Source of the DNA: Plantimonas leprariae
GTDB lineage: Bacteria; Pseudomonadota; Alphaproteobacteria; Rhizobiales; Rhizobiaceae
Direction: 5' to 3'
DNA: 64,000 nt
Assembly: GCF_008802405.1 (NCBI RefSeq)
Contig: NZ_VZDO01000011.1
Location: 62,001-126,000 of the forward strand
The notes beneath the pieces are model-generated. The model saw nothing but the letters and a program-made list of their open reading frames with translations. It was not told the DNA's origin and made no database searches. Positions 1 through 64,000 of this stretch are shown here, one piece after another. The position numbers were made by a program, and so were the translations under genes. Positions within the stretch are counted from its first letter, which is position 1; the number at the start of each line of letters is the position of its first letter.

Positions 1-1133
1 TAAACCGTGTCGTGGAACTGCGTGTGGTCGAGCGTGGCGGGGTGCGCGCCGTAGCCGTCGCCGAAGGTGACGATCGCGGAGGGTTCCGGCGCGAAATGGC
101 CGGTGGGGTAGCCCTGGTCGTGGAAGGCGCCGTCATAGTCGCCGCCCGTCGCGCCGCCCGCATCGGCGGTGTCGGCGCCGGCGTGATGGGCCATGGCGTA
201 GATGTCCGAGCCGTCGCCGCCGGCGACGCTTTCCATGGTCATCCAGTTCGAGAAGTGATCGCTCGCGGTCCCCTCGGCGGCGGTCGCGTGCCAGCCGGTG
301 CCGTCGGCAAAGCCGTGGTCGGCCGTGCCGGCTTGGCTCCAGTTCGCCGTGCCGGAAGCGTCGTGCTGGGCGAGCGTGTCGTTGCCTGCACCGCCGATGA
401 TCGTCGAATGGCTGCCGAAGACGTCGGTCGCGCCGGCGTGGGGGGTGGCGGCCGAGCCGTCGAGCGTGTCGTGGCTCGGATGGGCGGCGGGCGTATCGGC
501 GCCGGTGTGAAGGGCCGCCGCGTCGGTTGCGCCGGGATCGGCGGCGTGCGCGCCGGCGAGCGTGTCGGTGCCGGGATGGCCGAAGGCGTCCGCGCCGCTC
601 GCCGCTCCTGCCGCCTGACCGCCTTCGGCATGCGTCGCGCCTGCGCCCGGAGCGAAGGGCGACGCCTCGCTGCCCCACAGGGTATCCATGCCGTTGCCGC
701 CGGCCAGCGTGTCGGCCGCGGCGCTCGGCGGAGTGGTGGCGCCGGTGCTCGCATGGGCCACCGCGCCCGCGTCGTTTGCAAGGGTGGACGCGGGAGTGGC
801 GGCGTGCGCGGATGCGTCGTCGGACGAGCCGGCGGCCGCGCTGTCGGTGCCGGCCGGCGCGGCGTCGCCGAGGCCGGAAATGTGGAACGCGTCGCCGCCG
901 TCATGCGCGGCGAGGCTCGCGCCGTTGTCGTGGGCGGGCGCATCGGCGGCGGGGTGCGTGTCGGCGGCCAGGGCTGCGGCCGGCGCGGCGTCGTGCCCGT
1001 CCGTTCCCTGCGCAGCGGCGCCGTGACCGTCGCCGAGCCCGAGATCGGCAAGAACGCGCTGGATATGGTCGGCGTCCTCGGCCGAAAGCGTCGAATGGCT
1101 GGAAGCCTCGGAGCTCGAATAGATCTCAGCCAC
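1..1133 (-). CDS. Low-complexity RTX-like protein, 3' end outside the window
   Basis: The frame is open from a GTG at 1133 (preceded by GAGGG) to the left edge, so at least 377 residues are encoded and the C-terminus is missing. The product is rich in Ala, Gly, Asp, Thr and His. It carries scattered repeats of the form DTLAGG, DTLWGS and GGAGNDTL, which resemble RTX calcium-binding nonapeptides but are degenerate. RTX proteins are normally exported by type I secretion through a C-terminal signal, which is not visible here. A PrtD/HlyD pair lies at 13-16 kb, so this protein is a candidate substrate (inference). No catalytic domain is recognised. Confidence 0.7.
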   Translation of the reverse strand, partial: MAEIYSSSEASSHSTLSAEDADHIQRVLADLGLGDGHGAAAQGTDGHDAAPAAALAADTHPAADAPAHDNGASLAAHDGGDAFHISGLGDAAPAGTDSAAAGSSDDASAHAATPASTLANDAGAVAHASTGATTPPSAAADTLAGGNGMDTLWGSEASPFAPGAGATHAEGGQAAGAASGADAFGHPGTDTLAGAHAADPGATDAAALHTGADTPAAHPSHDTLDGSAATPHAGATDVFGSHSTIIGGAGNDTLAQHDASGTANWSQAGTADHGFADGTGWHATAAEGTASDHFSNWMTMESVAGGDGSDIYAMAHHAGADTADAGGATGGDYDGAFHDQGYPTGHFAPEPSAIVTFGDGYGAHPATLDHTQFHDTV

Positions 1134-1190
1134 GGCGCGCCCTCACGGCGGCCGCCGCCTCCCGATCCGGGTCCGGGACGGGCCCTGCGG

Positions 1191-2060
1191 TCATGCGGCC
1201 CTTGCGTCGGGCTGGGTGCGCCGGAAGACGCGCAGGCGGTTCAGCGCCGGGGCGGCGTCGTTCTGGCCCTGGGGCGCGCCGGCTTCGCCCGCTTCGGCTG
1301 CCGCCGCGATGTCGAGGCGCAGGCCCACCAGCGGGTCGAGCGGCGAAGCGCCGACGAGCTCGATCTCGCGGCCGTTCCGCGCGATCGGCGAGGCGCCGAG
1401 GAACAGGGCCTCGCCGCGAAGTTCCAGATGGTCGGGGGCGTCGCCCCGCAGGCGGATGCGCAGGCCGATGAGCGGCATGCCCTTGCCGCGCGAGCCCGCA
1501 TAGGCGCCCGCCGGAACCCAGGCCGACCAGCCGCCCGTGCGGCCCGCCGTCGCGACCTGGTATTCGAGCGCGAGGGCACCGCCGATCGGACGGATCTCCA
1601 GACCCTCGATGCGCCCCGGCGCCTGCGGTCCGCCGATCCAGCTTCCGCGCCCGCCCGACACGTCGCCGCGGAGCGAAAGATGGGCGCGAACGAGGAACTC
1701 CCCGGCGCCGTCCGGCAGAGGGGAGCGCTCGGGGCCGCCCTTCGCCATCGCCGGGCGCGGCGCCTCGACGCGCGTGAGCGCCAGTTCCGCGTCGAGACTG
1801 CCGCCGGGAACGCTCGGACGCACCACGAGATGCAGCGTGCCCGGCTGTTCGGCCAGCACCACGAGGCCCTGGCCGGGTTCTGCGAGGACGCCGAACTCGG
1901 TGCCGGGGGCCGAAAGGATAGAGATGCCGGCGCTGGCATGAACGACGTCGACCACCGGAGCGGCGGCGAGCGCCAGCGCGAAGCTCGGATCGAAGCGATA
2001 GGTGAGGGTGTGGAGACCGCGTTCCACCGAAAGCGTCGCCGTGCGCTGCCCGTCGCTCAT
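1191..2060 (-). CDS. ChW-like (hydrophobic W repeat) domain protein
   Basis: About 289 residues from an ATG at 2060; an upstream in-frame ATG at 2075 adds only five residues. The middle of the protein (GGWSAWVPAGAYAGSRGKG followed by PLIGLRIRL) matches the pattern of the clostridial hydrophobic W domain, in which a GW..W..G..AGT.G segment precedes a beta strand. A second weaker copy (IEGLEIRPIGG) precedes it. ChW proteins are usually surface or exported proteins. There is no clear signal peptide. It lies 57 nt upstream of the RTX-like gene on the same strand and is divergent from the glycan operon, so the two may be co-transcribed. The function is unknown. Confidence 0.6.
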   Translation of the reverse strand: MSDGQRTATLSVERGLHTLTYRFDPSFALALAAAPVVDVVHASAGISILSAPGTEFGVLAEPGQGLVVLAEQPGTLHLVVRPSVPGGSLDAELALTRVEAPRPAMAKGGPERSPLPDGAGEFLVRAHLSLRGDVSGGRGSWIGGPQAPGRIEGLEIRPIGGALALEYQVATAGRTGGWSAWVPAGAYAGSRGKGMPLIGLRIRLRGDAPDHLELRGEALFLGASPIARNGREIELVGASPLDPLVGLRLDIAAAAEAGEAGAPQGQNDAAPALNRLRVFRRTQPDARAA

Positions 2061-2310
2061 CCTCGACCCCCGCAAGACGCGCGGGGCAATTCCCGGGCGC
2101 TCATTGAACTCTACCGGCAGGGCATGAGAAATGGGTTGAAGGATACGCTGAACGCGGCTTTAAGCGAAACGGTCGAGTTCGAGCGAACCGTTCGCCCCGC
2201 CGGCGCGCACTGCTGGCGCCAATTGTGGCGGCGGTTTGGCGCATACACCGCTTCGTAACGTTTTTAACTCCTAATCTCAGCGAGTTAGTCGGCATACGGG
2301 ATCCGGGGCG

Positions 2311-3153
2311 ATGATCCGCGGCAGTATCGAGTTCGCGTCGAGCGAGATCATTGAGGGCTGGATCTTCACGGAAGACGGCCGGGTGCGCGATCGGACCGTG
2401 CTGGCCTTCCAGAACGAGACCTGCGTCGGCGCCGGCAAGGTCGGAGCCTTCCGCGCGGACCTCGCGGATGCCGGCATGGGCGACGGCTATCTCGGCTTCT
2501 CCTTCCCCATCTCGGTGCCCGCCCCGGCGGTCGGCTCGATCGTCGTGAAGCTCGAAGGCTCGGACGCCATCCTCCTCCAGCGCGACGCCGCCGTGGTCCA
2601 CGGCGCGGCGGTGGTGCGGGGCCTCGGCCGGGCGGAGGTGCGCCAGCGCCTCGCGGCGCTGAAATGGGCGCTGAAGCATGGCCGCATCGCGCAGTCCGAC
2701 TTCGACTACCTGCGCATCCTCTGTAGCTTCGGCGTCTACGAGCGCGGCCTCGTGAAGCGCAACGGCGCGGAGGAAGCGGCGGTAGCCGAGCCTGCGGCGG
2801 CGGTCGCGGCGCATCTTCTGGAGGTCTATCTCGAAATGGAGGCGAGCGTCGCGACGCAGCGCGTGCGCGGGGCGGCGGACTTCAGGTCCGAACTCGCGCG
2901 GATCGCCGGGCGGCAGGATGGCGGCGCGCCGGTGGTGGCGGTTCATTCGAATGCCCGCGCGGTCTTGCGCGTCGTCGAAGGTTCGCATGTCGCCGACGCG
3001 GGCGAGGAGGGTGCGGGCCGCGTTGCGGGCCTCGTCGACTATCCGTTGTCGGCCACGAACCTCGTGATGCTCGACGCTAGGGCACGCTGCGAGATCGTCT
3101 TGCCGGAGGGTGGCTCGGTCGAGATCGTCTCCGCCAATCCGGCGCTGAACTGA
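2311..3153 (+). CDS. EGW-module protein of the glycan operon (paralogue 1)
   Basis: 280 residues and first gene of a long plus-strand operon. Residues 1-95 form a module (MIRGSIEF..IEGWIF, then AGMGDGYLGFSFPI, then a VKLEG strand) that is nearly collinear with the start of the protein at 6556. The rest is an alpha/beta region with no family I recognise. Similar EGW segments occur attached to alphaproteobacterial glycosyltransferases, so a role in glycan assembly or recognition is inferred. No signal peptide or membrane segment is visible. The upstream 250 nt are shared with the divergent gene ending at 1191 and should hold both promoters. Confidence 0.65.
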   Translation: MIRGSIEFASSEIIEGWIFTEDGRVRDRTVLAFQNETCVGAGKVGAFRADLADAGMGDGYLGFSFPISVPAPAVGSIVVKLEGSDAILLQRDAAVVHGAAVVRGLGRAEVRQRLAALKWALKHGRIAQSDFDYLRILCSFGVYERGLVKRNGAEEAAVAEPAAAVAAHLLEVYLEMEASVATQRVRGAADFRSELARIAGRQDGGAPVVAVHSNARAVLRVVEGSHVADAGEEGAGRVAGLVDYPLSATNLVMLDARARCEIVLPEGGSVEIVSANPALN

Positions 3154-3197
3154 CGCTGCGCGGCGTCGTCCCCGTTGCGCCTTCCGACGGCCCTTCC

Positions 3198-5285
3198 ATG
3201 TTTCCCGCCACCGCGACAGACGAGGTCCTGCCCGCCGCCGCTCCCCGCGACGATGCCGCCGGGCGCCCGCGCGGCGCGGTGGACGGCTTCGATCCTCTAA
3301 CCGGCATCGAGGGCTGGGCGCTGGCAGCGGGTGCGCCGGCGGATACGGTCCGGATCGAGCTGACGGTCGGCGCCGACGCCTTCGCCTTCGCGCAAACCGG
3401 ATTGCCGCGCCCGGACCTCGGGCCGGGAAGCCTCGCGGGTTTCCGCTTCGCGCCGGAAGTCTTCGCGCGGCTGGCCAAGCTCGCGCCGCATCGCGGCACG
3501 CTCGCGGTCGGCGTGCGGGTGGCGGACGCGGACCGCACGCTGCCAGCGGACTGCGCGCTGCCCGCGACGGTGGCAGAATGCGTCGCGGCCTGGCGGAGCG
3601 CCGTTCTCGGCGCGAAACGCTTCGACGAAGCGTCGCCGGCGAAGGGCGACCGCCTGCTGGCCCGCCTCTCCGCCTTCCGCCTCGAAGCGCAAAGCCTGGC
3701 GGGCAAACCCCTTCGCCCGTTCTCCGACAACGAGGTCGGCCGGATCGACGCGCTCCATCTCGCCTCCGAGGGCCAGCTCTGGTTCGTCGGCTCGATGAAG
3801 CGCGGGATGGAGCCGGAATTTCCGGCGGTGGTCGCGGACCGGCGCAAGATCCCGGCCGGCGTCGCGATCCTCCACTACGAGCGGCAGGACTTGCCGTTGA
3901 GCGAAGTCGGCGTCATCGGCGTAATGGACACGAGCTGGACGCCGCCGCCGGCGGCGGATGACGGCTTCGTCTATGTCGGGCGGAACGGGCAGTTTCACCT
4001 GCGCTACGGCGCCCATACGAAGCTCCTGCGCACGGAGGCCTTTCTCGCGGCCTATGGGCAGGTGCAGGCGGTGGCGGGCGGGCGGAATGCCGACGCGATC
4101 GCGGCGGTGCTGGGTTCGGCCGCGAACTGGCTGCCGGGCGCCGCCGCCGCCGCCGGCATCCTCGCGGAAGGCTCGGTGGACCGCCTTCTCGCCGTGCCCG
4201 GCTTCGGCTGCATCGCGGAAGGCTGGGCCGTCAGCCCGGCGCGGCGGGTGGAGACCTTCCACCTGAAGATCGGCGACTGCGTGATGGTGGCCGACGACGC
4301 GGCGACCGAATTCCGCGCGAGGCCCGACCTCCAGTCCGCCTTTGGGGGCGGGGCGTCTGTCACGCAGCGTGCCGGCTTCGTCGCGGTGCTGCGCGGGGCG
4401 CTTCCCGCGAGCACCGGCGGCGCACCGCTCCTGCGCATCGTCCACGCCGACGGGTCGATGGCCGTGTCGCGGGTCGAGCCGAAAGCCTTGCGGCTGCTCG
4501 ATTTCGTCGCCGACGGCGAGGAACTGCTGCGGCTCTATCCCTCGCTGCGCCACGAGCCCTTCTATCCGGCCCTCCTCGATGCCGTGCGGCGGATGCTGGA
4601 CGCGCGGGCCGCCGAGCCGCTGGCGTTCGGTGCGCCGATGGCGGCCCGGCGCCTGATCGTGATCCGGCTGCCGGCGGAGCGCAGCAACCTTCGCCTCGTC
4701 TTCGACCGCCTCGCGCGGCACCTGCCCGACCTCGACGCGAGCATCGGCGTCGCGCTCGTTGCCGACCAGGGCGCCGGGCGCTCCGAAGCGCTCCTCCAGT
4801 TCCACGAGCTGAAAGCCCGCGTCGCGACGCCCTTGTCGCTCTTCGCGCTGCCGCACGAATTCGACGCGGTGGACGAACTGCCCTTCATCCTGACACGGCT
4901 CGGCGCGGAGCGCTTCGTCCATGTCGGGCGCGGCGTGGTCCTCACCGCGGAAGGCTGGCGCGAGGCGGCGACGAGCCTTTTCCGGCGCGGCCATTTCGTC
5001 GACCGCTTCGAGATCGTCGACGAGAACGGCCTGCCCGACCGCGTCGACGGCGCGCTGTCGGCCGCTTGCTTCGGCTGGAGCGTGCCGGCGCTCCTCGGCT
5101 GGAGCCTCGACGCGCCGCGCTTCCTGCGCGGCGTCTTCGGCGGCAACGCCTTGCCGGAAACGCCGGGCTTCGATCGCGTGCTCCCCGCCTGCGCCGCGCG
5201 GATCGAGCGGGCGAAGCCCTCGCGCCTCGCCGACATGATCGACGCGGACCTGGCGCTGGCCGGCTCCCGAAAGGATGCGGCATGA
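3198..5285 (+). CDS. Large EGW-module protein, possible glycosyltransferase-related
   Basis: 695 residues with at least two EGW modules: one near residues 25-110 (GIEGWALAAG) and one near residues 325-420 (IAEGWAVSP). The C-terminal 200 residues (from RLIVIRLPAE) have the alternating strand-helix look of a nucleotide-sugar-binding fold, but no DxD motif I can assign with confidence. It is separated from the previous gene by 44 nt and shares an ATGA overlap with the following GT4 gene, so all are translated together. Function unknown. A glycosyltransferase or a scaffold for the glycosyltransferases are both possible. Confidence 0.6.
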   Translation: MFPATATDEVLPAAAPRDDAAGRPRGAVDGFDPLTGIEGWALAAGAPADTVRIELTVGADAFAFAQTGLPRPDLGPGSLAGFRFAPEVFARLAKLAPHRGTLAVGVRVADADRTLPADCALPATVAECVAAWRSAVLGAKRFDEASPAKGDRLLARLSAFRLEAQSLAGKPLRPFSDNEVGRIDALHLASEGQLWFVGSMKRGMEPEFPAVVADRRKIPAGVAILHYERQDLPLSEVGVIGVMDTSWTPPPAADDGFVYVGRNGQFHLRYGAHTKLLRTEAFLAAYGQVQAVAGGRNADAIAAVLGSAANWLPGAAAAAGILAEGSVDRLLAVPGFGCIAEGWAVSPARRVETFHLKIGDCVMVADDAATEFRARPDLQSAFGGGASVTQRAGFVAVLRGALPASTGGAPLLRIVHADGSMAVSRVEPKALRLLDFVADGEELLRLYPSLRHEPFYPALLDAVRRMLDARAAEPLAFGAPMAARRLIVIRLPAERSNLRLVFDRLARHLPDLDASIGVALVADQGAGRSEALLQFHELKARVATPLSLFALPHEFDAVDELPFILTRLGAERFVHVGRGVVLTAEGWREAATSLFRRGHFVDRFEIVDENGLPDRVDGALSAACFGWSVPALLGWSLDAPRFLRGVFGGNALPETPGFDRVLPACAARIERAKPSRLADMIDADLALAGSRKDAA

Positions 5286-6559
5286 GGATCGACCCGGTTC
5301 CCGGGCGCGGGCGTGCGCGCCGCCTCCTTCCCGACCGCATCGCGGTGATCTCGCATTCCCATCCCTCGCTCTCGAAGGGCGGCGCGGAGATCGCGGCCTT
5401 CGCGCTCTACAAGGGGCTGCGGCAGATCGGGGTGGACGCGATCTTCGTCGGCGCCTGCAACGCGGCCGACCGCAACCGGCTGGCGCTCGGCGACCGCAAC
5501 GAGTTTGCCGTATTCACCGAGAACGAGCGCTACGACCACCTCTACCACGTCGCGCCGCGCGGGACCGAGGACCAGCTCGTCGCGATCCTTCGCGCCGAGC
5601 GGATCGGGCTCGCGAACTTCCACCACTTCTTCAATCTCGGGCTGAACGCGCTCCGGGCCGCCAAAGTCCTGCCGGGCACCGCCGCAATTCTGACGATCCA
5701 CGAGTTCCTGGCGCTCTGCCACAATCACGGGCAGATGATCACCCGCCCGGCGCAGGTTCTGTGCGAGCGCCCGTCCGGCGACGGCTGCACCGCCTGTTTC
5801 CCGGACGTCTCGCGCATGCAGTTCGCGATGCGGAAGGAAACGATGCTGGACAGCTTCGGCGATTTCGCCGGCTTCGTGTCGCCGAGCCGCTTCCTCGCCG
5901 AGCGCTTTATCGAATGGGGCCTGCCGGCGGAGCGCACCACCGTCATCGAGAACGGCCTCCTCTCGCTTCCGGAGAACACGCGGGGGCCGAAGAACGGCGA
6001 CACCTGGACCTTCGGCTTCTTCGGGCAGATCAACCCGTTCAAGGGCGTCGACGTGATCCTCGACGCGGCCGACCTCGTCGCGCGCGACGAGGCGCTGAAA
6101 GCGAAGCTGCGCATCCGCATCCACGGCAACCTCATTGGGCAAAGCTCCGAATTCGGCGAGCGGTTCGACAAGGCCTTGAAGAGCCATTCCTTCCTCACCT
6201 ACGCGGGCGCCTACAACAACGCCGCCGTGCACCGGCTGATGGGCGAATGCGACTATGTGCTGATCCCGTCGAAATGGTGGGAGAACTCGCCGGTGGTGAT
6301 CCAGGAGGCCTATGCGGCGGGCGCGCCGGTGATCTGCACGGGCATCGGCGGCATGGCGGAAAAGGTGCGCGACGGCGTGTCGGGCCTCCATTTCCGTCTC
6401 GGCGATGCGGGCGACCTCGTCCGCGCGATGAAGCTCGGCGCCGATCCCCGCAACGCCGCGACGCTGCGCGCCGGCCTGCCTGCCCCAACCGGCGCGGCGG
6501 CGATGGCCGAGCGCTATCTCGCCTTCTTCGCGTCCATGCTGGCGGTGGCGGGCCCATGA
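5282..6559 (+). CDS. GT4-family glycosyltransferase
   Basis: 425 residues, starting at the ATG that overlaps the previous stop (ATGA). The N-terminal half has the HSHPSLSKGGAE opening typical of GT-B donor/acceptor domains. The C-terminal half has a GFFGQINPFKGVDVIL segment and the EX7E-type donor-site motif ENSPVVIQEAYAAG near residue 345. It transfers a sugar from an activated donor in the cytoplasm. It resembles the protein at 16163 over its whole length (LTLHDFAAICHN and LTIHEFLALCHN in the two). The next gene starts inside its stop codon. The sugar specificity cannot be read from the sequence. Confidence 0.88.
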   Translation: MRIDPVPGRGRARRLLPDRIAVISHSHPSLSKGGAEIAAFALYKGLRQIGVDAIFVGACNAADRNRLALGDRNEFAVFTENERYDHLYHVAPRGTEDQLVAILRAERIGLANFHHFFNLGLNALRAAKVLPGTAAILTIHEFLALCHNHGQMITRPAQVLCERPSGDGCTACFPDVSRMQFAMRKETMLDSFGDFAGFVSPSRFLAERFIEWGLPAERTTVIENGLLSLPENTRGPKNGDTWTFGFFGQINPFKGVDVILDAADLVARDEALKAKLRIRIHGNLIGQSSEFGERFDKALKSHSFLTYAGAYNNAAVHRLMGECDYVLIPSKWWENSPVVIQEAYAAGAPVICTGIGGMAEKVRDGVSGLHFRLGDAGDLVRAMKLGADPRNAATLRAGLPAPTGAAAMAERYLAFFASMLAVAGP

Positions 6560-7380
6560 TCCGGGGCCACATCGACTTCGTGTCGCGGACGCGCGTCGAG
6601 GGCTGGATCGCCTCGGACCGGCTGAACCTCACCGGCGCGCGCGTCCTCGCCTTCGTGGACGAGGCCTGCATCGGCGGCGGCACCGTGGACCGGTTCCGAC
6701 AGGATCTGGCGGATGCGGGGCTCGGCGACGGCGTCGCCGGCTTTCGCTTCCCGATCGCCCCGGAGCCCTGGCACGACACGCGTGTCCTCGACGTGCGGCT
6801 CGAAGGCGGCAGCGTCCTCCTGAAGCAGGGAGAGGCGTGCCTCGCCCCGCGCGGGGCGGTGGGCGAGGACCGCAAGCGGCAGGGGCGCGATCCCGCGACG
6901 CTCGCCTGGATGCGCGCGCGCGGCTGGCTCGATCAGGGACACTACGAGGCGCTGCGGCTCCTCGCCGAGTTCGGCGTCTATGCGCAACCCCTGCGCTTCT
7001 CCGCCAAGGCGTTGAGCGAGGCGGCGCGCTGCGACGAGGCGGCGCTCGCGGCGGCCGACATCGTGGAACTGCACCTTCTCCAACCGGCGGAACTCGAGAT
7101 CCGCGAGGATCTCGGCGCGGCGGATCTTCTTGCGATCGGCCAGGGCCTGCGCGCGGCCTTTCCCCACGTCGCCCCCGTGATCGGGCTGTGGGCAGAGCGG
7201 CGGCGCGAGATCGACGTGGTGGAAGGCGCGCATACGAGCGGCGCGCCGCTCGCGGCCGGCGGCGGCATCCGCCACGCCTTCGGCGGCCGCGACCTCCTGA
7301 TGCTCGATCTCGACGGGCGCTTCACATTGCGCGACGACGGAGCCTTCGCCGCCTTCGTGCCGGCGCGGCCGGGAACCTGA
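6556..7380 (+). CDS. EGW-module protein of the glycan operon (paralogue 2)
   Basis: 274 residues from an ATG overlapping the stop of the GT4 gene (ATGA). It is a clear paralogue of the protein at 2311. Both open with MIRG.I.F, have VEGW/IEGW, a DLADAG.GDG..GF.FPI block and a V.LEG strand near residue 90, and then share a weaker C-terminal region (RARGWLDQGHYEALRLLAEFG compares with the first copy's HGRIAQSDFDYLRILCSFG). The duplication within one operon suggests two related structural or enzymatic roles in making the same glycan. No known family is recognised. Confidence 0.65.
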   Translation: MIRGHIDFVSRTRVEGWIASDRLNLTGARVLAFVDEACIGGGTVDRFRQDLADAGLGDGVAGFRFPIAPEPWHDTRVLDVRLEGGSVLLKQGEACLAPRGAVGEDRKRQGRDPATLAWMRARGWLDQGHYEALRLLAEFGVYAQPLRFSAKALSEAARCDEAALAAADIVELHLLQPAELEIREDLGAADLLAIGQGLRAAFPHVAPVIGLWAERRREIDVVEGAHTSGAPLAAGGGIRHAFGGRDLLMLDLDGRFTLRDDGAFAAFVPARPGT

Positions 7381-7386
7381 CCGGCC

Positions 7387-8133
7387 ATGCTCGCCGAATG
7401 CCCCCGGCCGCTCGGCGGCGAGGTCATGGCCTCCCGCATCTATTCGCCCTTCAGCTATCCGCTGCCGCGCCGCGCCCGGATCGTGCCGGTCGTGTCGATC
7501 GAGGCGGAGCGGCTCGTCGCGACCTTTCCCCTCGTTTGGCGGCGCGGCGTCAGCGGGCCGGAACTTTGCGTGCTCCGCACCCTCATGGAGGACGGCACCG
7601 GCTTCGTCGCCGGCAGCGACCGCGCCCTCGCGCTCCTGCCGCTGATTTTCCAGGCCTATCCGCTGCTGCTTCCTTCTGACACGGCACTCGCGCCCTCCGG
7701 CAATCCGCGCCTCCTCGATGTCGCCGTGGCAGACGCGCCGACGGATGCTGGCGCGCCGCTCGCCGGGCCGGATGGGCGGCCGACGCGCGCCACCGAGCTT
7801 CGCCTGAAGGCGCTGGAAATCTTCGAGCGCGACTTCACCCGGACGCTCGCCCTCGGGGTGGCGCTGGAAACGCACGGGCTGCTGGAGCCCTGGCCGCTCG
7901 GCTTCGATCTCGGGCTCGGCCGGCGTTGCGACATCGACGATCTCCTGGTGGTGCCGACAAGCGCCTTCGACGGTCCGCGGCTCGCGCCGGTGCTGGCCGA
8001 ATTCGGCATCGCCGCCGCCAAACTCCTGGCGATGCACCGCCTGTCGCTGTTCCGGGCCGGCCCGCTGGTCGGCGCGGCGCGGGCCGCCGTCGCCGCGACC
8101 GTCGCGCCTCCGGCAGCCGCGGCGCGCCGATGA
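7387..8133 (+). CDS. SapC-like family protein 1
   Basis: 248 residues; an internal ATG at 7426 (MASRIYSPF) is an equally good start and would give 235 residues. The block with ATFPLVWRRG, then GTGFVAGSDRALALLPLIFQAYPLLL, fits the SapC-like family (named after a Campylobacter S-layer-associated gene), in which a short beta-rich core ends in an R.YPF motif. It overlaps the next SapC-like gene by ATGA. The family has no settled biochemical function. Here it sits between glycosyltransferases, which points to surface-layer or glycan processing. Confidence 0.6.
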   Translation: MLAECPRPLGGEVMASRIYSPFSYPLPRRARIVPVVSIEAERLVATFPLVWRRGVSGPELCVLRTLMEDGTGFVAGSDRALALLPLIFQAYPLLLPSDTALAPSGNPRLLDVAVADAPTDAGAPLAGPDGRPTRATELRLKALEIFERDFTRTLALGVALETHGLLEPWPLGFDLGLGRRCDIDDLLVVPTSAFDGPRLAPVLAEFGIAAAKLLAMHRLSLFRAGPLVGAARAAVAATVAPPAAAARR

Positions 8134-9017
8134 CCGACGGCCGCATTCCGCTCGGCCTCGTGGCGCACCGGCGGCTCGGTCCCCAGACGGATTTCCGCTT
8201 CGCGCCGTTTCTCCGCTGGGCGCGGCTGAACGACACCGAATACCATCTGTCCGCCCATCACCTTGCGCTCGCCGCGCGGGCGGAGGACGGCACGCTGCGG
8301 CTCGGCGCGATCCTCGACCCCAGCTATCCCGCCGCGCCGCAGATCGACGGCGCGGGCCGCTGGCGGCTCGGCTACCAGCCGATCGCGCTGCGCACCTGGC
8401 CCTTCGTCCTCGGCGCGGCCACGTCCGACCGCCCGGTCGACGGTCTCGAAGTGCTGCCCGGCTCTACCCGCATCGCGACGGAGGGCGCACCGATCTGCAT
8501 CGAGCCGGCGACTGGCGCGCTCGGGCCGGAAATGAACGCCATCCGCAACACGCTTCTGATGCTGCGGGAGGGCGGCGAGCGGCTCGGCCGCGCGCTGGAA
8601 CTCCTGCGCATCGCGAACGTGCTCGTGCCGCTGCGGGGCGCGGACGGCGCAGCGTCGGAGTTCCTCACCGTCGATGCTGGCCGCTTCAACGCGCTGGAGC
8701 CGATGGCGCTTGCGGCCCTGGCGCGCGAATCCTTCCTGGCCCTCGACCTCGCCGGCGCGATGCTCTTCTCCCGCCGGCATCTCGACGCCAAGCGCATGCC
8801 CGTGCCCGAGAAGGCACCGGTGGAAGCCGCCGAAACGCCGGCGACCCGCGCCGACCCGATGGATTTCGTGCTGGCGGGGCTGGAAGCGATGAACTTCGCG
8901 CTCGACGCCAGCGATCTTTTCGATCCGCGCGATCCGGCGATCGACTGGCGCGAATTCGCGCCGCCTCCGCCGCCGGACCTGGGCAACGAGGCGACCCACG
9001 GCGCGCAGCCGCCGTGA
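8130..9017 (+). CDS. SapC-like family protein 2
   Basis: 295 residues from an ATG overlapping the previous stop. It has the same core as its neighbour: EYHLSAHHLALAARAEDG, RLGAILDP, then GYQPIALRTWPFVL. It then has a longer C-terminal tail ending in a proline-rich stretch (APPPPPDL). Two divergent SapC-like proteins side by side suggest a heterodimer (inference). The stop overlaps the GTG of the following glycosyltransferase. No signal peptide or transmembrane segment is visible, so it is probably cytoplasmic. Confidence 0.6.
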   Translation: MTDGRIPLGLVAHRRLGPQTDFRFAPFLRWARLNDTEYHLSAHHLALAARAEDGTLRLGAILDPSYPAAPQIDGAGRWRLGYQPIALRTWPFVLGAATSDRPVDGLEVLPGSTRIATEGAPICIEPATGALGPEMNAIRNTLLMLREGGERLGRALELLRIANVLVPLRGADGAASEFLTVDAGRFNALEPMALAALARESFLALDLAGAMLFSRRHLDAKRMPVPEKAPVEAAETPATRADPMDFVLAGLEAMNFALDASDLFDPRDPAIDWREFAPPPPPDLGNEATHGAQPP

Positions 9018-10273
9018 ACTACCTCTTCGTCCACAACAACTTCCCGGCGCAGTTCCGTCATCTCGCGGCTCACCTTGCGAGCGACCCGGCGAACGAGGTG
9101 CGGGCGATCGGCGCCGACACGGCGCGGCCGCTCCGCCGCGTCGTCCTGCACCGCTACGCCATGAGCCCGGGCCACGTCGCGCAGACGCATCCCTTCGCGC
9201 GGCGCTTCGACAACGAATGCCGACGGGCCGAGCAAGTGCTCTACGTCGCGACGATGCTCGCCGAGACGGGCTTCTCGCCCGATGTCGTCGTCGCCCATTC
9301 CGGCTGGGGCGAGGCGCTGCCGCTGCGCGCGGTGTTTCCCGAAGCGCGCATCGTCAACTATTGCGAATATTTCTACCGCTCCCATTCCTCCGACGTGAAC
9401 TTCGACCCGGAATTCCCGGCGCTCGGGCTCGACGGGCTCGTCGGCCTCCATGCGCGGAACGCGATGGCGCTGCTCGGGCTCGCCGACGCCGACCTTGCGA
9501 TCTCGCCGACGCGATGGCAGCGCTCGACCTTTCCGGCGGAATACGCGGGCAAGATCGCCGTCGCGCACGAGGGGGTCGATACCGATCTCGTCGCGCCCGA
9601 CCCGGACGCGCGGCTCGTTCTCGACGACGGGACGGTGCTGACGCGGGAGGACGAGGTGCTGACCTTCGTCGCGCGCAACCTCGAACCCTTGCGCGGCTAC
9701 CACGTCCTGATGCGCGCGCTGCCGGCGGTGATGGCGGCGCGGCCCAAAGCGCGGGTCGTGGTGGTCGGGGCTTTCGGCGTGTCCTACGGGCAGCGCCCGC
9801 CGGAAGGCCAGACGTGGCACCGCATCTTCCTCGAGGAGGTGCGCGACCGGATCGACCTCGACCGCCTGCATTTCCTCGGGCACCTTCCCTACGAGCGCTA
9901 TCTCGACGTTCTGCGCGTGTCGCGCGCGCATGCATACCTGACCTATCCCTTCGTCCTGTCCTGGTCGTGCCTTGAGGCGATGGCGGCGAGCTGCGTGATG
10001 GTCGCCTCCGACACGGCGCCGGTGCGCGAGGTGATCGACGCCTCGACCGGAATCCTCGTGCCCTTCCACGAGCCCGCGCGCCTAGCGGACGCGCTGATCG
10101 ACGCGCTCGCGCATCCCGAGCGCCACGCGGAGAAAGGCCGGGCGGCGCGGGCCCGGATCGTCCGGCGCTACGACCTCAGGTCCGTCTGCCTGCCCCGCCT
10201 GACCCGGTTGCTGGCGGGTGCGGGCGAACCCGCGGCGCCTCGCCCGGCATTCGGGCTGCCCTTCCTCGGCTGA
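9014..10273 (+). CDS. GT4-family glycosyltransferase (FVHNNFPAQFRHL type)
   Basis: 419 residues from a GTG overlapping the previous stop. The N-terminus NYLFVHNNFPAQFRHLA is characteristic of a GT4 subgroup common in alphaproteobacterial polysaccharide loci. Residues 205-360 hold the donor domain, with FVARNLEPLRGYHVLMRALP and a final SWSCLEAMAASCVMVASDTAPVREVI segment. In the donor site S/C-L-E replaces the more usual E..P....EA pattern. It is the last gene of the block that is translationally coupled from 3198 onward; 240 nt separate it from the next gene. Confidence 0.88.
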   Translation: MNYLFVHNNFPAQFRHLAAHLASDPANEVRAIGADTARPLRRVVLHRYAMSPGHVAQTHPFARRFDNECRRAEQVLYVATMLAETGFSPDVVVAHSGWGEALPLRAVFPEARIVNYCEYFYRSHSSDVNFDPEFPALGLDGLVGLHARNAMALLGLADADLAISPTRWQRSTFPAEYAGKIAVAHEGVDTDLVAPDPDARLVLDDGTVLTREDEVLTFVARNLEPLRGYHVLMRALPAVMAARPKARVVVVGAFGVSYGQRPPEGQTWHRIFLEEVRDRIDLDRLHFLGHLPYERYLDVLRVSRAHAYLTYPFVLSWSCLEAMAASCVMVASDTAPVREVIDASTGILVPFHEPARLADALIDALAHPERHAEKGRAARARIVRRYDLRSVCLPRLTRLLAGAGEPAAPRPAFGLPFLG

Positions 10274-10512
10274 CGGTCCAGACAGTTTTAATCTTTCTTC
10301 CTTATCATCGGCTTAGAGACTGGGACTAAACCCCTGCGGGTCGGTCTGGCGGGTCTTTTCGCCGTTGGCGTCGTTGCCGATGCTCGCCCATGCGCTGCAT
10401 GGACTGCGCTCGGCGCCTCGTCGGCGACGAAAGCCCCTCGCCAGCCCTCCGCCGCAAGGTTTTGTCCCAGTCTCCTGGAGAAGGTTCGACCTTCCGGCGG
10501 AGTCGGGAATCC

Positions 10513-11646
10513 ATGCGCGCAGCGCTCGTCAAATATTCGGGCCGCCGCCTCGGCAACCACGAGGCGGTCTGGTTCGACATGCCGTTCCGCTCGACGCTGG
10601 AAAGCTACTACAACACCGGCGACATCTGCGTTTACGACTCGACGCTCCGCCTTCTCGACTATTCGGACGGCACGATCCTCAACATCGACGAGCCGGTGAC
10701 GGAAGCAGGCGTCGAGCGCATCAAGGCCAATTGCGACTTCATCCTTCTGCGCGGCTCGAACTACATCCACGAGGATATGGACTGGGGGCATTTCGGCCAG
10801 TGGATCGAGGCGCTGGACATGCCGGTGCTCTGCGTCGGCGTCGGTGCGCAGGCGGAAACCGAGCGGCCGATCGTCCTGCCGCCGGAAGGCCGGCGCCTCT
10901 GGGCCGCGATCGCCGAGCGGACGCCGGCGATCGGCGTGCGCGGCGCCTTCACCGCCGAGACCATGCACCGGAACGGCATCCACAACATCGAGATCGTCGG
11001 CTGCCCGTCCGTATTCCGGGGCCTGAACCGCGAGATGAAGCTCGTCCACGCGCCCGGCGGCCCGAAGCGCCTGACCTTCAGCCTCCGGCGCGAGGTGTCC
11101 TCGACCTATGCCGTCGATCCCGCCGCCTTCGCGGTGACGCAGAAGCGGATCATCGCCAAGCTCGCGCTCGTTTCCGACCTCTATCTTTCCTGCCACGGCG
11201 AGCCGGAGGAGAAGGCCTTCTTCTTCAAGGCGCCGCAGCACATGGCGGCCGCGGCGGCCAAGCTCGTCGCGGAAGGCTGGTTCGACGAGACCACGGGCCG
11301 CCTGATGCGCGACCTCTACGAGAGCCGGCTCTACTACGTGGGCGCTCCCGGCGACTACGACGTCTATGCGCCGCAGTTCGACGCCGCGCTCGGCTACCGG
11401 GTCCATGCGGTGCTCCCCGCCGTCGCGGTCGGCGTGCCGGGCGTCTTGTTCGCCTACGACACGCGCTCGCGCGAACTCGCCGAGACCTTCGACCTGCCGA
11501 TCTATTCGCCCGAGGAGTTCGAGCGGCAGACGCTGGCCGACGCCTTCGCCCCCGCCCGCTTCGACCGCTTCCAGTCGCTGTTCGCGGATCGCTACGACCG
11601 GATGAAGGCGTTCATCGAGAAGAACGGCGTTCCGACGCGCATGTGA
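10513..11646 (+). CDS. Polysaccharide pyruvyl transferase family protein
   Basis: 377 residues from the ATG at 10513 (MRAALVKYSGRRLGNHEAVW). An upstream ATG at 10390 is in frame, but the added 41 residues look non-coding. The body has LLRGSNYIHEDMDWGHF, the VGVGAQAE stretch and GVRGAFTAETMHRNGI, which fit the WcaK/CsaB-type pyruvyl transferase fold that adds ketal pyruvate to sugars. It is followed immediately by a convergent gene, with 0 nt between the stops. Pyruvylated glycans anchor SLH-type proteins in some bacteria, but no SLH domain is seen here. Confidence 0.75.
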   Translation: MRAALVKYSGRRLGNHEAVWFDMPFRSTLESYYNTGDICVYDSTLRLLDYSDGTILNIDEPVTEAGVERIKANCDFILLRGSNYIHEDMDWGHFGQWIEALDMPVLCVGVGAQAETERPIVLPPEGRRLWAAIAERTPAIGVRGAFTAETMHRNGIHNIEIVGCPSVFRGLNREMKLVHAPGGPKRLTFSLRREVSSTYAVDPAAFAVTQKRIIAKLALVSDLYLSCHGEPEEKAFFFKAPQHMAAAAAKLVAEGWFDETTGRLMRDLYESRLYYVGAPGDYDVYAPQFDAALGYRVHAVLPAVAVGVPGVLFAYDTRSRELAETFDLPIYSPEEFERQTLADAFAPARFDRFQSLFADRYDRMKAFIEKNGVPTRM

Positions 11647-12849
11647 TCAGGGGACCGTGATCCGAACCGGCCGCATCGCGACGTCGCGGTCGGGCGTGTC
11701 CTTGCAGGCCTTGCGATGCGTCCGGACGAAGGTGAGGGTGGCGCGGTCGCCGGACAGGGTGTCGAAGTTGCGGCTTTCGCTGCCTGTGTCGATCAGCGCC
11801 GGATAGGCGAGGGTGGCCGGCGCGGCGCAGTCGCCGGCGATCGGGGCTTCGAACAGGAGCGCCGGGCCGCGCCAGTCGATCAGGTCACGGCTCGTCGCAT
11901 AGAAGACGCCCGTCCGCTCCCGTCCGTCGCCGTCCGTCGTCCGGCCCTTCATCGTGGCGACGAAGAGCCCGCTCGGAACATGGCGGACGAGGCTCGTCAC
12001 CGGCCAGCGCAGGACATCCGGCGCAATCGGGTCGCAGAGCTGCGCTTCTCCGTCGACGGCGCCCGCATAGGGGTCGGCGAACCGCGTCGGGAAGCCGCCG
12101 TCGCGAAAAGCGCGCCAGCCTGCCGGATCCTCGATCCCGGTCGTGCGCAGCAGGCAGTTGCCGGCGCGCTGCGGCGGGGGCGACACGACGTTCGCCATCA
12201 TGAACAGCGCGCCGTCATGGGCGACGATGTTGGTCGGCTCGAAGTAGCCGGCATGACCATCGCGCGTTTCCTCCGCCCGGAACGGCACCGCCGCGACGAG
12301 GCGGCGGGGCCGCACGGCTTCGAAGCTTGCGCCGCCGTCGCGCGACACCGCGGCCGTCAGCGCGTTGTACCAGCAGGCGAGGGGGCCGCTCTCTGCCCCG
12401 CAAGCCGCGCCGAAGCGCTCGCCGTGATATTCGTCGTGGACGATCGCGAAGACGGTCTTCCCGTCGCCGGTCCAGGTCGCGGCGATCCAGCCCCGGTGGT
12501 CGAAACTCGCGGGGTCGGGATCGTCGCGGCCCTGGAACGCGATCCGGCAGTCGTGGCGAAGGGACGCGAAGTCCGCGCCGACGGCCGCGCGGTTGCGGAA
12601 CGTCGTCTGGAACACGCGCAACGTCCCGTTCGCCTCGCGAAAGGCGCGCGTCGGCGTGTCGGGAATGTCCCACGGCTCGCAGGCCTCGGTGCCGTGGTCG
12701 AAAAGCAGCGTTTCGCCGCCCTCCGTCGCGAGCCGGAGTTCGGGCTCGCTCGCCCCGGCAGGCGCGGAGGCAGTGGCGGCGATCAAGAGAAACACCGCGC
12801 CGGCGAAGCGAACCCCGTTCGCGCATCGCCCGTCACCCGTTCCGACCAT
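11647..12849 (-). CDS. Secreted beta-propeller protein, glycosidase-like
   Basis: 400 residues with an N-terminal signal peptide (hydrophobic stretch at residues 14-30, cleavage near APAGASE). The mature part has repeated blade-like motifs: RVFQTTFRNRA, HRGWIAATW, VSRDGGASFEAV (an Asp-box-like SxDGGxxF) and FYATSRDLIDWRGP. These suggest a five-bladed propeller of the GH43/sialidase type. No catalytic residues can be assigned. It is convergent with the pyruvyl transferase gene and divergent from the secretion operon. It could trim or bind the polysaccharide made by the locus. Confidence 0.6.
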   Translation of the reverse strand: MVGTGDGRCANGVRFAGAVFLLIAATASAPAGASEPELRLATEGGETLLFDHGTEACEPWDIPDTPTRAFREANGTLRVFQTTFRNRAAVGADFASLRHDCRIAFQGRDDPDPASFDHRGWIAATWTGDGKTVFAIVHDEYHGERFGAACGAESGPLACWYNALTAAVSRDGGASFEAVRPRRLVAAVPFRAEETRDGHAGYFEPTNIVAHDGALFMMANVVSPPPQRAGNCLLRTTGIEDPAGWRAFRDGGFPTRFADPYAGAVDGEAQLCDPIAPDVLRWPVTSLVRHVPSGLFVATMKGRTTDGDGRERTGVFYATSRDLIDWRGPALLFEAPIAGDCAAPATLAYPALIDTGSESRNFDTLSGDRATLTFVRTHRKACKDTPDRDVAMRPVRITVP

Positions 12850-13090
12850 TCCCGCATCTTTCCGAACTCGATCGCTTAAAGGCTATTTCACGAACATCCG
12901 GCATTCTGTCCGGCGAACGAGGCCGCGGACGGTTCGAAACGTTTCGGTCGGTGCCGCGATCCCGTGCGGCGAACAGGAACGGACAGGGGTTGCGCGAGAT
13001 CGGCGGCCAGGACAGCGAAAGGCCAAGCGCGGCGGAGCGGCGCGCGCCCGCGCGCCCGAGCTTGCGCCCCGCGCCCCGCAGGCGGGTCCG

Positions 13091-14833
13091 ATGAGATCGC
13101 TCGGCACTTCGCCGCTGCTCGCGATCTTTCGCGGCTTCACCTACGGCTATGTCGCGCTCTTCGCCTTCGGCTTCTTCCTGCCCTTCCTCTACATGGCGAT
13201 GAGCTTCGTGCCGATGGGCATCATGGACCGCGTCGGCACGAGCCGCAGCGGCTCGACGCTCGTGACGCTCATCCTCATCGCCGCCGTCGTCACCGTGACC
13301 CTCACGCTGATCGAGGTCGTGCGCGCGCAGGTGCTGGAGCGCATGGGCACCGTGATCGACGAGAAGCTGACGCGCATCTGCTTCGACGCCTTCAACCGCG
13401 AGAAGCGCGGGGCCGGCGGCTCGCCGGCGCAGGCCCTCGCCGATCTCCAGACGGTGCGCCGCTTCCTGTGCGGCCCCTCGCTGTCGGCCATCGTCGACGC
13501 CTTCTGGTCGCCGCTCTTCGTTTGCGTGATGTTCGCGATCAGCCCGGCCTTCGGCGTCCTGATCCTCTGCCTCCTCGCCCTGTCGGGCGCGGCGTCCTTC
13601 GCCACCCACACGCTCGTCGCCGGGCATATGAGCCACGCGCAGCGCCTGGAGGGCGAGGCCAACGAGTTCGGCCTCGCCGTATCGCGCAATGCCGAGACGG
13701 TGCGGGTGATGGGCATGCTCCCCTTCCTCACCGAGCGCTGGTACGGGCTTCATTCCGGCGCGCTCGGCTGGCGTGCGGCCGCGCAGACGCGCGCGGGGCG
13801 CATCGGGCTCGTGCCGCGCATGGTGCAGAACGGGCAGATGATCCTCGTCTACGGCCTCGGCGGCTTCCTGTTCCTGGAAAACCTCATCCATATCGGCGTG
13901 CTCTTCGTCGTGCTCCTGATGATGATGCGCGCGCAGGGTCCGCTCCAGCACATCGTCACCAACTGGAACTCCTTCCAGTCCTTCTGGCTGGCGACCAAAC
14001 GCCTCGACGCGCTGCTCCGCAGCGTCGAGGCGGCGCCCCGCCATATCGAGCTGCCGCCGCCGCGCGGCGCGCTCGTCGTCACGCGCCTCGTCGGCGGGCC
14101 GCCGGAGATCGAGAAGCCGATCGTCAACGACGTGAGCTTCACGCTCCAGCCCGGCCGCATCCTCGGCGTCGTCGGTCCCAGCGGGGCCGGCAAGTCCTGC
14201 CTGTCGCGCCTTCTCGTCGGCATCTGGCGGGCGCGGCGTGGCACGGTGGTCTTCGGCGAGCAGGATCTCACCCACTGGAACCCGGACGACCTTGGCCGCC
14301 ATATCGGCTACGTGCCGCAGGACGTGGAGTTCCTGCCCGGCACGGTGGCCGAGAACATCGCGCGCTTCGATCCGCAGGCGTCCTCCGAGAAGATCCTCGA
14401 GGCGGTCGACATGGCCGGCATCCACGACATCCTGCGCGGCCTGCCGAACGGCTATTCGACGCGCCTCGGTCCCGGCGGGCACACGCTGTCCGGCGGCCAG
14501 CGCCAGCGCCTGGCGCTGGCGCGCGCCGTCTACGGCATGCCGCGCCTTCTGGTGCTCGACGAGCCGAACTCGAATCTCGACGCGGGCGCCGAGCAGTTGC
14601 TCGGCCGCTCCATCCAGGCGATGCGCGATGCGGGCTCCGCGGTAATCGTCGTCTCGCACCGCATCAGCCTTCTCGCCTTCTGCGACGACATCCTCGTCCT
14701 CAACGAGGGCACGGTGCAGGCGATCGGCGGGCGCGAGCAGATCTTCAACCGTCTACCGCGCCTGAAGGCCGCGCCCGCCGCGCCCCCGATCCTCGACCTC
14801 GCGGCCGACATCGGCGGAAGCCGCGCCGCATGA
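13091..14833 (+). CDS. Type I secretion ABC transporter/ATPase, PrtD family
   Basis: 580 residues, the usual length for PrtD-type proteins. The start at 13091 (MRSLGTSPLLAIFRGF) is chosen because upstream frame residues look non-coding. Residues 20-320 hold about six membrane helices. The nucleotide-binding domain has Walker A GPSGAGKSC at about 362, signature LSGGQRQR at about 465, and Walker B LLVLDEPNSNLD at about 486-497. Its stop overlaps the start of the membrane fusion protein. The pair exports proteins with C-terminal signals across both membranes with a TolC-type partner, not seen in the window. Confidence 0.93.
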   Translation: MRSLGTSPLLAIFRGFTYGYVALFAFGFFLPFLYMAMSFVPMGIMDRVGTSRSGSTLVTLILIAAVVTVTLTLIEVVRAQVLERMGTVIDEKLTRICFDAFNREKRGAGGSPAQALADLQTVRRFLCGPSLSAIVDAFWSPLFVCVMFAISPAFGVLILCLLALSGAASFATHTLVAGHMSHAQRLEGEANEFGLAVSRNAETVRVMGMLPFLTERWYGLHSGALGWRAAAQTRAGRIGLVPRMVQNGQMILVYGLGGFLFLENLIHIGVLFVVLLMMMRAQGPLQHIVTNWNSFQSFWLATKRLDALLRSVEAAPRHIELPPPRGALVVTRLVGGPPEIEKPIVNDVSFTLQPGRILGVVGPSGAGKSCLSRLLVGIWRARRGTVVFGEQDLTHWNPDDLGRHIGYVPQDVEFLPGTVAENIARFDPQASSEKILEAVDMAGIHDILRGLPNGYSTRLGPGGHTLSGGQRQRLALARAVYGMPRLLVLDEPNSNLDAGAEQLLGRSIQAMRDAGSAVIVVSHRISLLAFCDDILVLNEGTVQAIGGREQIFNRLPRLKAAPAAPPILDLAADIGGSRAA

Positions 14834-16155
14834 CGGCGCTCGCCGAGATCCTGACCCCCGCGCCTCGGCCGAACACGGACTGGCGCGCCTCGCTCCGGCG
14901 CGGCTATGCCGTTCTCTTCCTGTCGGTCGGGATCGGCGGGAGCTGGGCGGCCTTCGCCCATATCGATTCCGCCGTCGTCGCGAACGGCACCTTCGCGGTG
15001 GAATCCTACCGGAAGACTCTGCAGCATCTCGAAGGCGGCATTGTCGCCGAGATCCTGGTCCGCGACGGCGACCGCGTCGCGGCCGGGCAGACGTTGATCC
15101 GCCTCGACACGACGCGCATCGAGGCGAGCGCGGCGGCGGCGGCGAAATCGCTCGCCGGCGTCCTGACCACGCAGGCGCGCTACACCGCCCAGCGCGACAT
15201 GATCGACTACATGGTCGTGCCGGAGGAAGCGGCGACGCTGATCCGCTCCTACGGGACGGACGAGATCGAGGACAACCATCGCGAATTCGAGTCGCGCCGG
15301 CAGGTGATGCTCGGCGCGATCGAGCTCGTCGAGACGCAGCAGGCGCAGGCCCGCAACGAGATCGCCCAGACGCGGCTCGATGCGAAAAGCGCGTCGGAGC
15401 AGTTGCGAAGCGTTTCGAAGGAGCTGGCGAGCGTCAAGCCGCTCCTGTCGCGCGGCCTCGTCGCCATGAGCCGCGTCACCGGGCTGGAGCGGCAGAAGAT
15501 GTTGTTCGAAAGCGCCGCCGCCAAGGCGGCCAACGACGCGAGGAAGGGCGAGAACAAGATCGCCGAGCTCGACCTTCGGAAAGAGGCAGTGCGCAAGGAC
15601 TACCGGCAGGAGGCCTCCAACGCGCTGGTGGAAGTGGCCAAGCAGGTCGCCCAGTTCCGGGGGGAGCGGCAGGTCGCGCTCGACATGCTGACGCGCACCG
15701 ACATTCGTTCGCCCGTCGCCGGCACGGTGCAGCAGATGCGCGTTTTCACCGTCGGCGGCGTGATCCGGCCGGGCGAGCCGATCCTCGACATCGTGCCGGA
15801 TTCCGACGACATGGTGGTGAAGGCGAAGATCCACCCTTCCGACATCGACCGCGTGGCGGAAGGCATGGCGGTGACGATCCGCCTCAACGCCCTGATGAAG
15901 TACCGGCGCGAGGCGATCGAGGGCACGCTGCGCTTCGTGTCGCGCGACGCTATTCTCGAGGCCGGCTCCGGCGCCGCGCCCTATTACGCGGTGGAGGTGA
16001 CGGTCTCCGGCGCGAGCGTGCCGGAGGACATCCGGGGCAAGCTCGTCGCCGGCATGGAGGCCTCCGTGATCGTGCCGACGAAGAGCCGCACGGTGCTCCA
16101 ATACGTCACCGCGCCGGTGCTGGAGAACCTCGAAGAGTCGCTGCGCGAGCGCTGA
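14830..16155 (+). CDS. Type I secretion membrane fusion protein, HlyD family
   Basis: 441 residues from an ATG overlapping the ATPase stop. There is one transmembrane helix near residues 28-48 (VLFLSVGIGGSWAAF). The first half-lipoyl segment is LEGGIVAEILVRDGDRVAAGQTLIRLD. A long coiled-coil region follows (about 85-270), then a second lipoyl half (IRSPVAGTVQQMRVFTVGGVIRPGEPILDIVP) and a beta-barrel end with GKLVAGMEASV. This is the standard periplasmic adaptor architecture. It acts with the PrtD-like ATPase just upstream. Confidence 0.93.
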   Translation: MTALAEILTPAPRPNTDWRASLRRGYAVLFLSVGIGGSWAAFAHIDSAVVANGTFAVESYRKTLQHLEGGIVAEILVRDGDRVAAGQTLIRLDTTRIEASAAAAAKSLAGVLTTQARYTAQRDMIDYMVVPEEAATLIRSYGTDEIEDNHREFESRRQVMLGAIELVETQQAQARNEIAQTRLDAKSASEQLRSVSKELASVKPLLSRGLVAMSRVTGLERQKMLFESAAAKAANDARKGENKIAELDLRKEAVRKDYRQEASNALVEVAKQVAQFRGERQVALDMLTRTDIRSPVAGTVQQMRVFTVGGVIRPGEPILDIVPDSDDMVVKAKIHPSDIDRVAEGMAVTIRLNALMKYRREAIEGTLRFVSRDAILEAGSGAAPYYAVEVTVSGASVPEDIRGKLVAGMEASVIVPTKSRTVLQYVTAPVLENLEESLRER

Positions 16156-16162
16156 GAGCCGG

Positions 16163-17395
16163 ATGATGCGCGCGCTGGTTCTCGCCCACGGATCTCCGCG
16201 TGCCGGCATCGGCGGCGGGGAACTGGCCGCCCATACGCTGTTCCGGGCGCTGCGGGCGCGCGGCGACGTGGCGGCGGATTTCCTCGCGCGATCGACCGAT
16301 CCCCGCATCGAGCCGGGCGCGATCGGGCGGGTTGGGCCGGGCGAGTTCCTGTGGCGGCAGGAAACGGCCGACTGGTTCGCGCATCGGGGCGACGAGCGGG
16401 GCGCGGCGGCGTTCGCCGACTTCCTTGCGGAGCGCCGGCCGAACGCCGTGTTCGTGCAGCATTTCGCCCATATCGGCGCGGAGGTGCTCCCGGCGATCCG
16501 CCACGTGCTGCCGGAAGCGCGGATCGTCCTGACGCTCCACGACTTCGCCGCGATCTGCCACAACGGGGGGCTGATGGCGAAGACGGGCTACGCGCGGATC
16601 CCGTGCGGGCGCGCCGAGCCGCAGGCGTGCCATGCCTGCTTTCCCGCTCACGCGCCGGACGCCTTCGCCGCGCGGCGCGCCGCGATGCTCCGGCATTTCG
16701 CGCCCGTCGACCGCTTCGTCTCGCCTTCGCGCTTTCTCGCCGGGCGCTACGGCGAATGGGGCCTCGATCCGGCGCGCATTGCCGTCATCGCGAACGGGCT
16801 CGAACCGAGCGCGCCGGCGCCAACGCCCGAGGGCGACGGGCGGATACGCCTCGGCTTCTTCGGGCAGGTGCGCGAGGCGAAGGGGCTCGACATCCTGCTC
16901 GCAGCCCTGCACCGCCTGGAGCCCGACGAGCGCCGATGCTTCGAGCTCAGCGTCAACGGCAGCCGGCTGGAAGCGCAGGGCGCCTGGTATCGCGAACTGA
17001 TCGAGCGGCTTCGCGCGCCGCTCCTCGCCGAGGGGACGCTGCGCTGGCCCGGCGCCTACGGGCGGGACGAGCTCGCCTCGCGCATGGCGGGGCTCGCCTT
17101 CGCCGTGGTGCCCTCGACCTTCGTCGAGAACGCGCCGATCGTGATTCAGGAGGCCTTCGCGCACGGCGTTCCGGTGATCGGCGCCGGGCACGGCGGCATC
17201 GCCGAGATGGTGCGGGATGGGATCGACGGACTGCTGTTTCCCCCGCACGACCCGCGCGCGCTGGAGGCGCTTCTCGGCTCGCTGCTCGCCGATCCCGGCC
17301 GGCAGGCGCGCCTTGCCGCCAACATCCGGCCGCCCTTCACGGCGGTCGCGATGGCCGCCGCCTATCGCGACCTCGCCGCGTCGATCCGCGCCTGA
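16163..17395 (+). CDS. GT4-family glycosyltransferase
   Basis: 410 residues, 7 nt after the HlyD gene, so it is co-transcribed with the exporter. The N-terminus is LVLAHGSPRAGIGGGELAAH. The donor domain has GFFGQVREAKGLDILL and the ENAPIVIQEAFAHGVPVIGAGHGGIAEMV motif near residue 320. It is the closest relative in the window of the glycosyltransferase at 5282, and both share a Cys-rich insert (PCGRAEPQACHACFP here). Coupling of a glycosyltransferase to type I secretion genes hints that the exported protein is glycosylated, but this is inference. Confidence 0.88.
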   Translation: MMRALVLAHGSPRAGIGGGELAAHTLFRALRARGDVAADFLARSTDPRIEPGAIGRVGPGEFLWRQETADWFAHRGDERGAAAFADFLAERRPNAVFVQHFAHIGAEVLPAIRHVLPEARIVLTLHDFAAICHNGGLMAKTGYARIPCGRAEPQACHACFPAHAPDAFAARRAAMLRHFAPVDRFVSPSRFLAGRYGEWGLDPARIAVIANGLEPSAPAPTPEGDGRIRLGFFGQVREAKGLDILLAALHRLEPDERRCFELSVNGSRLEAQGAWYRELIERLRAPLLAEGTLRWPGAYGRDELASRMAGLAFAVVPSTFVENAPIVIQEAFAHGVPVIGAGHGGIAEMVRDGIDGLLFPPHDPRALEALLGSLLADPGRQARLAANIRPPFTAVAMAAAYRDLAASIRA

Positions 17396-17424
17396 CGCCC
17401 GCGCCTTCGGCCGGAACGGTGGCG

Positions 17425-17765
17425 ACGCGCGTCGGCGGACGGTCTCGACGCGCAGACCCTCCACGGAGACCTTGGTCCGCGCCTTATCGGCCGTCGGAAC
17501 CGAAACGCCGAGCCTGATGGCGAGCGCCATGCAGGAGCGGTCGCCGAGGACGTTGCCCTATCGCCTCGTGGCGTCCGCCGGCGTGGCCGCCGCGAAGGCC
17601 GCGTCGCGGTCGTGGATTTCGAGGCGCAAGGTCCGCGACGATCTCCTCGATCACGGGCAGAGCCGGTCCGCGCAGGATCAGGCTTCTGACGAGTTCCTGA
17701 AGGTTGACCGCCGACATCGCCGCCTGACCGCCCCGCGACGCCACATTGGGGGCGCCGGGCTCGTC
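17425..17765 (-). pseudogene. Decayed vapC PIN-domain toxin gene
   Basis: Read on the minus strand, three segments line up with the VapC toxin family. Around 17765-17735 the frame gives DEPGAPNVA. From 17717 it gives MSAVNLQELVRSLILRG. After a one-base frameshift near 17637 it gives LEIHDRDAAFAAATPADATRR, a TAG stop, and then LGDRSCMALAIRLGVSVPTADKA. The last piece matches the conserved SLGDRACLALA..LG.PVLTAD core of VapC. The first Asp-containing strand of the PIN domain is not recognisable, and no vapB antitoxin is seen. The gene is therefore dead and marks a junction between the glycan operon and the rhamnose genes. Confidence 0.75.
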
Positions 17766-17905
17766 GCGAGAAGAAACGGACGGCGCCCGGCCGCCTCGAT
17801 CGACCGGCGGCGTGATATCGTGGTGGTGCGGCGGCGCGATTGCCTCGAGGCGGAAATCGCGCGAACAAGGCCGTCGAACGATCTCGGACGGCGGTTTCGA
17901 ACGAC

Positions 17906-18478
17906 GTGGATGTGCGGCGGCTGGCCATTCCTGATGTCATGGAGATCGTGCCGCGGAAGTTCGGCGACGAGCGGGGCTTCTTCGCCGAGACGTGGAGCCG
18001 CCCGCGCTTCGCCGCGCATGGCGTCGATCTCCAATGGGTTCAGGACAACCAGTCCATGTCGGCGCCGCCGTTCACGCTGCGCGGCCTGCACTACCAGGCG
18101 CCGCCGTTCGCTCAGGACAAGCTGGTGCGCGTCCTGAGAGGCCGCATCCTCGATGTGGCCGTGGACATCCGCGCGGGGTCCGCGACCTATGGGCGATGGG
18201 TCGCGCTCGAGGTCTCGGCGGCCGCCTTCAACCAGATTCTCGTGCCGAAGGGCTTCGCCCACGGTTTCCTCACGCTGGAACCGGATACGGAGGTCTTCTA
18301 CAAGGTTTCCGCCCCGTACTCGGCCGAGCACGACCGGGGCATCCGCTGGAGCGATCCCGCGATCGGCATCGACTGGCCGCTGGTCGGTGCCGAACCGGTG
18401 CTCTCCGCCAGGGACGCTGCCGCCCCGCTGCTCGCGCAGGTCGACACGGTGTTCCGCTCCGAAGGAGCCGCGTCGTGA
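17906..18478 (+). CDS. rfbC: dTDP-4-dehydrorhamnose 3,5-epimerase
   Basis: 190 residues from a GTG at 17906 ([30 protein letters not shown]); the open frame extends upstream to 17840, but those residues are not part of the family. Conserved features include FTLRGLHYQ with the catalytic His, the VDIR....YGRW segment, the [11 protein letters not shown] loop, and [22 protein letters not shown]. It epimerises C3 and C5 of dTDP-4-keto-6-deoxyglucose. The stop overlaps the rfbB start (GTGA). Confidence 0.93.
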
Positions 18479-19554
18479 ACTTCCTCGTCACCGGCGGGGC
18501 CGGCTTCATCGGTTCCGCCGTCTGTCGGCACCTGATCGCGAACACCGAGCACCGCGTCGTCAACCTCGACAAGCTGACCTACGCGGCGAGCCTCGCCTCG
18601 TTGTCCGCGATCGAGAACGACCGGCGCTATCGCTTCGTCCGGGCCGACATCGCGGACCGCAAGGCAGTGGGCGCGGCTCTCCGCGACAACGACATCGACG
18701 TCGTGATGCACCTGGCCGCCGAAAGCCACGTGGACCGTTCGATCGACGGCCCGTCCGCCTTCGTCGACACCAACATCGTCGGCACCTATCACCTGCTCGA
18801 AGCGGTTCGCGCCTACTGGGCCCGTCTGCCGCATGGACCGCGGGAGCGTTTCCGCTTCCACCACGTGTCGACGGATGAGGTCTACGGCGAGCTTCCGATG
18901 GACGGCTCGCCGTTCACGGAAGCCACGCCCTACGCTCCGTCCTCGCCCTACTCGGCCTCGAAGGCGGCGTCCGACCATCTGGCGATGGCGTGGCATCGCA
19001 CCTACGGCCTGCCCCTGGTGCTCTCGAACTGCTCCAACAACTACGGACCGTTCCACTTTCCCGAAAAGCTGATCCCGCTGGTGATCCTAAACGCGCTGCA
19101 CGGCGAGCCGCTGCCGGTCTACGGAAGCGGCGAGAACGTGCGCGACTGGATCTTCGTGGAGGACCATGCGCGGGCGCTGGAACTCGTTGCCACGAAGGGC
19201 GAAACCGGGCGTTCGTACATTATCGGCGGGCGCAACGAGCGCACCAACCTCTCGGTCGTGGAAGCGATCTGCGACGTGCTGGACCGTATCCGGCCCCCGG
19301 CGCGCGCCACTTCGCGGCGCGAGCTGATCCGCTTCGTGCCGGACCGGCCAGGTCACGATCTGCGCTACGCGACCGACGCTTCCCGCATCGAGGCGGAACT
19401 CGGCTGGCGGGCCAAGGAGACGTTCGACACGGGACTGGAAAAGACGGTGCGCTGGTTCGTGGAGAACGAAGCTTGGTGGCGGCCGATCCGGGACAGGCGC
19501 CCCGCCAGCGAGCGGCCCGCGCGACTCGGTGGCACCGCCAAGGCCGCCGGATGA
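18475..19554 (+). CDS. rfbB: dTDP-glucose 4,6-dehydratase
   Basis: 359 residues from the GTG overlapping the rfbC stop. It is an extended SDR with the NAD-binding TGGAGFIG at residues 6-13, the [11 protein letters not shown] motif, the active-site STDEVYGEL, and [11 protein letters not shown] with the Tyr-Lys pair. The C-terminal half has [18 protein letters not shown] and a substrate-binding [19 protein letters not shown] segment. It converts dTDP-glucose to dTDP-4-keto-6-deoxyglucose, the second step of dTDP-L-rhamnose synthesis. The stop overlaps the rfbD start. Confidence 0.95.
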
Positions 19555-20492
19555 CGATGCGACGAACCGTTCTCGTTGCCGGGGCGAGCGGGCAGGTGGC
19601 CCGCTCGCTGGCGGCACTGGACGTCCCAGACCTCCGCTTCGCGACGCTCGGGCGGCCCGATCTCGACCTTTCCGACCCGGCGTCGATCGAGCGGGCCATG
19701 GACGCGCACGAACCCGTCGCCATCGTCAACGCCGCGGCCTATACCGCCGTCGACAGGGCGGAAACCGAGCCCGATGCTGCCTTCGCGATCAATCGCGACG
19801 GCGCCAGTGCGCTGGCGGAAGCGGCGGCGCGGCACGGCCGGCCGATCGTCCACATATCCACCGACTACGTGTTCGACGGGACGAAGCCGGAGCCTTACGT
19901 CGAAACGGACCCGACCGGGCCGCTCGGCGTCTACGGGCGCTCCAAGCTGGAAGGGGAGGCGGCCGTCGCCGGCGCCAACCCGGCGCACGTCATCCTGCGG
20001 ACCGCCTGGGTCTACAGCCCCTATGGCGCGAACTTCCTGAAGACCATGCTGCGGCTCGCGGGCGAGCGCGACACGGTGCGCGTCGTCGCCGACCAGCGCG
20101 GCACGCCGACCTACGCACCCGACATCGCTGTCGGCATCGCCGCCGTGCTGCGGGTCGCGCTCCGGCAGCCGGGTCGGACGGACTGGCGCGGCATCGTTCA
20201 TATGGTCGCCGGGGGCGAGACGACTTGGGCGGGCTTCGCGGAGGAAATCCTTCGCGGATCGGCCGAACGAGCCGGCCCATCCGCGCGCGTCGAGCCTGTC
20301 GCCACCCCGGATCATCCGACCTCCGCCAAACGCCCCGCCAACTCGCGCCTGGCGACGGCGCGCTTCCGGCGAACCTTCGGGCACGGCCTGCCGGAATGGC
20401 AGGAGGGCGTCCGCAATTGCCTCGACGCACTCCGACCGGTTCGAGCGACGACCGCGTCGACAAACTTCGGGGGAGCTGCCGACGACACCTGA
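19551..20492 (+). CDS. rfbD: dTDP-4-dehydrorhamnose reductase
   Basis: 313 residues from the ATG overlapping the rfbB stop. It has the Rossmann motif GASGQVA, the [11 protein letters not shown] segment, the STDYVFDG motif, [10 protein letters not shown] with the Tyr-Lys pair, and [18 protein letters not shown], all typical of RmlD. It reduces the 4-keto group to yield dTDP-L-rhamnose. The thymidylyltransferase gene rfbA, which supplies dTDP-glucose, is not in the window. The last 20 residues are low-complexity and may not be conserved. Confidence 0.94.
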
Positions 20493-20989
20493 CCGCGACA
20501 CGCAAGCGACGCCGCCGCACCCGTGCGCCAGCCCGGATCTCCATCCTCGGGCACCGTCCCGTGGATCCAGCAAGGATGCTCTTCCCCGCCGTGCCCGGCG
20601 GTCCCAAATTTGCGGGACGCAGCCCGTGAACGACGGAACGGCGGCGAGGGTGAAACCAATCGAATCGACGGCGCGCTGGCACCGGACAATGCGGCAAACA
20701 AGGCGCTGGAACACGTCCGGTGAACCCGAATTTACGTGACGTGCTCTAGGTCTCGCTTGAGGCATTGGCGTCGGATCAAATCGCTTGGCTGCGCCGCTTC
20801 CGCGGCGGTACGACCCCAGCCGCCTCGCGGCTGCCAGCGGCATCGTATGCAGGCGGCCGGCGCGTGGGGTCGGCGGCGGGGCTCTCGGCGTGGAGCGGTG
20901 CCGGAGGTGGGAGAAGTTGGCGCCGGACGAGGTCGCTGGAGGAGTTGGTTGTCGAATCCTTTGCGGAGCGGGTGCGGCGTCGGCGGAGC
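20493..20989. other. Gene-poor stretch between rfbD and the integrase remnant
   Basis: About 500 nt in which I see no convincing gene, RNA or terminator. The reading frames that cross it have no recognisable motifs. It probably contains the rfbD transcript end and the degraded 3' part of the integrase region. Confidence 0.4.
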
Positions 20990-22145
20990 TGCGGTTCGCA
21001 ATGTGAAGCCAGCCGCTCATAGCGCTCCTCTAGCACGTCGGCGAGCATGCGGACGAGGGCACGGACGTCTGTCGCCGTTGATGGCTCCCATTCGTCCCGT
21101 TTGTTGCGGGCCAAATTCTTGTATGCAGCGTCAAGGCCGGAGATCGGCAGATTGGTCCCTCCAACCGCCTCCGACGCAGCAGATGCCACCGGGGTGGCAA
21201 GCGCGGAAATTATTTCTGCGGAGGTTTCCGGCGGAATTTCTGGCGCAGAGAATGGACTTCTGGCAGGCGGCGAACCCGCCGCTTCGGCAACAACACCTCG
21301 CGGCTGTTCGGTCGAAACTGCTTGTTCGGAAGTGAAAATCGATGCCGTCAGAGCGATAACGGACGCCGATGTTTTGGTGGCACCGTGTTCGGTCGCTTCT
21401 GCTTCGGCGTTCGTGCTGACAGCGTCCGGTTCGAAACGCGGCCGCTCTTCCTCCGGCAAGGTGGAGGCGACGAGCGCGTTCTGGCGGCGGTCGATCAGCG
21501 GCCAACGGTCAGCGACATTCAGCAGCGCGTCCGCCTTGGCGCGGAAGATCTCCATCTTCGCCCGCTCGCGGTTCGCGAGCGTGTCGGGCAGGCCGACATC
21601 GGCCATCTGCTCGCGCACCTGCCGGTCGAACACTACGCCAGCCGCACCCTTCTGCTCCGACCGAAACGTCTCGGCGATCGTCGGGATATGTGGTTCTGGG
21701 ATGCCATGCCGAAGCAACATGCTGCGGCCGGCACAGCCCTCGTCGAAGCTGAGCGGCCGACCGGTGCCGAAGAGCTGGATCAGGCGATAGGCCCATCCCA
21801 CCTCGATGTCGGCCTCCATCTCGTGGACGTCGTCGGTCGACCCCACACGGCGCGCGGCGAAGGCGTGTCCTCAAGATGCGCCGTCATGCGCTCGATCTCG
21901 GCCCGGAAGATTTGGTCGAGCTGGTCCTTTGTGGTCATCGCGGCGGTGGGTCTCACGGTCAGGTCGGCGAGCAGCGTGTTCAGCCGCCGCGCCGTGTAGG
22001 CCGCCTTGCCATGGTCCGACAACCGAAGGGAGAACGACAGACGCGCCTGCCGCCGCACCTGCCGGAACCGAACAGGTACCCGGGCACGCCAGTAGAAGGT
22101 GTGCCCGCGCCGTTCGAGGTTCGTCACGTCATGCCGAGTCGCCAC
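20990..22145 (-). pseudogene. Tyrosine recombinase (phage-type integrase) remnant, frameshifted and truncated
   Basis: From the start at 22145 the product begins MATRHDVTNLERRGHTFYWRA, with the R.GTFYWR.RVP..LR pattern of the N-terminal domain of alphaproteobacterial integrases, followed by LSFSLRLSDHGKAAYTARRLN. Near 21846 the coding frame changes by one base. It continues as TDDVHEMEADIEVGWAYRLI and on to a core-binding-like segment (AAYKNLARNKRDEWEPSTATD). Downstream there is no catalytic domain: the expected R..HRH..Y pattern is absent and the sequence turns into low-complexity DNA. The gene is inactive. It starts 150 nt from a tRNA fragment, as integrases of tRNA-targeting islands do. 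Confidence 0.75.
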
Positions 22146-22295
22146 CGACCGAATTCCTTGCGCCGCGAGCCCGGCGGGACGGCGATGGCCATCACCTCCG
22201 GGCTACAGGTTTGGGCCCAAGGGGCGAGGGACAGCCGAGATGGATTCTCATCCACCGAAAACATCAGCAATTACAAGAGGTTGATGGATGCTGAA

Positions 22296-22335
22296 TGGGG
22301 GGCCTGGATTCGAACCAAGACTAGCGGAGTCAGAG
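22296..22335 (-). other. 3' fragment of tRNA-Gln(CTG), probable attachment-site scar
   Basis: On the minus strand the 40 nt read as the 3' part of a tRNA. CTCTGAC is an anticodon loop with anticodon CTG, then TCCGC closes the anticodon stem. TTGGTTCGAATCCAG is a canonical T arm, and GCCCCCCA is the acceptor strand. Upstream of CTCTGAC the sequence no longer pairs with TCCGC, so the 5' half of the tRNA is missing. A 3' tRNA piece next to an integrase remnant is the usual footprint of site-specific integration. Confidence 0.75.
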
Positions 22336-22387
22336 TGGGCTAATCAGACGAGTCCTAACGTCCAGAAATTAGATAGCTATTACAGTA

Positions 22388-22436
22388 GGTTGAAGGATTG
22401 GATTGATGCCTCCGCGCTGGATTTAGTCCTTCAACC
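22388..22436. repeat. 10-bp inverted repeat beside the tRNA fragment
   Basis: GGTTGAAGGA at 22388-22397 and its exact complement TCCTTCAACC at 22427-22436 enclose a 29-nt loop. There is no T-tract, so it is not a typical terminator. It lies 50 nt from the tRNA fragment and could be an arm or accessory site of the lost recombination system. The rest of 22336-22662 holds no gene I can support. Confidence 0.5.
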
Positions 22437-22662
22437 GCTCCAGCCCAATCCTAGCAATTTGCAGGGATTCCAAGGCAGTCCCAGCGTGTCCGTGCGATAC
22501 GCGCGCGACACGTTTTGTCATCGCTCTCTGCCGGCTGCCCGAAGCATTCGTCATTGTCTGCATGGTCGAGTCCTTCGCTGACGGCGCCATTTCGTTGACG
22601 CGCGGAAGCGGCTCGTTATCGTCTACCATCCTGCGTCGGCAGCGTCAGCGAGTGGATTGGGT

Positions 22663-23538
22663 ATGCGTCACTATCTCTTTCCGGAAGATGGCGAGCCGCT
22701 GAGGCTGTCGCAGCGGGTCGTGGAGGGATTGGTCTCTGGCGAAGATGCCTTGCCCCAGTTCGCAGGATCCAGCCAGCGAGTGCTCGGCGTCATCGTGCGG
22801 AACGACGATGGCGACCCGCAGGAGATCATCCATACGGAGGCCTCCATCTGGCACTTCGACGAGGAAGGGAGGATCGATCGTAGCCTGGGCGATACGGCAG
22901 TCGAGTTCGTGAACCTCGCTCATCAGGGACACGCGAGCGGCGGAAAGGTCGTCAGCCTCCAGCCGAAGATCAGTCGCAAGCGGCTGCACGAGAGGCATCG
23001 CTGGGAACCCAGTTCGACGGACATTGAAAGCGTCATCGGCGATATCTGGCCCAAGAAAGGGAACAAGCGTCTCAAGGACGCGAAGGGCGTCGCGCCGAAG
23101 CGGCCGCCGCTGACCTACGAAGCGAGCAACGCCATCGACGGCATCGCAAAGGGGTTCTGGGACGTCTCGCATAAACTGGAGCGACTGAAGGAGCCAGCGC
23201 TCAAGGGCTTCGCGTTTGAGGCGAGGCATCGAGCCAACGGTGAACCTGAATACGGCGCGCTCTATCGCGCCATCGCGGAGATGGCCGACGAGCGGCTGGA
23301 GATCCTACGCCGCCGCCGGAACGGGAAGGGGAGCTGGTACGCCCTCGTTGAGGTGACCCGCTGGAACGATGAGGGCGTCGGGGATCAGCTCTACGCCTTC
23401 CACCAAGAATGCAAGGGGCGGGCCGCCGCCGTGACGGCTGCTCGGAAGCTGCTCGCCGACCACGTTGATAAGTTTGCGGCGGACGTGACCGTTGAGGCAT
23501 CGGTGCTTACGAATATCGAGTGGACGCAGAGAATTTGA
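22663..23538 (+). CDS. Hypothetical protein of the island
   Basis: 291 residues from the ATG at 22663 (MRHYLFPEDGEPLRLSQRVVEGL). The composition looks like a genuine soluble protein: an N-terminal domain of about 120 residues with an EASIWHFDEEGRIDRSLGD segment, a basic linker, and an alpha-helical C-terminal region (RRRRNGKGSWYALVEVTRWNDEG). No signal peptide or membrane segment is present. I do not recognise the family. It lies just right of the tRNA fragment and is convergent with an AT-rich membrane-protein gene, so it is likely island cargo. Confidence 0.55.
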   Translation: MRHYLFPEDGEPLRLSQRVVEGLVSGEDALPQFAGSSQRVLGVIVRNDDGDPQEIIHTEASIWHFDEEGRIDRSLGDTAVEFVNLAHQGHASGGKVVSLQPKISRKRLHERHRWEPSSTDIESVIGDIWPKKGNKRLKDAKGVAPKRPPLTYEASNAIDGIAKGFWDVSHKLERLKEPALKGFAFEARHRANGEPEYGALYRAIAEMADERLEILRRRRNGKGSWYALVEVTRWNDEGVGDQLYAFHQECKGRAAAVTAARKLLADHVDKFAADVTVEASVLTNIEWTQRI

Positions 23539-23552
23539 TGAACACCACCAAC

Positions 23553-24224
23553 TCAATCGGAAATCCGCCCGCTGTGGAGGGCTGCATCGAAGCTACTCCA
23601 AGCCCTTTCGATTGAGATGAAAGTTTCTGCGAAGAAGTTCTTAGCTATTTGCCAGAACTGTAAAATGAGTGGTTTATGCTGCAAAATAATTGGACCGTAG
23701 TGTATCGATATGTCAACAATCGCTATCAATATTGTTCCAATGATCACCTTTCTGAACAAGTTAAAGGTGTTGGAGAACCTGCTCCTGATTACTTCGTACT
23801 TAATGTCGTCAGGTCGACAGCGTTCAAGGTAGGTTTGCCATCCTAATCGAGTAAAATTACCTTGAGCGCGATAGACGTAATCCTCTATTCGCTTGGAGTA
23901 ATCACCAAGTCTCACGAGGATACCGTACTCAATCTTTAATCTATGTCGTATTGCGAATGAAAATATGATTGGAACTAGGATGAGAAAGTCATGTTCCAGC
24001 CCTGGCTCCAAATTGTCATCGTGACCGAAGAAGAATTTAGTGAATGTAATTCCGGTATCTCTCGTCGAAAAATACCAAGCGTAAAATGCAGCCAATCCTA
24101 AAATCGAAGCCGCCTCGAAGCGCCAGATCGCTTGCAGGAGTAAATGAACCTGTTCTCGGGTTTTCTCCCACTCCTTTATAGCGAATTCAGTTTTTCCGTC
24201 AGAGGGTAATATATGATCCGACAT
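23553..24224 (-). CDS. AT-rich membrane protein, unknown
   Basis: 223 residues. Three hydrophobic segments are visible: residues 36-52 (SILGLAAFYAWYF), 79-92 (FLILVPIIFSFAI) and 158-178 (VIIGTILIAIVDISI). The base composition is far below that of the surroundings (roughly 43% GC by eye) and codon use is AT-ended, so this gene was acquired recently from a different genome. No family is recognised. Small membrane proteins of this kind in islands are often parts of defence or exclusion systems, but nothing in the sequence proves that. Confidence 0.6.
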   Translation of the reverse strand: MSDHILPSDGKTEFAIKEWEKTREQVHLLLQAIWRFEAASILGLAAFYAWYFSTRDTGITFTKFFFGHDDNLEPGLEHDFLILVPIIFSFAIRHRLKIEYGILVRLGDYSKRIEDYVYRAQGNFTRLGWQTYLERCRPDDIKYEVIRSRFSNTFNLFRKVIIGTILIAIVDISIHYGPIILQHKPLILQFWQIAKNFFAETFISIERAWSSFDAALHSGRISD

Positions 24225-24327
24225 TCCAAGCCTTTTTGAAATACTGAAGGGAACCTCGGTCTGCTTTCATAAATCCATTACACGAGCATCAACGCACTGG
24301 TTCTAAGCAGTCAGTCGGCAGCCAAGC

Positions 24328-24684
24328 TTACGACGAACATAATGCCAGCCCGGTCTGGATTATCTCATCGACCGCGCCCAACTTAAATATCCCTTTTCCG
24401 TCTGCGCTAATGTCTTCAGTGCCCGATACGCGCCCCATCAACTCTTTTGAGTCGGCGTATCTGCCATTCGAAAGCGCACGACCATTGACAGCGTAGGTGC
24501 TGCCACCAAGCGCGATAGTAACTGCATCTCCAGAGCATCGAATGGTTCCGCGATCAAAGCTGGGCCAAGGCCAGTCACTGCCGTACTGCTCCTTTGTCAC
24601 GACCGCAGTATGCTCCTTAACGGAACACCCTACGAGCATCAGTAAAGAAGCAGCAATCGCGGGCGTTGAGTTACGCGCTGGCAT
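24328..24684 (-). CDS. DUF2511 (YebY-like) lipoprotein
   Basis: 118 residues. The signal peptide ends in a lipobox (LMLVGCS, Cys at about residue 20), so it is a lipoprotein. The mature part, AVVTKEQYGSDWPWPSFDRG, then IRCSGDAVTIALGGSTYAVNG, matches the DUF2511 family, whose members carry a W-P-F/W-rich beta fold. The C-terminus has a second Cys (ALCSS). Base composition is lower in GC than the chromosome, as for the neighbouring membrane protein. The function of the family is not established. Confidence 0.65.
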   Translation of the reverse strand: MPARNSTPAIAASLLMLVGCSVKEHTAVVTKEQYGSDWPWPSFDRGTIRCSGDAVTIALGGSTYAVNGRALSNGRYADSKELMGRVSGTEDISADGKGIFKLGAVDEIIQTGLALCSS

Positions 24685-24788
24685 ACGACCGTCCTAACAG
24701 CACTAGATTTACGGGAGACACCCAACCCTCCGTAGCGCTGGTTCAAGGCTGCCAGCAACCCGTGCAGTGCTGCCGTAGGGTGCCGCGC

Positions 24789-25100
24789 TCACGCCATGCC
24801 TCCCTGAATACCCTGCATGGCGTGGTGCGCCAGCCGCCGGTCGAGCGCGAGACTGGCGATCTGCCGGAAGCGTTCTTTGTCGGCTGGCGTCACCTGCCCG
24901 AACTCGTCCAGCAGCTCGCCGATCGCCACGAGCGTCTCGGTTTCGAACCGCTCGCGAACATCGGCCGGCATCGGCAGCGCGAACATCAGGACAGCGCAGT
25001 CCGCCGTCTCGCGGCCGATCCGGGCGGCGAGCGCAGCGATGCGCTCGGCTAAGGGGTTTGCGAGCGGCGCGAAGACCTCGATCGGGGACGGGCCGCCCAT
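24789..25100 (-). CDS. Small hypothetical protein of a three-gene island operon
   Basis: 103 residues from the ATG at 25100, which overlaps the TAA of the upstream Tat-signal gene (TAATG). It is entirely helical in appearance (NPLAERIAALAARIGRETADC, RFETETLVAIGELLDEFG, ALDRRLAHHAMQG). No domain is recognised. Translational coupling to the two genes upstream suggests that the three work together. GC content is normal for the genome, unlike the AT-rich genes to its left. Confidence 0.6.
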   Translation of the reverse strand: MGGPSPIEVFAPLANPLAERIAALAARIGRETADCAVLMFALPMPADVRERFETETLVAIGELLDEFGQVTPADKERFRQIASLALDRRLAHHAMQGIQGGMA

Positions 25101-25951
25101 TAAACGAGCCCTCCCGTATCGCCAGTTCCAAGGATGGTGGCGTAGTAGCCCTCGGTCTCCTTCTTCGCCACGAAGTCGTCGACTACGATGTGCAGCAGCC
25201 CAGTCAGATGCGGCGCGGTGCGCGCCAGCACGAGCATGACGAACTCGTCGGCATCGCCCATCGCCTCGACTAACGCGGTGGCCGCAAGCGCGGCCGGCGA
25301 CGCTCCGGTTGCCGCCGCTTCTTCCAGTCGCTCGCGCTGCACCTCGACGCGATCGGCCTGCGCCTCCATCGCCGCTTCGATGTCGGTAATGCCTGTCGCC
25401 TTCTCCAGCGCCAGTTGTTCGCGACGGCGCGCCAGCACCATGCGCATCCTGGCGAACTCCCGACGCTGGATCTCGCGCCGTTCGTGCGGGCTGAGCGGCT
25501 TCGGCGCGGTGAAGCTGAACGAGCCGTTCGCATGCCGGGTGAAGTCCATCGCTGGCTTCAGAGCGCGCCGAACCTCGTGCCACAAGTCATAGGGGTTCGG
25601 CCGGATCACCTTGTGCGTGCCAGGGTTAGCCGGCGGTTCAGGCAAGTCCGCTATTTCAGGCCAACCCTGTTCGGGGCCTCCCTTTGTGCCGTTGTGCAGA
25701 AGATGAATGGGGCCGGGACGCGCCCATGCGGCCAAACTGGCTTCGGCGACTTTGTGCGCCTTCGACAGTCGCCGTTCCTCGCGAAGTTCGGTGAGAAGGT
25801 TGGCGAGGATGCCGTTCAGGTGGTCGGTCAATGCGGCGTCGGGGGTGACAGGCGCGGCAGCAGACGCCTCGACGGCGAACGCAGTGCCGGTCGCAGCGGT
25901 GACGATGCCGGCGCTGGCGGTGGTGCGAAGGAAACGACGACGCGAGATCAT
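25100..25951 (-). CDS. Tat-signal hypothetical protein
   Basis: 283 residues. The N-terminus SRRRFLRTTASAGIVTAATG is a twin-arginine signal (S-R-R-x-F-L) followed by a hydrophobic segment and an AVEASAAA cleavage region, so the folded product is probably exported to the periplasm. The mature part has a coiled-coil region near residues 150-215 (RRREQLALEKATGITDIEAAM). No cofactor-binding motif is visible. It overlaps the gene upstream by ATGA and the gene downstream by TAATG. Confidence 0.6.
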   Translation of the reverse strand: MISRRRFLRTTASAGIVTAATGTAFAVEASAAAPVTPDAALTDHLNGILANLLTELREERRLSKAHKVAEASLAAWARPGPIHLLHNGTKGGPEQGWPEIADLPEPPANPGTHKVIRPNPYDLWHEVRRALKPAMDFTRHANGSFSFTAPKPLSPHERREIQRREFARMRMVLARRREQLALEKATGITDIEAAMEAQADRVEVQRERLEEAAATGASPAALAATALVEAMGDADEFVMLVLARTAPHLTGLLHIVVDDFVAKKETEGYYATILGTGDTGGLV

Positions 25952-26295
25952 GCCAGCACCCTCCCGTTGGCGGCGGCCTCGATCTCACGGACGAAGCGTT
26001 CCAGGCACTCGTCGTCCCAATCCCAATCCTCCATCGGCGCGGGGTTGTCGCCGGGCTTGCACATGTCGTAGCGCAGCATCCGCGCCTTGACCGCAAAGCC
26101 CGCGAGCGTGGTGGCCCGGATCGCCCTGATGCGCTCGCACAGGTCGTTCAGGCTGTCGTTAGCCGCTTCCATCTGGTCTTCGACCGACCCGCATTCGGCG
26201 GCCCAATCGCTCCAGAACGGATGATCGAACGAAAGGCCGCGAGCTTCGCACGGCCGGGCTGCGAGGTAGGCTTGATGCGCCTCGTGGACCTTCAC
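25948..26295 (-). CDS. Hypothetical protein, apparently 5'-truncated
   Basis: 115 residues from a GTG at 26295. The same frame stays open upstream to about 26435, and the residues from about 26380 (AEHPDAELVALGPEFDRLF) look like genuine protein of the kind found near the start of small proteins in alphaproteobacterial islands. No ATG, GTG or TTG start is found there, so the original start was probably lost at the junction with the gene ending at 26437. The C-terminal part is acidic (DWDWDDECLERFVREIE). It overlaps the Tat-signal gene. Function unknown. Confidence 0.5.
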   Translation of the reverse strand: MKVHEAHQAYLAARPCEARGLSFDHPFWSDWAAECGSVEDQMEAANDSLNDLCERIRAIRATTLAGFAVKARMLRYDMCKPGDNPAPMEDWDWDDECLERFVREIEAAANGRVLA

Positions 26296-26436
26296 GTTGA
26301 GCGACTTGTTCGCGGCAAATAGCCGATCGAACTCGGGACCGAGCGCGACGAGTTCGGCGTCGGGGTGCTCGGCCGGCCGCGAGCCCGAGGGCCAGCCAGG
26401 CGAGAAGCGTCTGCGTCGGTGTTGCCCCGGATACCA

Positions 26437-27429
26437 TCATGCCACCTCGGGTCCGCGCGTCACGCACCGGAAGCCGATGTGGCTGGAGGACGTGTCGACC
26501 GGGTGCGCGTGCCGGGCAGCCGGGCGGTAGCGCCGACAGTAGTTCGGGGCGCAGAGGTGCGAGCCGCCCTTCACCACCTTGCGCGGGATGGCGACCCGCG
26601 GCTGGCTCGGATCGAAGCTCTCGTCCTCCCGTCCGCCGCGCGGGTTCGACGGGATGCAACACGACTTGCCGGCGTCCGCCTCGTGCCGCGGCGCGTACCA
26701 GTCCGCCGTCCACTCCCAGACGTTGCCGATCATGTCGCGGATGCCGAAGCCGTTCGGAGGGAAGGCGCCGACGGGCGAGGTGCGGGCGTAGCCGTCCTCG
26801 GCCAGGTTACGGTGCGGGAACTCGCCCTGCCAGGTGTTCGCCATGTGCCGGCCGCCGGGAGCGAACTCGTCTCCCCAGGCGTACTCGGCTCGGTCGAGGC
26901 CGCCCCGGGCGGCGAGCTCCCATTCGGCCTCGGTCGGCAGCGCTTTGCCCGCCCATGCGGCGTAGGCCTCGGCGTCGCGATAGCTGACATGGACGACCGG
27001 ATGGTTCTCAAGCCCGCGGAGCGAGCCGCGCGACCCCTCCGGCCGCCGCCACTGAGCGCCGAACTCGAACCGCCACCAACGACTCCAGTCGGAAAGGTCG
27101 ACGGAGCCGTCCGGCGGCGCGAACACCATCGAGCCGGCCCGCAGCATGTGCGGGAGCGCGCCGGGGTAGTCCGCCGCGCTCGGCGCCCGCTCGGCCTCGG
27201 TGACGTAGCCGGTCGCGCGGACGAACTTGCGGAACTGGCGGTTGGTGACGGGGGTGCGGTCGATCCGGAAGCCGTCGACCCAGACCCGGTGCGCGGGCGC
27301 CTCCTCCGGGTAGTGGTCGTCCGACCCCATCCAGAACGTGTCACCGGGAACGAGGACGGTGTCGGCGCTCGGCCCGGCGGGCCGTTCGTCGGGTTCGCGG
27401 ATCGCTCGAAGGTTGGCGGTCCTGCCCAT
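26437..27429 (-). CDS. Formylglycine-generating enzyme (SUMF1/FGE family)
   Basis: 330 residues. It has the FGE-sulfatase fold signature: FWMGSDDHYPEEAPAHRVWV, the TNRQFRKFV block, PVVHVSYRDAEAYAAWAGK, RLPTEAEWE-type ALPTEAEWELAARGG, GNVWEWTADWY, and the C-terminal GGSHLCAPNYCRRYRPAAR then IGFRCV. The two Cys of LCAPNYC have the spacing of the copper-binding active-site pair of true FGEs, so it probably oxidises a sulfatase Cys to formylglycine. No sulfatase gene is in the window. It lies 11 nt downstream of the COG4313 gene and is likely co-transcribed with it. Confidence 0.85.
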   Translation of the reverse strand: MGRTANLRAIREPDERPAGPSADTVLVPGDTFWMGSDDHYPEEAPAHRVWVDGFRIDRTPVTNRQFRKFVRATGYVTEAERAPSAADYPGALPHMLRAGSMVFAPPDGSVDLSDWSRWWRFEFGAQWRRPEGSRGSLRGLENHPVVHVSYRDAEAYAAWAGKALPTEAEWELAARGGLDRAEYAWGDEFAPGGRHMANTWQGEFPHRNLAEDGYARTSPVGAFPPNGFGIRDMIGNVWEWTADWYAPRHEADAGKSCCIPSNPRGGREDESFDPSQPRVAIPRKVVKGGSHLCAPNYCRRYRPAARHAHPVDTSSSHIGFRCVTRGPEVA

Positions 27430-27440
27430 GGCACCCGCCC

Positions 27441-28415
27441 TCAGAACTTGCCCGCGACGGACAGGTAGACGGCGTTGCCCTCCGTGCGGTTCTCGACCCC
27501 GAACTCCGGCGCCCAGCTCAGGCTGACGGCGATCGGCTTCTCCTTCGGCCCGAAGTCGAACTTCACCATCGGGCCGACCGAGTAGGAGCGTCCCTTGAAG
27601 CCGCCGAGGCGGTCGGCGATGCCGCCCTCGTCGCTCTCGACCTGGTAGAGCACCGAGCCGAAGATCCCGGCGGAGAACCGCTCCGTGAACGTCTTCATCG
27701 CGACGGCGTCGAGATGGGCCAGCGCGCCGCTGTAGTAGTCGGTGTCCCGGTCCTTCGTGTTGATGTCGATCCCGGCGTTGAGCGACAGGTCGAGCCCGTG
27801 CGGCACGTCGAGGTAGGTGTAGGCGACGGTCGGCGAGAAGCTCCAGTAATTCAGGCCGATGTTGTCGAGCGCGCCTTCCTCCCACTTGCCCGTCGGCGCG
27901 AAGACGTTGAGGCCGAGGGAGAAGAAGTGCGGGCCGGAATGCCAGCCGAGCCGCGGGCCGAAGGCGATGTCGCCGAGCGCCACCTGGTCGGCCTCCACGT
28001 CGAACCGACCGACCGACGCCTCGGCGTCGAGGTACTGGACGGGCACGGACAGGGTGAGGGCGAGCGACGTGCCGGGCGCGATCTCGACGTTGGGCACCCA
28101 CAGCCCGGTGAAGGTCTCGGCGAGGATGGTGGCCTCGAGGCCGGCGCGGATCTCGCCGGCGACGGGCACCTGCACGTCCGCCCCCAGTGTCCCGTGGTAG
28201 AAGGAGGTGGCGGCGTTCCAGTAGAGGCCGGGCGGGGGAACGATGCCCGCGCCCGGGATCGCGAAGGCGCCGGGGATGTAGCGGCCCGCCACCGCCTCGG
28301 TGGCGTTCGCGTGGCCGGATCCGGCGACCGTGAGCGCGGCGACCATGGCCGCCGCGATCGCTTTCGCGGCCCCACCGCTCCCCGGGCGCTCGCCGTGCCC
28401 CGCGCGTCGTGCCAT
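27441..28415 (-). CDS. Outer-membrane beta-barrel protein, COG4313/SphA-like
   Basis: 324 residues with a signal peptide (AAMVAALTVAGSGHANA). The mature protein starts TEAVAGRYIPGAFAIPGAGIVPPPGLYW, the standard opening of the COG4313 family (sometimes annotated as the meta-pathway phenol-degradation porin). Alternating strands and a terminal aromatic residue (YLSVAGKF) support a barrel. It may pass hydrophobic solutes across the outer membrane. A GTAAC element lies 65 nt upstream. FGE follows in the same direction. Confidence 0.78.
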   Translation of the reverse strand: MARRAGHGERPGSGGAAKAIAAAMVAALTVAGSGHANATEAVAGRYIPGAFAIPGAGIVPPPGLYWNAATSFYHGTLGADVQVPVAGEIRAGLEATILAETFTGLWVPNVEIAPGTSLALTLSVPVQYLDAEASVGRFDVEADQVALGDIAFGPRLGWHSGPHFFSLGLNVFAPTGKWEEGALDNIGLNYWSFSPTVAYTYLDVPHGLDLSLNAGIDINTKDRDTDYYSGALAHLDAVAMKTFTERFSAGIFGSVLYQVESDEGGIADRLGGFKGRSYSVGPMVKFDFGPKEKPIAVSLSWAPEFGVENRTEGNAVYLSVAGKF

Positions 28416-28480
28416 GTCTCCCCCGAACGGTCCGATCCGGCTGTCCGGACCGTACGCAGGGGCGGTGCGATGGGAAGGAT

Positions 28481-28491
28481 GTAACTGTTAC
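28481..28491 (-). promoter_or_regulatory. GTAAC element upstream of the COG4313-FGE operon
   Basis: GTAACTGTTAC on the plus strand is a perfect inverted repeat around one T. On the minus strand it reads GTAACAGTTACATCC toward the COG4313 gene. A further half site (GGTAAC) is at 28509-28514. It is one of several similar elements in 28.4-35.4 kb. Confidence 0.6.
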
Positions 28492-28551
28492 GAAACGTGG
28501 GGCCGGGGGTAACAAAATCCCGGAAAACCGGGCTCGCCGATGCCCGTCGGG

Positions 28552-29166
28552 TCACGCGAGCTCCCGCGACCCGACGAACCGCCGACCGGGCGCAGCCTCG
28601 ACGGCCGCTTCGACGAGTCGCGCGGCGATCCGCTCCGCTGGGTTGATTCGGAGCGCCCTTGGGAGCAACGGTTGGACGATCCGGCCGAGGGCGAGGGCGA
28701 CGCGCTCGGCGGGACGGTGCTCGGCCCGTTCGCCCCCGATCAGGCCGGGCCGCAGGATCGTCAGCGACGCGAAGCCGAGCGCCGCGGCGTCGCGCTCGGT
28801 CTCGCCCTTCACCCGCGGGTAGAGGAACGGCGACCGTTCGTCGGCCCCGGCCGCCGAGACGAGCGCCAGCGTCGGCGTCCCGTGGGCGCGCGCCAAGCGG
28901 AGGGCGGCAAGGACGATGTCGTGGTCGATGTGTCGGAAGGCCGCCGCCGAGCCCGCCTTGCGCCGCGTCGAGCCGAGCGCGCACACCACCGCGTCGGCCT
29001 CTTCCGGCAGGCGCTCGAAGTCGACCAGCGGGGCATGGAGCTTGTCGCGCGGCGGGATCGGCCGCCGCACGGGCACCGTCACCGCCGAGATGCGCGCGTC
29101 GCGCAGCGCCTGCTCGAGGACGTGGCCGCCGACCAGCCCTGTCGCGCCGAGAAGCAACAGCATCAT
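28552..29166 (-). CDS. NAD(P)-binding oxidoreductase, atypical SDR
   Basis: 204 residues. The N-terminus LLLGATGLVGGHVLEQALRD is a Rossmann dinucleotide-binding motif (GATGLVG). A short CALGSTRRKAG segment and a YPRVKGETERDAAALGF segment with the Tyr-Lys region follow, as in HTATIP2/YbjT-like atypical SDRs. No transmembrane segment is present. It lies 99 nt downstream of the aquaporin gene on the same strand and probably belongs to that transcript. The substrate is unknown. Confidence 0.75.
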   Translation of the reverse strand: MMLLLLGATGLVGGHVLEQALRDARISAVTVPVRRPIPPRDKLHAPLVDFERLPEEADAVVCALGSTRRKAGSAAAFRHIDHDIVLAALRLARAHGTPTLALVSAAGADERSPFLYPRVKGETERDAAALGFASLTILRPGLIGGERAEHRPAERVALALGRIVQPLLPRALRINPAERIAARLVEAAVEAAPGRRFVGSRELA

Positions 29167-29265
29167 CGCCGAGGCCGGGATCGCCGGGAGCCTTCCCGGC
29201 TCATGCGAGTGCAGTCGTCCACCATCGTGTCCGAACGGCTCGGAGGTTCGACGGTTGCCGTTCTG

Positions 29266-30012
29266 TCAGGAGACTTCCGCCACGCGCTCCTCGACGACGA
29301 TCGTCTCGACGATCCCCGCCGGCTCGTAGAGCCACTTCGCCAGCGCGCCCGCCACCATCGCGCCGACGATGGGAGCCAGCCAGAACAGCCAGAGCTGCGC
29401 GATGTAGGGGCCGCCGGCGAACAGCGCGGGTCCGGTCGAGCGCGCAGGGTTGACGCTGGTGTTCGTGACCGGGATCGAGATCAGGTGGATCAGGACGAGC
29501 GCGAAGCCGATCGGGATGCCGGCGAAGCCCGTCGCCGCGCCCTTCGATGTCGTGCCGATGATGATGAACAGGAAGAAGAAGGTGGTGAGGAACTCCGTCG
29601 CGAAGGCCGCGCCCATGCCGTACTTGCCGGGGCTGAGCTCGCCGTAGCCGTTCGAGGCGAAGCCGCCCGGCACCCAGCCGGGCTTGCCGGACGCGATGGC
29701 GTAGAGCAGGCCGGCGGCGAGGACGGCGCCCACGACCTGCGCCACGATGTACGGCAGGACGTGGCGGTTGGCGCAGCGGCCCGCCGACCAGAGCCCGAGG
29801 GTGACGGCGGGGTTGAAGTGGCCGCCCGAGATGTGGCCGACGGCATAGGCCATCGTGAGGACCGTCAGGCCGAAGGCGAAGGCGACGCCGAGGAAGCCGA
29901 TCCCCAGCTCCGGGAAGGCGGCGGACAGCACCGCCGCGCCGCACCCCCCGAAGGTCAGCCAGAACGTCCCGAAGAACTCGGCGGCCGCCCGCCGGCTTGT
30001 GTCGTCACCCAT
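29266..30012 (-). CDS. aqpZ: Aquaporin
   Basis: 248 residues from the ATG at 30012, which has GGGAGG 9 nt upstream; an ATG at 30069 would add 19 residues without family support. It has six membrane helices and both pore NPA motifs: [14 protein letters not shown] near residue 65 and [16 protein letters not shown] near residue 185. The segment between the second NPA and its Arg matches water-selective AqpZ proteins. It moves water across the inner membrane. It is divergent from the DUF900 hydrolase and shares the intergenic GTAAC elements at 30092. Confidence 0.92.
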
Positions 30013-30091
30013 CGCGAAGGCCTCCCGTCCAAGACCGCCGCCTCCCGGCGTCGTCCGTCGATCGGGCATCCGACGCCAGGTCGTCCAGCAT

Positions 30092-30107
30092 GTAACTGTA
30101 ACGTAAC
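30092..30107. promoter_or_regulatory. Triple GTAAC element between aqpZ and the DUF900 gene
   Basis: Three direct GTAAC units at 30092-30096, 30098-30102 and 30103-30107 read GTAACTGTAACGTAAC. The element lies 80 nt upstream of aqpZ and 98 nt upstream of the divergent hydrolase gene, so it can serve either. On the minus strand the flank reads GTTACATGCT, as at other copies. Confidence 0.6.
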
Positions 30108-30189
30108 GGTCGGATCGTGCCCTCGGCCCGCAACGAGCGGGCTTTCCGGCTAGCGTCGCGGGACAACGTTTGCGGCCGGGAGGCAGCGC

Positions 30190-31443
30190 ATGCGCAATCC
30201 GATCCAGATCGCCGTCGCAGTCGCGATGGCATGCGCCGCCTCCGCCTGCGCCGGACGCCCCGACGGCGTGCTGGCGCCGCTCGCCTCGTCGACCACGGTC
30301 GCCGGCGCGTCGGACGTCGACATGCTGGTGGCGACGACCCGCGAGCCGCTCGGCGATCCCGCTTTCCTCTACTCGGGCGAGCGGGGCGCCCGGCTAAGCC
30401 TCACCGACCTCGACATCTCCATCCCGCCGGAAGCGGCCCGCAAGGTCGGCGAGGTGCAGTGGCCGCGCCGCCTGCCGCCTGACCCGGCCCGCGACTTCGC
30501 GATCCTGCGGTCCGAGCCGGTCGAGCTTCGCGACAGCCCGGCCTGGATGCGGCAACACCTCGGGGCCAAGCGGCGGGTGCTGGTCTTCGTGCACGGCTTC
30601 AACAACCGCTTCGACGACGCGGTCTACCGCTTCGCCCAGATCGTCCACGACGCAAACGCCGATGTGACGCCCGTCCTGTTCACCTGGCCGTCCCGGGCCA
30701 GCGTCTTCGACTACAACTACGACAAGGAGAGCACGAACTACTCGCGCGACGGCCTCGAGGCGGTGCTGCAAGCGCTGGCGCGGGACCCGAACGTCGGCGA
30801 GGTCGCCGTGCTCGCCCACTCGATGGGGACGTGGCTCGCGGTCGAGTCGCTACGGCAGATGGCGATCCGAGACGGGCGGGTCGCGCGCAAGATCCGCAAC
30901 GTCATGCTCGCCTCGCCGGACATCGACATCGACGTGTTCCGCAAGCAGTGGGCGGAACTTGGGGAACCCCGGCCGAAGTTCACGATCTTCGTGTCGACCG
31001 ACGACCGGGCGCTCGCGCTGTCCCGGCTGATCTCCGGCAACCGCGGCCGCGTCGGCGCGGTGGACCCGTCGCGTGAGCCGGCCCGCAGCGCGATCGAGCG
31101 CGCCGGGATCGACGTCATCGACCTGACGACGGTCCGGGGTGGCGACCGCCTGAACCACACGAAGTTCGCGCAGAGTCCGGAGATCGTCCAACTGATCGGG
31201 CGTCGGCTGACGAACCAGCCGATCACCGACAGCCGGGTCGGGGTGGGCGAGGCGATCGGCGCGGTCGCGGTCGGGGCGACGCAGGCCGTCGGGCAGACCG
31301 CCGCCGCGGTGATCGCGGCGCCGATCGCGGTGCTCGACCCGACGACGCGGCGCAACCTGCCGAAGGCGGTCGGCGCTGCGGCGGACAGCGCGGGCGCAGC
31401 TCTCGATCCGGTCCTAGCGGCGAGCCGGACGGCGGGCATGTAA
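30190..31443 (+). CDS. DUF900-type alpha/beta hydrolase lipoprotein
   Basis: 417 residues with a lipoprotein-like signal ([15 protein letters not shown], Cys near residue 20). The DUF900 alpha/beta-hydrolase core has [29 protein letters not shown], and the nucleophile motif [20 protein letters not shown] (Ser near residue 212). An NHTKFAQ segment provides the candidate catalytic His. The C-terminal 90 residues are Ala/Val-rich and repetitive, perhaps membrane-associated. The TAA stop overlaps the next GTAAC element. Confidence 0.85.
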
Positions 31444-31494
31444 CAGTTACATACTCTCGTCCGACACGGCGCGGCGGCGGCATGTAACAGTAAC
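31440..31494 (+). promoter_or_regulatory. Two GTAAC elements upstream of the 85-residue gene
   Basis: Copy 1 at 31438-31452, ATGTAACAGTTACAT, is a perfect palindrome and contains the stop codon of the hydrolase gene. Copy 2 at 31484-31494, GTAACAGTAAC, is a direct repeat flanked by CATG on both sides. Both lie upstream of the gene starting at 31563 (111 and 68 nt). Confidence 0.65.
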
Positions 31495-31562
31495 ATGCTC
31501 GCGCTTTGGTTCGGCGTGCCGGAAACCGGGGTCGTTGCTGACTCGACCGCCGGGGGATCGGC

Positions 31563-31820
31563 ATGTCGCCGGAGAGCAGGCGCCGCGGCCTCGCCAAGCT
31601 GATGCTCAGGCTGCCCGCCCTGCGCGGGGAGCTCCAAGTCTCGTTCGCCCACAGCGAGGAGGTTGCGAGCCTGTGCAGCGCCTTCGACGAGGCGACGGCG
31701 ACGCTCGACCGCCTCCGGCGCGAGCGGGCGGCCGCCGACGCGGCGATCCTCGCGGAGTACGAGACCGTCTGCCGCGAGATCGAGGCCGAGCTGATCCGGC
31801 ATTGCCTCGCCGCGATCTGA
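31563..31820 (+). CDS. Small coiled-coil protein
   Basis: 85 residues. Most of the protein is helical and charged (VASLCSAFDEATATLDRLRR, ERAAADAAILAEYETVCREI), suggesting a short coiled coil. There is no signal peptide. The family is unknown to me. It has its own pair of upstream GTAAC elements, which supports it being a real gene of the same regulon as its neighbours. Confidence 0.6.
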   Translation: MSPESRRRGLAKLMLRLPALRGELQVSFAHSEEVASLCSAFDEATATLDRLRRERAAADAAILAEYETVCREIEAELIRHCLAAI

Positions 31821-31836
31821 GGCACACCGCCCCGCC

Positions 31837-31847
31837 GTAACAGTAAC
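31837..31847 (+). promoter_or_regulatory. GTAAC element upstream of the DUF2092 gene
   Basis: GTAACAGTAAC followed by GTAC (31848-31851) lies 63 nt upstream of the ATG at 31911. It has the same orientation and core as the copy at 31484. Confidence 0.6.
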
Positions 31848-31910
31848 GTACTTGTCCGCGGGGACGGGCGGTCGAAGCTGGCGACATCCCAACAGCCGTG
31901 GATCGCCGCC

Positions 31911-32780
31911 ATGATCGAATACCGGAAGCGCAGGTGGACGCTGCCTGGCCACCCGCTGCCGACGGCGCTGGTCGCCGCGATGCTGATCGCCTCGTCGCCT
32001 CCCGCAGTCACGCAGGAGGCGACGCCCGACGCACCCGCCGGGGTGTCGGACACCGCAGCGCCGACGATCCCGGAGGCCGATGTGCCGATGTCGGACGTCG
32101 AGGAGGGACCGCCGATCGAGCCCGCCGCCGTCGCGGCGTTGACCCGCATGGGTGAGGCGATCGCTGCGATGAAGACCTTCGAGCTGAAGAGCGCGACCTC
32201 GGTGGAGATCGTCCTCGACGACGACCAAAAGCTTCTGGTAGAGGGCACGGCCGACTACCGGGCACGCCGCCCGGACCGCCTGCGCGTCGAGATGACGACG
32301 GACGTCGTCCACCGCGAACTCGTCTACGACGGCAGGACGGTGACCTACGCGTCGCCGGACCGGAACGTCTACGGCAGCTTCGACGCGCCGCCGACGATCA
32401 AGGCGATGCTGGAGCGGGCGGCCGCGACCTACGACCTCTCCCTGCCGCTGGCGGACCTCTTCGACTGGGGCACGCCTGACGCGCCGTTCGAGAAGATCCT
32501 GCGCGCCTTCAAGGTCGGCGAGGCGACGATCGGCGGCAAGAGCGCGGACCACTACGCCTTCCGCGCCGAGGACCAGGACTGGGAGCTGTGGCTCGCCGCC
32601 GAAGGCGACCCGCTGCCGCTGAAGTACTCGCTCGTCGACCGCCTCGACCCGGCCGGACCCCGCTTCTCCGCGACGCTCGAGTGGACACCCCGGGAGGCGA
32701 TCCCCGACGACGAGTTCCGGTTCGTCCCACCGGGCGGGATGACGAAGATCGGCTTCCTCAAGTCGGAGGACGGCAAATGA
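31911..32780 (+). CDS. DUF2092 family exported protein
   Basis: 289 residues. The N-terminus has a signal peptide (TALVAAMLIASSPPAVTQ). The mature part has IEPAAVAALTRMGEAIAAMKTFELKSATSVEIVLDD, DYRARRPDRLRVEM and FVPPGGMTKIGFL, all typical of DUF2092 (PF09865). The fold resembles LolA-like lipoprotein carriers, so a role in carrying a lipid or lipoprotein in the periplasm is possible. It overlaps the next gene by ATGA. Confidence 0.85.
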   Translation: MIEYRKRRWTLPGHPLPTALVAAMLIASSPPAVTQEATPDAPAGVSDTAAPTIPEADVPMSDVEEGPPIEPAAVAALTRMGEAIAAMKTFELKSATSVEIVLDDDQKLLVEGTADYRARRPDRLRVEMTTDVVHRELVYDGRTVTYASPDRNVYGSFDAPPTIKAMLERAAATYDLSLPLADLFDWGTPDAPFEKILRAFKVGEATIGGKSADHYAFRAEDQDWELWLAAEGDPLPLKYSLVDRLDPAGPRFSATLEWTPREAIPDDEFRFVPPGGMTKIGFLKSEDGK

Positions 32781-33253
32781 TCGCCCTGCGATGCTTCAAG
32801 ATCCTGGGCCTCGCGGTCGGCACGCTCGCGGTCGGCCTCTCCGTCATCCCGCCGGACGTCGCCGACGCTCGCGGCCGCTTCATGAGCGCGCGGATGGCGC
32901 GGGCCAACCTCGGCGGCCACTACAACGTGCGCCGCCCCTACGTGCGGCCCGGCTTCAACGGCGGCGGGGTCCGATACCGTCCGGGTCCATACCCGCGGCC
33001 GTATCCCGTCCCGGTGCCCGTGCCCGTCCGGCCGGCCCTGCCGTATTACCCGGGCTACCATCCCGTCGCGCGGGCGGCGGTCGCCTTCACCGCCGGCGCG
33101 GTCGTGGCGGGCACGATCGTCGCCTCGGTGCCGACGAGCTGCGAGACGCTGGTCGTGAATGGCATCGCCTACAGGCGTTGCTCCAACGGATGGTACGAGC
33201 CGCGCTACCAGGGCCACGATGTCGTCTACGTGGTCGTTCCCGCGCCGCGTTGA
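32777..33253 (+). CDS. Exported Pro/Tyr/Arg-rich small protein
   Basis: 158 residues from the ATG overlapping the DUF2092 stop. It has a signal peptide (LGLAVGTLAVGLSVIPPDVADA), then a low-complexity RPYVRPG / PYPRPYPVPVPVPV section. A hydrophobic Ala-rich helix follows (AAVAFTAGAVVAGTIV), then a conserved ending with NGIAYRRCSNGWYEPRYQG. This C-terminal motif resembles DUF6515-like proteins that accompany DUF2092 genes. Probably periplasmic or membrane-associated. Confidence 0.7.
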   Translation: MIALRCFKILGLAVGTLAVGLSVIPPDVADARGRFMSARMARANLGGHYNVRRPYVRPGFNGGGVRYRPGPYPRPYPVPVPVPVRPALPYYPGYHPVARAAVAFTAGAVVAGTIVASVPTSCETLVVNGIAYRRCSNGWYEPRYQGHDVVYVVVPAPR

Positions 33254-33263
33254 CGTCCCGCGA

Positions 33264-35267
33264 TCAGGTCTCGCTTACCGTGTCCCGTCCGTCCTTCGCC
33301 GGAGGCGGCAACGAGGTGGCCACCGCCGCGCCGATCGCCTCGTCGGTGAGGTGTCGGCCGCCCGCGTCGACGCTGACGCGGGGGCGCGCGAAGCGGATCC
33401 CGGCCCCGGCGAAGGCGTCGCGGACCCGGGCGTAGACCTCGCGCTGCAACGCGAACTGTTCGCCCGGTACCGCGGTGAACTTCACCCCGACCACCATGCC
33501 GTAGGGCTCCATCCGGCGGACGCCCTGGAACTTCACCGGGTCGAGCAGCGACTTTCCGATTTCCTCGTCCGCGGCGATCTCCGCGCCGATGCCGCGCACC
33601 AAGCGCTTCGCCTCGCGCAGGTCCGTGTCGAAGTCGACGAGGAACTCGAGCTTCACGATCGCCCAGTCGCGGCTCTGGTTGTTGACGACGCCGATCTGGC
33701 CGAACGGCACGGTGTAGATCGCCCCGCGCGAGTGCCGGAGCTTCATCGAGCGGATCGACAGGCTCTCGACGGTGCCCTTGGCGCTGCCGACCTCGATGTA
33801 CTCGCCGATCCGAAAGGCGTCGTCGGCGAGGAAGAACAGGCCGGAGATGACGTCCTTGACCAGCGCCTGCGAACCGAAGCCGACAGCGATGCCGAAGATG
33901 CCCGCTCCGGCGAGGAGCGGGCCGATGTGGACGCCCATCGAGGCTAGCACGACCATCCCCGTCACTGTGACGATGAGGGCGGCCGCGATGGTGCGCAGCA
34001 GCGGCACGAAGGTCTCGATCCGCGAGGCATGCCGCCCGGCATGCGCGTCGGTGTCCGGCGGGACGATGCCTGTTGCGCGGCCGGCGGCTAGGCCGTCGAG
34101 CGCCGCCTCCGCGACCTGCCAGAGAAGGCTGCCGAGCGCCACCGCGACGGCGACGTCGATCATGACGCGGGCGACGCCTTCGCCGAGGCGGTCGGAGGCC
34201 ATCTCCACCAGGTGGACGTCGAGGAGCCGGGCGAGGACCAGCCAGAACGCGATGAACAGGCCGAGCCGGGCGCAGCGTCGCACGGTCGCCCGCCACGGCC
34301 GGACCGTGCCCTCGCTGCCGATCGTCGGCAACGGCAGCAATGCCATCGTCGCGGGAAGCGCCCCGAGGGCGAGAAGCGCCAGCGCGCCGGACAAGAACGC
34401 GGCCGGACCCTCGCGCAGCGCCGAGACGATCGTGGCCGCAGCGATCAGGAAGAGCACCGAGCCGAAGAACCACTCCGCCCGCCGCGACAGGAGATGATGG
34501 ATCGGGTCATGTCCGGAAGCAGGGTCCGACGAGGCGATGGAAGTCGATCCGTGTTCGAGCGTGCGGAAGCGTGCCAGGAGCGCGACCGCGCCCGCCATCA
34601 GGACGAGCCACAGGCACATGCCGAGGAAGAGGCGAGCGTCGACCGGGGTCCCGGCGAGCCGCATCAGGCCGAGCGTCGTGTAGCCGACGGCCGTCACAGT
34701 CAGTTCGGCGGTCACGAGCGCCGCGGTCGTCCGGTCCGCGGCGACGCCGCCGCGCCTGAGCGCCAGCCCGGCCAGCGCGGCGTTGAGGACGACGAACCCG
34801 ACGGACAGGACGACGACAAGGGACACGGCGCGCACCCGATCGGCGACGGGAAAGGCGAGGTGGACGAGGACGCCGGCGGCGACGAAGGAGGCGCTACCGA
34901 GGAACCAGCCGCGAAAGCCGTGTTCCGGTGCGACGAGGCGCTCGACGAGCCGCCGCGCCGCCTGCGCAACGGCGACGAGGACGAGCGAGCAGGCGGCGAG
35001 TGCGAGCCACTCGCGCGGGGTCCCGACCCAAGCCGCCGTCCGGGCGAGGTTGTCCGGCACGAGGTCGGCGGCGGCGATGAGGCGGCGGAGCGTGTCCGAG
35101 GCCCACGTGGCCGCCGCGACCATGCCGGAGGCGTCCATCATGCCGGAGGCGCCAGTCGGGACGGGCGAGCCGTCGGCGGCTTCCTGGGCCGTAGCCATCC
35201 CGGGCACGAGTGCCGCGAACGCGACAAGGCGCGTCGGCCATCCCCGAATGACGTTCGGTTTCTCCAT
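33264..35267 (-). CDS. MscS-family mechanosensitive channel
   Basis: 667 residues from ATG 35267 (MEKPNVIRGWPTRL); an ATG at 35321 is less likely. A signal peptide (FAALVPGMATA) is followed by about ten membrane helices. The MscS core has GIFGIAVGFGSQALVKDVIS (the pore-lining TM3 region), then GLFFLADDAFRIGEYIEVG and VPFGQIGVVNNQSRDW of the beta domain, then a C-terminal domain. The long N-terminal part resembles larger MscS paralogues. A GTAAC element is 78 nt upstream. It is convergent with the DUF2092 pair. Confidence 0.88.
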   Translation of the reverse strand: MEKPNVIRGWPTRLVAFAALVPGMATAQEAADGSPVPTGASGMMDASGMVAAATWASDTLRRLIAAADLVPDNLARTAAWVGTPREWLALAACSLVLVAVAQAARRLVERLVAPEHGFRGWFLGSASFVAAGVLVHLAFPVADRVRAVSLVVVLSVGFVVLNAALAGLALRRGGVAADRTTAALVTAELTVTAVGYTTLGLMRLAGTPVDARLFLGMCLWLVLMAGAVALLARFRTLEHGSTSIASSDPASGHDPIHHLLSRRAEWFFGSVLFLIAAATIVSALREGPAAFLSGALALLALGALPATMALLPLPTIGSEGTVRPWRATVRRCARLGLFIAFWLVLARLLDVHLVEMASDRLGEGVARVMIDVAVAVALGSLLWQVAEAALDGLAAGRATGIVPPDTDAHAGRHASRIETFVPLLRTIAAALIVTVTGMVVLASMGVHIGPLLAGAGIFGIAVGFGSQALVKDVISGLFFLADDAFRIGEYIEVGSAKGTVESLSIRSMKLRHSRGAIYTVPFGQIGVVNNQSRDWAIVKLEFLVDFDTDLREAKRLVRGIGAEIAADEEIGKSLLDPVKFQGVRRMEPYGMVVGVKFTAVPGEQFALQREVYARVRDAFAGAGIRFARPRVSVDAGGRHLTDEAIGAAVATSLPPPAKDGRDTVSET

Positions 35268-35344
35268 TCCCGGCTTCCGATTCGGTCGACGATCCGACCT
35301 TGTGGCCGGGAACCGTCGCACCGAGCGGCCGCTGGCGCCAGCGA

Positions 35345-35355
35345 GTTACCGTTAC
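35345..35355 (-). promoter_or_regulatory. GTAAC element upstream of the MscS gene
   Basis: GTTACCGTTAC on the plus strand, that is GTAACGGTAAC toward the channel gene, 78 nt upstream of its ATG. This is the last copy in the cluster. Confidence 0.55.
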
Positions 35356-35570
35356 ATCCTCCGCCGGACATCGCGGAGACGCTTGCGAAGGCTTGGCGCC
35401 GCGGTGCAGCGAGATTTAGACCATGCCTCGAACAGGCATCACAGGCGGTCGCGCTCGACGTACGCCCGGAAACGCTCGCGGATCTGCGCCCTCTGGTTCC
35501 GCAGTTGCCTCATGACGGGACGCGCGTCGGCTCCCATGACCTCCTCCGCCCGCTTGACGTAGGTCCAGAA

Positions 35571-36860
35571 CTACCAGTCCGCCTTGTCGCAGACAGCCTC
35601 GAATTCGCGGACGCGGCCGAAACGCGCCTCGATGCGTCGGTAGTCGTAGCGGTCGCAAATCTCGTCGACAGACCACGAGGCGTATCTCCGCGACTGCGCG
35701 ATGGCCTCGCGGCGAACGACGCCGGCGATCTTCTGCCGGAGCACCGACAGCGTCGAGTCGCGCAGGTGGACCCGACGGCCGTCGAAGCGGAAGCCCAGGT
35801 ACTCGAAACGCTTGTTCGGGGAGCCGGCGCTGACGGACGCACAGCGCAGTTCGCCGTCATGGCGGGTGAACCTGTGGATGGCCGTCTTGCCGTCGGCGAT
35901 CTTCAGTTCGTCGCCTTGGAGGGTTATCGCCGACGCGACGGTCGCCGCGAGCGCACCCGGAGCGATCGCGTCGGCGGGGACGACGAACAGGATGTCGTCG
36001 CTGTAGCGGCTGTAGTGGCCGCCGAGCCCCGTCGCCAGCTCCTTCATGTCCCTGTCGAAGTCGAGCATGTAGATGTTGGCGAGGAGGTCCGAGATCGGCG
36101 TTCCCTGCGGGATCCCGAACCTCTCCTTCCGCGTCACCGCGATCTTCGGGTGCCTGCCGCCCTCGCCGAACACCACCTCCCGCATGACCCGCGCGTCGCA
36201 CAGGCGGATCGGGATCCTGCGACGGTCGACGAGGAAACCCTCCACGGGATCGCGGCGACCCCGCACCGTCTTCTCGCCCCAGAAGCCCAGCCGACGGTAG
36301 ACCTCGATCTGGTCGACCTCGACGTATTTCGTCACACTCCTGAAGACCCTGTAGTGGTCGGGCGGAAGGTCTCGGACCCCGAGGAGGGATGCCCACACCG
36401 CCTTCAGGCGGGCGTGGTCGAGGCTCTCGAAGAAGCCCTTGATGTCGAGGCAGAGCGTGTGGCAGTCGCCGAGCCGCCGGATGTGCCCGATCGCGTCGTA
36501 GGCGAAGTCGATGTTGCACTTGTTCCCGCGGCGGTACGGGCTCGGAATCCGGCGGTAGGCGGCGACGGCGTCGCTCAGTCCAAGCGCGGCGAGCCGCTCC
36601 TCGTAGAGGCACGACAACCAGTCGCGGTAGCGCGTGTAGATGTAGGCGTCGGTTCGGGCCGCGTAGCGGATCGGCCTTTTCTTCGGCGCCTTTCGTGGAC
36701 GGTCCGGACGCCGGAAGTACCGCTTCACGTCGTCGAACAGGAGCAGAGGATGGAACGCGTGGGCCGCGACGGCCACGGGGTCGGTCGCGAGATCGGTGGC
36801 CCCCGCCGCGCTGAGCGGACTGTCGAAGTGCGGGTAGTTCTTCAGCTTCGCTGGCGGCAT
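35571..36860 (-). CDS. drt2: Defence-associated reverse transcriptase, DRT2 type
   Basis: 429 residues from ATG 36860 (MPPAKLKNYPHFDSP); an ATG at 36908 adds 16 residues. DRT2-like features run in order: NYPHFD at the N-terminus, AHAFHPLL, RTDAYIYTRY, GNKCNIDFAYDAI, the catalytic CLDIKGFFESLDHARLK (first Asp), LPPDHYRVFRSVTKY, RFGIPQGTPISDLLANIYML, and the second catalytic motif RYSDDILFVV near residue 286. There is no maturase or endonuclease domain, so it is not a group II intron protein. DRT2 enzymes reverse-transcribe an RNA encoded just upstream and protect against phages. The matching RNA region is at 36943-37200. Confidence 0.88.
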   Translation of the reverse strand: MPPAKLKNYPHFDSPLSAAGATDLATDPVAVAAHAFHPLLLFDDVKRYFRRPDRPRKAPKKRPIRYAARTDAYIYTRYRDWLSCLYEERLAALGLSDAVAAYRRIPSPYRRGNKCNIDFAYDAIGHIRRLGDCHTLCLDIKGFFESLDHARLKAVWASLLGVRDLPPDHYRVFRSVTKYVEVDQIEVYRRLGFWGEKTVRGRRDPVEGFLVDRRRIPIRLCDARVMREVVFGEGGRHPKIAVTRKERFGIPQGTPISDLLANIYMLDFDRDMKELATGLGGHYSRYSDDILFVVPADAIAPGALAATVASAITLQGDELKIADGKTAIHRFTRHDGELRCASVSAGSPNKRFEYLGFRFDGRRVHLRDSTLSVLRQKIAGVVRREAIAQSRRYASWSVDEICDRYDYRRIEARFGRVREFEAVCDKADW

Positions 36861-36942
36861 CGTCCACGGGCGGGGCGGTGCGAGAAGGGACGCTGGTCGG
36901 GATGGCATTCCGTCGTCCCAGCGCCCCTTGCCGTTTCTGAGC

Positions 36943-37200
36943 GAGACCCCGGGTGGGATCTCTAATGCTGCCGTGTACCGAACATGCTGCGGTATGCTGG
37001 TCGTGCCGTCCTCATCGGACTGTCGACCGTCCTGCCGGAACTTGCCGGCGATCCAACCAAGGAGATGATCTCGTTGTTCATCGACCTGATTTCGTCGCGG
37101 CCCGTTGACAGGGTCAACCCACCACTCGCAAGCCTGGCGCCTGCGATGCGCGAGGATTGGTTCAGCCGCCCGATTCGCGCAAGCCCCGGTTGAAGGATTC
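36943..37200 (-). ncRNA. Putative DRT2 template RNA
   Basis: The 480 nt between the RT gene and the gene at 37343 contain no protein gene on the minus strand that resembles anything known. DRT2 systems encode a structured RNA here. On the minus strand I see a perfect 6-bp hairpin GTTGACCCTGTCAAC (37118-37104), a GCCGG/CCGGC hairpin (37052-37037), and next to the RT gene an 8-bp hairpin GAGATCCC-ACCC-GGGGTCTC (36962-36943) with one G-U pair. Exact ends cannot be read from the sequence. A TTGAAC box near 37210 could be part of a promoter. Confidence 0.55.
36984..37118 (+). other. Predicted 135-nt neo repeat unit (cDNA-sense strand)
   Basis: AAC at 36981-36983 recurs exactly 135 nt later at 37116-37118, which would let cDNA ending in AAC re-pair with the RNA and restart. 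The unit is 45 codons with no stop in the cDNA-sense frame, and the head-to-tail junction keeps the frame. It encodes two amphipathic helices, one around GRAVLIGLSTVLPELAG and one around TKEMISLFIDLIS. Joining two units places TTGACA (37105-37110) 17 bp from TATGCT (36993-36998), and CAGGG 5 nt before an ATG. Not a chromosomal gene by itself. Confidence 0.5.
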
Positions 37201-37342
37201 GTTCAAGGATACGTGGCAATCGCCCGACGCGGCGACCCCGTCCGGCAAGCGGGCGTCCGGGAGCCGCGTCACTCCGGTCACCCCGACCCCGGTACGACGG
37301 ACGGGGCGGGATGGGCCGGAGCGACGCGTCGGCGCCCGGCCG

Positions 37343-39408
37343 TCACCCCCGCCCCTCCATGACGAGTTCCAGCCTCGACGGCTCCCGGCCGGCCCGGCCT
37401 TCCGCCGCCAGCACGGCGGCGACGCGCTCGATGGTCTCCCTCTCGGCCCGGACGATCGCCCTGGCCCGTTCGAAGGCACCGTCGAGGATCTTCCGCACGG
37501 CCAGCCGGAGCGTGGCGTCCCAGCGGATGGCCTCGACGCCTTCCCCGCGGGCCGCCACGCGGTGGACCAATCCGTCGCCGAGCCCGAACGACGCCTCGAT
37601 CGCCACCGCGATCGCCGTGGCGTTCGCGATGTCGCTTCCCTCGGGTCCGCCCGCGCCGTCGCCGCGGTCGCCGACGATCTCCTCCTCGGCGGCCGTGCCG
37701 GCGAGCAGGACGGCGATCTCAGCGAGGCAGCTTCCGCGGGTCCGGTCGAAGCCCGCACGCCGCGTGAACTCGGTGCCGGGCGAGGTTCCCTCGCGCAGGC
37801 GGCGGTCGACCCTCGCCTCGACCGGGTCGCTGCCCGACTCGTCCGCGAGCGCGGTGCCGACCACGAGGTGCGCGGCTTCGTGCACGCAGACCCTTCGGAA
37901 CAAGGCGTCCGACATCCGTTCCTCGGGCGGCAGGCCCGCCTCGACATCGGCGAGGGTCAGTTCCTCCCGCCGCCGCCGCGCCCGCCGCCGACCGTCGCGG
38001 ACCAGCAGCTCGATCTCCGCGCCCGTCGCACCCTCCATGCGTTCGGCCAACGGCCCGAGGTCCGCCGCCTCCATCGCGCCGCGCAGGTGGTGGCGGAGGA
38101 TCCCGACGCGTGCCGCGGCATCGGGCAGCCGCATGCGCAGTACCCGGTCAAGCCGTCCCGGCCGCGTGATCGCGGGATCCACCAGCTCGGGGTAATTGGT
38201 AGCGCCGACCACCACGACGCCCTCGCGTCCCGCCGCGCCGTCGAGCTGCTCGAGCAGGCCGTCGATGACCTGACGCGAGTAGGCGGCGTAGCGGTCGCCC
38301 GGATCGACGCGCGACCCGAAGGCGTCCGCCTCGTCGAGGAACAGCACGCACGGCGCCGACTTCCTCGCCTCGTCGAACGCCTGCCTCATGGCCTTGAGCA
38401 GGTCGCCGAGATGGCCGCGCGCCTGCCACGCGGCGAAGGAATGGAGGGCGCCGACTTCCTCGCCTCGTCGAACGCCTGCCTCATGGCCTTGAGCAGGTCG
38501 CCGAGATGGCCGCGCGCCTGCCACGCGGCGAAGGAATGGAGATGGACGGGAACGCCGCACGACCTGCCCAGGGCCGCGGCGAACATCGTCTTGCCGACCC
38601 CGGGCGGCCCCGTCACGAGGACGCCCCGGTCGACGTCGGTCCACGGGATCGCGCCGGCGCGGTAGTCGGCGATGTCGCGCACGAGTTCGGCGCCCCACTC
38701 GCCGACCTCGCCGAGGCCCGACAGTTCCTCCAGCCGGGGTCCGGAGCTCGCCGTCGGCGGGTTCGCTGCCGGCGGCCCGGCCGGCTCCGCTTCCGCCGCG
38801 ACCGCCGCGAGCAGCCTTCGCGCGACGCCGAGGCTGCGCTCGACGCCGCGGCCCTTCACGACGACGCTGTCGAGAAGGTCGATCGGCAGGGAGGCGACGA
38901 GGTCGAGCCCTTGCCGATCCGGCGCCCTCCCCACGATGGCCATGAACGCCCCGCGCAGGACGCGCCGATCGACCGGACCGAAGTCCACGACGCCCTCGGC
39001 CGTGGCGAGGAACGCCCCGGGCACCGCGTCCCGGGACGGGAACAGGAACGCCGCGCGCTCGCCCCCCTTCGCGGCCTCCCGAACGAGGGTCTTGAGGTTG
39101 CGCTTGCCGTTGGACGAGACATCGGTGCGGTCGTAGATCGAGACGTCGAAGCCGTAGTTCGCGGTGAGGTTGGCGCCCATGATGTCCCTTGCGGCGGAGG
39201 ACACGGCATCGACGGCCCCCTCCGACACGCCCGCGATGCCGACCGTGCACGGTTCGTGGCACAGCACGTGGTGGAGGTTCGCCTGCCGCAGCGCGTGGAC
39301 GATCATCCCGCGGGCGACGAAGGCGGACGGGGACAGGTGTCGCGGCGGCAACTGCCTCTTCTTTCCTGCGACGCGCGCCGCCTGCTTCCCGAGCGAGAAA
39401 ACGGTCAT
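37343..39408 (-). pseudogene. AAA+ ATPase/M41-type protease gene, frameshifted by a tandem duplication
   Basis: The N-terminal part starts at ATG 39408 (MTVFSLGKQAARVAG). It has a helical domain and Walker A VTGPPGVGKTMFAAALG, but runs out of frame in the duplicated segment and stops at 38386 (340 residues). The remaining coding frame carries Walker B CVLFLDEADAFGSR, a sensor and arginine-finger region (RPGRLDRVLRMRLPD), and an FtsH-like M41 protease domain with the zinc motif HEAAH. Deleting one copy of the 95-bp repeat at 38352-38541 restores one frame of about 655 residues. Its start overlaps the DUF6634 stop (ATGA). Confidence 0.8.
38352..38541. repeat. Perfect 95-bp tandem duplication inside the AAA gene
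   Basis: 38352-38446 and 38447-38541 are identical by reading: both begin GGCGCCGACTTCC and end GGAATGGAG. The length 95 is not a multiple of three, so the copy shifts the frame between Walker A and Walker B of the ATPase. Confidence 0.9.
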
Positions 39409-39749
39409 TGCCGTCCCCTCCGGTCGGCGTCGGCGTCGCGCGGGCCGAGCGCGTACCATCTCGAGAGCGTGCGCGCGTAGCCGTGGTCGGGCGCCCAGAC
39501 CCACAGGTCCGAGGTCACGCCCATCCGTCCGTCGCGGATGTCGGGGTGGCCGACGATGTGTCCCCGAAGGCAGGGCGCCGGGCGCGTGTCGAGGACCCAG
39601 CCACGGATGCCGGCCGATCCCTCGATCGAGGCGGGATCGGGGTGGCGGCCGAGTTTCAGGGCCTCGAGGTCGGCGACGAGGCGCTTCAAGCGGTCGAGGT
39701 GATCGTCGAGGCCGAGGATGTCGCCCTGGGGCGAGACGATGATGGTCAT
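39405..39749 (-). CDS. DUF6634 family protein
   Basis: 114 residues from ATG 39749. The sequence IRGWVLDTRPAPCLRGHIVGHPDI, then TSDLWVWAPDHGYARTLSRWYALG, fits the DUF6634 family common in rhizobia and relatives, whose ending 'ARTLSRWYRLG' is highly conserved. It is probably cytoplasmic and its function is unknown. It sits between the TnsA-like gene (71 nt upstream) and the AAA gene, whose start it overlaps, so the three form an operon. Confidence 0.75.
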   Translation of the reverse strand: MTIIVSPQGDILGLDDHLDRLKRLVADLEALKLGRHPDPASIEGSAGIRGWVLDTRPAPCLRGHIVGHPDIRDGRMGVTSDLWVWAPDHGYARTLSRWYALGPRDADADRRGRQ

Positions 39750-39820
39750 GGCAAGGATTCCCGTTCGCGGCCGCCGTCGGGCGCGCCGCGCGATGGAGTG
39801 GATGTCTGGTGGGGAGGGGG

Positions 39821-40462
39821 TCAGCCGCGGAAGCGGGTGACCCTCGTTTCCGGGCCGAGGGGACCGCTGTCGAGGTCGATCTCGACGAAGCGCCGCAACG
39901 CGAGCGCCGCGACCGCCCCTATGGGGTCGGCGGCGTTCCGCACTGCCGACATGCATTCGATCAGGGAAAGCGAGCCTTCCTGGTCCAGGGCGGCGAGCAG
40001 CACGATGCGCTGGCTGAGCGAGACGCGCCATTTGGCGTAGCGCAGGAGTTCGCGCGAGTTCTCCAGCCGGTCCCCGGCGAGGTCGGCGGCGGGAACGATC
40101 CGTAGGACGGCGCCGCGTTCGGCGGCCGCCTCCTGCGCCCAACCGGGAGCGGAGAAGTTTTCCGGTCGCTCGGCGACGGCGACGAGTTCGCGTCCGGAAG
40201 CGCGCGTCACCGCGAGGTCCACGACGTACGTACGCCCACCGTCCGCCAGGGGCCGGGGAAGGCACGACCATTCGACGACGTCGGCGTCGACGTCCAAGAG
40301 GCAGGCGGCGTCCCGCACCGCCTGCGACCGGAACCTGGGCTCGCCGACACACCGTACGGTGTGCCGCGGCTCGTACGCGTTCCCGCACGGTTCCCTTCGG
40401 GGTACCCTTCGCCCGTCGGGGGACGATGGCTGGTCGGATGCTGTGATCGCGTCTTGCGGCAC
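39821..40462 (-). CDS. TnsA-like/conserved hypothetical protein
   Basis: 213 residues; the first 30 are weak and the true start may lie internally. The block EPRFRSQAVRDAACLLDVDADVVEWSCLP, then YVVDLAVTRASGRELVAV, resembles the E-x-D-x-K-like core of TnsA-type endonucleases. The C-terminal helical half (RLENSRELLRYAKWRVSL, LLAALDQEGSLSLIECMSAV, RRFVEIDLDSGPLGPETRV) is shared by a family of rhizobial hypothetical proteins found near DUF6634 genes. A clear catalytic Lys is not identified. A LexA box lies 170 nt upstream. Confidence 0.6.
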   Translation of the reverse strand: MPQDAITASDQPSSPDGRRVPRREPCGNAYEPRHTVRCVGEPRFRSQAVRDAACLLDVDADVVEWSCLPRPLADGGRTYVVDLAVTRASGRELVAVAERPENFSAPGWAQEAAAERGAVLRIVPAADLAGDRLENSRELLRYAKWRVSLSQRIVLLAALDQEGSLSLIECMSAVRNAADPIGAVAALALRRFVEIDLDSGPLGPETRVTRFRG

Positions 40463-40631
40463 GGGCGCGCCTGTCCTCGGGCGGACGGGCTGTGTCCCCG
40501 TCCGCGTTCAACCTCTCGGATGTGTGGAAGGAATCAGCGTATGCGTATGGCGGACACGGACGCGCGGGCGACCGCGCGGAGCGCATGGCGCCCGTCGATG
40601 CTCTGGTGCTGCGCGGTTCCGGTCATGTGCT

Positions 40632-40646
40632 GAACAAATAGTGAAC
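40632..40646 (-). promoter_or_regulatory. LexA (SOS) box, GAAC-N7-GAAC
   Basis: GAACAAATAGTGAAC fits the alphaproteobacterial LexA site exactly (direct repeat, spacing seven). It differs at one base from the imuA box at 63448. The nearest gene that reads away from it is the TnsA-like gene on the minus strand. The intergenic stretch 40463-40913 holds no other gene I can support. Confidence 0.7.
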
Positions 40647-40913
40647 GCGGCGCGGCGTCAAGATGGTTGGTAACGATATCGATGGCGAAGCCCCGGAGGG
40701 TTAACGGCGGGCGAGGCCCGTCGTCCCGGATCGGCTGGACGAAACGGAAGGGCATGGCCCGGGGGCTCGCGTCCGGCGTGTCGGTCGCCGGCGGCGCGAC
40801 CCGCGCGACGGGCACGGTCCATCCCCTGCCGCGCGGTCGTCCCCGGAACGGGCCGACGTGAAGCCGCCTCGCGACCGTGCCGCCGGCGACGGCTCGGCCG
40901 CGCCGCCGAGGGC

Positions 40914-41945
40914 TTACCCGGCAGCCAGTTCCGCCAGCGTCGCGCGCATCTCCGGCGAGACCGGGATCCCGCGGCGCTCCGCGACGCGGCGGGCTTGCAG
41001 GCGCCGGTCGCCGGGCAGCCGTTCCTGTCCCGCCTCCCGGACCATGGAAAGCAGCGTGGCGACGCGTCCGGCGAAGTCCGGAAGCCTTCCCCGGCCGGCG
41101 TCCGGATCGATCAGCAGGACGGTCTGTCCGCTCCGCGGCGTGGCGACTCCCGGATGCCCGGACAGGTCGAGCTCGCCGGAGAAGCCTCCGCCGACCAAGG
41201 CCGCGCAAAAGATCTCGACCATCAGCGACAGCGCGGCTCCCTTGTGGCCGCCGAACGACACGAGGGCGCCGCCGTCCAGCACGGCCTTCGGATCCGTTGT
41301 CGGCCGGCCCGCCCGATCGATGCCGGTGTCGGCAGGCAGCGCCCGGCCCTCGCGCGCCGCGAGTTGCACGTCGCCGTTCGCCATGGAGGAGGTGGCCATG
41401 TCGAACACCAACGGAGCGTCGCCCGCGCGCGGCGTCGCGAAGGCGATCGGGTTGGTCCCGAACACGGCGCGATGCCCGCCGAAGGGGACGACCGCCCGCA
41501 TCGAGTTGATGAACGTCAGGGCGACCAGCCCGGCATCCGCGAACGGCTCGACGTCGAGGGACAGGGCGCCGAGATGGTGCGAGTCGCGGATCGCGACCGC
41601 GGCGACGCCGTTCTCCCGCGCCTTGCGGATCGCAAGGTCGCGGCCCGCCGCCAATGCGGGAACGGCGAAGCCGTTCCGGGCGTCGATCCGCAGGAAGCCG
41701 GGCGCCGCGTCCTCGATCGAGGGCACGGCACGCCCGTCGACCCAACCGGGGGAGCGGAGGGTGTCGACGTAACCCCGCATGCGGAAGAGTCCGTGGCTGT
41801 GCGCGCCGTCGCGCTCGGCGGCGGCGCAGTTCTCGGCGAGCAGGCGCGCCACCGCGTTCGAGCAGCCGTACCGCTCCAGGATGGGCGAGAGCGTCTCGAC
41901 GAGGTCGGCCAGGGGGACGCGGTCCGAGGACCCGGTTCCCGTCAT
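40914..41945 (-). CDS. Ldh-family oxidoreductase, possible pyrroline-2-carboxylate reductase
   Basis: 343 residues from ATG 41945. It belongs to the malate/L-lactate dehydrogenase (type 2, YlbC/YiaK) family, with AAERDGAHSHGLFRM, the catalytic-His loop RDSHHLGALS, GTNPIAFATPR, and FDMATSSMANGDV. Family members reduce delta1-pyrroline- or piperideine-2-carboxylate, or oxidise other 2-hydroxy acids. In this operon, reduction of pyrroline-2-carboxylate formed from 3-hydroxyproline is the best guess. Last gene of the operon; a 52-nt gap follows the SDR. Confidence 0.82.
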   Translation of the reverse strand: MTGTGSSDRVPLADLVETLSPILERYGCSNAVARLLAENCAAAERDGAHSHGLFRMRGYVDTLRSPGWVDGRAVPSIEDAAPGFLRIDARNGFAVPALAAGRDLAIRKARENGVAAVAIRDSHHLGALSLDVEPFADAGLVALTFINSMRAVVPFGGHRAVFGTNPIAFATPRAGDAPLVFDMATSSMANGDVQLAAREGRALPADTGIDRAGRPTTDPKAVLDGGALVSFGGHKGAALSLMVEIFCAALVGGGFSGELDLSGHPGVATPRSGQTVLLIDPDAGRGRLPDFAGRVATLLSMVREAGQERLPGDRRLQARRVAERRGIPVSPEMRATLAELAAG

Positions 41946-41997
41946 CGGGAGTCCCTTTCCGGGCGTCGCCCGATCGGTGGGGCTTTGGTTCCGCCGT

Positions 41998-42753
41998 TCA
42001 AGCGACGGCCTGCGCGCCGGTGATCTCGACCAGCGAGCCGCAGATGAACGGCGCCTCGTCGGACGCAAGGAAGGCGACGAGGGCCGCGACCTCGTCCGGC
42101 TTGCCGATGCGGCCGAGCGGCACGAGCCGGTCGAGGTCGGCGATGGTCTTGCCGGCGCGCTTGACGCCGGCTTCCAGCATCGGCGTGTGGATCTCGCCGG
42201 GGCAGACGGCGTTCACCCGGACATTGTTCGGGGCGTAGTCGCGAGCGAGGTTCTGCGTGAACGCGGCGACGGCGGCCTTCGTCGTGTTGTAGGCGATGTG
42301 GTTCGGCGCGGGGTAAAGGCCCCACTGCGAGGCGGTGTTCACGATCGCCCCGCCGCCCGCCTCGACCATGTGAGGCAGGACGGCCCGGCAGAGATGGAAC
42401 ATCGCGTCGAGGTTCACGGCGAAGCTGGTGCGCCAGTCCTCCTCGGTGAGCGACAGCAGGTCGCCGCGCCGGTTGATGCCCGCGTTGTTCGCGAGGACGT
42501 CGATGCGCCCGTGGCGCTCGAGGGTCGCGGCGACGAGCGCGGCGCAGGCGGCACCGCTCGAGATGTCGGCGGCGAGCGGTTCCGCCGTGCCGCCGCTCGC
42601 CCGGATGCCTTCGGCCACCTCCTTGGCGGCGGCGGCGTCCATGTCGGTCACCACGACGTGCGCGCCCTCGTCGGCGAGGCGGCGACAGATCGCCGAGCCG
42701 ATGCCTCCGCCGCCGCCCGTGACGATCGCGACCTTGCCCTCGAAGCGTTTCAT
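41998..42753 (-). CDS. SDR family oxidoreductase
   Basis: 251 residues, a classical SDR. It has the cofactor motif TGGGGGIGSAICRRL, NNAG (LANNAGINRRG), catalytic Ser in NTASQWGLYP and Tyr-Lys in YNTTKAAV. The Asp after beta-2 (VVTDMD) favours NAD(H). The substrate is unknown. It lies 22 nt after another SDR. Three SDRs in one hydroxyproline operon are more than the known pathways need. Confidence 0.85.
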   Translation of the reverse strand: MKRFEGKVAIVTGGGGGIGSAICRRLADEGAHVVVTDMDAAAAKEVAEGIRASGGTAEPLAADISSGAACAALVAATLERHGRIDVLANNAGINRRGDLLSLTEEDWRTSFAVNLDAMFHLCRAVLPHMVEAGGGAIVNTASQWGLYPAPNHIAYNTTKAAVAAFTQNLARDYAPNNVRVNAVCPGEIHTPMLEAGVKRAGKTIADLDRLVPLGRIGKPDEVAALVAFLASDEAPFICGSLVEITGAQAVA

Positions 42754-42775
42754 GCGGGTCTCCGGACTTTCTCGT

Positions 42776-43528
42776 TCAGCGGATGTAGCTGCCGCCGTTG
42801 ACGTCCAGCGTCGCGCCGTTCAGCGAGCGCTGGCTCGGGCGGAGCGCGAAGGCGACGAGTTCGGCGACCTCCTCGGGCGTCGCCATCGCGCCGGTCGGGA
42901 TGTCGCCGGTCGCGGCCGCCTCGCCGAACCTGGCGACGAAGTCCTCGGCCATCGCGGTGCGCACCCAGCCGGGGGCGATCGCGACAGAGGTGACGCCGTC
43001 CTTGCCGAAGGAGCGGGCGATCGATTTCGAGACGTTGACGAGCGCCGCCTTCGCCGCGCCGTAGGGCATGGCCTCGGCCGCGTAGCCGCGCTGCGCCGCC
43101 CGGCTGGCGATGTGGACCATCTGGCCGCCGCCGTGCTGCCGGAAATGCCGGAGCGCCGAGCGGCAGAGGTCGACCGCGGCGAAGAGGTCGACCTGGAACT
43201 CGTGTCGCCAGGCGGACTGCCAAGCGTCGAGATCGTCGTCGATCGTCGTCTCCGAACGGATGCCGGCGTTGTTGACGAGGCCGTGGACCCTCCCCGCCTG
43301 CCGGACGGCGTCTTCCCAGAGCTTCGTCGCCCCGTCGGGGCTGGAAAGGTCGGCGCCCACGATCCAGCCGGAGCCGCCGACGCTTTCCAAAAGCGCCCGT
43401 GCCCTGGCCTCGTCCCGTCCGTAGTGGATCACGGCGCGCCCGCCCTCGGCGGCGATCCGCTCGACGATGGCCGCGCCGATGCCGCCGCTGGCTCCGGTGA
43501 CGAGGATCGTCCGTCCTTCGAGCGTCAT
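42776..43528 (-). CDS. SDR family oxidoreductase
   Basis: 250 residues from an ATG overlapping the stop of the proline-racemase-family gene. It has TGASGGIGAAIVERI at the N-terminus, NNAGIRSET, catalytic Ser in HIASRAAQRG and Tyr-Lys in YGAAKAALVN. HYGRDEARAR after beta-2 (Arg) favours NADP(H). The substrate is not predictable. It resembles FabG-type reductases. Confidence 0.85.
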   Translation of the reverse strand: MTLEGRTILVTGASGGIGAAIVERIAAEGGRAVIHYGRDEARARALLESVGGSGWIVGADLSSPDGATKLWEDAVRQAGRVHGLVNNAGIRSETTIDDDLDAWQSAWRHEFQVDLFAAVDLCRSALRHFRQHGGGQMVHIASRAAQRGYAAEAMPYGAAKAALVNVSKSIARSFGKDGVTSVAIAPGWVRTAMAEDFVARFGEAAATGDIPTGAMATPEEVAELVAFALRPSQRSLNGATLDVNGGSYIR

Positions 43529-44571
43529 TTCCGGTCCCTCGAGAGATCGCCGACCTGTGGCCCCCAAGTGTCGGAGAGCGCGAAGCCTTGGGGAAAGGGA
43601 TCGTCCCGGTCGAGCCGCATGAACTCGCGGCCGTAGATCCAGCCCCGTCCGGTGATCCGGGGGAGCACCGCGGGGCGGCCGGCGACGTTCGTCTCGCCGA
43701 TCGCCTCGGCGAGGAACTCGCCGCCGATGATGGAGCGCGAGCGGCGCGCGTCGCCGACCCGCACCTCGCCCTTCGCGTGGAGCACGGCGAGGTTGGCCGA
43801 GGAGCCGGTGCCGCAAGGGCTGCGGTCGACGCGGCCGGGCTTCAGCGTCGTGCAGGTCCGGATCGCGCCGTCCGGCTCGCGGTCCCGGAACATCACGTAG
43901 GCGATGCCACCGACCCCATCCAACTCCGGATGGCACACCGAGACTTGGCTGGCGAGGATCGACTTCAGCTCGATGCCCGCTTCCGCGAGTTCCCGGGCGT
44001 AGGCGGGATCGATAGACAGGCCGACCTGCCCGACGTCGACGATCGCGTAGAACACGCCGCCGAAGGCGACGTCGGCGCGGATCGTGCCCCAGCGCGGCGT
44101 CTCGACCGCGCAATCCAACGCCTCGACGAAGGAGGGCACGTTGTCGAGGCTGACCGACAGGCAGCGCCCGTTGGAGCAGCGCGCCCGAGCGGTGACGAGG
44201 CCGGCGGGCGTGTCGAGCCGCACGACCGTTTCCGGCTCGCGCATCGCCACGCGGCCGCTTTCGAGCAGCGCGGTCACGACGCAGATGCAGTTCGAGCCGG
44301 ACATCGGATGCGCCCGGTCGGCCTGGAGGACGATGAAGCCCGCGTCGGCGTCGGGTCGCGTCGGAGGGATCAGCAGGTTCACCGACATCGCGACGCCGGC
44401 ACGCGGCTCGAAGGCGACGAAACGGCGCAAGCTGTCGTCGACCTCGTTGATGTGGTTCATCATGTCCAGCGCGGTCGCGCCCGGGATCGGCGGCGCGCCG
44501 CCGACGATAACCTTGCCGATCTCGCCCTGACAGTGGACCTGGAGAAGCTCCAGCTCCCTAGCGAAGCTCAT
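43525..44571 (-). CDS. Proline racemase-family enzyme 1 (hydroxyproline epimerase or dehydratase)
   Basis: 348 residues. The two catalytic positions are in PMSGSNCICV (about residue 90) and in DRSPCGTGSSANLA (about residue 255). The first position is Ser, not Cys, and the second is Cys. Members of this family are proline racemases, 4-hydroxyproline 2-epimerases, or trans-3-hydroxyproline dehydratases. The Ser/Cys pair argues against a classical Cys/Cys racemase, but activity cannot be fixed from this alone. The start overlaps the ALDH gene end by 14 nt. Confidence 0.88.
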   Translation of the reverse strand: MSFARELELLQVHCQGEIGKVIVGGAPPIPGATALDMMNHINEVDDSLRRFVAFEPRAGVAMSVNLLIPPTRPDADAGFIVLQADRAHPMSGSNCICVVTALLESGRVAMREPETVVRLDTPAGLVTARARCSNGRCLSVSLDNVPSFVEALDCAVETPRWGTIRADVAFGGVFYAIVDVGQVGLSIDPAYARELAEAGIELKSILASQVSVCHPELDGVGGIAYVMFRDREPDGAIRTCTTLKPGRVDRSPCGTGSSANLAVLHAKGEVRVGDARRSRSIIGGEFLAEAIGETNVAGRPAVLPRITGRGWIYGREFMRLDRDDPFPQGFALSDTWGPQVGDLSRDRK

Positions 44572-46057
44572 TCGCCTCGCCCTTCTTGATGTACCAGGCC
44601 CAGGGGTCCTCCGACACGAAGCGGGTGACCTGCTTGGTCTCGAGGTAGTTCTCGAGACCCCAGCGGCCGAGCTCGCGGCCGATGCCGGACTGCTTGTAGC
44701 CGCCCCAGGGCGCCTCGGTGAAGGTCGGCTGCGAGCAGTTGATCCAGACGATGCCGGCCCGAAAGGCGGCCGCGACCCGCTCGGCGCGCTCGTCGTCCGC
44801 CGACATCACGGCCGCCGCGAGGCCGAAGCGGGAGTCGTTGGCGAGCCGCACCGCTTCCTCCTCCGTTCCGAAGGAGCGGACGCAGACCACGGGACCGAAG
44901 ATCTCCTCGCGCCAGGCGTCGCTGTCCAACGGCGCGTCCGTGATCACCGTCGGCTCGACGTAGTAGCCCTTGTTGAAGTTCGGCGCGCGGCCGCCGCCGG
45001 AAGCGATCGTCGCCCCGTCCGCCTTCGCCTTCGCGATCGCGGCGAGAACGTTGTCGTACTGCTTCCTCGACACGAGCGGCCCGAGCAGCGTGCCTTCCGC
45101 GAGCCCGTCGCCGATCCGGATGCGTTTCGCCTCTTCCACCAGACGATCGAGAAGCGGCGCGTAGAGGTTTTCCTGCACGAGGACGCGGGAGGTCGCCGAG
45201 CAGACCTGTCCCTGGTTCCAGAAGATGCCGAACATGATCCATTCGACGGCCTCCTCGACGTCGGCGTCGTCGAACACCACGAAGGGTGACTTGCCGCCGA
45301 GCTCCAGGCTGATCCGCTTGATGTCGCGCGCTGCCCCTTCCATGATCTTCGAGCCGATCGGCCCCGAGCCCGTGAAGGCGAGCTTGTCGACGTCCGGATG
45401 GTCGACGATCGCCTGGCCGACCTTCGAGCCGGGGCCGGTGACGATGTTGAGGACCCCCGGCGGCAGGCCGACGTCGATCGCGATCGCGGCGAGTTCCAGC
45501 GCCGTCAGCGAGGTCTGCTCGGCGGGCTTCAGCACCACCGTGCAGCCGGCCGCGAGGGCAGGGGCGACCTTCCAGGCGGCCATCAGCAGCGGGTAGTTCC
45601 AGGGAATGATCGCGCCCGCGACGCCGACCGGCTCCCTGACCGCCTTCGAGACGAAGCGCGCGTCCGGCAGGGCGACCGTTTCGGTGCGCTTCCCGTCCAG
45701 TTCCTCGGCGAGCCCGGCATAGAACTCGAAGCAGCCGGCGGCGTCGCCGATGTCCCACTCGGCTTCCGGATAGGGCTTGCCGTTGTCGAGGACCTCGAGG
45801 CGGGAGATCTCCGCCAGCCGCTCGCGGATCGCGGCCGCGATGGAACGCAGGTACCGCCCGCGCTCGGCGCCCGGCAGCTTCGACCAGGATCCGTCGTCGA
45901 AGGCGCGCCGCGCCGCCTTCACGGCGAGGTCGACGTCCTCGGCGGTGGCGGACGGCGCCTTGTGGATGACCTCCTCGGTCGCCGGGTTGATCACGTCGAA
46001 GGTGCCGCCCTGGAGCGGCTTCGCCCAACGGCCGTCGATGTAGAGTGCGTCGCGCAT
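44558..46057 (-). CDS. Aldehyde dehydrogenase
   Basis: 499 residues. It has the NAD-binding PWNYPLLMAAWKVAPALAAG, catalytic Glu in ELGGKSPFVVF, and catalytic Cys in NQGQVCSATSRV. The ending DPWAWYIKKG resembles betaine/aminobutyraldehyde dehydrogenases. In hydroxyproline pathways an ALDH oxidises 2-oxoglutarate semialdehyde to 2-oxoglutarate; that role fits the context, although the sequence looks closer to the betaine-aldehyde type. Cytoplasmic. An SDR precedes it by 17 nt. Confidence 0.88.
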   Translation of the reverse strand: MRDALYIDGRWAKPLQGGTFDVINPATEEVIHKAPSATAEDVDLAVKAARRAFDDGSWSKLPGAERGRYLRSIAAAIRERLAEISRLEVLDNGKPYPEAEWDIGDAAGCFEFYAGLAEELDGKRTETVALPDARFVSKAVREPVGVAGAIIPWNYPLLMAAWKVAPALAAGCTVVLKPAEQTSLTALELAAIAIDVGLPPGVLNIVTGPGSKVGQAIVDHPDVDKLAFTGSGPIGSKIMEGAARDIKRISLELGGKSPFVVFDDADVEEAVEWIMFGIFWNQGQVCSATSRVLVQENLYAPLLDRLVEEAKRIRIGDGLAEGTLLGPLVSRKQYDNVLAAIAKAKADGATIASGGGRAPNFNKGYYVEPTVITDAPLDSDAWREEIFGPVVCVRSFGTEEEAVRLANDSRFGLAAAVMSADDERAERVAAAFRAGIVWINCSQPTFTEAPWGGYKQSGIGRELGRWGLENYLETKQVTRFVSEDPWAWYIKKGEANELR

Positions 46058-46074
46058 GGAAGGGTCTCCCGGGT

Positions 46075-46794
46075 TCAGACGTGACGGGTGATGCCGCCGT
46101 CGACGCGCACGTTCTGTCCGGTGATGTAGCCGGCGTCGTCGGACAGGAGGAACGCGGCGGTCTTGGCGATCTCGGCCACCGTGCCGATCCGCTTCATCGG
46201 GATCGTCGCGGCCGTCTCCGCCGTGTAATCGAGGCTGTCGATGTAGCCCGGCAGCAGTGCGTTCATGCGGATGTTGTCGGCCGCGTAGCGGTCGGCGTAG
46301 AGCTTGGTATAGGCCCCGACCGCCGCGCGGTAGGCGCAGGAAACGGGGAACTTCAGCGTCGGCTCGAAGGCGGCGAAGGTGGTGATGTTCAGGAACGCGC
46401 CCCGGCCCTGGCGCAGCATCGTCGGCGTCGCCAGCCGCGCCATGCGCACCACGGGCAGCAGCATCATCTCGTTGCCGCGCGCCCAGTTCTCGTCCGCGAT
46501 GTCGACGAGGTCGCCCTTCGGCGGATGGCCGGTGTGGTTCACCACGGCGTCGATGCGGCCGAAGCGGTCCAGCGCGCCGGAAACCAGCGCCTCGAGGTCG
46601 GCGGCGTTCTCGGTCGAACCTTTCAGGCCGAGGCCGTCGAGTTCCGCAGCGAGCGCTTCCGCGCTGCCGGACGGCGACATGAGGGCGAGGCGATAGCCCC
46701 TGCTTCCCAGTTCGCGGGCGATCGCGGCGCCCATGCCCCGGCCGCCGCCGGTGATCACGGCGACAGGCGCGTCGACTTTCGTGGCTTCGGGCAT
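46075..46794 (-). CDS. SDR family oxidoreductase
   Basis: 239 residues from ATG 46794, with GAAGGACG upstream; an ATG at 46827 is less likely. It has TGGGRGMGAAIAREL, catalytic region NITTFAAFEP, and an atypical YRAAVGAYTKLYA, in which the Tyr-x3-Lys pair is replaced by YRAAV. The active-site Lys therefore appears to be missing or displaced. It may be a non-classical or non-catalytic SDR. It is the third SDR in the operon. Confidence 0.78.
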   Translation of the reverse strand: MPEATKVDAPVAVITGGGRGMGAAIARELGSRGYRLALMSPSGSAEALAAELDGLGLKGSTENAADLEALVSGALDRFGRIDAVVNHTGHPPKGDLVDIADENWARGNEMMLLPVVRMARLATPTMLRQGRGAFLNITTFAAFEPTLKFPVSCAYRAAVGAYTKLYADRYAADNIRMNALLPGYIDSLDYTAETAATIPMKRIGTVAEIAKTAAFLLSDDAGYITGQNVRVDGGITRHV

Positions 46795-46810
46795 GGCTTG
46801 GCGTCCTTCG

Positions 46811-48061
46811 TTAGAAGCGGTCGACACGGTAGGGCCGCATGTCGACGGGGGGCGTCCGGCCGGTGACGAGGTCGGCCATCAGGCGGGCGGAGGTCGCCGC
46901 GTAGGTCAGGCCGAGATGGCCGTGGCCCGTCGAGTACCAGAGCCCCTTGGTTTTCGCCGACGGGCCCATCACCGGCACCGTGTCCGGAAGCGCGGGGCGA
47001 TGGCCCATCCATTCGCTCGTTCCTTGGACCTTCAGGTCCGGCAACGCTTCCCTGGCCCGCTTGACCGTGATCTTCGCGCGTCGGAAGTCGGGCTCCGCGT
47101 CGAGACCCGCCATCTCCACGGTGCCGCCGACGCGGATGCCGCCGGCGGTCGGGGTCACCATGAAGGCGCGGGCAGGCCAGATGATCGAGTGGCGCATCGA
47201 GATCCCGGGCGCCATGATCTGCGTGTGGTAGCCGCGCTCGGTCTCGAGCGGCATCGGCTCGCCGACGAGCTTCGCCAGCCGTCCCGTATGCGCGCCGGCG
47301 CACAGCAGGACATTCCCGGCCGCCACGCTGCGCCCGTCCGTGAGGCGGATCGCCCGGAGCCTGCCCTCCGCCCGCTCGAAGCCCGCGACCTCGCCGGTCT
47401 CGAGCCGGCCGCCGCGCTGGAGGAAGCGCTCGTAGAGACCGACGACCAGCTTGTGCGGGTCGCGGACCGAGCGGTTCCGCGGAAACAGGACGGCGCGCCC
47501 GATCTTCGTCGACAGCGCCGGCTCCAGGTCGCGGATGGCGTTGCCGCCGAGCAGCTCGTGCTCGAAGCCGAAGCGCTCGAGGATCTCGATGTGGTCGCGG
47601 TCGGCCGCGAACTCGGCGTCGTCCCGGTACAGGCTGAGGCACCCCTCGCGGCCCAGAACGTCCGATAGCCCGGCGTCCGCCAGAAGCGGCTCGAGATCCT
47701 CGTAGACGCGCTTGCACAGCACCGCGCCCGCGGCCTCCAGTTCCCGCAGCCGCGCCGGCCGGCTCGCTGCGAGGAAGCGCAGGAACCACGGGACCAGCCG
47801 CGGCACGTAGGACGGCCGCACGCGCACCGGGCCTTCCGGGTCGATGAGCCATTTCGGCATCTGCCGCCAGATCGCCGGACGCGAGGCGGGCATGAACTCC
47901 GTCACCGCGATGCTCGCCATGTTGCCGAAGGAGGCGCCACGCCCGGGCTCGGCCCTGTCGAGCAGCGTCACGTCGCGGCCGCGGCGCTGGAGTTCGTAGG
48001 CGATGGCGACGCCGATGATGCCCGCGCCCACCACGACGATCCGGTTCGTCAAGTCGTTCAT
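46811..48061 (-). CDS. FAD-dependent D-amino acid/D-hydroxyproline dehydrogenase
   Basis: 416 residues from ATG 48061. The FAD motif IVVVGAGIIGVAIAYELQRRG is followed by LLDRAEPGRGASFGNMASI, as in DadA-like proteins. C-terminal motifs include GGTVEMAGLD, RPALPDTVPVMGPSAK and YSTGHGHLGLTYA. In the trans-4-hydroxyproline pathway such a membrane-associated dehydrogenase oxidises cis-4-hydroxy-D-proline to pyrroline-4-hydroxy-2-carboxylate. It is 43 nt downstream of the second racemase-family gene. Confidence 0.85.
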   Translation of the reverse strand: MNDLTNRIVVVGAGIIGVAIAYELQRRGRDVTLLDRAEPGRGASFGNMASIAVTEFMPASRPAIWRQMPKWLIDPEGPVRVRPSYVPRLVPWFLRFLAASRPARLRELEAAGAVLCKRVYEDLEPLLADAGLSDVLGREGCLSLYRDDAEFAADRDHIEILERFGFEHELLGGNAIRDLEPALSTKIGRAVLFPRNRSVRDPHKLVVGLYERFLQRGGRLETGEVAGFERAEGRLRAIRLTDGRSVAAGNVLLCAGAHTGRLAKLVGEPMPLETERGYHTQIMAPGISMRHSIIWPARAFMVTPTAGGIRVGGTVEMAGLDAEPDFRRAKITVKRAREALPDLKVQGTSEWMGHRPALPDTVPVMGPSAKTKGLWYSTGHGHLGLTYAATSARLMADLVTGRTPPVDMRPYRVDRF

Positions 48062-48104
48062 TCCCTCGAAGCTTCCGCGGTCACTATGCTCACGCATGCG
48101 GCGA

Positions 48105-49139
48105 TCAGACCGTCGACATCCAGGTGTCCGACATCGTGAACCCTTCCTGGTAGGGGTCGGTCGGGTCCATGCCCATCTGGTAGAGCCCGGTGATCCAAGC
48201 CTGGCCGGCGATCGCCGGCACGACGGCGGCGTAGGACCCGACCTTCGCGACACCGTCGATCGTGCAGGCGAACCGGCTACCCGTGATCGACTCGTGGACG
48301 AGCGTCTCGCCTTCCCGCATCAGCCCCTTGGCATGGAGAAGGGCGAGCCGCGCGGACGACCCGGTGCCGCAAGGGCTCCGGTCGCAGCGTCCCGGGGAGA
48401 CGATCACGGTGTTCCTGGCGAAGAGCCGCTCCCCCTCGCGACGCAGCGGCCCCATGAACTGGGTGTTGGTGATGCCGGGAATGGCCGGGTTCTCCGGATG
48501 CTCCACCGCGAACTGCTCGACCGCGGCGGCCTTGACCCGCTGCCCGAGCTCGCAGAGTTCGCGCGCCTCGGAGCGCTCGATCGCGAAGCCGAGCTCGGCG
48601 GCGTCGACCATCGCGTAGGTCATGCCGCCGTAGACGATGTCGACGCCGACCGCGCCGAAGCCCGCGAGTTCCAGCTTCCGGTCCAGATGGTAGCAGAAGG
48701 CCGGCTGGTTCACGAGGCGCACGCTCGTGACCTTGCCGTCCGAGCACTCGCAGCGCACCCGGATGAGCCCGGCCGGGGACTCGAGCGTAAGGTTCGTCAC
48801 CGGCTCCCGCATCGGCAGGATGCCGGTCTCGAGCAGCACGGTCGCGACGCAGATCGTGTTCGAGCCCGACATCGCCGGGTACTCCGTCGTCTCGAGGATG
48901 ACGTAGCCCATGTCGGCCTGCGGGTGGTTCGAGGGCAGGACGATGTTGGCGTTGTGCCAGACGGCGCCGCGCGGCTCGAACAGCACCATCCTGCGGATGT
49001 CGTCCATGTGCGTTTCGAGGTGGACGCGCTTGTCGAACATCGTCTCGCCCGGCACCTGCCCGACGCCGCCGACGATCACCTTGCCGCTTTCGCCTTCCGC
49101 ATGGCAGTCGACGACGGACAGGGTTCGCTTGAAACGCAT
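48105..49139 (-). CDS. Proline racemase-family enzyme 2, likely 4-hydroxyproline 2-epimerase
   Basis: 344 residues from ATG 49139. It has catalytic positions in AMSGSNTICVATVLLETG and CDRSPCGTGSSARLALLH, again a Ser/Cys pair. The N-terminus CHAEGESGKVIVGG is typical of the family. Position next to the FAD dehydrogenase and the pyrroline deaminase fits conversion of trans-4-hydroxy-L-proline to cis-4-hydroxy-D-proline. It and the gene at 43525 are divergent paralogues, so they probably act on different hydroxyproline isomers. Confidence 0.88.
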   Translation of the reverse strand: MRFKRTLSVVDCHAEGESGKVIVGGVGQVPGETMFDKRVHLETHMDDIRRMVLFEPRGAVWHNANIVLPSNHPQADMGYVILETTEYPAMSGSNTICVATVLLETGILPMREPVTNLTLESPAGLIRVRCECSDGKVTSVRLVNQPAFCYHLDRKLELAGFGAVGVDIVYGGMTYAMVDAAELGFAIERSEARELCELGQRVKAAAVEQFAVEHPENPAIPGITNTQFMGPLRREGERLFARNTVIVSPGRCDRSPCGTGSSARLALLHAKGLMREGETLVHESITGSRFACTIDGVAKVGSYAAVVPAIAGQAWITGLYQMGMDPTDPYQEGFTMSDTWMSTV

Positions 49140-49216
49140 AAGATCCAAACCGGAAGCGGGGCGAATGCGGGGCGCCTGAGCGGCGCCGGCGGAGGCGACC
49201 CCCGCCGGCGCGTCGC

Positions 49217-50092
49217 TCAGTTCAGGACGGGCTCGAGCGCGGCGCGGAACTCCGCCTTCTCTTCCGCCGTCAGCTCGCCGAGCGGCGCCCGGCAGACGCC
49301 GACGGGCGTGCCCTGCACCTCGCAGCCGTACTTGATCTTCTGCACGAACTTGCCGCTTTCGAGGATGTTCATCGCCCGGTAGAGCACCGTCATCTGCTCG
49401 CGCGCCTTGGCGAGGTCGCCGGAGCGGAAGGTGCGGTCGAGATCGCAGCAGGCCTTCGCCATGCAGTTCGCCGGGCCGCAGATCCAGGAGTCGGCGCCCC
49501 AGAACATGAAGTCGAGCGCGAGGTCGTCCGAGCCCGACACGAGGGCGATCCGGCCGTCGTAGCGGCTGTGGATGTCGATGGCGCGCTGCATGACGCCCGA
49601 GCTTTCCTTGATGCCGACGACGCGCGGGTCGTCCGCCAGCGCGTCCATCACGTCGAAAGTGATCTCGATGCCGTCCTTGTAGGGGTAGCTGTAGAGCACG
49701 AGGTTGACGTCCGCCGCGTCGAGGACCGCCCGATAATGCGCGAGGAGTTCGGCGTCCGTCGGGCGGGTGTAGAAGGGCGTCGCCAGAAGAACCGTGTCGT
49801 AGCCGATCTCCCGGGCGCGCAGGGTGTTCTCGATCACCTCGCGCGTGGCCGGGGCGTTGGTGCCGGCGATGAGCGTCTCGTTCTCGTTGGCGAACTCCTT
49901 GACGAACCGCAGCACGTCCTCGCGCTCGTCGTTCGACATGGAGGAGTACTCGCCGGTCGAGCCGCAGGGCACCCAGCCGGTGACGCCGGCGGTACGCAAG
50001 GCCGTCAGGTGCTTCTCGAACGCCTTGAAGTCGATCTTCCCGGCGGCGTCGAAGGGGGTGACGAGCGCGGGCATGACGCCTGAGAGCTGCAT
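49217..50092 (-). CDS. Dihydrodipicolinate synthase-family protein, likely pyrroline-4-hydroxy-2-carboxylate deaminase
   Basis: 291 residues from ATG 50092, with AAGGAG 7 nt upstream. The Schiff-base Lys is in VGIKESSG, and VTGWVPCGSTGEYSSM matches the family GxTGE motif. It has a conserved YSYPYKDGIEI loop. In hydroxyproline catabolism this family removes ammonia from 1-pyrroline-4-hydroxy-2-carboxylate to yield 2-oxoglutarate semialdehyde. Other DHDPS relatives act on sugar acids, so the assignment rests on context. Confidence 0.85.
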   Translation of the reverse strand: MQLSGVMPALVTPFDAAGKIDFKAFEKHLTALRTAGVTGWVPCGSTGEYSSMSNDEREDVLRFVKEFANENETLIAGTNAPATREVIENTLRAREIGYDTVLLATPFYTRPTDAELLAHYRAVLDAADVNLVLYSYPYKDGIEITFDVMDALADDPRVVGIKESSGVMQRAIDIHSRYDGRIALVSGSDDLALDFMFWGADSWICGPANCMAKACCDLDRTFRSGDLAKAREQMTVLYRAMNILESGKFVQKIKYGCEVQGTPVGVCRAPLGELTAEEKAEFRAALEPVLN

Positions 50093-50159
50093 CGGTGGTC
50101 TCCTTTGGATCTCGGGAACCGGAGCGTTTCCGGCTCGGGTCGACATTGACGGATGCGGG

Positions 50160-50831
50160 TCAGACGGCGAGCCGGCGCAGGATGCGGCGCTCGACGACGG
50201 TCACGAGACGGGTGAGGGGGAAGGCGATCGCGAAGTAGATCGCGGCGACGATCGTCAGCACCTCGACGGGACGGGCCGTGTTGTTGGAGATGTTCTGGCC
50301 GATGAACATCAGGTCGGCCATGCCCACCGCCGAGACCAGCGCGCTCTCCTTGAACAGGCTGACGCAGTTCGACAGGAGCGTCGGCACCGCCCGGAGCACC
50401 GCCTGGGGCAGGACGACGCTCGTCACGCGCGTCCACGGCGACAGCCCGAGGGCGACGCAGGCGTCGAACTGTTCGCGTCCCACGGTCTTCAGCGAGGCGC
50501 GGAAGGTCTCCGAGGTGATGGCGCCCATGTAGAGGGTGAGCGCGGTCACGCCGCAGGTGAAGTTCGAGAGCTCGAAGCCGAGGATCAGCGGCAGGCAGAA
50601 GAAGATCCAGAAGAGCTGGATCAGCACCGGGGTCCCGCGGAAGAACTCGACGTAGACGGAGGCCGCGGCCCGCAGGACCCGGCTGCCGGACGTCCGCGCC
50701 AGCGCGATCAGGAAGCCCCAGGCGCAGCCGAGCACGATGCAGATCGCGGTCAGCTCCAGCGTGGTCAGGAGCCCGAGCAGGAGCGCGTGCTGGAACCGGA
50801 GGACGATCGAGAAGTCGAGCGGCATCATCAT
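50160..50831 (-). CDS. Amino acid ABC transporter permease 1
   Basis: 223 residues with about five membrane helices. The EAA loop ACVALGLSPWTRVTSVVLPQAVLRAVP and the VEFFRGTPVLIQLFWIFF motif are typical of polar amino acid permeases of the HisM type. It is followed by the deaminase gene at 68 nt. It pairs with the permease at 50845. Confidence 0.92.
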   Translation of the reverse strand: MMMPLDFSIVLRFQHALLLGLLTTLELTAICIVLGCAWGFLIALARTSGSRVLRAAASVYVEFFRGTPVLIQLFWIFFCLPLILGFELSNFTCGVTALTLYMGAITSETFRASLKTVGREQFDACVALGLSPWTRVTSVVLPQAVLRAVPTLLSNCVSLFKESALVSAVGMADLMFIGQNISNNTARPVEVLTIVAAIYFAIAFPLTRLVTVVERRILRRLAV

Positions 50832-50844
50832 CGACCTGCCCTCC

Positions 50845-51516
50845 TCAGCGAGCCATGGCCAGCTCGCGGCGGCGCTCCAGCCAGCCGACGAACTGCGTGA
50901 TCGGGAACGAGACGGCGAAGTAGATGAGCGCGACCGTCGTGAAGGTCTCGATCGGTCGGTAGGTGACGGTCGCGAGCGACTTGCCCTCGTACATGAGGTC
51001 CGCCACGGCCACGACGGCGACGAGGGCCGTCTGCTGGAAGATGCCTACACCGTTGGTCAGGAGAACGGGAACGGAGGCCCGCACGGCCTGCGGCAGGACG
51101 ACGTGGAGAATGCGCTGGAGCGGGGAGAGGCCGAGCGCGACGCTGGCGTCGAGGTGCTCGCGCGGCACGGACTGGATCGCCGCCCGGTAGGCCTCGGCGT
51201 TGAAGGCCGTGAGGTTCAGGCCGAGGGCGAGGATGCCCATCGTCAGCGAGTCGAGGAAGACGTTGAAGATCAGCGGCACGCAGTAGAAGAACCAGACGAT
51301 CTGGATGAGCGCGGGCGTGCAGCGGAAGAACTCGACGAACAGCGTCACCGGCATCCGCACGACCGCGGAACGGCTGAGCAGCAGGAGCGCGACAACGAAG
51401 CCGAGCGTCAGGCCGATCGCGTTGGCGGCGACCGTGAGCTGGACGGTGATCCAGAGTCCCCGGAACAGGGGATCGAGGTTGCGGGTGACCGCACCGAAAT
51501 CGAAGGAGTAATCCAC
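50845..51516 (-). CDS. Amino acid ABC transporter permease 2
   Basis: 223 residues with about five membrane helices. It has VEFFRCTPALIQIVWFFY and the EAA loop ASVALGLSPLQRILHVVLPQAVRASVP. The two permeases are paralogues of equal length and probably form a heterodimer. 13 nt separate it from both neighbours. Confidence 0.92.
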   Translation of the reverse strand: MDYSFDFGAVTRNLDPLFRGLWITVQLTVAANAIGLTLGFVVALLLLSRSAVVRMPVTLFVEFFRCTPALIQIVWFFYCVPLIFNVFLDSLTMGILALGLNLTAFNAEAYRAAIQSVPREHLDASVALGLSPLQRILHVVLPQAVRASVPVLLTNGVGIFQQTALVAVVAVADLMYEGKSLATVTYRPIETFTTVALIYFAVSFPITQFVGWLERRRELAMAR

Positions 51517-51529
51517 GGCGGCGCACCCT

Positions 51530-52318
51530 TCAGTGGATATGGAAGACGCGGTCGATGAACTCCTTCGTCCTGGTTTCCTTCGGGTTGCCGAGGACCTGCT
51601 CGGGCGGACCGTCCTCCACGACCACCCCGCCGGCGCAGAACAGGACGCGGGAAGCGATGTTCTTCGCGAACCACATGTCGTGGGTGACGATCATCATCGG
51701 CATCGACTGCTTCGCGAGCTGAAGGACGACCTGCTCGACCTCGGCGACGAGCTCGGGGTCGAGCGCGGACGTCACCTCGTCGAAGAGCATCAGCTTCGGG
51801 TCCAGCATCAGCGCCCGGGCGATGGCGACGCGCTGCTTCTGGCCGCCGGAAAGCTGGGACGGGTAGGCATTCGCCTTCGCCTTCAGCCCGAAGCGCTCGA
51901 GGAGCGCCATGGCCCGCTCCGTCGCCTTGGCCTTCCTCTCCCCGTTCACCTTGCAGGGCGCGAGCACGAGGTTCTGGACGATGCTGAGGTGCGGGAACAG
52001 CGTGTAGTGCTGGAACACCATGCCGATCGAGCGGCGGACCCTGACGTCGATGTCGGTCTTCCTGCCCGCGCCGCGGGACGAGATGTACGGCTTGCCGTCG
52101 AAGGTGACCGAGCCCGAGTCGATCTCCTCCAGCCCCATCATGATGCGCAGCAGCGTCGACTTCCCGCCGCCGCTCGGCCCGATCACGACCGTGCGGTCGC
52201 CGGGTCGCATCGTGAAGTCGAGGCCGTTGAGGACCTTGATGTTCGGTCCGTAGCTCTTGTGGAGCCCCTCGACCCTCACGAGCGCCGATGTCTCCTGGTC
52301 GGTCGTCCTGGCATCCAT
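51530..52318 (-). CDS. Amino acid ABC transporter ATP-binding protein
   Basis: 262 residues. It has Walker [14 protein letters not shown], the Q-loop [13 protein letters not shown], signature [15 protein letters not shown] and Walker [16 protein letters not shown], followed by VTHDMWFAK. This is the GlnQ/HisP type. It energises uptake with the two permeases downstream and the binding protein upstream. Confidence 0.94.
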
Positions 52319-52392
52319 CGCCGCCTCCCTCGGATTGATGGCTGGGTGGGGCGTCCGGCAACGGCGAGCGCGCCGCAGCCGGACGCCGTCGC

Positions 52393-53223
52393 CTACTTCG
52401 CGCCCTTCAGGACCTCGTCGTTCGCCTTGGCGATCAGGGCGTCGACGGCGCCGGTGGCGACCTTCTCCTCGAGGAAGATGTTCACGACCTCGATGTCGGA
52501 GTAGGAAAGCTGGTGCGGCAGGCCGAAGGAGACGCCCTGCTTGGCGAGCGCCGGCTCCGGGTTGAGCGCCACGGCCCAGTCCGGGTTCGACTGGGTCAGG
52601 AGCTGGTTGGTGTCGGAGGCGTCGACCACGATGTCGGCGCGCCGGGACATGAGGGCGAGGCGCGTCTCGTCGTTGCTCGGCAGCCGCATGACCGTAGCCT
52701 GCTTGACCGCGGCCGAGATCGCCTTGTCCTGCGCGGTGCCGGACATCACGGCCATCGTCACGCCGGGCTTGTCGACGTCGGCGACCGACTTGGCCTCGCC
52801 GGCGAGCTTCGGGTTCTGCTTATTGTAGACCAGCGAGATCTGGTACTGCATCGCGGGGATCGAGAAGTTCACCGCCAGGGCACGGGCCGGCGTGCGGTTC
52901 AGGGCGAGCGAAACGTCCCACTTGCCCGCTTGGAGCCCGGCGACGATGTTGTCCCAGGTCGTGTCGACGAACTCGGGCTTCACCTTCAGCGTGTCGGCGA
53001 ACTCGCGGCAGAGGTCGGCGAAGAAGCCGGAATACTCTCCCGTCGCCGGGTCACGCATCACGTAGGGAGGGGCGACAGCGGCGCCGCAGCGCAGCACGCC
53101 AGCGCCCTGCACCTTCTGCCAGTATCCCTCGGCCGTCTGCGCGCTCGCGGTTCCCGCGAGGACGGCGGCGACGGCGAGGGCTGACAGGCCCCGCGCGGCG
53201 ATGGAAAGCAAGGTCGATCGCAT
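52393..53223 (-). CDS. ABC transporter substrate-binding protein, polar amino acid type
   Basis: 276 residues from ATG 53223, preceded by AAGGGG at a good distance. The signal peptide ends at GTASAQT. The mature protein has VLRCGAAVAPPYVMRDPATGEYSGFFADLCREFAD, the SBP_bac_3 opening. It binds a small amino acid in the periplasm; hydroxyproline or a related imino acid is the likely ligand from context. It is the first gene of the catabolic operon, directly behind the operator region at 53282-53360. Confidence 0.92.
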   Translation of the reverse strand: MRSTLLSIAARGLSALAVAAVLAGTASAQTAEGYWQKVQGAGVLRCGAAVAPPYVMRDPATGEYSGFFADLCREFADTLKVKPEFVDTTWDNIVAGLQAGKWDVSLALNRTPARALAVNFSIPAMQYQISLVYNKQNPKLAGEAKSVADVDKPGVTMAVMSGTAQDKAISAAVKQATVMRLPSNDETRLALMSRRADIVVDASDTNQLLTQSNPDWAVALNPEPALAKQGVSFGLPHQLSYSDIEVVNIFLEEKVATGAVDALIAKANDEVLKGAK

Positions 53224-53281
53224 TGGCACTCCCCTTGGCTGATCGTCGACGGCGGCGGGGCCATCGAGACCCGAAGGTTCA

Positions 53282-53360
53282 TGTCGTCACCGTGACGACA
53301 CACACAGCATTTGTCGTCATCGAGTCGACACTGTCAATAAAAAAGTACGACGTGTCGACA
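53282..53360. promoter_or_regulatory. GntR-type operators and importer promoter
   Basis: A perfect 9-1-9 palindrome TGTCGTCAC-C-GTGACGACA occupies 53282-53300. A weaker copy, TGTCG..CGACA, lies at 53312-53330, and TGTCGACA at 53353-53360. On the minus strand TTGACA (53337-53332) with ACAAAT 17 nt downstream is a candidate promoter for the importer operon, embedded among the palindromes. The divergent GntR protein is the likely ligand-responsive repressor. Confidence 0.65.
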
Positions 53361-53404
53361 AATGAGGCAGTTGCTGCTTATTTGGCCAAGGGAGGTGCGA
53401 TGCG

Positions 53405-54136
53405 GTGATCGAGGACGAGACGTCGATGGCGGAGCCGAGGCGCCCGAAGGGCACGAGTTGGAGGAGCGTCTACGACACGCTGCGCACCGACATCCTGTCG
53501 CTGGAGCTCGCGCCCGGCGACCTCCTCGACGAGAACACGCTCGCCGAGCGCTTCGACCTGTCGCGTTCGCCGGTGCGCGAGGCGCTGATCCGGTTGGCGG
53601 GCGAGGAGCTCGTCGTCACCCTGCCGAACCGCTCGACGATCGTCGCGCCGCTGGAGATCGACCGCTTCCCGAAATACGTCGAGGCGCTCGACGTCGCGCA
53701 GCGCATGAACACCCGGCTCGCCGCCGAGCTCCGGTCGGACGCCGACCTGAAGGCGCTAGTGCGCCGGGCCCGTGACTTCGAAGACGCGGTGCGGGAGGGG
53801 GACCATCTCCAGATGTCGGCGACCAACAAGGATTTCCACATGGCGGTTGCCCGGGCGGGGCAGAACCCGTTCCTCGCCGGCTTCTACGACCGCCTGCTCA
53901 ACCAGGGGCGGCGGATGCTGCACCTGCATTTCCGCTTCCTCGAGCGGACCGGCGACGGCTTCCTGCTGACCGACGAGCACGACGAGATGGTCGCCGCGAT
54001 CCGTGCCCGGGACGTGAAGCTCGCCGACGAGCTCGCGCACGCCCATACCCGGCAGTTCCGCGACAACTTCATGGACTACATGCGCGAGAACTACACGTCC
54101 GGCGTCTCGCTCGCGCCGCTCGCCGCGGCGGAGTAG
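53405..54136 (+). CDS. GntR/FadR-subfamily transcriptional regulator
   Basis: 243 residues from a GTG at 53405 with GGGAGG 9 nt upstream. The N-terminal winged helix has YDTLRTDILSLELAPGDLLDE, LAERFDLSRSPVREALIRLAGEELV (helix-turn-helix). The C-terminal helical FCD domain has NKDFHMAVARAGQNPFL and HDEMVAAIRARD, with metal-ligand His residues. It is divergent from the hydroxyproline operon and probably controls it through the palindromes between them. Confidence 0.92.
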   Translation: MIEDETSMAEPRRPKGTSWRSVYDTLRTDILSLELAPGDLLDENTLAERFDLSRSPVREALIRLAGEELVVTLPNRSTIVAPLEIDRFPKYVEALDVAQRMNTRLAAELRSDADLKALVRRARDFEDAVREGDHLQMSATNKDFHMAVARAGQNPFLAGFYDRLLNQGRRMLHLHFRFLERTGDGFLLTDEHDEMVAAIRARDVKLADELAHAHTRQFRDNFMDYMRENYTSGVSLAPLAAAE

Positions 54137-54367
54137 CGGAAGCCGAAAGTGTACCGGGATCGTCGCTCGATGGATCCAGGGAGTTGACGACCTACGCCAT
54201 CCAGCCGCGAAGCAACCCGGGAGGTCCTCCATCCCGGCTGCCCGTTACGGTGCGAGATGGCGAATTTCCCGACCGTCGATCTCGGGACATGGGCGCCGAT
54301 GGCGGACGTTGTCCCCGTCTCCAGCTCACCGTCGCGCCCAAGCGAGGCGAGGGCAGCCTTAGGCCGT

Positions 54368-55186
54368 ATGACGATGAAGCCTACCGAATACACCGTCTTT
54401 CAGAGCCGGGCGGGCGACCGCAACGATCTCGCCATTCCCGGTGCGAAAGCGATCGGGCAGGCGCTCGCTCGCAGGACGGGTGTCTCACCGACCGTGATCG
54501 GATCGCCGGCACCCGCGTTGAACGTGAACTGGCGCGAGGAGCTCGATGCTGCCCTGCCGGCGCTCAGGGCGATGCAGTCGCGCATGCATGACGTCCTTGC
54601 GTCCGGAGCGATCTCGATCGCCGCGACGAGCCGTTGCGCCGTGTCGCTGGCGACCTTGCCGGCCGTCGCGCAGCATCATCCGGCCGCCTGTGTCGTATGG
54701 TTCGACTCCCACGGCGATCTGAATACGCCCGGCTCCACGACCACGGGCTACCTTGGCGGCTTGGCTCTCGCCGCACCCGCTGGGCTCTGGGATTCGGGGT
54801 TGGGTTCCGGCTTGGGTCTGGATCGGATCGTGCTGGTCGGGCAGCGCGATCTCGATCCCTTCGAGCAAAGCGTGATCGGGGAGCACGGCATGGCGCACAT
54901 CGGGCCGGCCGCCGATCTCGCAAGCGAACTGCGGGACGCGGTCGCGGGACGACCGGTCTACGTGCACCTCGATTGCGACGTCCTCGATCCGGGCATCGTA
55001 CCGACGGACTACGTGCACGAGGGCGGGCTGTCGCTGGAGGACCTGCGGCTGTGCTGCACGGTGCTGGCACGGCACGAGTTCGTCGGGATCGAGATCGCCG
55101 AGTTCCAGTATGCATGGCAGACGGACGGCGATCCGGTCTCGCCTGAGTTCTTGCTGGACGCCGTCGCCCCGCTGCTGGAGCCGTGA
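54368..55186 (+). CDS. Arginase-family protein with an altered metal site
   Basis: 272 residues from ATG 54368 (MTMKPTEYTVFQSRAGDRN); an ATG at 54374 is equally possible. It keeps the arginase metal motifs VVWFDSHGDLNTPG (D-x-H-x-D) and VHLDCDVLDPGIVP (D-x-D). The usual GGDH or GGDC motif, which supplies the first metal ligand, is replaced by ATSRCAV. It may therefore be a divergent ureohydrolase or be inactive. It follows the GntR gene by 231 nt of mostly non-coding DNA. Confidence 0.75.
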   Translation: MTMKPTEYTVFQSRAGDRNDLAIPGAKAIGQALARRTGVSPTVIGSPAPALNVNWREELDAALPALRAMQSRMHDVLASGAISIAATSRCAVSLATLPAVAQHHPAACVVWFDSHGDLNTPGSTTTGYLGGLALAAPAGLWDSGLGSGLGLDRIVLVGQRDLDPFEQSVIGEHGMAHIGPAADLASELRDAVAGRPVYVHLDCDVLDPGIVPTDYVHEGGLSLEDLRLCCTVLARHEFVGIEIAEFQYAWQTDGDPVSPEFLLDAVAPLLEP

Positions 55187-55264
55187 GCTTCACTGGACGC
55201 TCGGCACCGTCTCCTTGGCGCGGGCGACGAGGGTCCGGCGATTGCGAGCGTCGAGAACGATGCA

Positions 55265-55819
55265 TCAGAACGTCGGCGGCGTGCAGGCGCTGACGACCTC
55301 GCAGGGGACGGGGCCGACGCAGCGGAAGCGGTGGGGCCGCCGGCTCTCGAAATAGTATGCGTCCCCGGGACCGAGGATGCGCCGCTCGTCCTCCACCGTC
55401 ACCTCCAGCCGACCCGTAAGGACGATGCCGCCTTCCTCGCCCTCGTGGACGAGCGGCACCTTTCCCGTGTCCGCGCCCGGCTGGTAGCATTCCCTAAGAA
55501 TCTGAAGGGATCGTGCGAACAGGTCGTCGCCGACCTGCCGGTACGAGATCGCGCCCTTGCCGATCTCGACCAGTTCTTCCGCCTGATAGAACGCCTTCCG
55601 CAACCGTTCCGGCTCAAAGGCGAAGAACTCGGCGAGGCCGATCGGGATGCCGTCGAGGATGCGCTTCAGCGCCCCGACCGACGGGTTCGTGGCGTTCGCC
55701 TCGATCAGCGACACCGTCGAGTTCGTGACGCCCGCTCGCTTCGCGAGCTTGCGCTGCGACAGGCCGTGCACCATGCGCAAGTGGCGCAGGCGCCCACCGA
55801 TGTCGACGGCATCCACCAT
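55265..55819 (-). CDS. XRE-cupin transcriptional regulator (PuuR-like)
   Basis: 184 residues. The N-terminal helix-turn-helix reads LRHLRMVHGLSQRKLAKRAGVTNSTVSLIEAN. The C-terminal cupin_2 domain has LVHEGEEGGIVLTGRLEV and ILGPGDAYYFESRRPHRF. It matches PuuR-type regulators of amine and amino-acid catabolism. Divergent from the aminotransferase gene; the inverted repeat CTTTCG-N4-CGAAAG at 55883-55898 in the shared 141-nt region is a candidate operator. Confidence 0.88.
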   Translation of the reverse strand: MVDAVDIGGRLRHLRMVHGLSQRKLAKRAGVTNSTVSLIEANATNPSVGALKRILDGIPIGLAEFFAFEPERLRKAFYQAEELVEIGKGAISYRQVGDDLFARSLQILRECYQPGADTGKVPLVHEGEEGGIVLTGRLEVTVEDERRILGPGDAYYFESRRPHRFRCVGPVPCEVVSACTPPTF

Positions 55820-55960
55820 CCAGCCCCGTTCTCCCTGTTCGAAATCCGCAACAGTTTCTCTTTCCGTCCAGCTAGGTCAAGCCTTTCGGCGACGAAAGAA
55901 AAGGACTTGTTGGAACGGCAAATCACTGGCCTTGTCCGCGCATCCCTTCGGAGGCCCGAC

Positions 55961-57298
55961 ATGAACGTCCACGCGAAGCCGAACGCGCCGGTGCTCGACA
56001 GCTACTGGATGCCGTTCACCGCCAACCGCCAGTTCAAGGCGGCGCCGCGCATGCTCGTCTCCGCCGAGGGCATGCACTACACGAGCGACGATGGCCGCCG
56101 CGTGCTCGACGGCACGGCGGGTCTCTGGTGCGTCAACGCCGGGCACGGCCGCCGCGAGATCGCGAGCGCGGTGGAGCGCCAGCTTTCCGCGCTCGACTAC
56201 GCGCCCTCGTTCCAGATGGGGCATCCCGTCGCCTTCGACTTCGCCGAACGGCTCGCCGCCATTGCGCCGGGGCCGGAAGGCAGGAAGCTCGACCGCGTGT
56301 TCTTCACCGGCTCCGGCTCCGAGTCGGTCGACACCGCGCTGAAGATCGCGGTCGCCTACCAGCGGACGATCGGACAGGGGACGCGCACGCGCCTCATCGG
56401 GCGCGAGCGCGGCTACCACGGCGTCGGCTTCGGCGGCATCTCGGTCGGCGGTCTCGTCAACAACCGCCGCGTCTTTCCGCAGCTTCCCGGCACCGACCAT
56501 CTGCGCCATACCCACGACATCGCCCGCAACAGCTTCGTGCGCGGCCAGCCTGAACACGGCGCCGAGCTCGCCGACGATCTGGAACGCCTCGTTGCCCTGC
56601 ATGGCGCCGAGACGATCGCCGCCTGCATCGTCGAGCCGGTGGCGGGCTCCACCGGCGTCCTCGTGCCGCCGAAGGGCTACCTCGAACGGCTCCGCGCGAT
56701 CTGCGACCGGCACGGTATCTTGCTTGTCTTCGATGAGGTCATCACCGGGTTCGGCCGGCTCGGCGCGCCCTTCGCGGCCGACCATTTCGGCGTCCTGCCC
56801 GACCTCGTCACGACAGCGAAGGGCTTGACCAACGGCGCGTTGCCGATGGGCGCGGTGTTCGCCGGCCGCCACGTCCACGACGCGCTGATGCAGGGACCGG
56901 AAGGCGCGATCGAGCTGTTCCACGGCTACACCTATTCCGGCCATCCGGCGGCCTGCGCCGCGGGCATCGCCACGCTCGACATCTACGAGAGCGAGGGGCT
57001 GCTGACACGTGTCGCCGCCATCCAGGAAGACTGGCACGCGGCGATCCACTCGCTCGCCGACCTGCCGAACGTCGTCGACATCCGCACGATCGGGCTGATC
57101 GCCGGCATCGAGCTGAAGTCGAGGGACGGCGCGATGGGCGCCCGCGCCTACGACGTCTTCGTCGACTGCTTCGAGAAGGGCCTCCTCATCCGCGTCACCG
57201 GCGAGATCGTCGCGCTGTCGCCGCCGCTGATCGCCGAGACCGGGCACATCCACGAGATGGTCGAGACGCTCCGCGCGTCGATCGAGACCATTCGATGA
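55961..57298 (+). CDS. Omega-amino acid:pyruvate aminotransferase
   Basis: 445 residues from ATG 55961, with GGAGG 7 nt upstream. A class III PLP enzyme: YWMPFTANRQFKAAPRM at the N-terminus, GSGSESVDTALKIA, the PLP-Asp motif LLVFDEVITGFGRLG and Schiff-base Lys in TTAKGLTNGALPMG. It resembles beta-alanine:pyruvate transaminases, producing malonate semialdehyde. The next gene, mmsA, would process that product, 45 nt downstream. Confidence 0.92.
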   Translation: MNVHAKPNAPVLDSYWMPFTANRQFKAAPRMLVSAEGMHYTSDDGRRVLDGTAGLWCVNAGHGRREIASAVERQLSALDYAPSFQMGHPVAFDFAERLAAIAPGPEGRKLDRVFFTGSGSESVDTALKIAVAYQRTIGQGTRTRLIGRERGYHGVGFGGISVGGLVNNRRVFPQLPGTDHLRHTHDIARNSFVRGQPEHGAELADDLERLVALHGAETIAACIVEPVAGSTGVLVPPKGYLERLRAICDRHGILLVFDEVITGFGRLGAPFAADHFGVLPDLVTTAKGLTNGALPMGAVFAGRHVHDALMQGPEGAIELFHGYTYSGHPAACAAGIATLDIYESEGLLTRVAAIQEDWHAAIHSLADLPNVVDIRTIGLIAGIELKSRDGAMGARAYDVFVDCFEKGLLIRVTGEIVALSPPLIAETGHIHEMVETLRASIETIR

Positions 57299-57343
57299 CC
57301 GCCGATCGTCGGTCGCAGCACATGGAACAGGCGAGTTGAGACC

Positions 57344-58840
57344 ATGAACGACATCGGGCATTTCATCGGCGGTGCGCGGGTTGCGGGCATGTCGGGGCGC
57401 CATGCGGACGTCTTCAACCCCGCGACGGGGCAGGCGACGGGGCGGGTCGCGCTGGCATCGGCTGCCGAATTGCAGCGGGCGGTCGACGGGGCTCTGGCCG
57501 CGCAGCCGAAGTGGGCCGCGACCAACCCGCAGCGCCGGGCGCGGGTGTTCATGCGCTTCGTCGCGCTCCTCAACCAGCACATGACCGAGCTGACCGAACT
57601 GCTGTCGTCCGAGCACGGCAAGACGGTGGAGGACTCGAAGGGCGACATCGTGCGCGGGCTCGAGGTCGCCGAGTTCGTCTGCGGCATTCCGCACCTGATG
57701 AAGAGCGAGTTCACCGAAGGGGCGGGGCCGGGCATCGACATGTACTCGATCCGCCAGGCCGTCGGGATCGGGGCCGGCATCACGCCGTTCAACTTCCCCG
57801 CCATGATCCCGATGTGGATGTTCGCTCCCGCCATCGCCTGCGGCAACGCCTTCATCCTGAAGCCGAGCGAGCGCGATCCCTCCGTGCCGCTGCGCCTCGC
57901 GGAACTGATGATGGAGGCGGGTCTGCCGGCCGGCGTCCTGCAGGTCGTCAACGGCGACAAGGAGGCGGTCGACGGCATCCTCGGGCATCCCGACATCGGC
58001 GCGGTGAGCTTCGTCGGCTCGACCCCGATCGCGAGCTACGTCTATTCCGAGGCTGCGAAGACGGGCAAGCGCGCGCAGTGCTTCGGCGGCGCGAAGAACC
58101 ACATGATCATCCTGCCGGACGCCGACCTCGACATGGCGGCGGACGCTCTTATCGGCGCGGGCTACGGCTCGGCTGGCGAGCGCTGCATGGCGATCTCGGT
58201 GGCCGTGCCCGTCGGCGAGGCGACCGCGGACGCGCTGATCGAGAAGCTCGTGCCGAAGGTCGAGGCGCTGAAGATCGGCCCCTACACCGACGAGACCGCC
58301 GATTACGGCCCGGTGGTGACGAAGGCGGCGAAGGAGAAGATCCTGAGCCTCGTCGAGAAGGGCGTCGCGGAGGGCGCGGAACTCGTGGTCGACGGCCGGA
58401 ACTTCCGGATGCAGGGCTACGAGGACGGCTTCTTCGTCGGCTCGTGCCTCTTCGACCGGGTGACGCCGGACATGGAAATCTACCGCCAAGAAATCTTCGG
58501 GCCGGTCCTCAGCGTGGTGCGCGCGAAGGACTACGAGGAGGCGCTGTCGCTGCCGACCCAGCATGAGTACGGCAACGGCGTCGCGATCTACACGCGCGAC
58601 GGCGATGCGGCGCGCGACTTCGCGAGCAGAGTGCCGATCGGGATGATCGGGGTGAACGTGCCGATCCCCACCCCGCTCGCCTACCACTCGTTCGGCGGCT
58701 GGAAGCGCTCCGTCTTCGGCGACCTCAACCAGCACGGACCCGACGCCATCAAGTTCTGGACCCGAACCAAGACCGTCACGAGCCGCTGGCCCTCCGGCAT
58801 CAAACAGGGCGCCGAATTCTCCATGCCCGTCATGCGCTGA
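57344..58840 (+). CDS. mmsA: Methylmalonate/malonate-semialdehyde dehydrogenase (CoA-acylating)
   Basis: 498 residues. It has the MmsA-specific start GHFIGGARVAGMSGRHADVFNPATG, the nucleotide-binding GITPFNFPAMIPMWM, catalytic Cys in GERCMAISVAV, and the end SFGGWKRSVFGDLNQHGPDAIKFWTRTK. It oxidatively decarboxylates malonate or methylmalonate semialdehyde to acetyl- or propionyl-CoA. Together with the aminotransferase it completes beta-alanine breakdown. Confidence 0.94.
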   Translation: MNDIGHFIGGARVAGMSGRHADVFNPATGQATGRVALASAAELQRAVDGALAAQPKWAATNPQRRARVFMRFVALLNQHMTELTELLSSEHGKTVEDSKGDIVRGLEVAEFVCGIPHLMKSEFTEGAGPGIDMYSIRQAVGIGAGITPFNFPAMIPMWMFAPAIACGNAFILKPSERDPSVPLRLAELMMEAGLPAGVLQVVNGDKEAVDGILGHPDIGAVSFVGSTPIASYVYSEAAKTGKRAQCFGGAKNHMIILPDADLDMAADALIGAGYGSAGERCMAISVAVPVGEATADALIEKLVPKVEALKIGPYTDETADYGPVVTKAAKEKILSLVEKGVAEGAELVVDGRNFRMQGYEDGFFVGSCLFDRVTPDMEIYRQEIFGPVLSVVRAKDYEEALSLPTQHEYGNGVAIYTRDGDAARDFASRVPIGMIGVNVPIPTPLAYHSFGGWKRSVFGDLNQHGPDAIKFWTRTKTVTSRWPSGIKQGAEFSMPVMR

Positions 58841-58864
58841 CAAGCGCGGCAGGGAAACGAGAAG

Positions 58865-58889
58865 GGCCGGGAGCGATCCCGGCCTTTTT
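58865..58889 (+). terminator. Rho-independent terminator after mmsA
   Basis: GGCCGGGA-GCGA-TCCCGGCC forms a perfect 8-bp stem with a 4-nt loop, followed by TTTTT. It lies 25 nt after the mmsA stop and 33 nt before the end of the convergent dadA gene. Confidence 0.92.
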
Positions 58890-58921
58890 GGTGCCCAGCG
58901 ATTGGAAGCACGCGACGGGGA

Positions 58922-60175
58922 TCAGGCGGCGTATCGGGAAACGCCGAGGTCGCGGGCGTCGATGTCGGGCGACCGGTCCGAGACGAGGTCGGCGACGAGC
59001 TTGGCCGAGCCGCAACTCATGGTCCAACCGAGCGTGCCGTGCCCGGTGTTGAGGAAGAGGCCCTTCACGTGCGTCGGGCCGATCACGGGCGTGCCGTCCG
59101 GCGTCATCGGTCGGAGCCCCGACCAGAACGAGGCGCGGGACAGGTCGCCTCCCGGGAAGAGGTCGGAGACGGAGTGCTCCAGCGTCCGTCGCCGACGTTC
59201 CGGGCGGTCGTTGGTGAAGCCGGAAATCTCCGCCATGCCGCCGACCCGGATGCGGTCGCCGAGCCGGGTGATCGCGATCTTGAAGGTCTCGTCCATGACG
59301 GTCGACTCCGGTGCCAGCGCCTCGTCGACGATCGGGATCGTCAGCGAGTAGCCCTTCACCGGGTAGACCGGCAGCCGGATGCCGAACGGGGCGACCATTG
59401 CCGGCGAATGCGAGCCGAGCGCCACCACGACCGCATCGGCGCGGACCATGCCCCGGTCGGTCTCGACGCCCGCGGTCCGACCGTTCCGGACGAAGACGTT
59501 CCGGATCGCCCGGCCCCACTCGAAGGATACGCCGCGCCCAGCGGCGACGTCCGCTAGGGCGTTCGTGAACTTGAAGCAGTCGCCGGTCTCGTCCCGGGGG
59601 GTGAGAAGTCCGCCGACGATCCGGTCGCGCGCGTGGAACAGCGCCGGCTCGACGCGAACGCAACCTTGCGGGTCCAGCACCTCGTAGGGCACGCCGTCGG
59701 CCGCCAGCGCCTTCTGGTCCTTGAGCGAGGCGTCGAGCTGAGCCTCCGTGCGAAAGAGCTGGAGCGTGCCCCGCATGCGCTGGTCGTAGGCGACGTTGGT
59801 GTCGCGCCGGACCTCCGCCAGCGCGAGACGGCTGTAGTCGGACAGGCGCAGCATGCGGCCCTTGTTCAGCGCGTAGCGCCCCGACGTGCAGTTGCGCAGC
59901 ATCGCGGTGAGCCAGCGCAGCATGGCCGCATCGAGCTTGGGCCTGAGGATCAGCGGCGCGTGCTCCATCAGGAGCCACTTCACCGCCTTCTTCGGGATGC
60001 CGGGAGCCGCCCACGGGGAGCAGTAACCGAACGAGACCTCGCCCGCGTTGGCAAAACTCGTCTCCAGCGCCGGTCCGTCCTGCCGGTCGATCACCGTCAC
60101 CTCGTGACCGGCCCTCGCCAAGTACCAGGCGGAGGTCACGCCGATCACGCCGGCGCCGAGAACGGCGACCTTCAC
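58922..60175 (-). CDS. dadA: D-amino acid dehydrogenase
   Basis: 417 residues from a GTG at 60175 that overlaps the alr stop (GTGA). It has the FAD motif [50 protein letters not shown] (the classical DadA stretch) and the C-terminal [18 protein letters not shown] and [22 protein letters not shown]. It oxidises D-alanine to pyruvate and feeds electrons to the respiratory chain. With alr it degrades L-alanine. Confidence 0.94.
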
Positions 60176-61350
60176 GAAGCCGCTCCCGTCCCGTCGTTGA
60201 CGTATCGGCGCTCGAAGCGACGGCCAAGCGACGTCAGGATCTCGTAGGGGATCGTGTCCGCCGCCGCCGCCACCGCGTCCACCCCCTGGCGCGGGCCGAC
60301 GAGGTCCACGAGATCGCCGGGCCGCAGCCCGGCGTCGCCCGCGTCGAGAACGATCGAGTCCATCGACACCCGCCCGACGATCGGCAGCCGCGCGTCGCCG
60401 GCCCAGGCCGCGATGCGGCCGCCGAGCCGCCGCGGCCAGCCGTCGGCGTAGCCGATGCCGATCGTGGCGAGCCGCATCGCTTTGCTGGCGACCGCCGCGT
60501 GCCCGTAGCCGATCCCAGTGCCGGACGGCACGTCCCGGACCTGGACGACGCGCGCCTGGAGCCGGGCGACCGCCCGCATCGGGTTCGGTCCCGTCCCGGC
60601 GAACGGCTTGCCGCCGTAGAGCGCGATGCCGGGGCGCACGAGGTCGAAATGGTAGTGCTCGCCGAGGAATATGCCGGCGGAGTTGGCGAGCGAGCGCGGC
60701 GCGTCCGGCAGCATGGCGGACAATTCGGTGAAGCGGCCGAGCTGCGCGGCGTTGGCCGGGTGGTTCCGCTCGTCCGCGCACGCGAGGTGACTCATGACGA
60801 GACGCACGTCGATCCCCTCCAGGAAGCCGCGGTCGCGACCGATGGCCTCGACGTCGGACGGCGAGAGACCCAATCGCGCCATCCCGCTGTCGACCTGGAG
60901 GGCGGCGGGAAGGCGCTTGCCCCGTCGCCGGGCTTCGCGCGACCACCGAGCGACCTGGTCGAGCGAGTTGAGCACCGGCTGGATCCCCGCGTCGGCGCAT
61001 CGCGCCTCCGCGCCGGGGGAGAGGCCGTTCAGGACGAGGATGTCCGCCCCCGGCAGCCCGCCGAGCAGGGCGAGCGCCTCGGCGAGGTGCGCGACGAAGA
61101 AGGTGCGGCAGCCGCTCGCGAACAGCGTCCCCGCGACGGGAGAGGCGCCGAGCCCGTAGCCGTCGGCCTTGACGACGCCCGCGACCGTGGCGTGTGGCGC
61201 CCGTTCGGCGAGCAGGCGACGATTGGCGGCGAGGGCAACGAGATCGATCGTCAGGACGCCCGCGGTCCCGTCGCCGCCGGAGCGCGGGTCCGGGTCGCGG
61301 ACCGCGCGCCCGGCCATGTCGCGCGTCGACGCCATCGCTGCCGCACCCAT
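60172..61350 (-). CDS. alr: Alanine racemase
   Basis: 392 residues from ATG 61350, with GGGAGG 8 nt upstream. The PLP Lys is in [13 protein letters not shown], the conserved [13 protein letters not shown]-like segment and the catalytic Tyr region in [14 protein letters not shown] are present, and [12 protein letters not shown] follows. It interconverts L- and D-alanine. Located with dadA under a divergent Lrp regulator, it is the catabolic alanine racemase (DadX role) rather than the cell-wall one, by context. Confidence 0.92.
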
Positions 61351-61474
61351 CGTGTCGCCTCCCGAGTCGAGACGGCATGATGGTCGAACGATCGCCGAAT
61401 GTCCGCGCTTTCGTCCGCCGTTCGTGCGATATCTCCCGTCCCATTTGATGCAACGTTCGAAAGGAAGCAACGTC

Positions 61475-61918
61475 GTGCCGACGCTCGACAGCATCGACCG
61501 CAACATCGTGAGGGCGTTGCGCCGCAACGCGCGGGTGACGAACGTGCAGCTCGCGGCGGAGGTCGGCCTGTCGCCGTCCGCGTGCCTGCGTCGCGTCCAG
61601 ATCCTGGAGGCACAGGGGACCATCCGCGGGTACACCGCGGTGGTGTCGGGCGCGGGTGCCGGGGCGGACGCCCAGGTGGTCATCGTCCGGATCAGCTTGG
61701 AGCGGCAGACGGAGGACGTCCTGAACCGCTTCGAGGCGGACGTGCTGAAACACCCGGAGATCCGCGAGTGCTACCTGATGACCGGGGAGGAGGATTACCT
61801 CCTGCGCGTCGAGGCGGACGGGGCGGGCGACTACGAGCGCATCCACAAGGAGGTGCTGTCGCGCCTGCCCGGCGTCCAGCGCATCAACTCGAGCTTCGCC
61901 ATCCGCAGCGTCGTTTGA
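61475..61918 (+). CDS. Lrp/AsnC-family regulator of alr-dadA
   Basis: 147 residues from a GTG at 61475 with AAGGAAG upstream; an ATG at 61448 is less likely. The helix-turn-helix reads [32 protein letters not shown]. The C-terminal RAM domain has [36 protein letters not shown]. It is divergent from alr-dadA (124 nt between starts), the arrangement of DadR/BkdR-like alanine-responsive activators. Confidence 0.9.
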
Positions 61919-62204
61919 GGAATGCGCCGGTGCGGTTCGCCGCCGACGCGCCGCCTATCCGCCCGCGTCGGACCGGAAAGCGGCAATTACGGGCGCCGCG
62001 GTTTGACCGGACGTTCGGCGGGGTGACCGCGCTGTCGCTCGCCGACATTCCCGGGGAACGACTGCGGGATGCCTGCCCGGATGCGGACGACGCCGCGATG
62101 CCCGATGCGGCTCCGGCGGACGGTCGCGGCGCGAGCGTCGGGTAGGACGCGGCGCCCGCCGCCGACCGGCGACACCGCCCACGGGGGCTGACTCGGATCC
62201 GCCC

Positions 62205-63293
62205 CTACCGCTTGAACCGATCGCGGGCGGTGAGCCGCTGGCTGGTCGGGGTCACGTCCCGCCCGTAGATCTCGGCGCGAAGGTACGCGACCTCGGCCTC
62301 GTGCGCGTCCTCCCCGACCTCCGTCCACCATGCCTTCGGTCGGCCGTTCGAGCCGTCGCTCCAACGATAGCCCCGCGCCTTCAACGCGTCCTTCAGGTGG
62401 AACGGGCTGCCCTCCGCCCAAAGGCGCACCCGCGTTCGCCGCGAAGCCTCGAGCAGGCGGCCGAAGGCAGTGCCGCCGTGGTCGGGCAGGGGACGGGCCA
62501 GCACCTTGAGCAACGCGTGGCAGTCGTCGGCGGCGCGGTGGCCGGAATGAAACCACCCGCAACTGTTGACGAGATAACCGAGTTTCGTTCCCTCGAAGCC
62601 GAGCGTGGCCCATTCGATCTCGCGGACCGAGCAGGCCCAGGGCATCGCCGCGAAGCCGCCGACGAGACCCTCGCAGAAGGGGCGGTCGAAGCCGGCGTTG
62701 TGCGCGATCACGAGGTCCGCGCCCTCGACGAATCGGGCCGCGGCCTCGCGATCGATGCGTCGACCCGCGACCATCTCCGGCGTGATCCCGGTCAGCCGCG
62801 TGATCTCCGGTGCGATGGGAACGCTCGGCTCCCCGAGCGCCGAGAAAACGTCGACGACGTCGCGGATGCCGTCCCCGTCATAGCTGAAGGCGACCATGCC
62901 GAGCTCGATGACCTCGTCACGGCTGTGGTCCAGTCCCGTCGTCTCGGTGTCGACCACGATGCCGAGCCGGGTTTCCGCGCCGGGCGCCGGCCGGGCCGCG
63001 GCGCGCACGGGGCGGGGCTCGAGGCGGCGCAGGACACGGTAGAGCCCGGTCTCCTCCAATCGGCGCGCCGCGTCCTCGTGGTCGGGCTGTGGTGATCGGA
63101 CCGCGGCGTGCGTCGCGGACAGGGGCGGGAGGTCCGCCACGGGAGCGAGCGGCGGGAACCGCGTTCCGAGGGGGACGGGCGCGCCGGGACCGGCCGGCGC
63201 GGCCGCGCGCGTCGCGGGAAGCCCCGGGACGTTCGCGGCGGCGCGCGAGAAGAGGTCCGCCTGCCGCATGTTCGGTCGCAAGTACGATCCCAT
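62205..63293 (-). CDS. DnaQ-like 3'-5' exonuclease
   Basis: 362 residues if it starts at ATG 63293; the frame continues upstream and an ATG at 63269 is also possible. The Pro/Ala-rich N-terminal 120 residues are not conserved. The exonuclease core is DEDDh: VVDTETTGLDHSRDEVIELGMVAF, AHNAGFDRPFCE, and HRAADDCHALLKVL (His-Asp pair). A C-terminal segment of about 80 residues (YRWSDGSNGRPKAWWTEV) resembles RecQ-helicase-associated or ribonuclease H-like extensions in alphaproteobacterial exonucleases. Divergent from imuA. Confidence 0.88.
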   Translation of the reverse strand: MGSYLRPNMRQADLFSRAAANVPGLPATRAAAPAGPGAPVPLGTRFPPLAPVADLPPLSATHAAVRSPQPDHEDAARRLEETGLYRVLRRLEPRPVRAAARPAPGAETRLGIVVDTETTGLDHSRDEVIELGMVAFSYDGDGIRDVVDVFSALGEPSVPIAPEITRLTGITPEMVAGRRIDREAAARFVEGADLVIAHNAGFDRPFCEGLVGGFAAMPWACSVREIEWATLGFEGTKLGYLVNSCGWFHSGHRAADDCHALLKVLARPLPDHGGTAFGRLLEASRRTRVRLWAEGSPFHLKDALKARGYRWSDGSNGRPKAWWTEVGEDAHEAEVAYLRAEIYGRDVTPTSQRLTARDRFKR

Positions 63294-63447
63294 CCAGTCG
63301 CCGTCCGCGGCGTCCGCCGGCCCGGGAGGCCCGTCCGTCGGCGCAGGCGCGAACCTTCCCAACGGCTGACGGCCGGGCAAGCGGACAACCGGTTCGTCCA
63401 CGCTATCCACAGGCTGGCCGCTGCCGGATTGACTGCCCCTTCGACGG

Positions 63448-63462
63448 GAACAGATAGTGAAC
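63448..63462 (+). promoter_or_regulatory. LexA (SOS) box upstream of imuA
   Basis: GAACAGATAGTGAAC is a perfect GAAC-N7-GAAC direct repeat, 64 nt before the imuA ATG. It differs from the box at 40632 at a single spacer base. Confidence 0.8.
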
Positions 63463-63526
63463 GCTTTCGTCGGCGATTCGCGCCGCCCCGAAGGATCCGA
63501 CCAGCGCATGGGAGTTCGCTCCGCCG

Positions 63527-64000
63527 ATGCCGTTCCCGGCGATCCCGCTCACGTTGCCCGAGTTGCGCGAGCGCGTCCGGCGCCTAGAGGGTGGCGACCG
63601 TCGGTTGCGCGGCGCGCTGCCGTTCGACGTCGGGGAGATCGACCGGCGGCTACCGGGCGGCGGCTTGGCGCTCGGCTCGCTGCACGAGGTGGCGGGAGGC
63701 GGCAACGGCGCGGTGGACGGGGCGGCGGCGGCCCTGTTCGCGGCCGGCGTCGCGGCGCGCACGAAGGGTCCGGTGCTGTGGTGCGTCGTGCGGCAGGACC
63801 TGTTCGCACCGGCGCTCCAGCAGGCGGGCCTGCTTCCGGGACGGGTGATCTTCGTGGAGGCGGGGGACGAGCGGGAACTGCTCGGCTCGTTCGAGGACTG
63901 CCTGCGGCACGGCGGCCTCGGCGCGGTGGTGGCGGAGGTCGCCAAGCTGTCGATGACCGCCTCGCGCCGCCTCCAGCTCGCGGCGGAAGGATCGGGTACG
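63527..64000 (+). CDS. imuA: ImuA, RecA-like mutagenesis cassette protein, 3' end outside the window
   Basis: Open from ATG 63527 to the right edge (158 codons seen). It begins MPFPAIPLTLPELRERVRRLEGG. It has LPGGGLALGSLHEVAGGG, then GAAAALFAAGVAARTKGPVLW, the RecA-like core shared by ImuA proteins, and an FVEAGDERELLGSFEDCLRHGGLGAVVAEV segment. ImuA is normally followed by imuB and dnaE2, which together do error-prone repair under LexA control. Those genes are expected beyond the window. The SOS box upstream supports the identification. Confidence 0.88.
   Translation, partial: MPFPAIPLTLPELRERVRRLEGGDRRLRGALPFDVGEIDRRLPGGGLALGSLHEVAGGGNGAVDGAAAALFAAGVAARTKGPVLWCVVRQDLFAPALQQAGLLPGRVIFVEAGDERELLGSFEDCLRHGGLGAVVAEVAKLSMTASRRLQLAAEGSGT

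Follow-up and report, generated by a model that had tools for sequence, protein, structure and literature searches.

The window, a 64-kb stretch of Plantimonas leprariae DNA, contains a reverse transcriptase (RT) gene on the minus strand (35571-36860) and, upstream of it and co-oriented, a predicted DRT2 ncRNA (36870-37150, minus strand; about 280 nt, ends approximate). By its sequence the RT is a DRT2 (UG2) enzyme, as the preliminary description had proposed. Three comparisons agree on this: PADLOC Drt2 (6.3e-113), NCBIfam Drt2 (1e-95, the best match, yet at 320.9 bits below the cut-off of 390) and the best PDB match, the solved DRT2 structure 9c0i (3.3e-56). The catalytic YxDD is present as RYSDD, and its Y-D-D columns are invariant. 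The mechanically called RT frame is 35571-36908 (minus strand). The loop of an ncRNA hairpin (the tower, see below) contains ATG 36908, and related RTs start near MxxW...LKxYPHFD; translation therefore probably begins at ATG 36860.

The RT is flanked by an MscS-like channel gene (33264-35321) and an AAA gene (38617-39504). A search of five congeners gave no close counterpart of either gene, suggesting that the RT lies in a strain-specific stretch; the RT is likewise absent from these congeners. The AAA ATPase/M41-peptidase-like gene adjoining the RT locus contains an exact 95-bp tandem duplication (38352-38541), whose length is not divisible by three, and is thereby split into two frames.

The ncRNA is predicted from a position and structure common to about 60 homologues, and the MFE z-score is -3.09. 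Its length is close to the 280-281 nt of the Klebsiella pneumoniae (Kpn) ncRNA (PMC12039810, PMC11100668). A search of the window with Rfam at gathering thresholds gave no match. Three hairpins can be recognized, all on the minus strand. First, the 5' handle hairpin, TCGCAGGC/GCTTGCGA (37126-37146), is found in both the MFE and the centroid folds. Its stem is kept by compensatory change, as TCGCGGGC/GCCCGCGA in Aureimonas sp. Leaf324 (L016) and TCGCAGGC/GCCTGCGA in Hansschlegelia plantiphila (L017). Second, a buttress-like post-template hairpin, GAGAUCCC/GGGGUCUC (36943-36962), is predicted by folding and has equivalents in homologues. Third, the tower hairpin (36887-36927) is indicated by folding and by covarying pairs over 46 loci. 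The apical loop of the tower (36904-36911) is predicted to pair with the post-template strand at 36969-36972. The two are complementary in many loci (for example, AACGCAC/GTGCGTT, TTGTGC/GCACAA and GTTGCGG/CCGCAAC), and this pseudoknot pairing comes to 6.2 pairs versus a mean of 5.4 in a shuffled control that is itself too permissive to decide the point.

The repeat unit and its junction promoter

Between the handle and the post-template hairpin lies the predicted template region, or neo repeat unit (36984-37118, plus strand, the cDNA sense). The trinucleotide AAC occurs at 36981-36983 and again at 37116-37118, 135 nt apart, and the unit comprises 45 codons that are free of stops in frame 0 and keep this frame from end to start, as the preliminary description had reported. 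The encoded peptide is MLRYAGRAVLIGLSTVLPELAGDPTKEMISLFIDLISSRPVDRVN. The same description had cautioned that a three-base match is weak alone, and the caution was justified. In the 64-kb window, units of 105-150 nt that combine a three-base repeat with a stop-free frame number 24,401 (plus strand) and 25,437 (minus strand). With about 49,800 such units, these two properties alone carry no evidential weight. However, adding the condition that TTGACA end 8 nt before the end of the unit leaves exactly one, 36984-37118.

This TTGACA (37105-37110, plus strand) is a -35 element close to the end of the unit, nearly invariant in the clade described below. The -10 element, TATGCT (36993-36998, plus strand), lies 9 nt into the unit, close to its start. 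The chromosome carries these boxes in inverted order, and the arrangement TTGACA-17 bp-TATGCT arises solely where two units are joined head to tail. This combination is unique in the window and agrees with the junction promoter proposed earlier. Further along the unit there is a Shine-Dalgarno-like AAGGAG (37059-37064, plus strand), recognized by its motif and by the family test described below, and then the predicted Neo start codon TTG (37074-37076, plus strand), in frame 0 and 9 nt after GGAG. ATG 36984 is upstream of the -10 element and so cannot serve as the first start codon in a transcript from the junction; the start is probably TTG 37074. As read from the DNA, the promoter halves, the Shine-Dalgarno site and the start codon are one predicted transcription and translation unit only across the head-to-tail junction.

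Homologous loci

A scan of 84,980 genomes yielded 80 DRT2 loci, to which loci from further searches were added. The closest relatives of the RT are those of Aureimonas sp. Leaf324 (78% identical) and Hansschlegelia plantiphila (65%). Nearly all alphaproteobacterial RTs have the same layout upstream, in ncRNA sense: GTTNNNNC-TGTCAA, about 100-130 nt, ANNNTA, nine bases and GTC or GTT. TGTCAA corresponds to the reverse complement of the -35 element TTGACA, and ANNNTA to that of the -10 element.

A frame-blind automatic extraction based on this layout returned 53 units. Their lengths were multiples of three in 47/53 cases, and all 47 of these were stop-free in one common frame. The automatic regular expression misplaced the units of the window and of locus L034. 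During curation about 17 loci were anchored by visual inspection, guided by the motif and not by the frame, and in L019 a one-base shift preserved the distance to the -35 element. The curated set contains 62 units. The preliminary description had suggested examining homologues for a length divisible by three and for the absence of stops: 57 of the 62 units, with lengths of 117-150 nt, have both, all 57 being open in the same frame. After clustering at 75% identity, 38 of 43 clusters are divisible by three (binomial P ~1e-13 against 1/3). Frame 0 of these 38 clusters contains no stop in 1,711 codons, versus 51-142 stops in each of the other five circular frames. As a positive control, the same extraction applied to ACA-type loci (see below) gave units divisible by three in 10/12, and 9 of these 10 have a frame free of stops.

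The neo frame is marked independently by the predicted translation signals. Frame 0 contains a Shine-Dalgarno site with an ATG, TTG or GTG 4-10 nt downstream in 49/57 family units, whereas the other frames give 3 and 1.

These data bear on two simpler explanations. A missing stop and a three-base repeat could coincide by chance in GC-rich DNA, and the roughly 49,800 comparable units mentioned above illustrate how easily this happens when the promoter is left aside. The unit is unique once the promoter phase is required, it is conserved in about 60 loci, and the family test rules chance out; we give this explanation practically no credence. Alternatively, the unit could be part of a small conventional gene on the plus strand that happens to be antisense to an unrelated leader, and an ATG-started ORF (36984-37193, 69 aa) is indeed present. 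However, homologues fail to keep a linear ORF; what they preserve is a circular frame in units that differ in length, and promoter and start fall into the right sequence only where two units meet. The ORF has no family match, a Pfam search with the 69-aa and 85-aa ORFs covering the unit giving none. A small gene is therefore very improbable. The interpretation as a neo template unit, made earlier from the window alone, is instead supported by the promoter phase, the approximately 60 homologues, the conserved Shine-Dalgarno site with its start and the conserved ncRNA scaffold.

Some loci depart from this pattern. In five alphaproteobacterial loci (L053, L061, L070, L071 and L079) the promoter halves are kept, the length is not divisible by three and stops are present; they may be degenerate copies or use another register. 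By the motifs used, neither layout (ACA or GT) is present in the distant DRT2s L077, L090, L092, L093, L098 and L104 (from Planctomycetota, Thermodesulfobacteriota and others). One DRT2 with the alphaproteobacterial layout (L096, 2501-3820) is on an IMG/VR viral contig, its unit nearly identical to that of Sulfitobacter sabulilitoris (L032), which suggests carriage by a phage or prophage. The phage records searched contained three distant DRT2 matches only.

The predicted Neo peptide was said earlier to form two helices in its 45 residues. AlphaFold2, run with an alignment of 15 homologous units, likewise predicts two helices, spanning residues 2-19 and residues 24-38, with a modest pLDDT of 63. 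The peptide of the window is hydrophobic on average (GRAVY 0.41), and GRAVY is above zero in 55/57 family units. Only Y4, E27 and D42 are invariant in the 15-member alignment, and they coincide with the -10 element, the Shine-Dalgarno site and the -35 element. The invariant Neo residues of KpnDRT2 coincide with the same three elements (PMC12039810, PMC11100668). Tests of codon position and of synonymous change between close units gave no clear third-position or synonymous excess and no dN/dS-like signal. Amino-acid conservation is therefore no argument here.

The jump motif and the state of the locus

In ncRNA sense the two AAC trinucleotides become GUU. The 5' copy (37116-37118, minus strand) would be the last bases copied in each round; it is GTT in 52/62 homologous loci and CTT in 8/62. 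The 3' copy (36981-36983, minus strand) lies just outside the unit and is GUU here, as in nine other loci, and GUC in 40/62 homologues. Over the 62 loci the two copies share the G in 60 and the T in all 62, and the third base in only 8; a looser GUYGAA similarity follows. The AAC/GTT repeat proposed as the jump site thus stands in its GT core, whereas the complete trinucleotide is not conserved: the GTT of the window is one instance of a broader GU(U/C) motif.

A tree of 73 RTs places loci of this GU type and loci of the ACA type (12 gamma-, beta- and other loci) on opposite sides of one branch with support 100/99. The tree does not include KpnDRT2, whose ACA type is taken from the papers (PMC12039810, PMC11100668). 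ACA flanks are absent from the locus in the window (GTT/GTT; most of the clade GTT/GTC), which places it outside the KpnDRT2-like subgroup. The two types also differ in their leaders: the distance from the -10 element to the Neo start has a median of 72 nt (range 57-87) in the GU clade versus 15-32 nt in ACA-type loci. In the literature searched (subscription papers and preprints lie outside it), we found no description of a GU-type DRT2 clade.

How might such an imperfect repeat direct template jumping? At roughly even odds, this alphaproteobacterial branch makes its neo genes by a non-ACA jump, in which the nascent cDNA primes the next round from an imperfect match: two terminal base pairs, in most cases followed by a mismatch and then by scattered pairs. 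RNA structure would set the register to the base, and no perfect trinucleotide repeat would be needed. We regard it as somewhat less probable that another register or mechanism operates, the RT being halted at the 5' handle structure and re-entering after two terminal base pairs and scattered downstream pairs, so that the GUU/GUU of the window would be partly coincidental. The sharing of G and T but rarely of the third base, together with the looser GUYGAA similarity, would fit this second mechanism, and the GUU of the 3' copy in ten loci, the window included, speaks against it; unit length and frame are unchanged either way.

The RT itself has a premature stop. An in-frame TAG (35571-35573) after residue 445 (about residue 429 counted from ATG 36860) cuts off a tail that is conserved in relatives. 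The 43 codons behind it (35439-35570, minus strand) are still open and about 79% identical to those of Aureimonas sp. Leaf324, so the TAG looks recent. The truncated enzyme lacks a complete ncRNA-binding thumb, and the elongated thumb is reported to hold the ncRNA (PMC12039810). The incomplete thumb is peculiar to this copy and does not characterize the clade. Because the TAG cuts the RT, activity in this strain is doubtful, and the copy may have little or no activity. Several other homologous RT loci (L018, L019, L034, L050, L065, L068 and L080) likewise have stops within the matched stretch.

The chances that the locus is dead or dying, its anatomy real and no ccDNA made in this strain, fall just short of even. 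Besides the truncated thumb, there is drift in the 3' jump copy, which reads GUUCGG here and GUCGAA in the closest relative. On the other hand, the RT frame is otherwise intact, and the unit frame, the promoter halves and the scaffold are all kept; the TAG may also be a sequencing error or a tolerated truncation. Whatever its present activity, the locus is very probably, judging by its sequence, a DRT2 anti-phage locus of the GU-type alphaproteobacterial clade with a neo template.

Proposed mechanism and comparison with known systems

The neo mechanism is known from KpnDRT2 (PMC12039810, PMC11100668), and by homology to it a cDNA concatemer and a toxic Neo protein are predicted in the GU clade. 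Upon phage infection, the RT would copy the template up to the 5' GUU. The 3' end of the cDNA (...AC) would re-anneal on the 3' GU(U/C), and the next round would begin. The concatemeric cDNA would become double-stranded and be transcribed by host RNA polymerase from the junction promoter. Ribosomes would initiate at TTG 37074 and translate an ORF without end, and the repetitive, hydrophobic and helical Neo would lead to cell arrest and abortive infection.

KpnDRT2, a member of UG2 group 9, resembles the locus in the window in several respects. Both have a DRT2 RT with no extra domain and an upstream ncRNA of about 280 nt with a 5' handle, template, tower and pseudoknot, the predicted pairing of tower loop and post-template strand in GU-type loci being the same in kind as the KpnDRT2 pseudoknot. 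In both, the unit is divisible by three, its stop-free frame is antisense to the ncRNA, the -35 and -10 elements are joined at 17 bp across the junction, and a Shine-Dalgarno site and start lie in frame ahead of a helical Neo. The differences are equally distinct. The jump motif is GU(U/C) in the GU clade and ACA in KpnDRT2. The junction splits the 17-bp spacer 8+9 in the GU clade, this locus included, versus 6+11 in the ACA type, KpnDRT2 included. The unit is 135 nt here versus 120 nt in KpnDRT2, and the Neo sequences are unrelated. Finally, the RT of the window is truncated by the TAG, unlike that of KpnDRT2.

DRT10 and telomerase likewise carry out RNA-templated synthesis of tandem-repeat DNA, and differ in having no coding repeat and in belonging to another RT family (PMC12632851); DRT9, also a class 2 DRT with an ncRNA, differs in making a homopolymer DNA product with no neo gene (PMC12483538). 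Within DRT2, Neo annotation has been described as challenging in divergent clades, for which other mechanisms were suggested (PMC11100668). The GU clade appears to build its gene in the same way, from another jump motif and with a longer leader, and some 57 additional candidate neo genes can now be listed. Comparing ACA with GU jump sites asks directly how the register of programmed template jumping is set.
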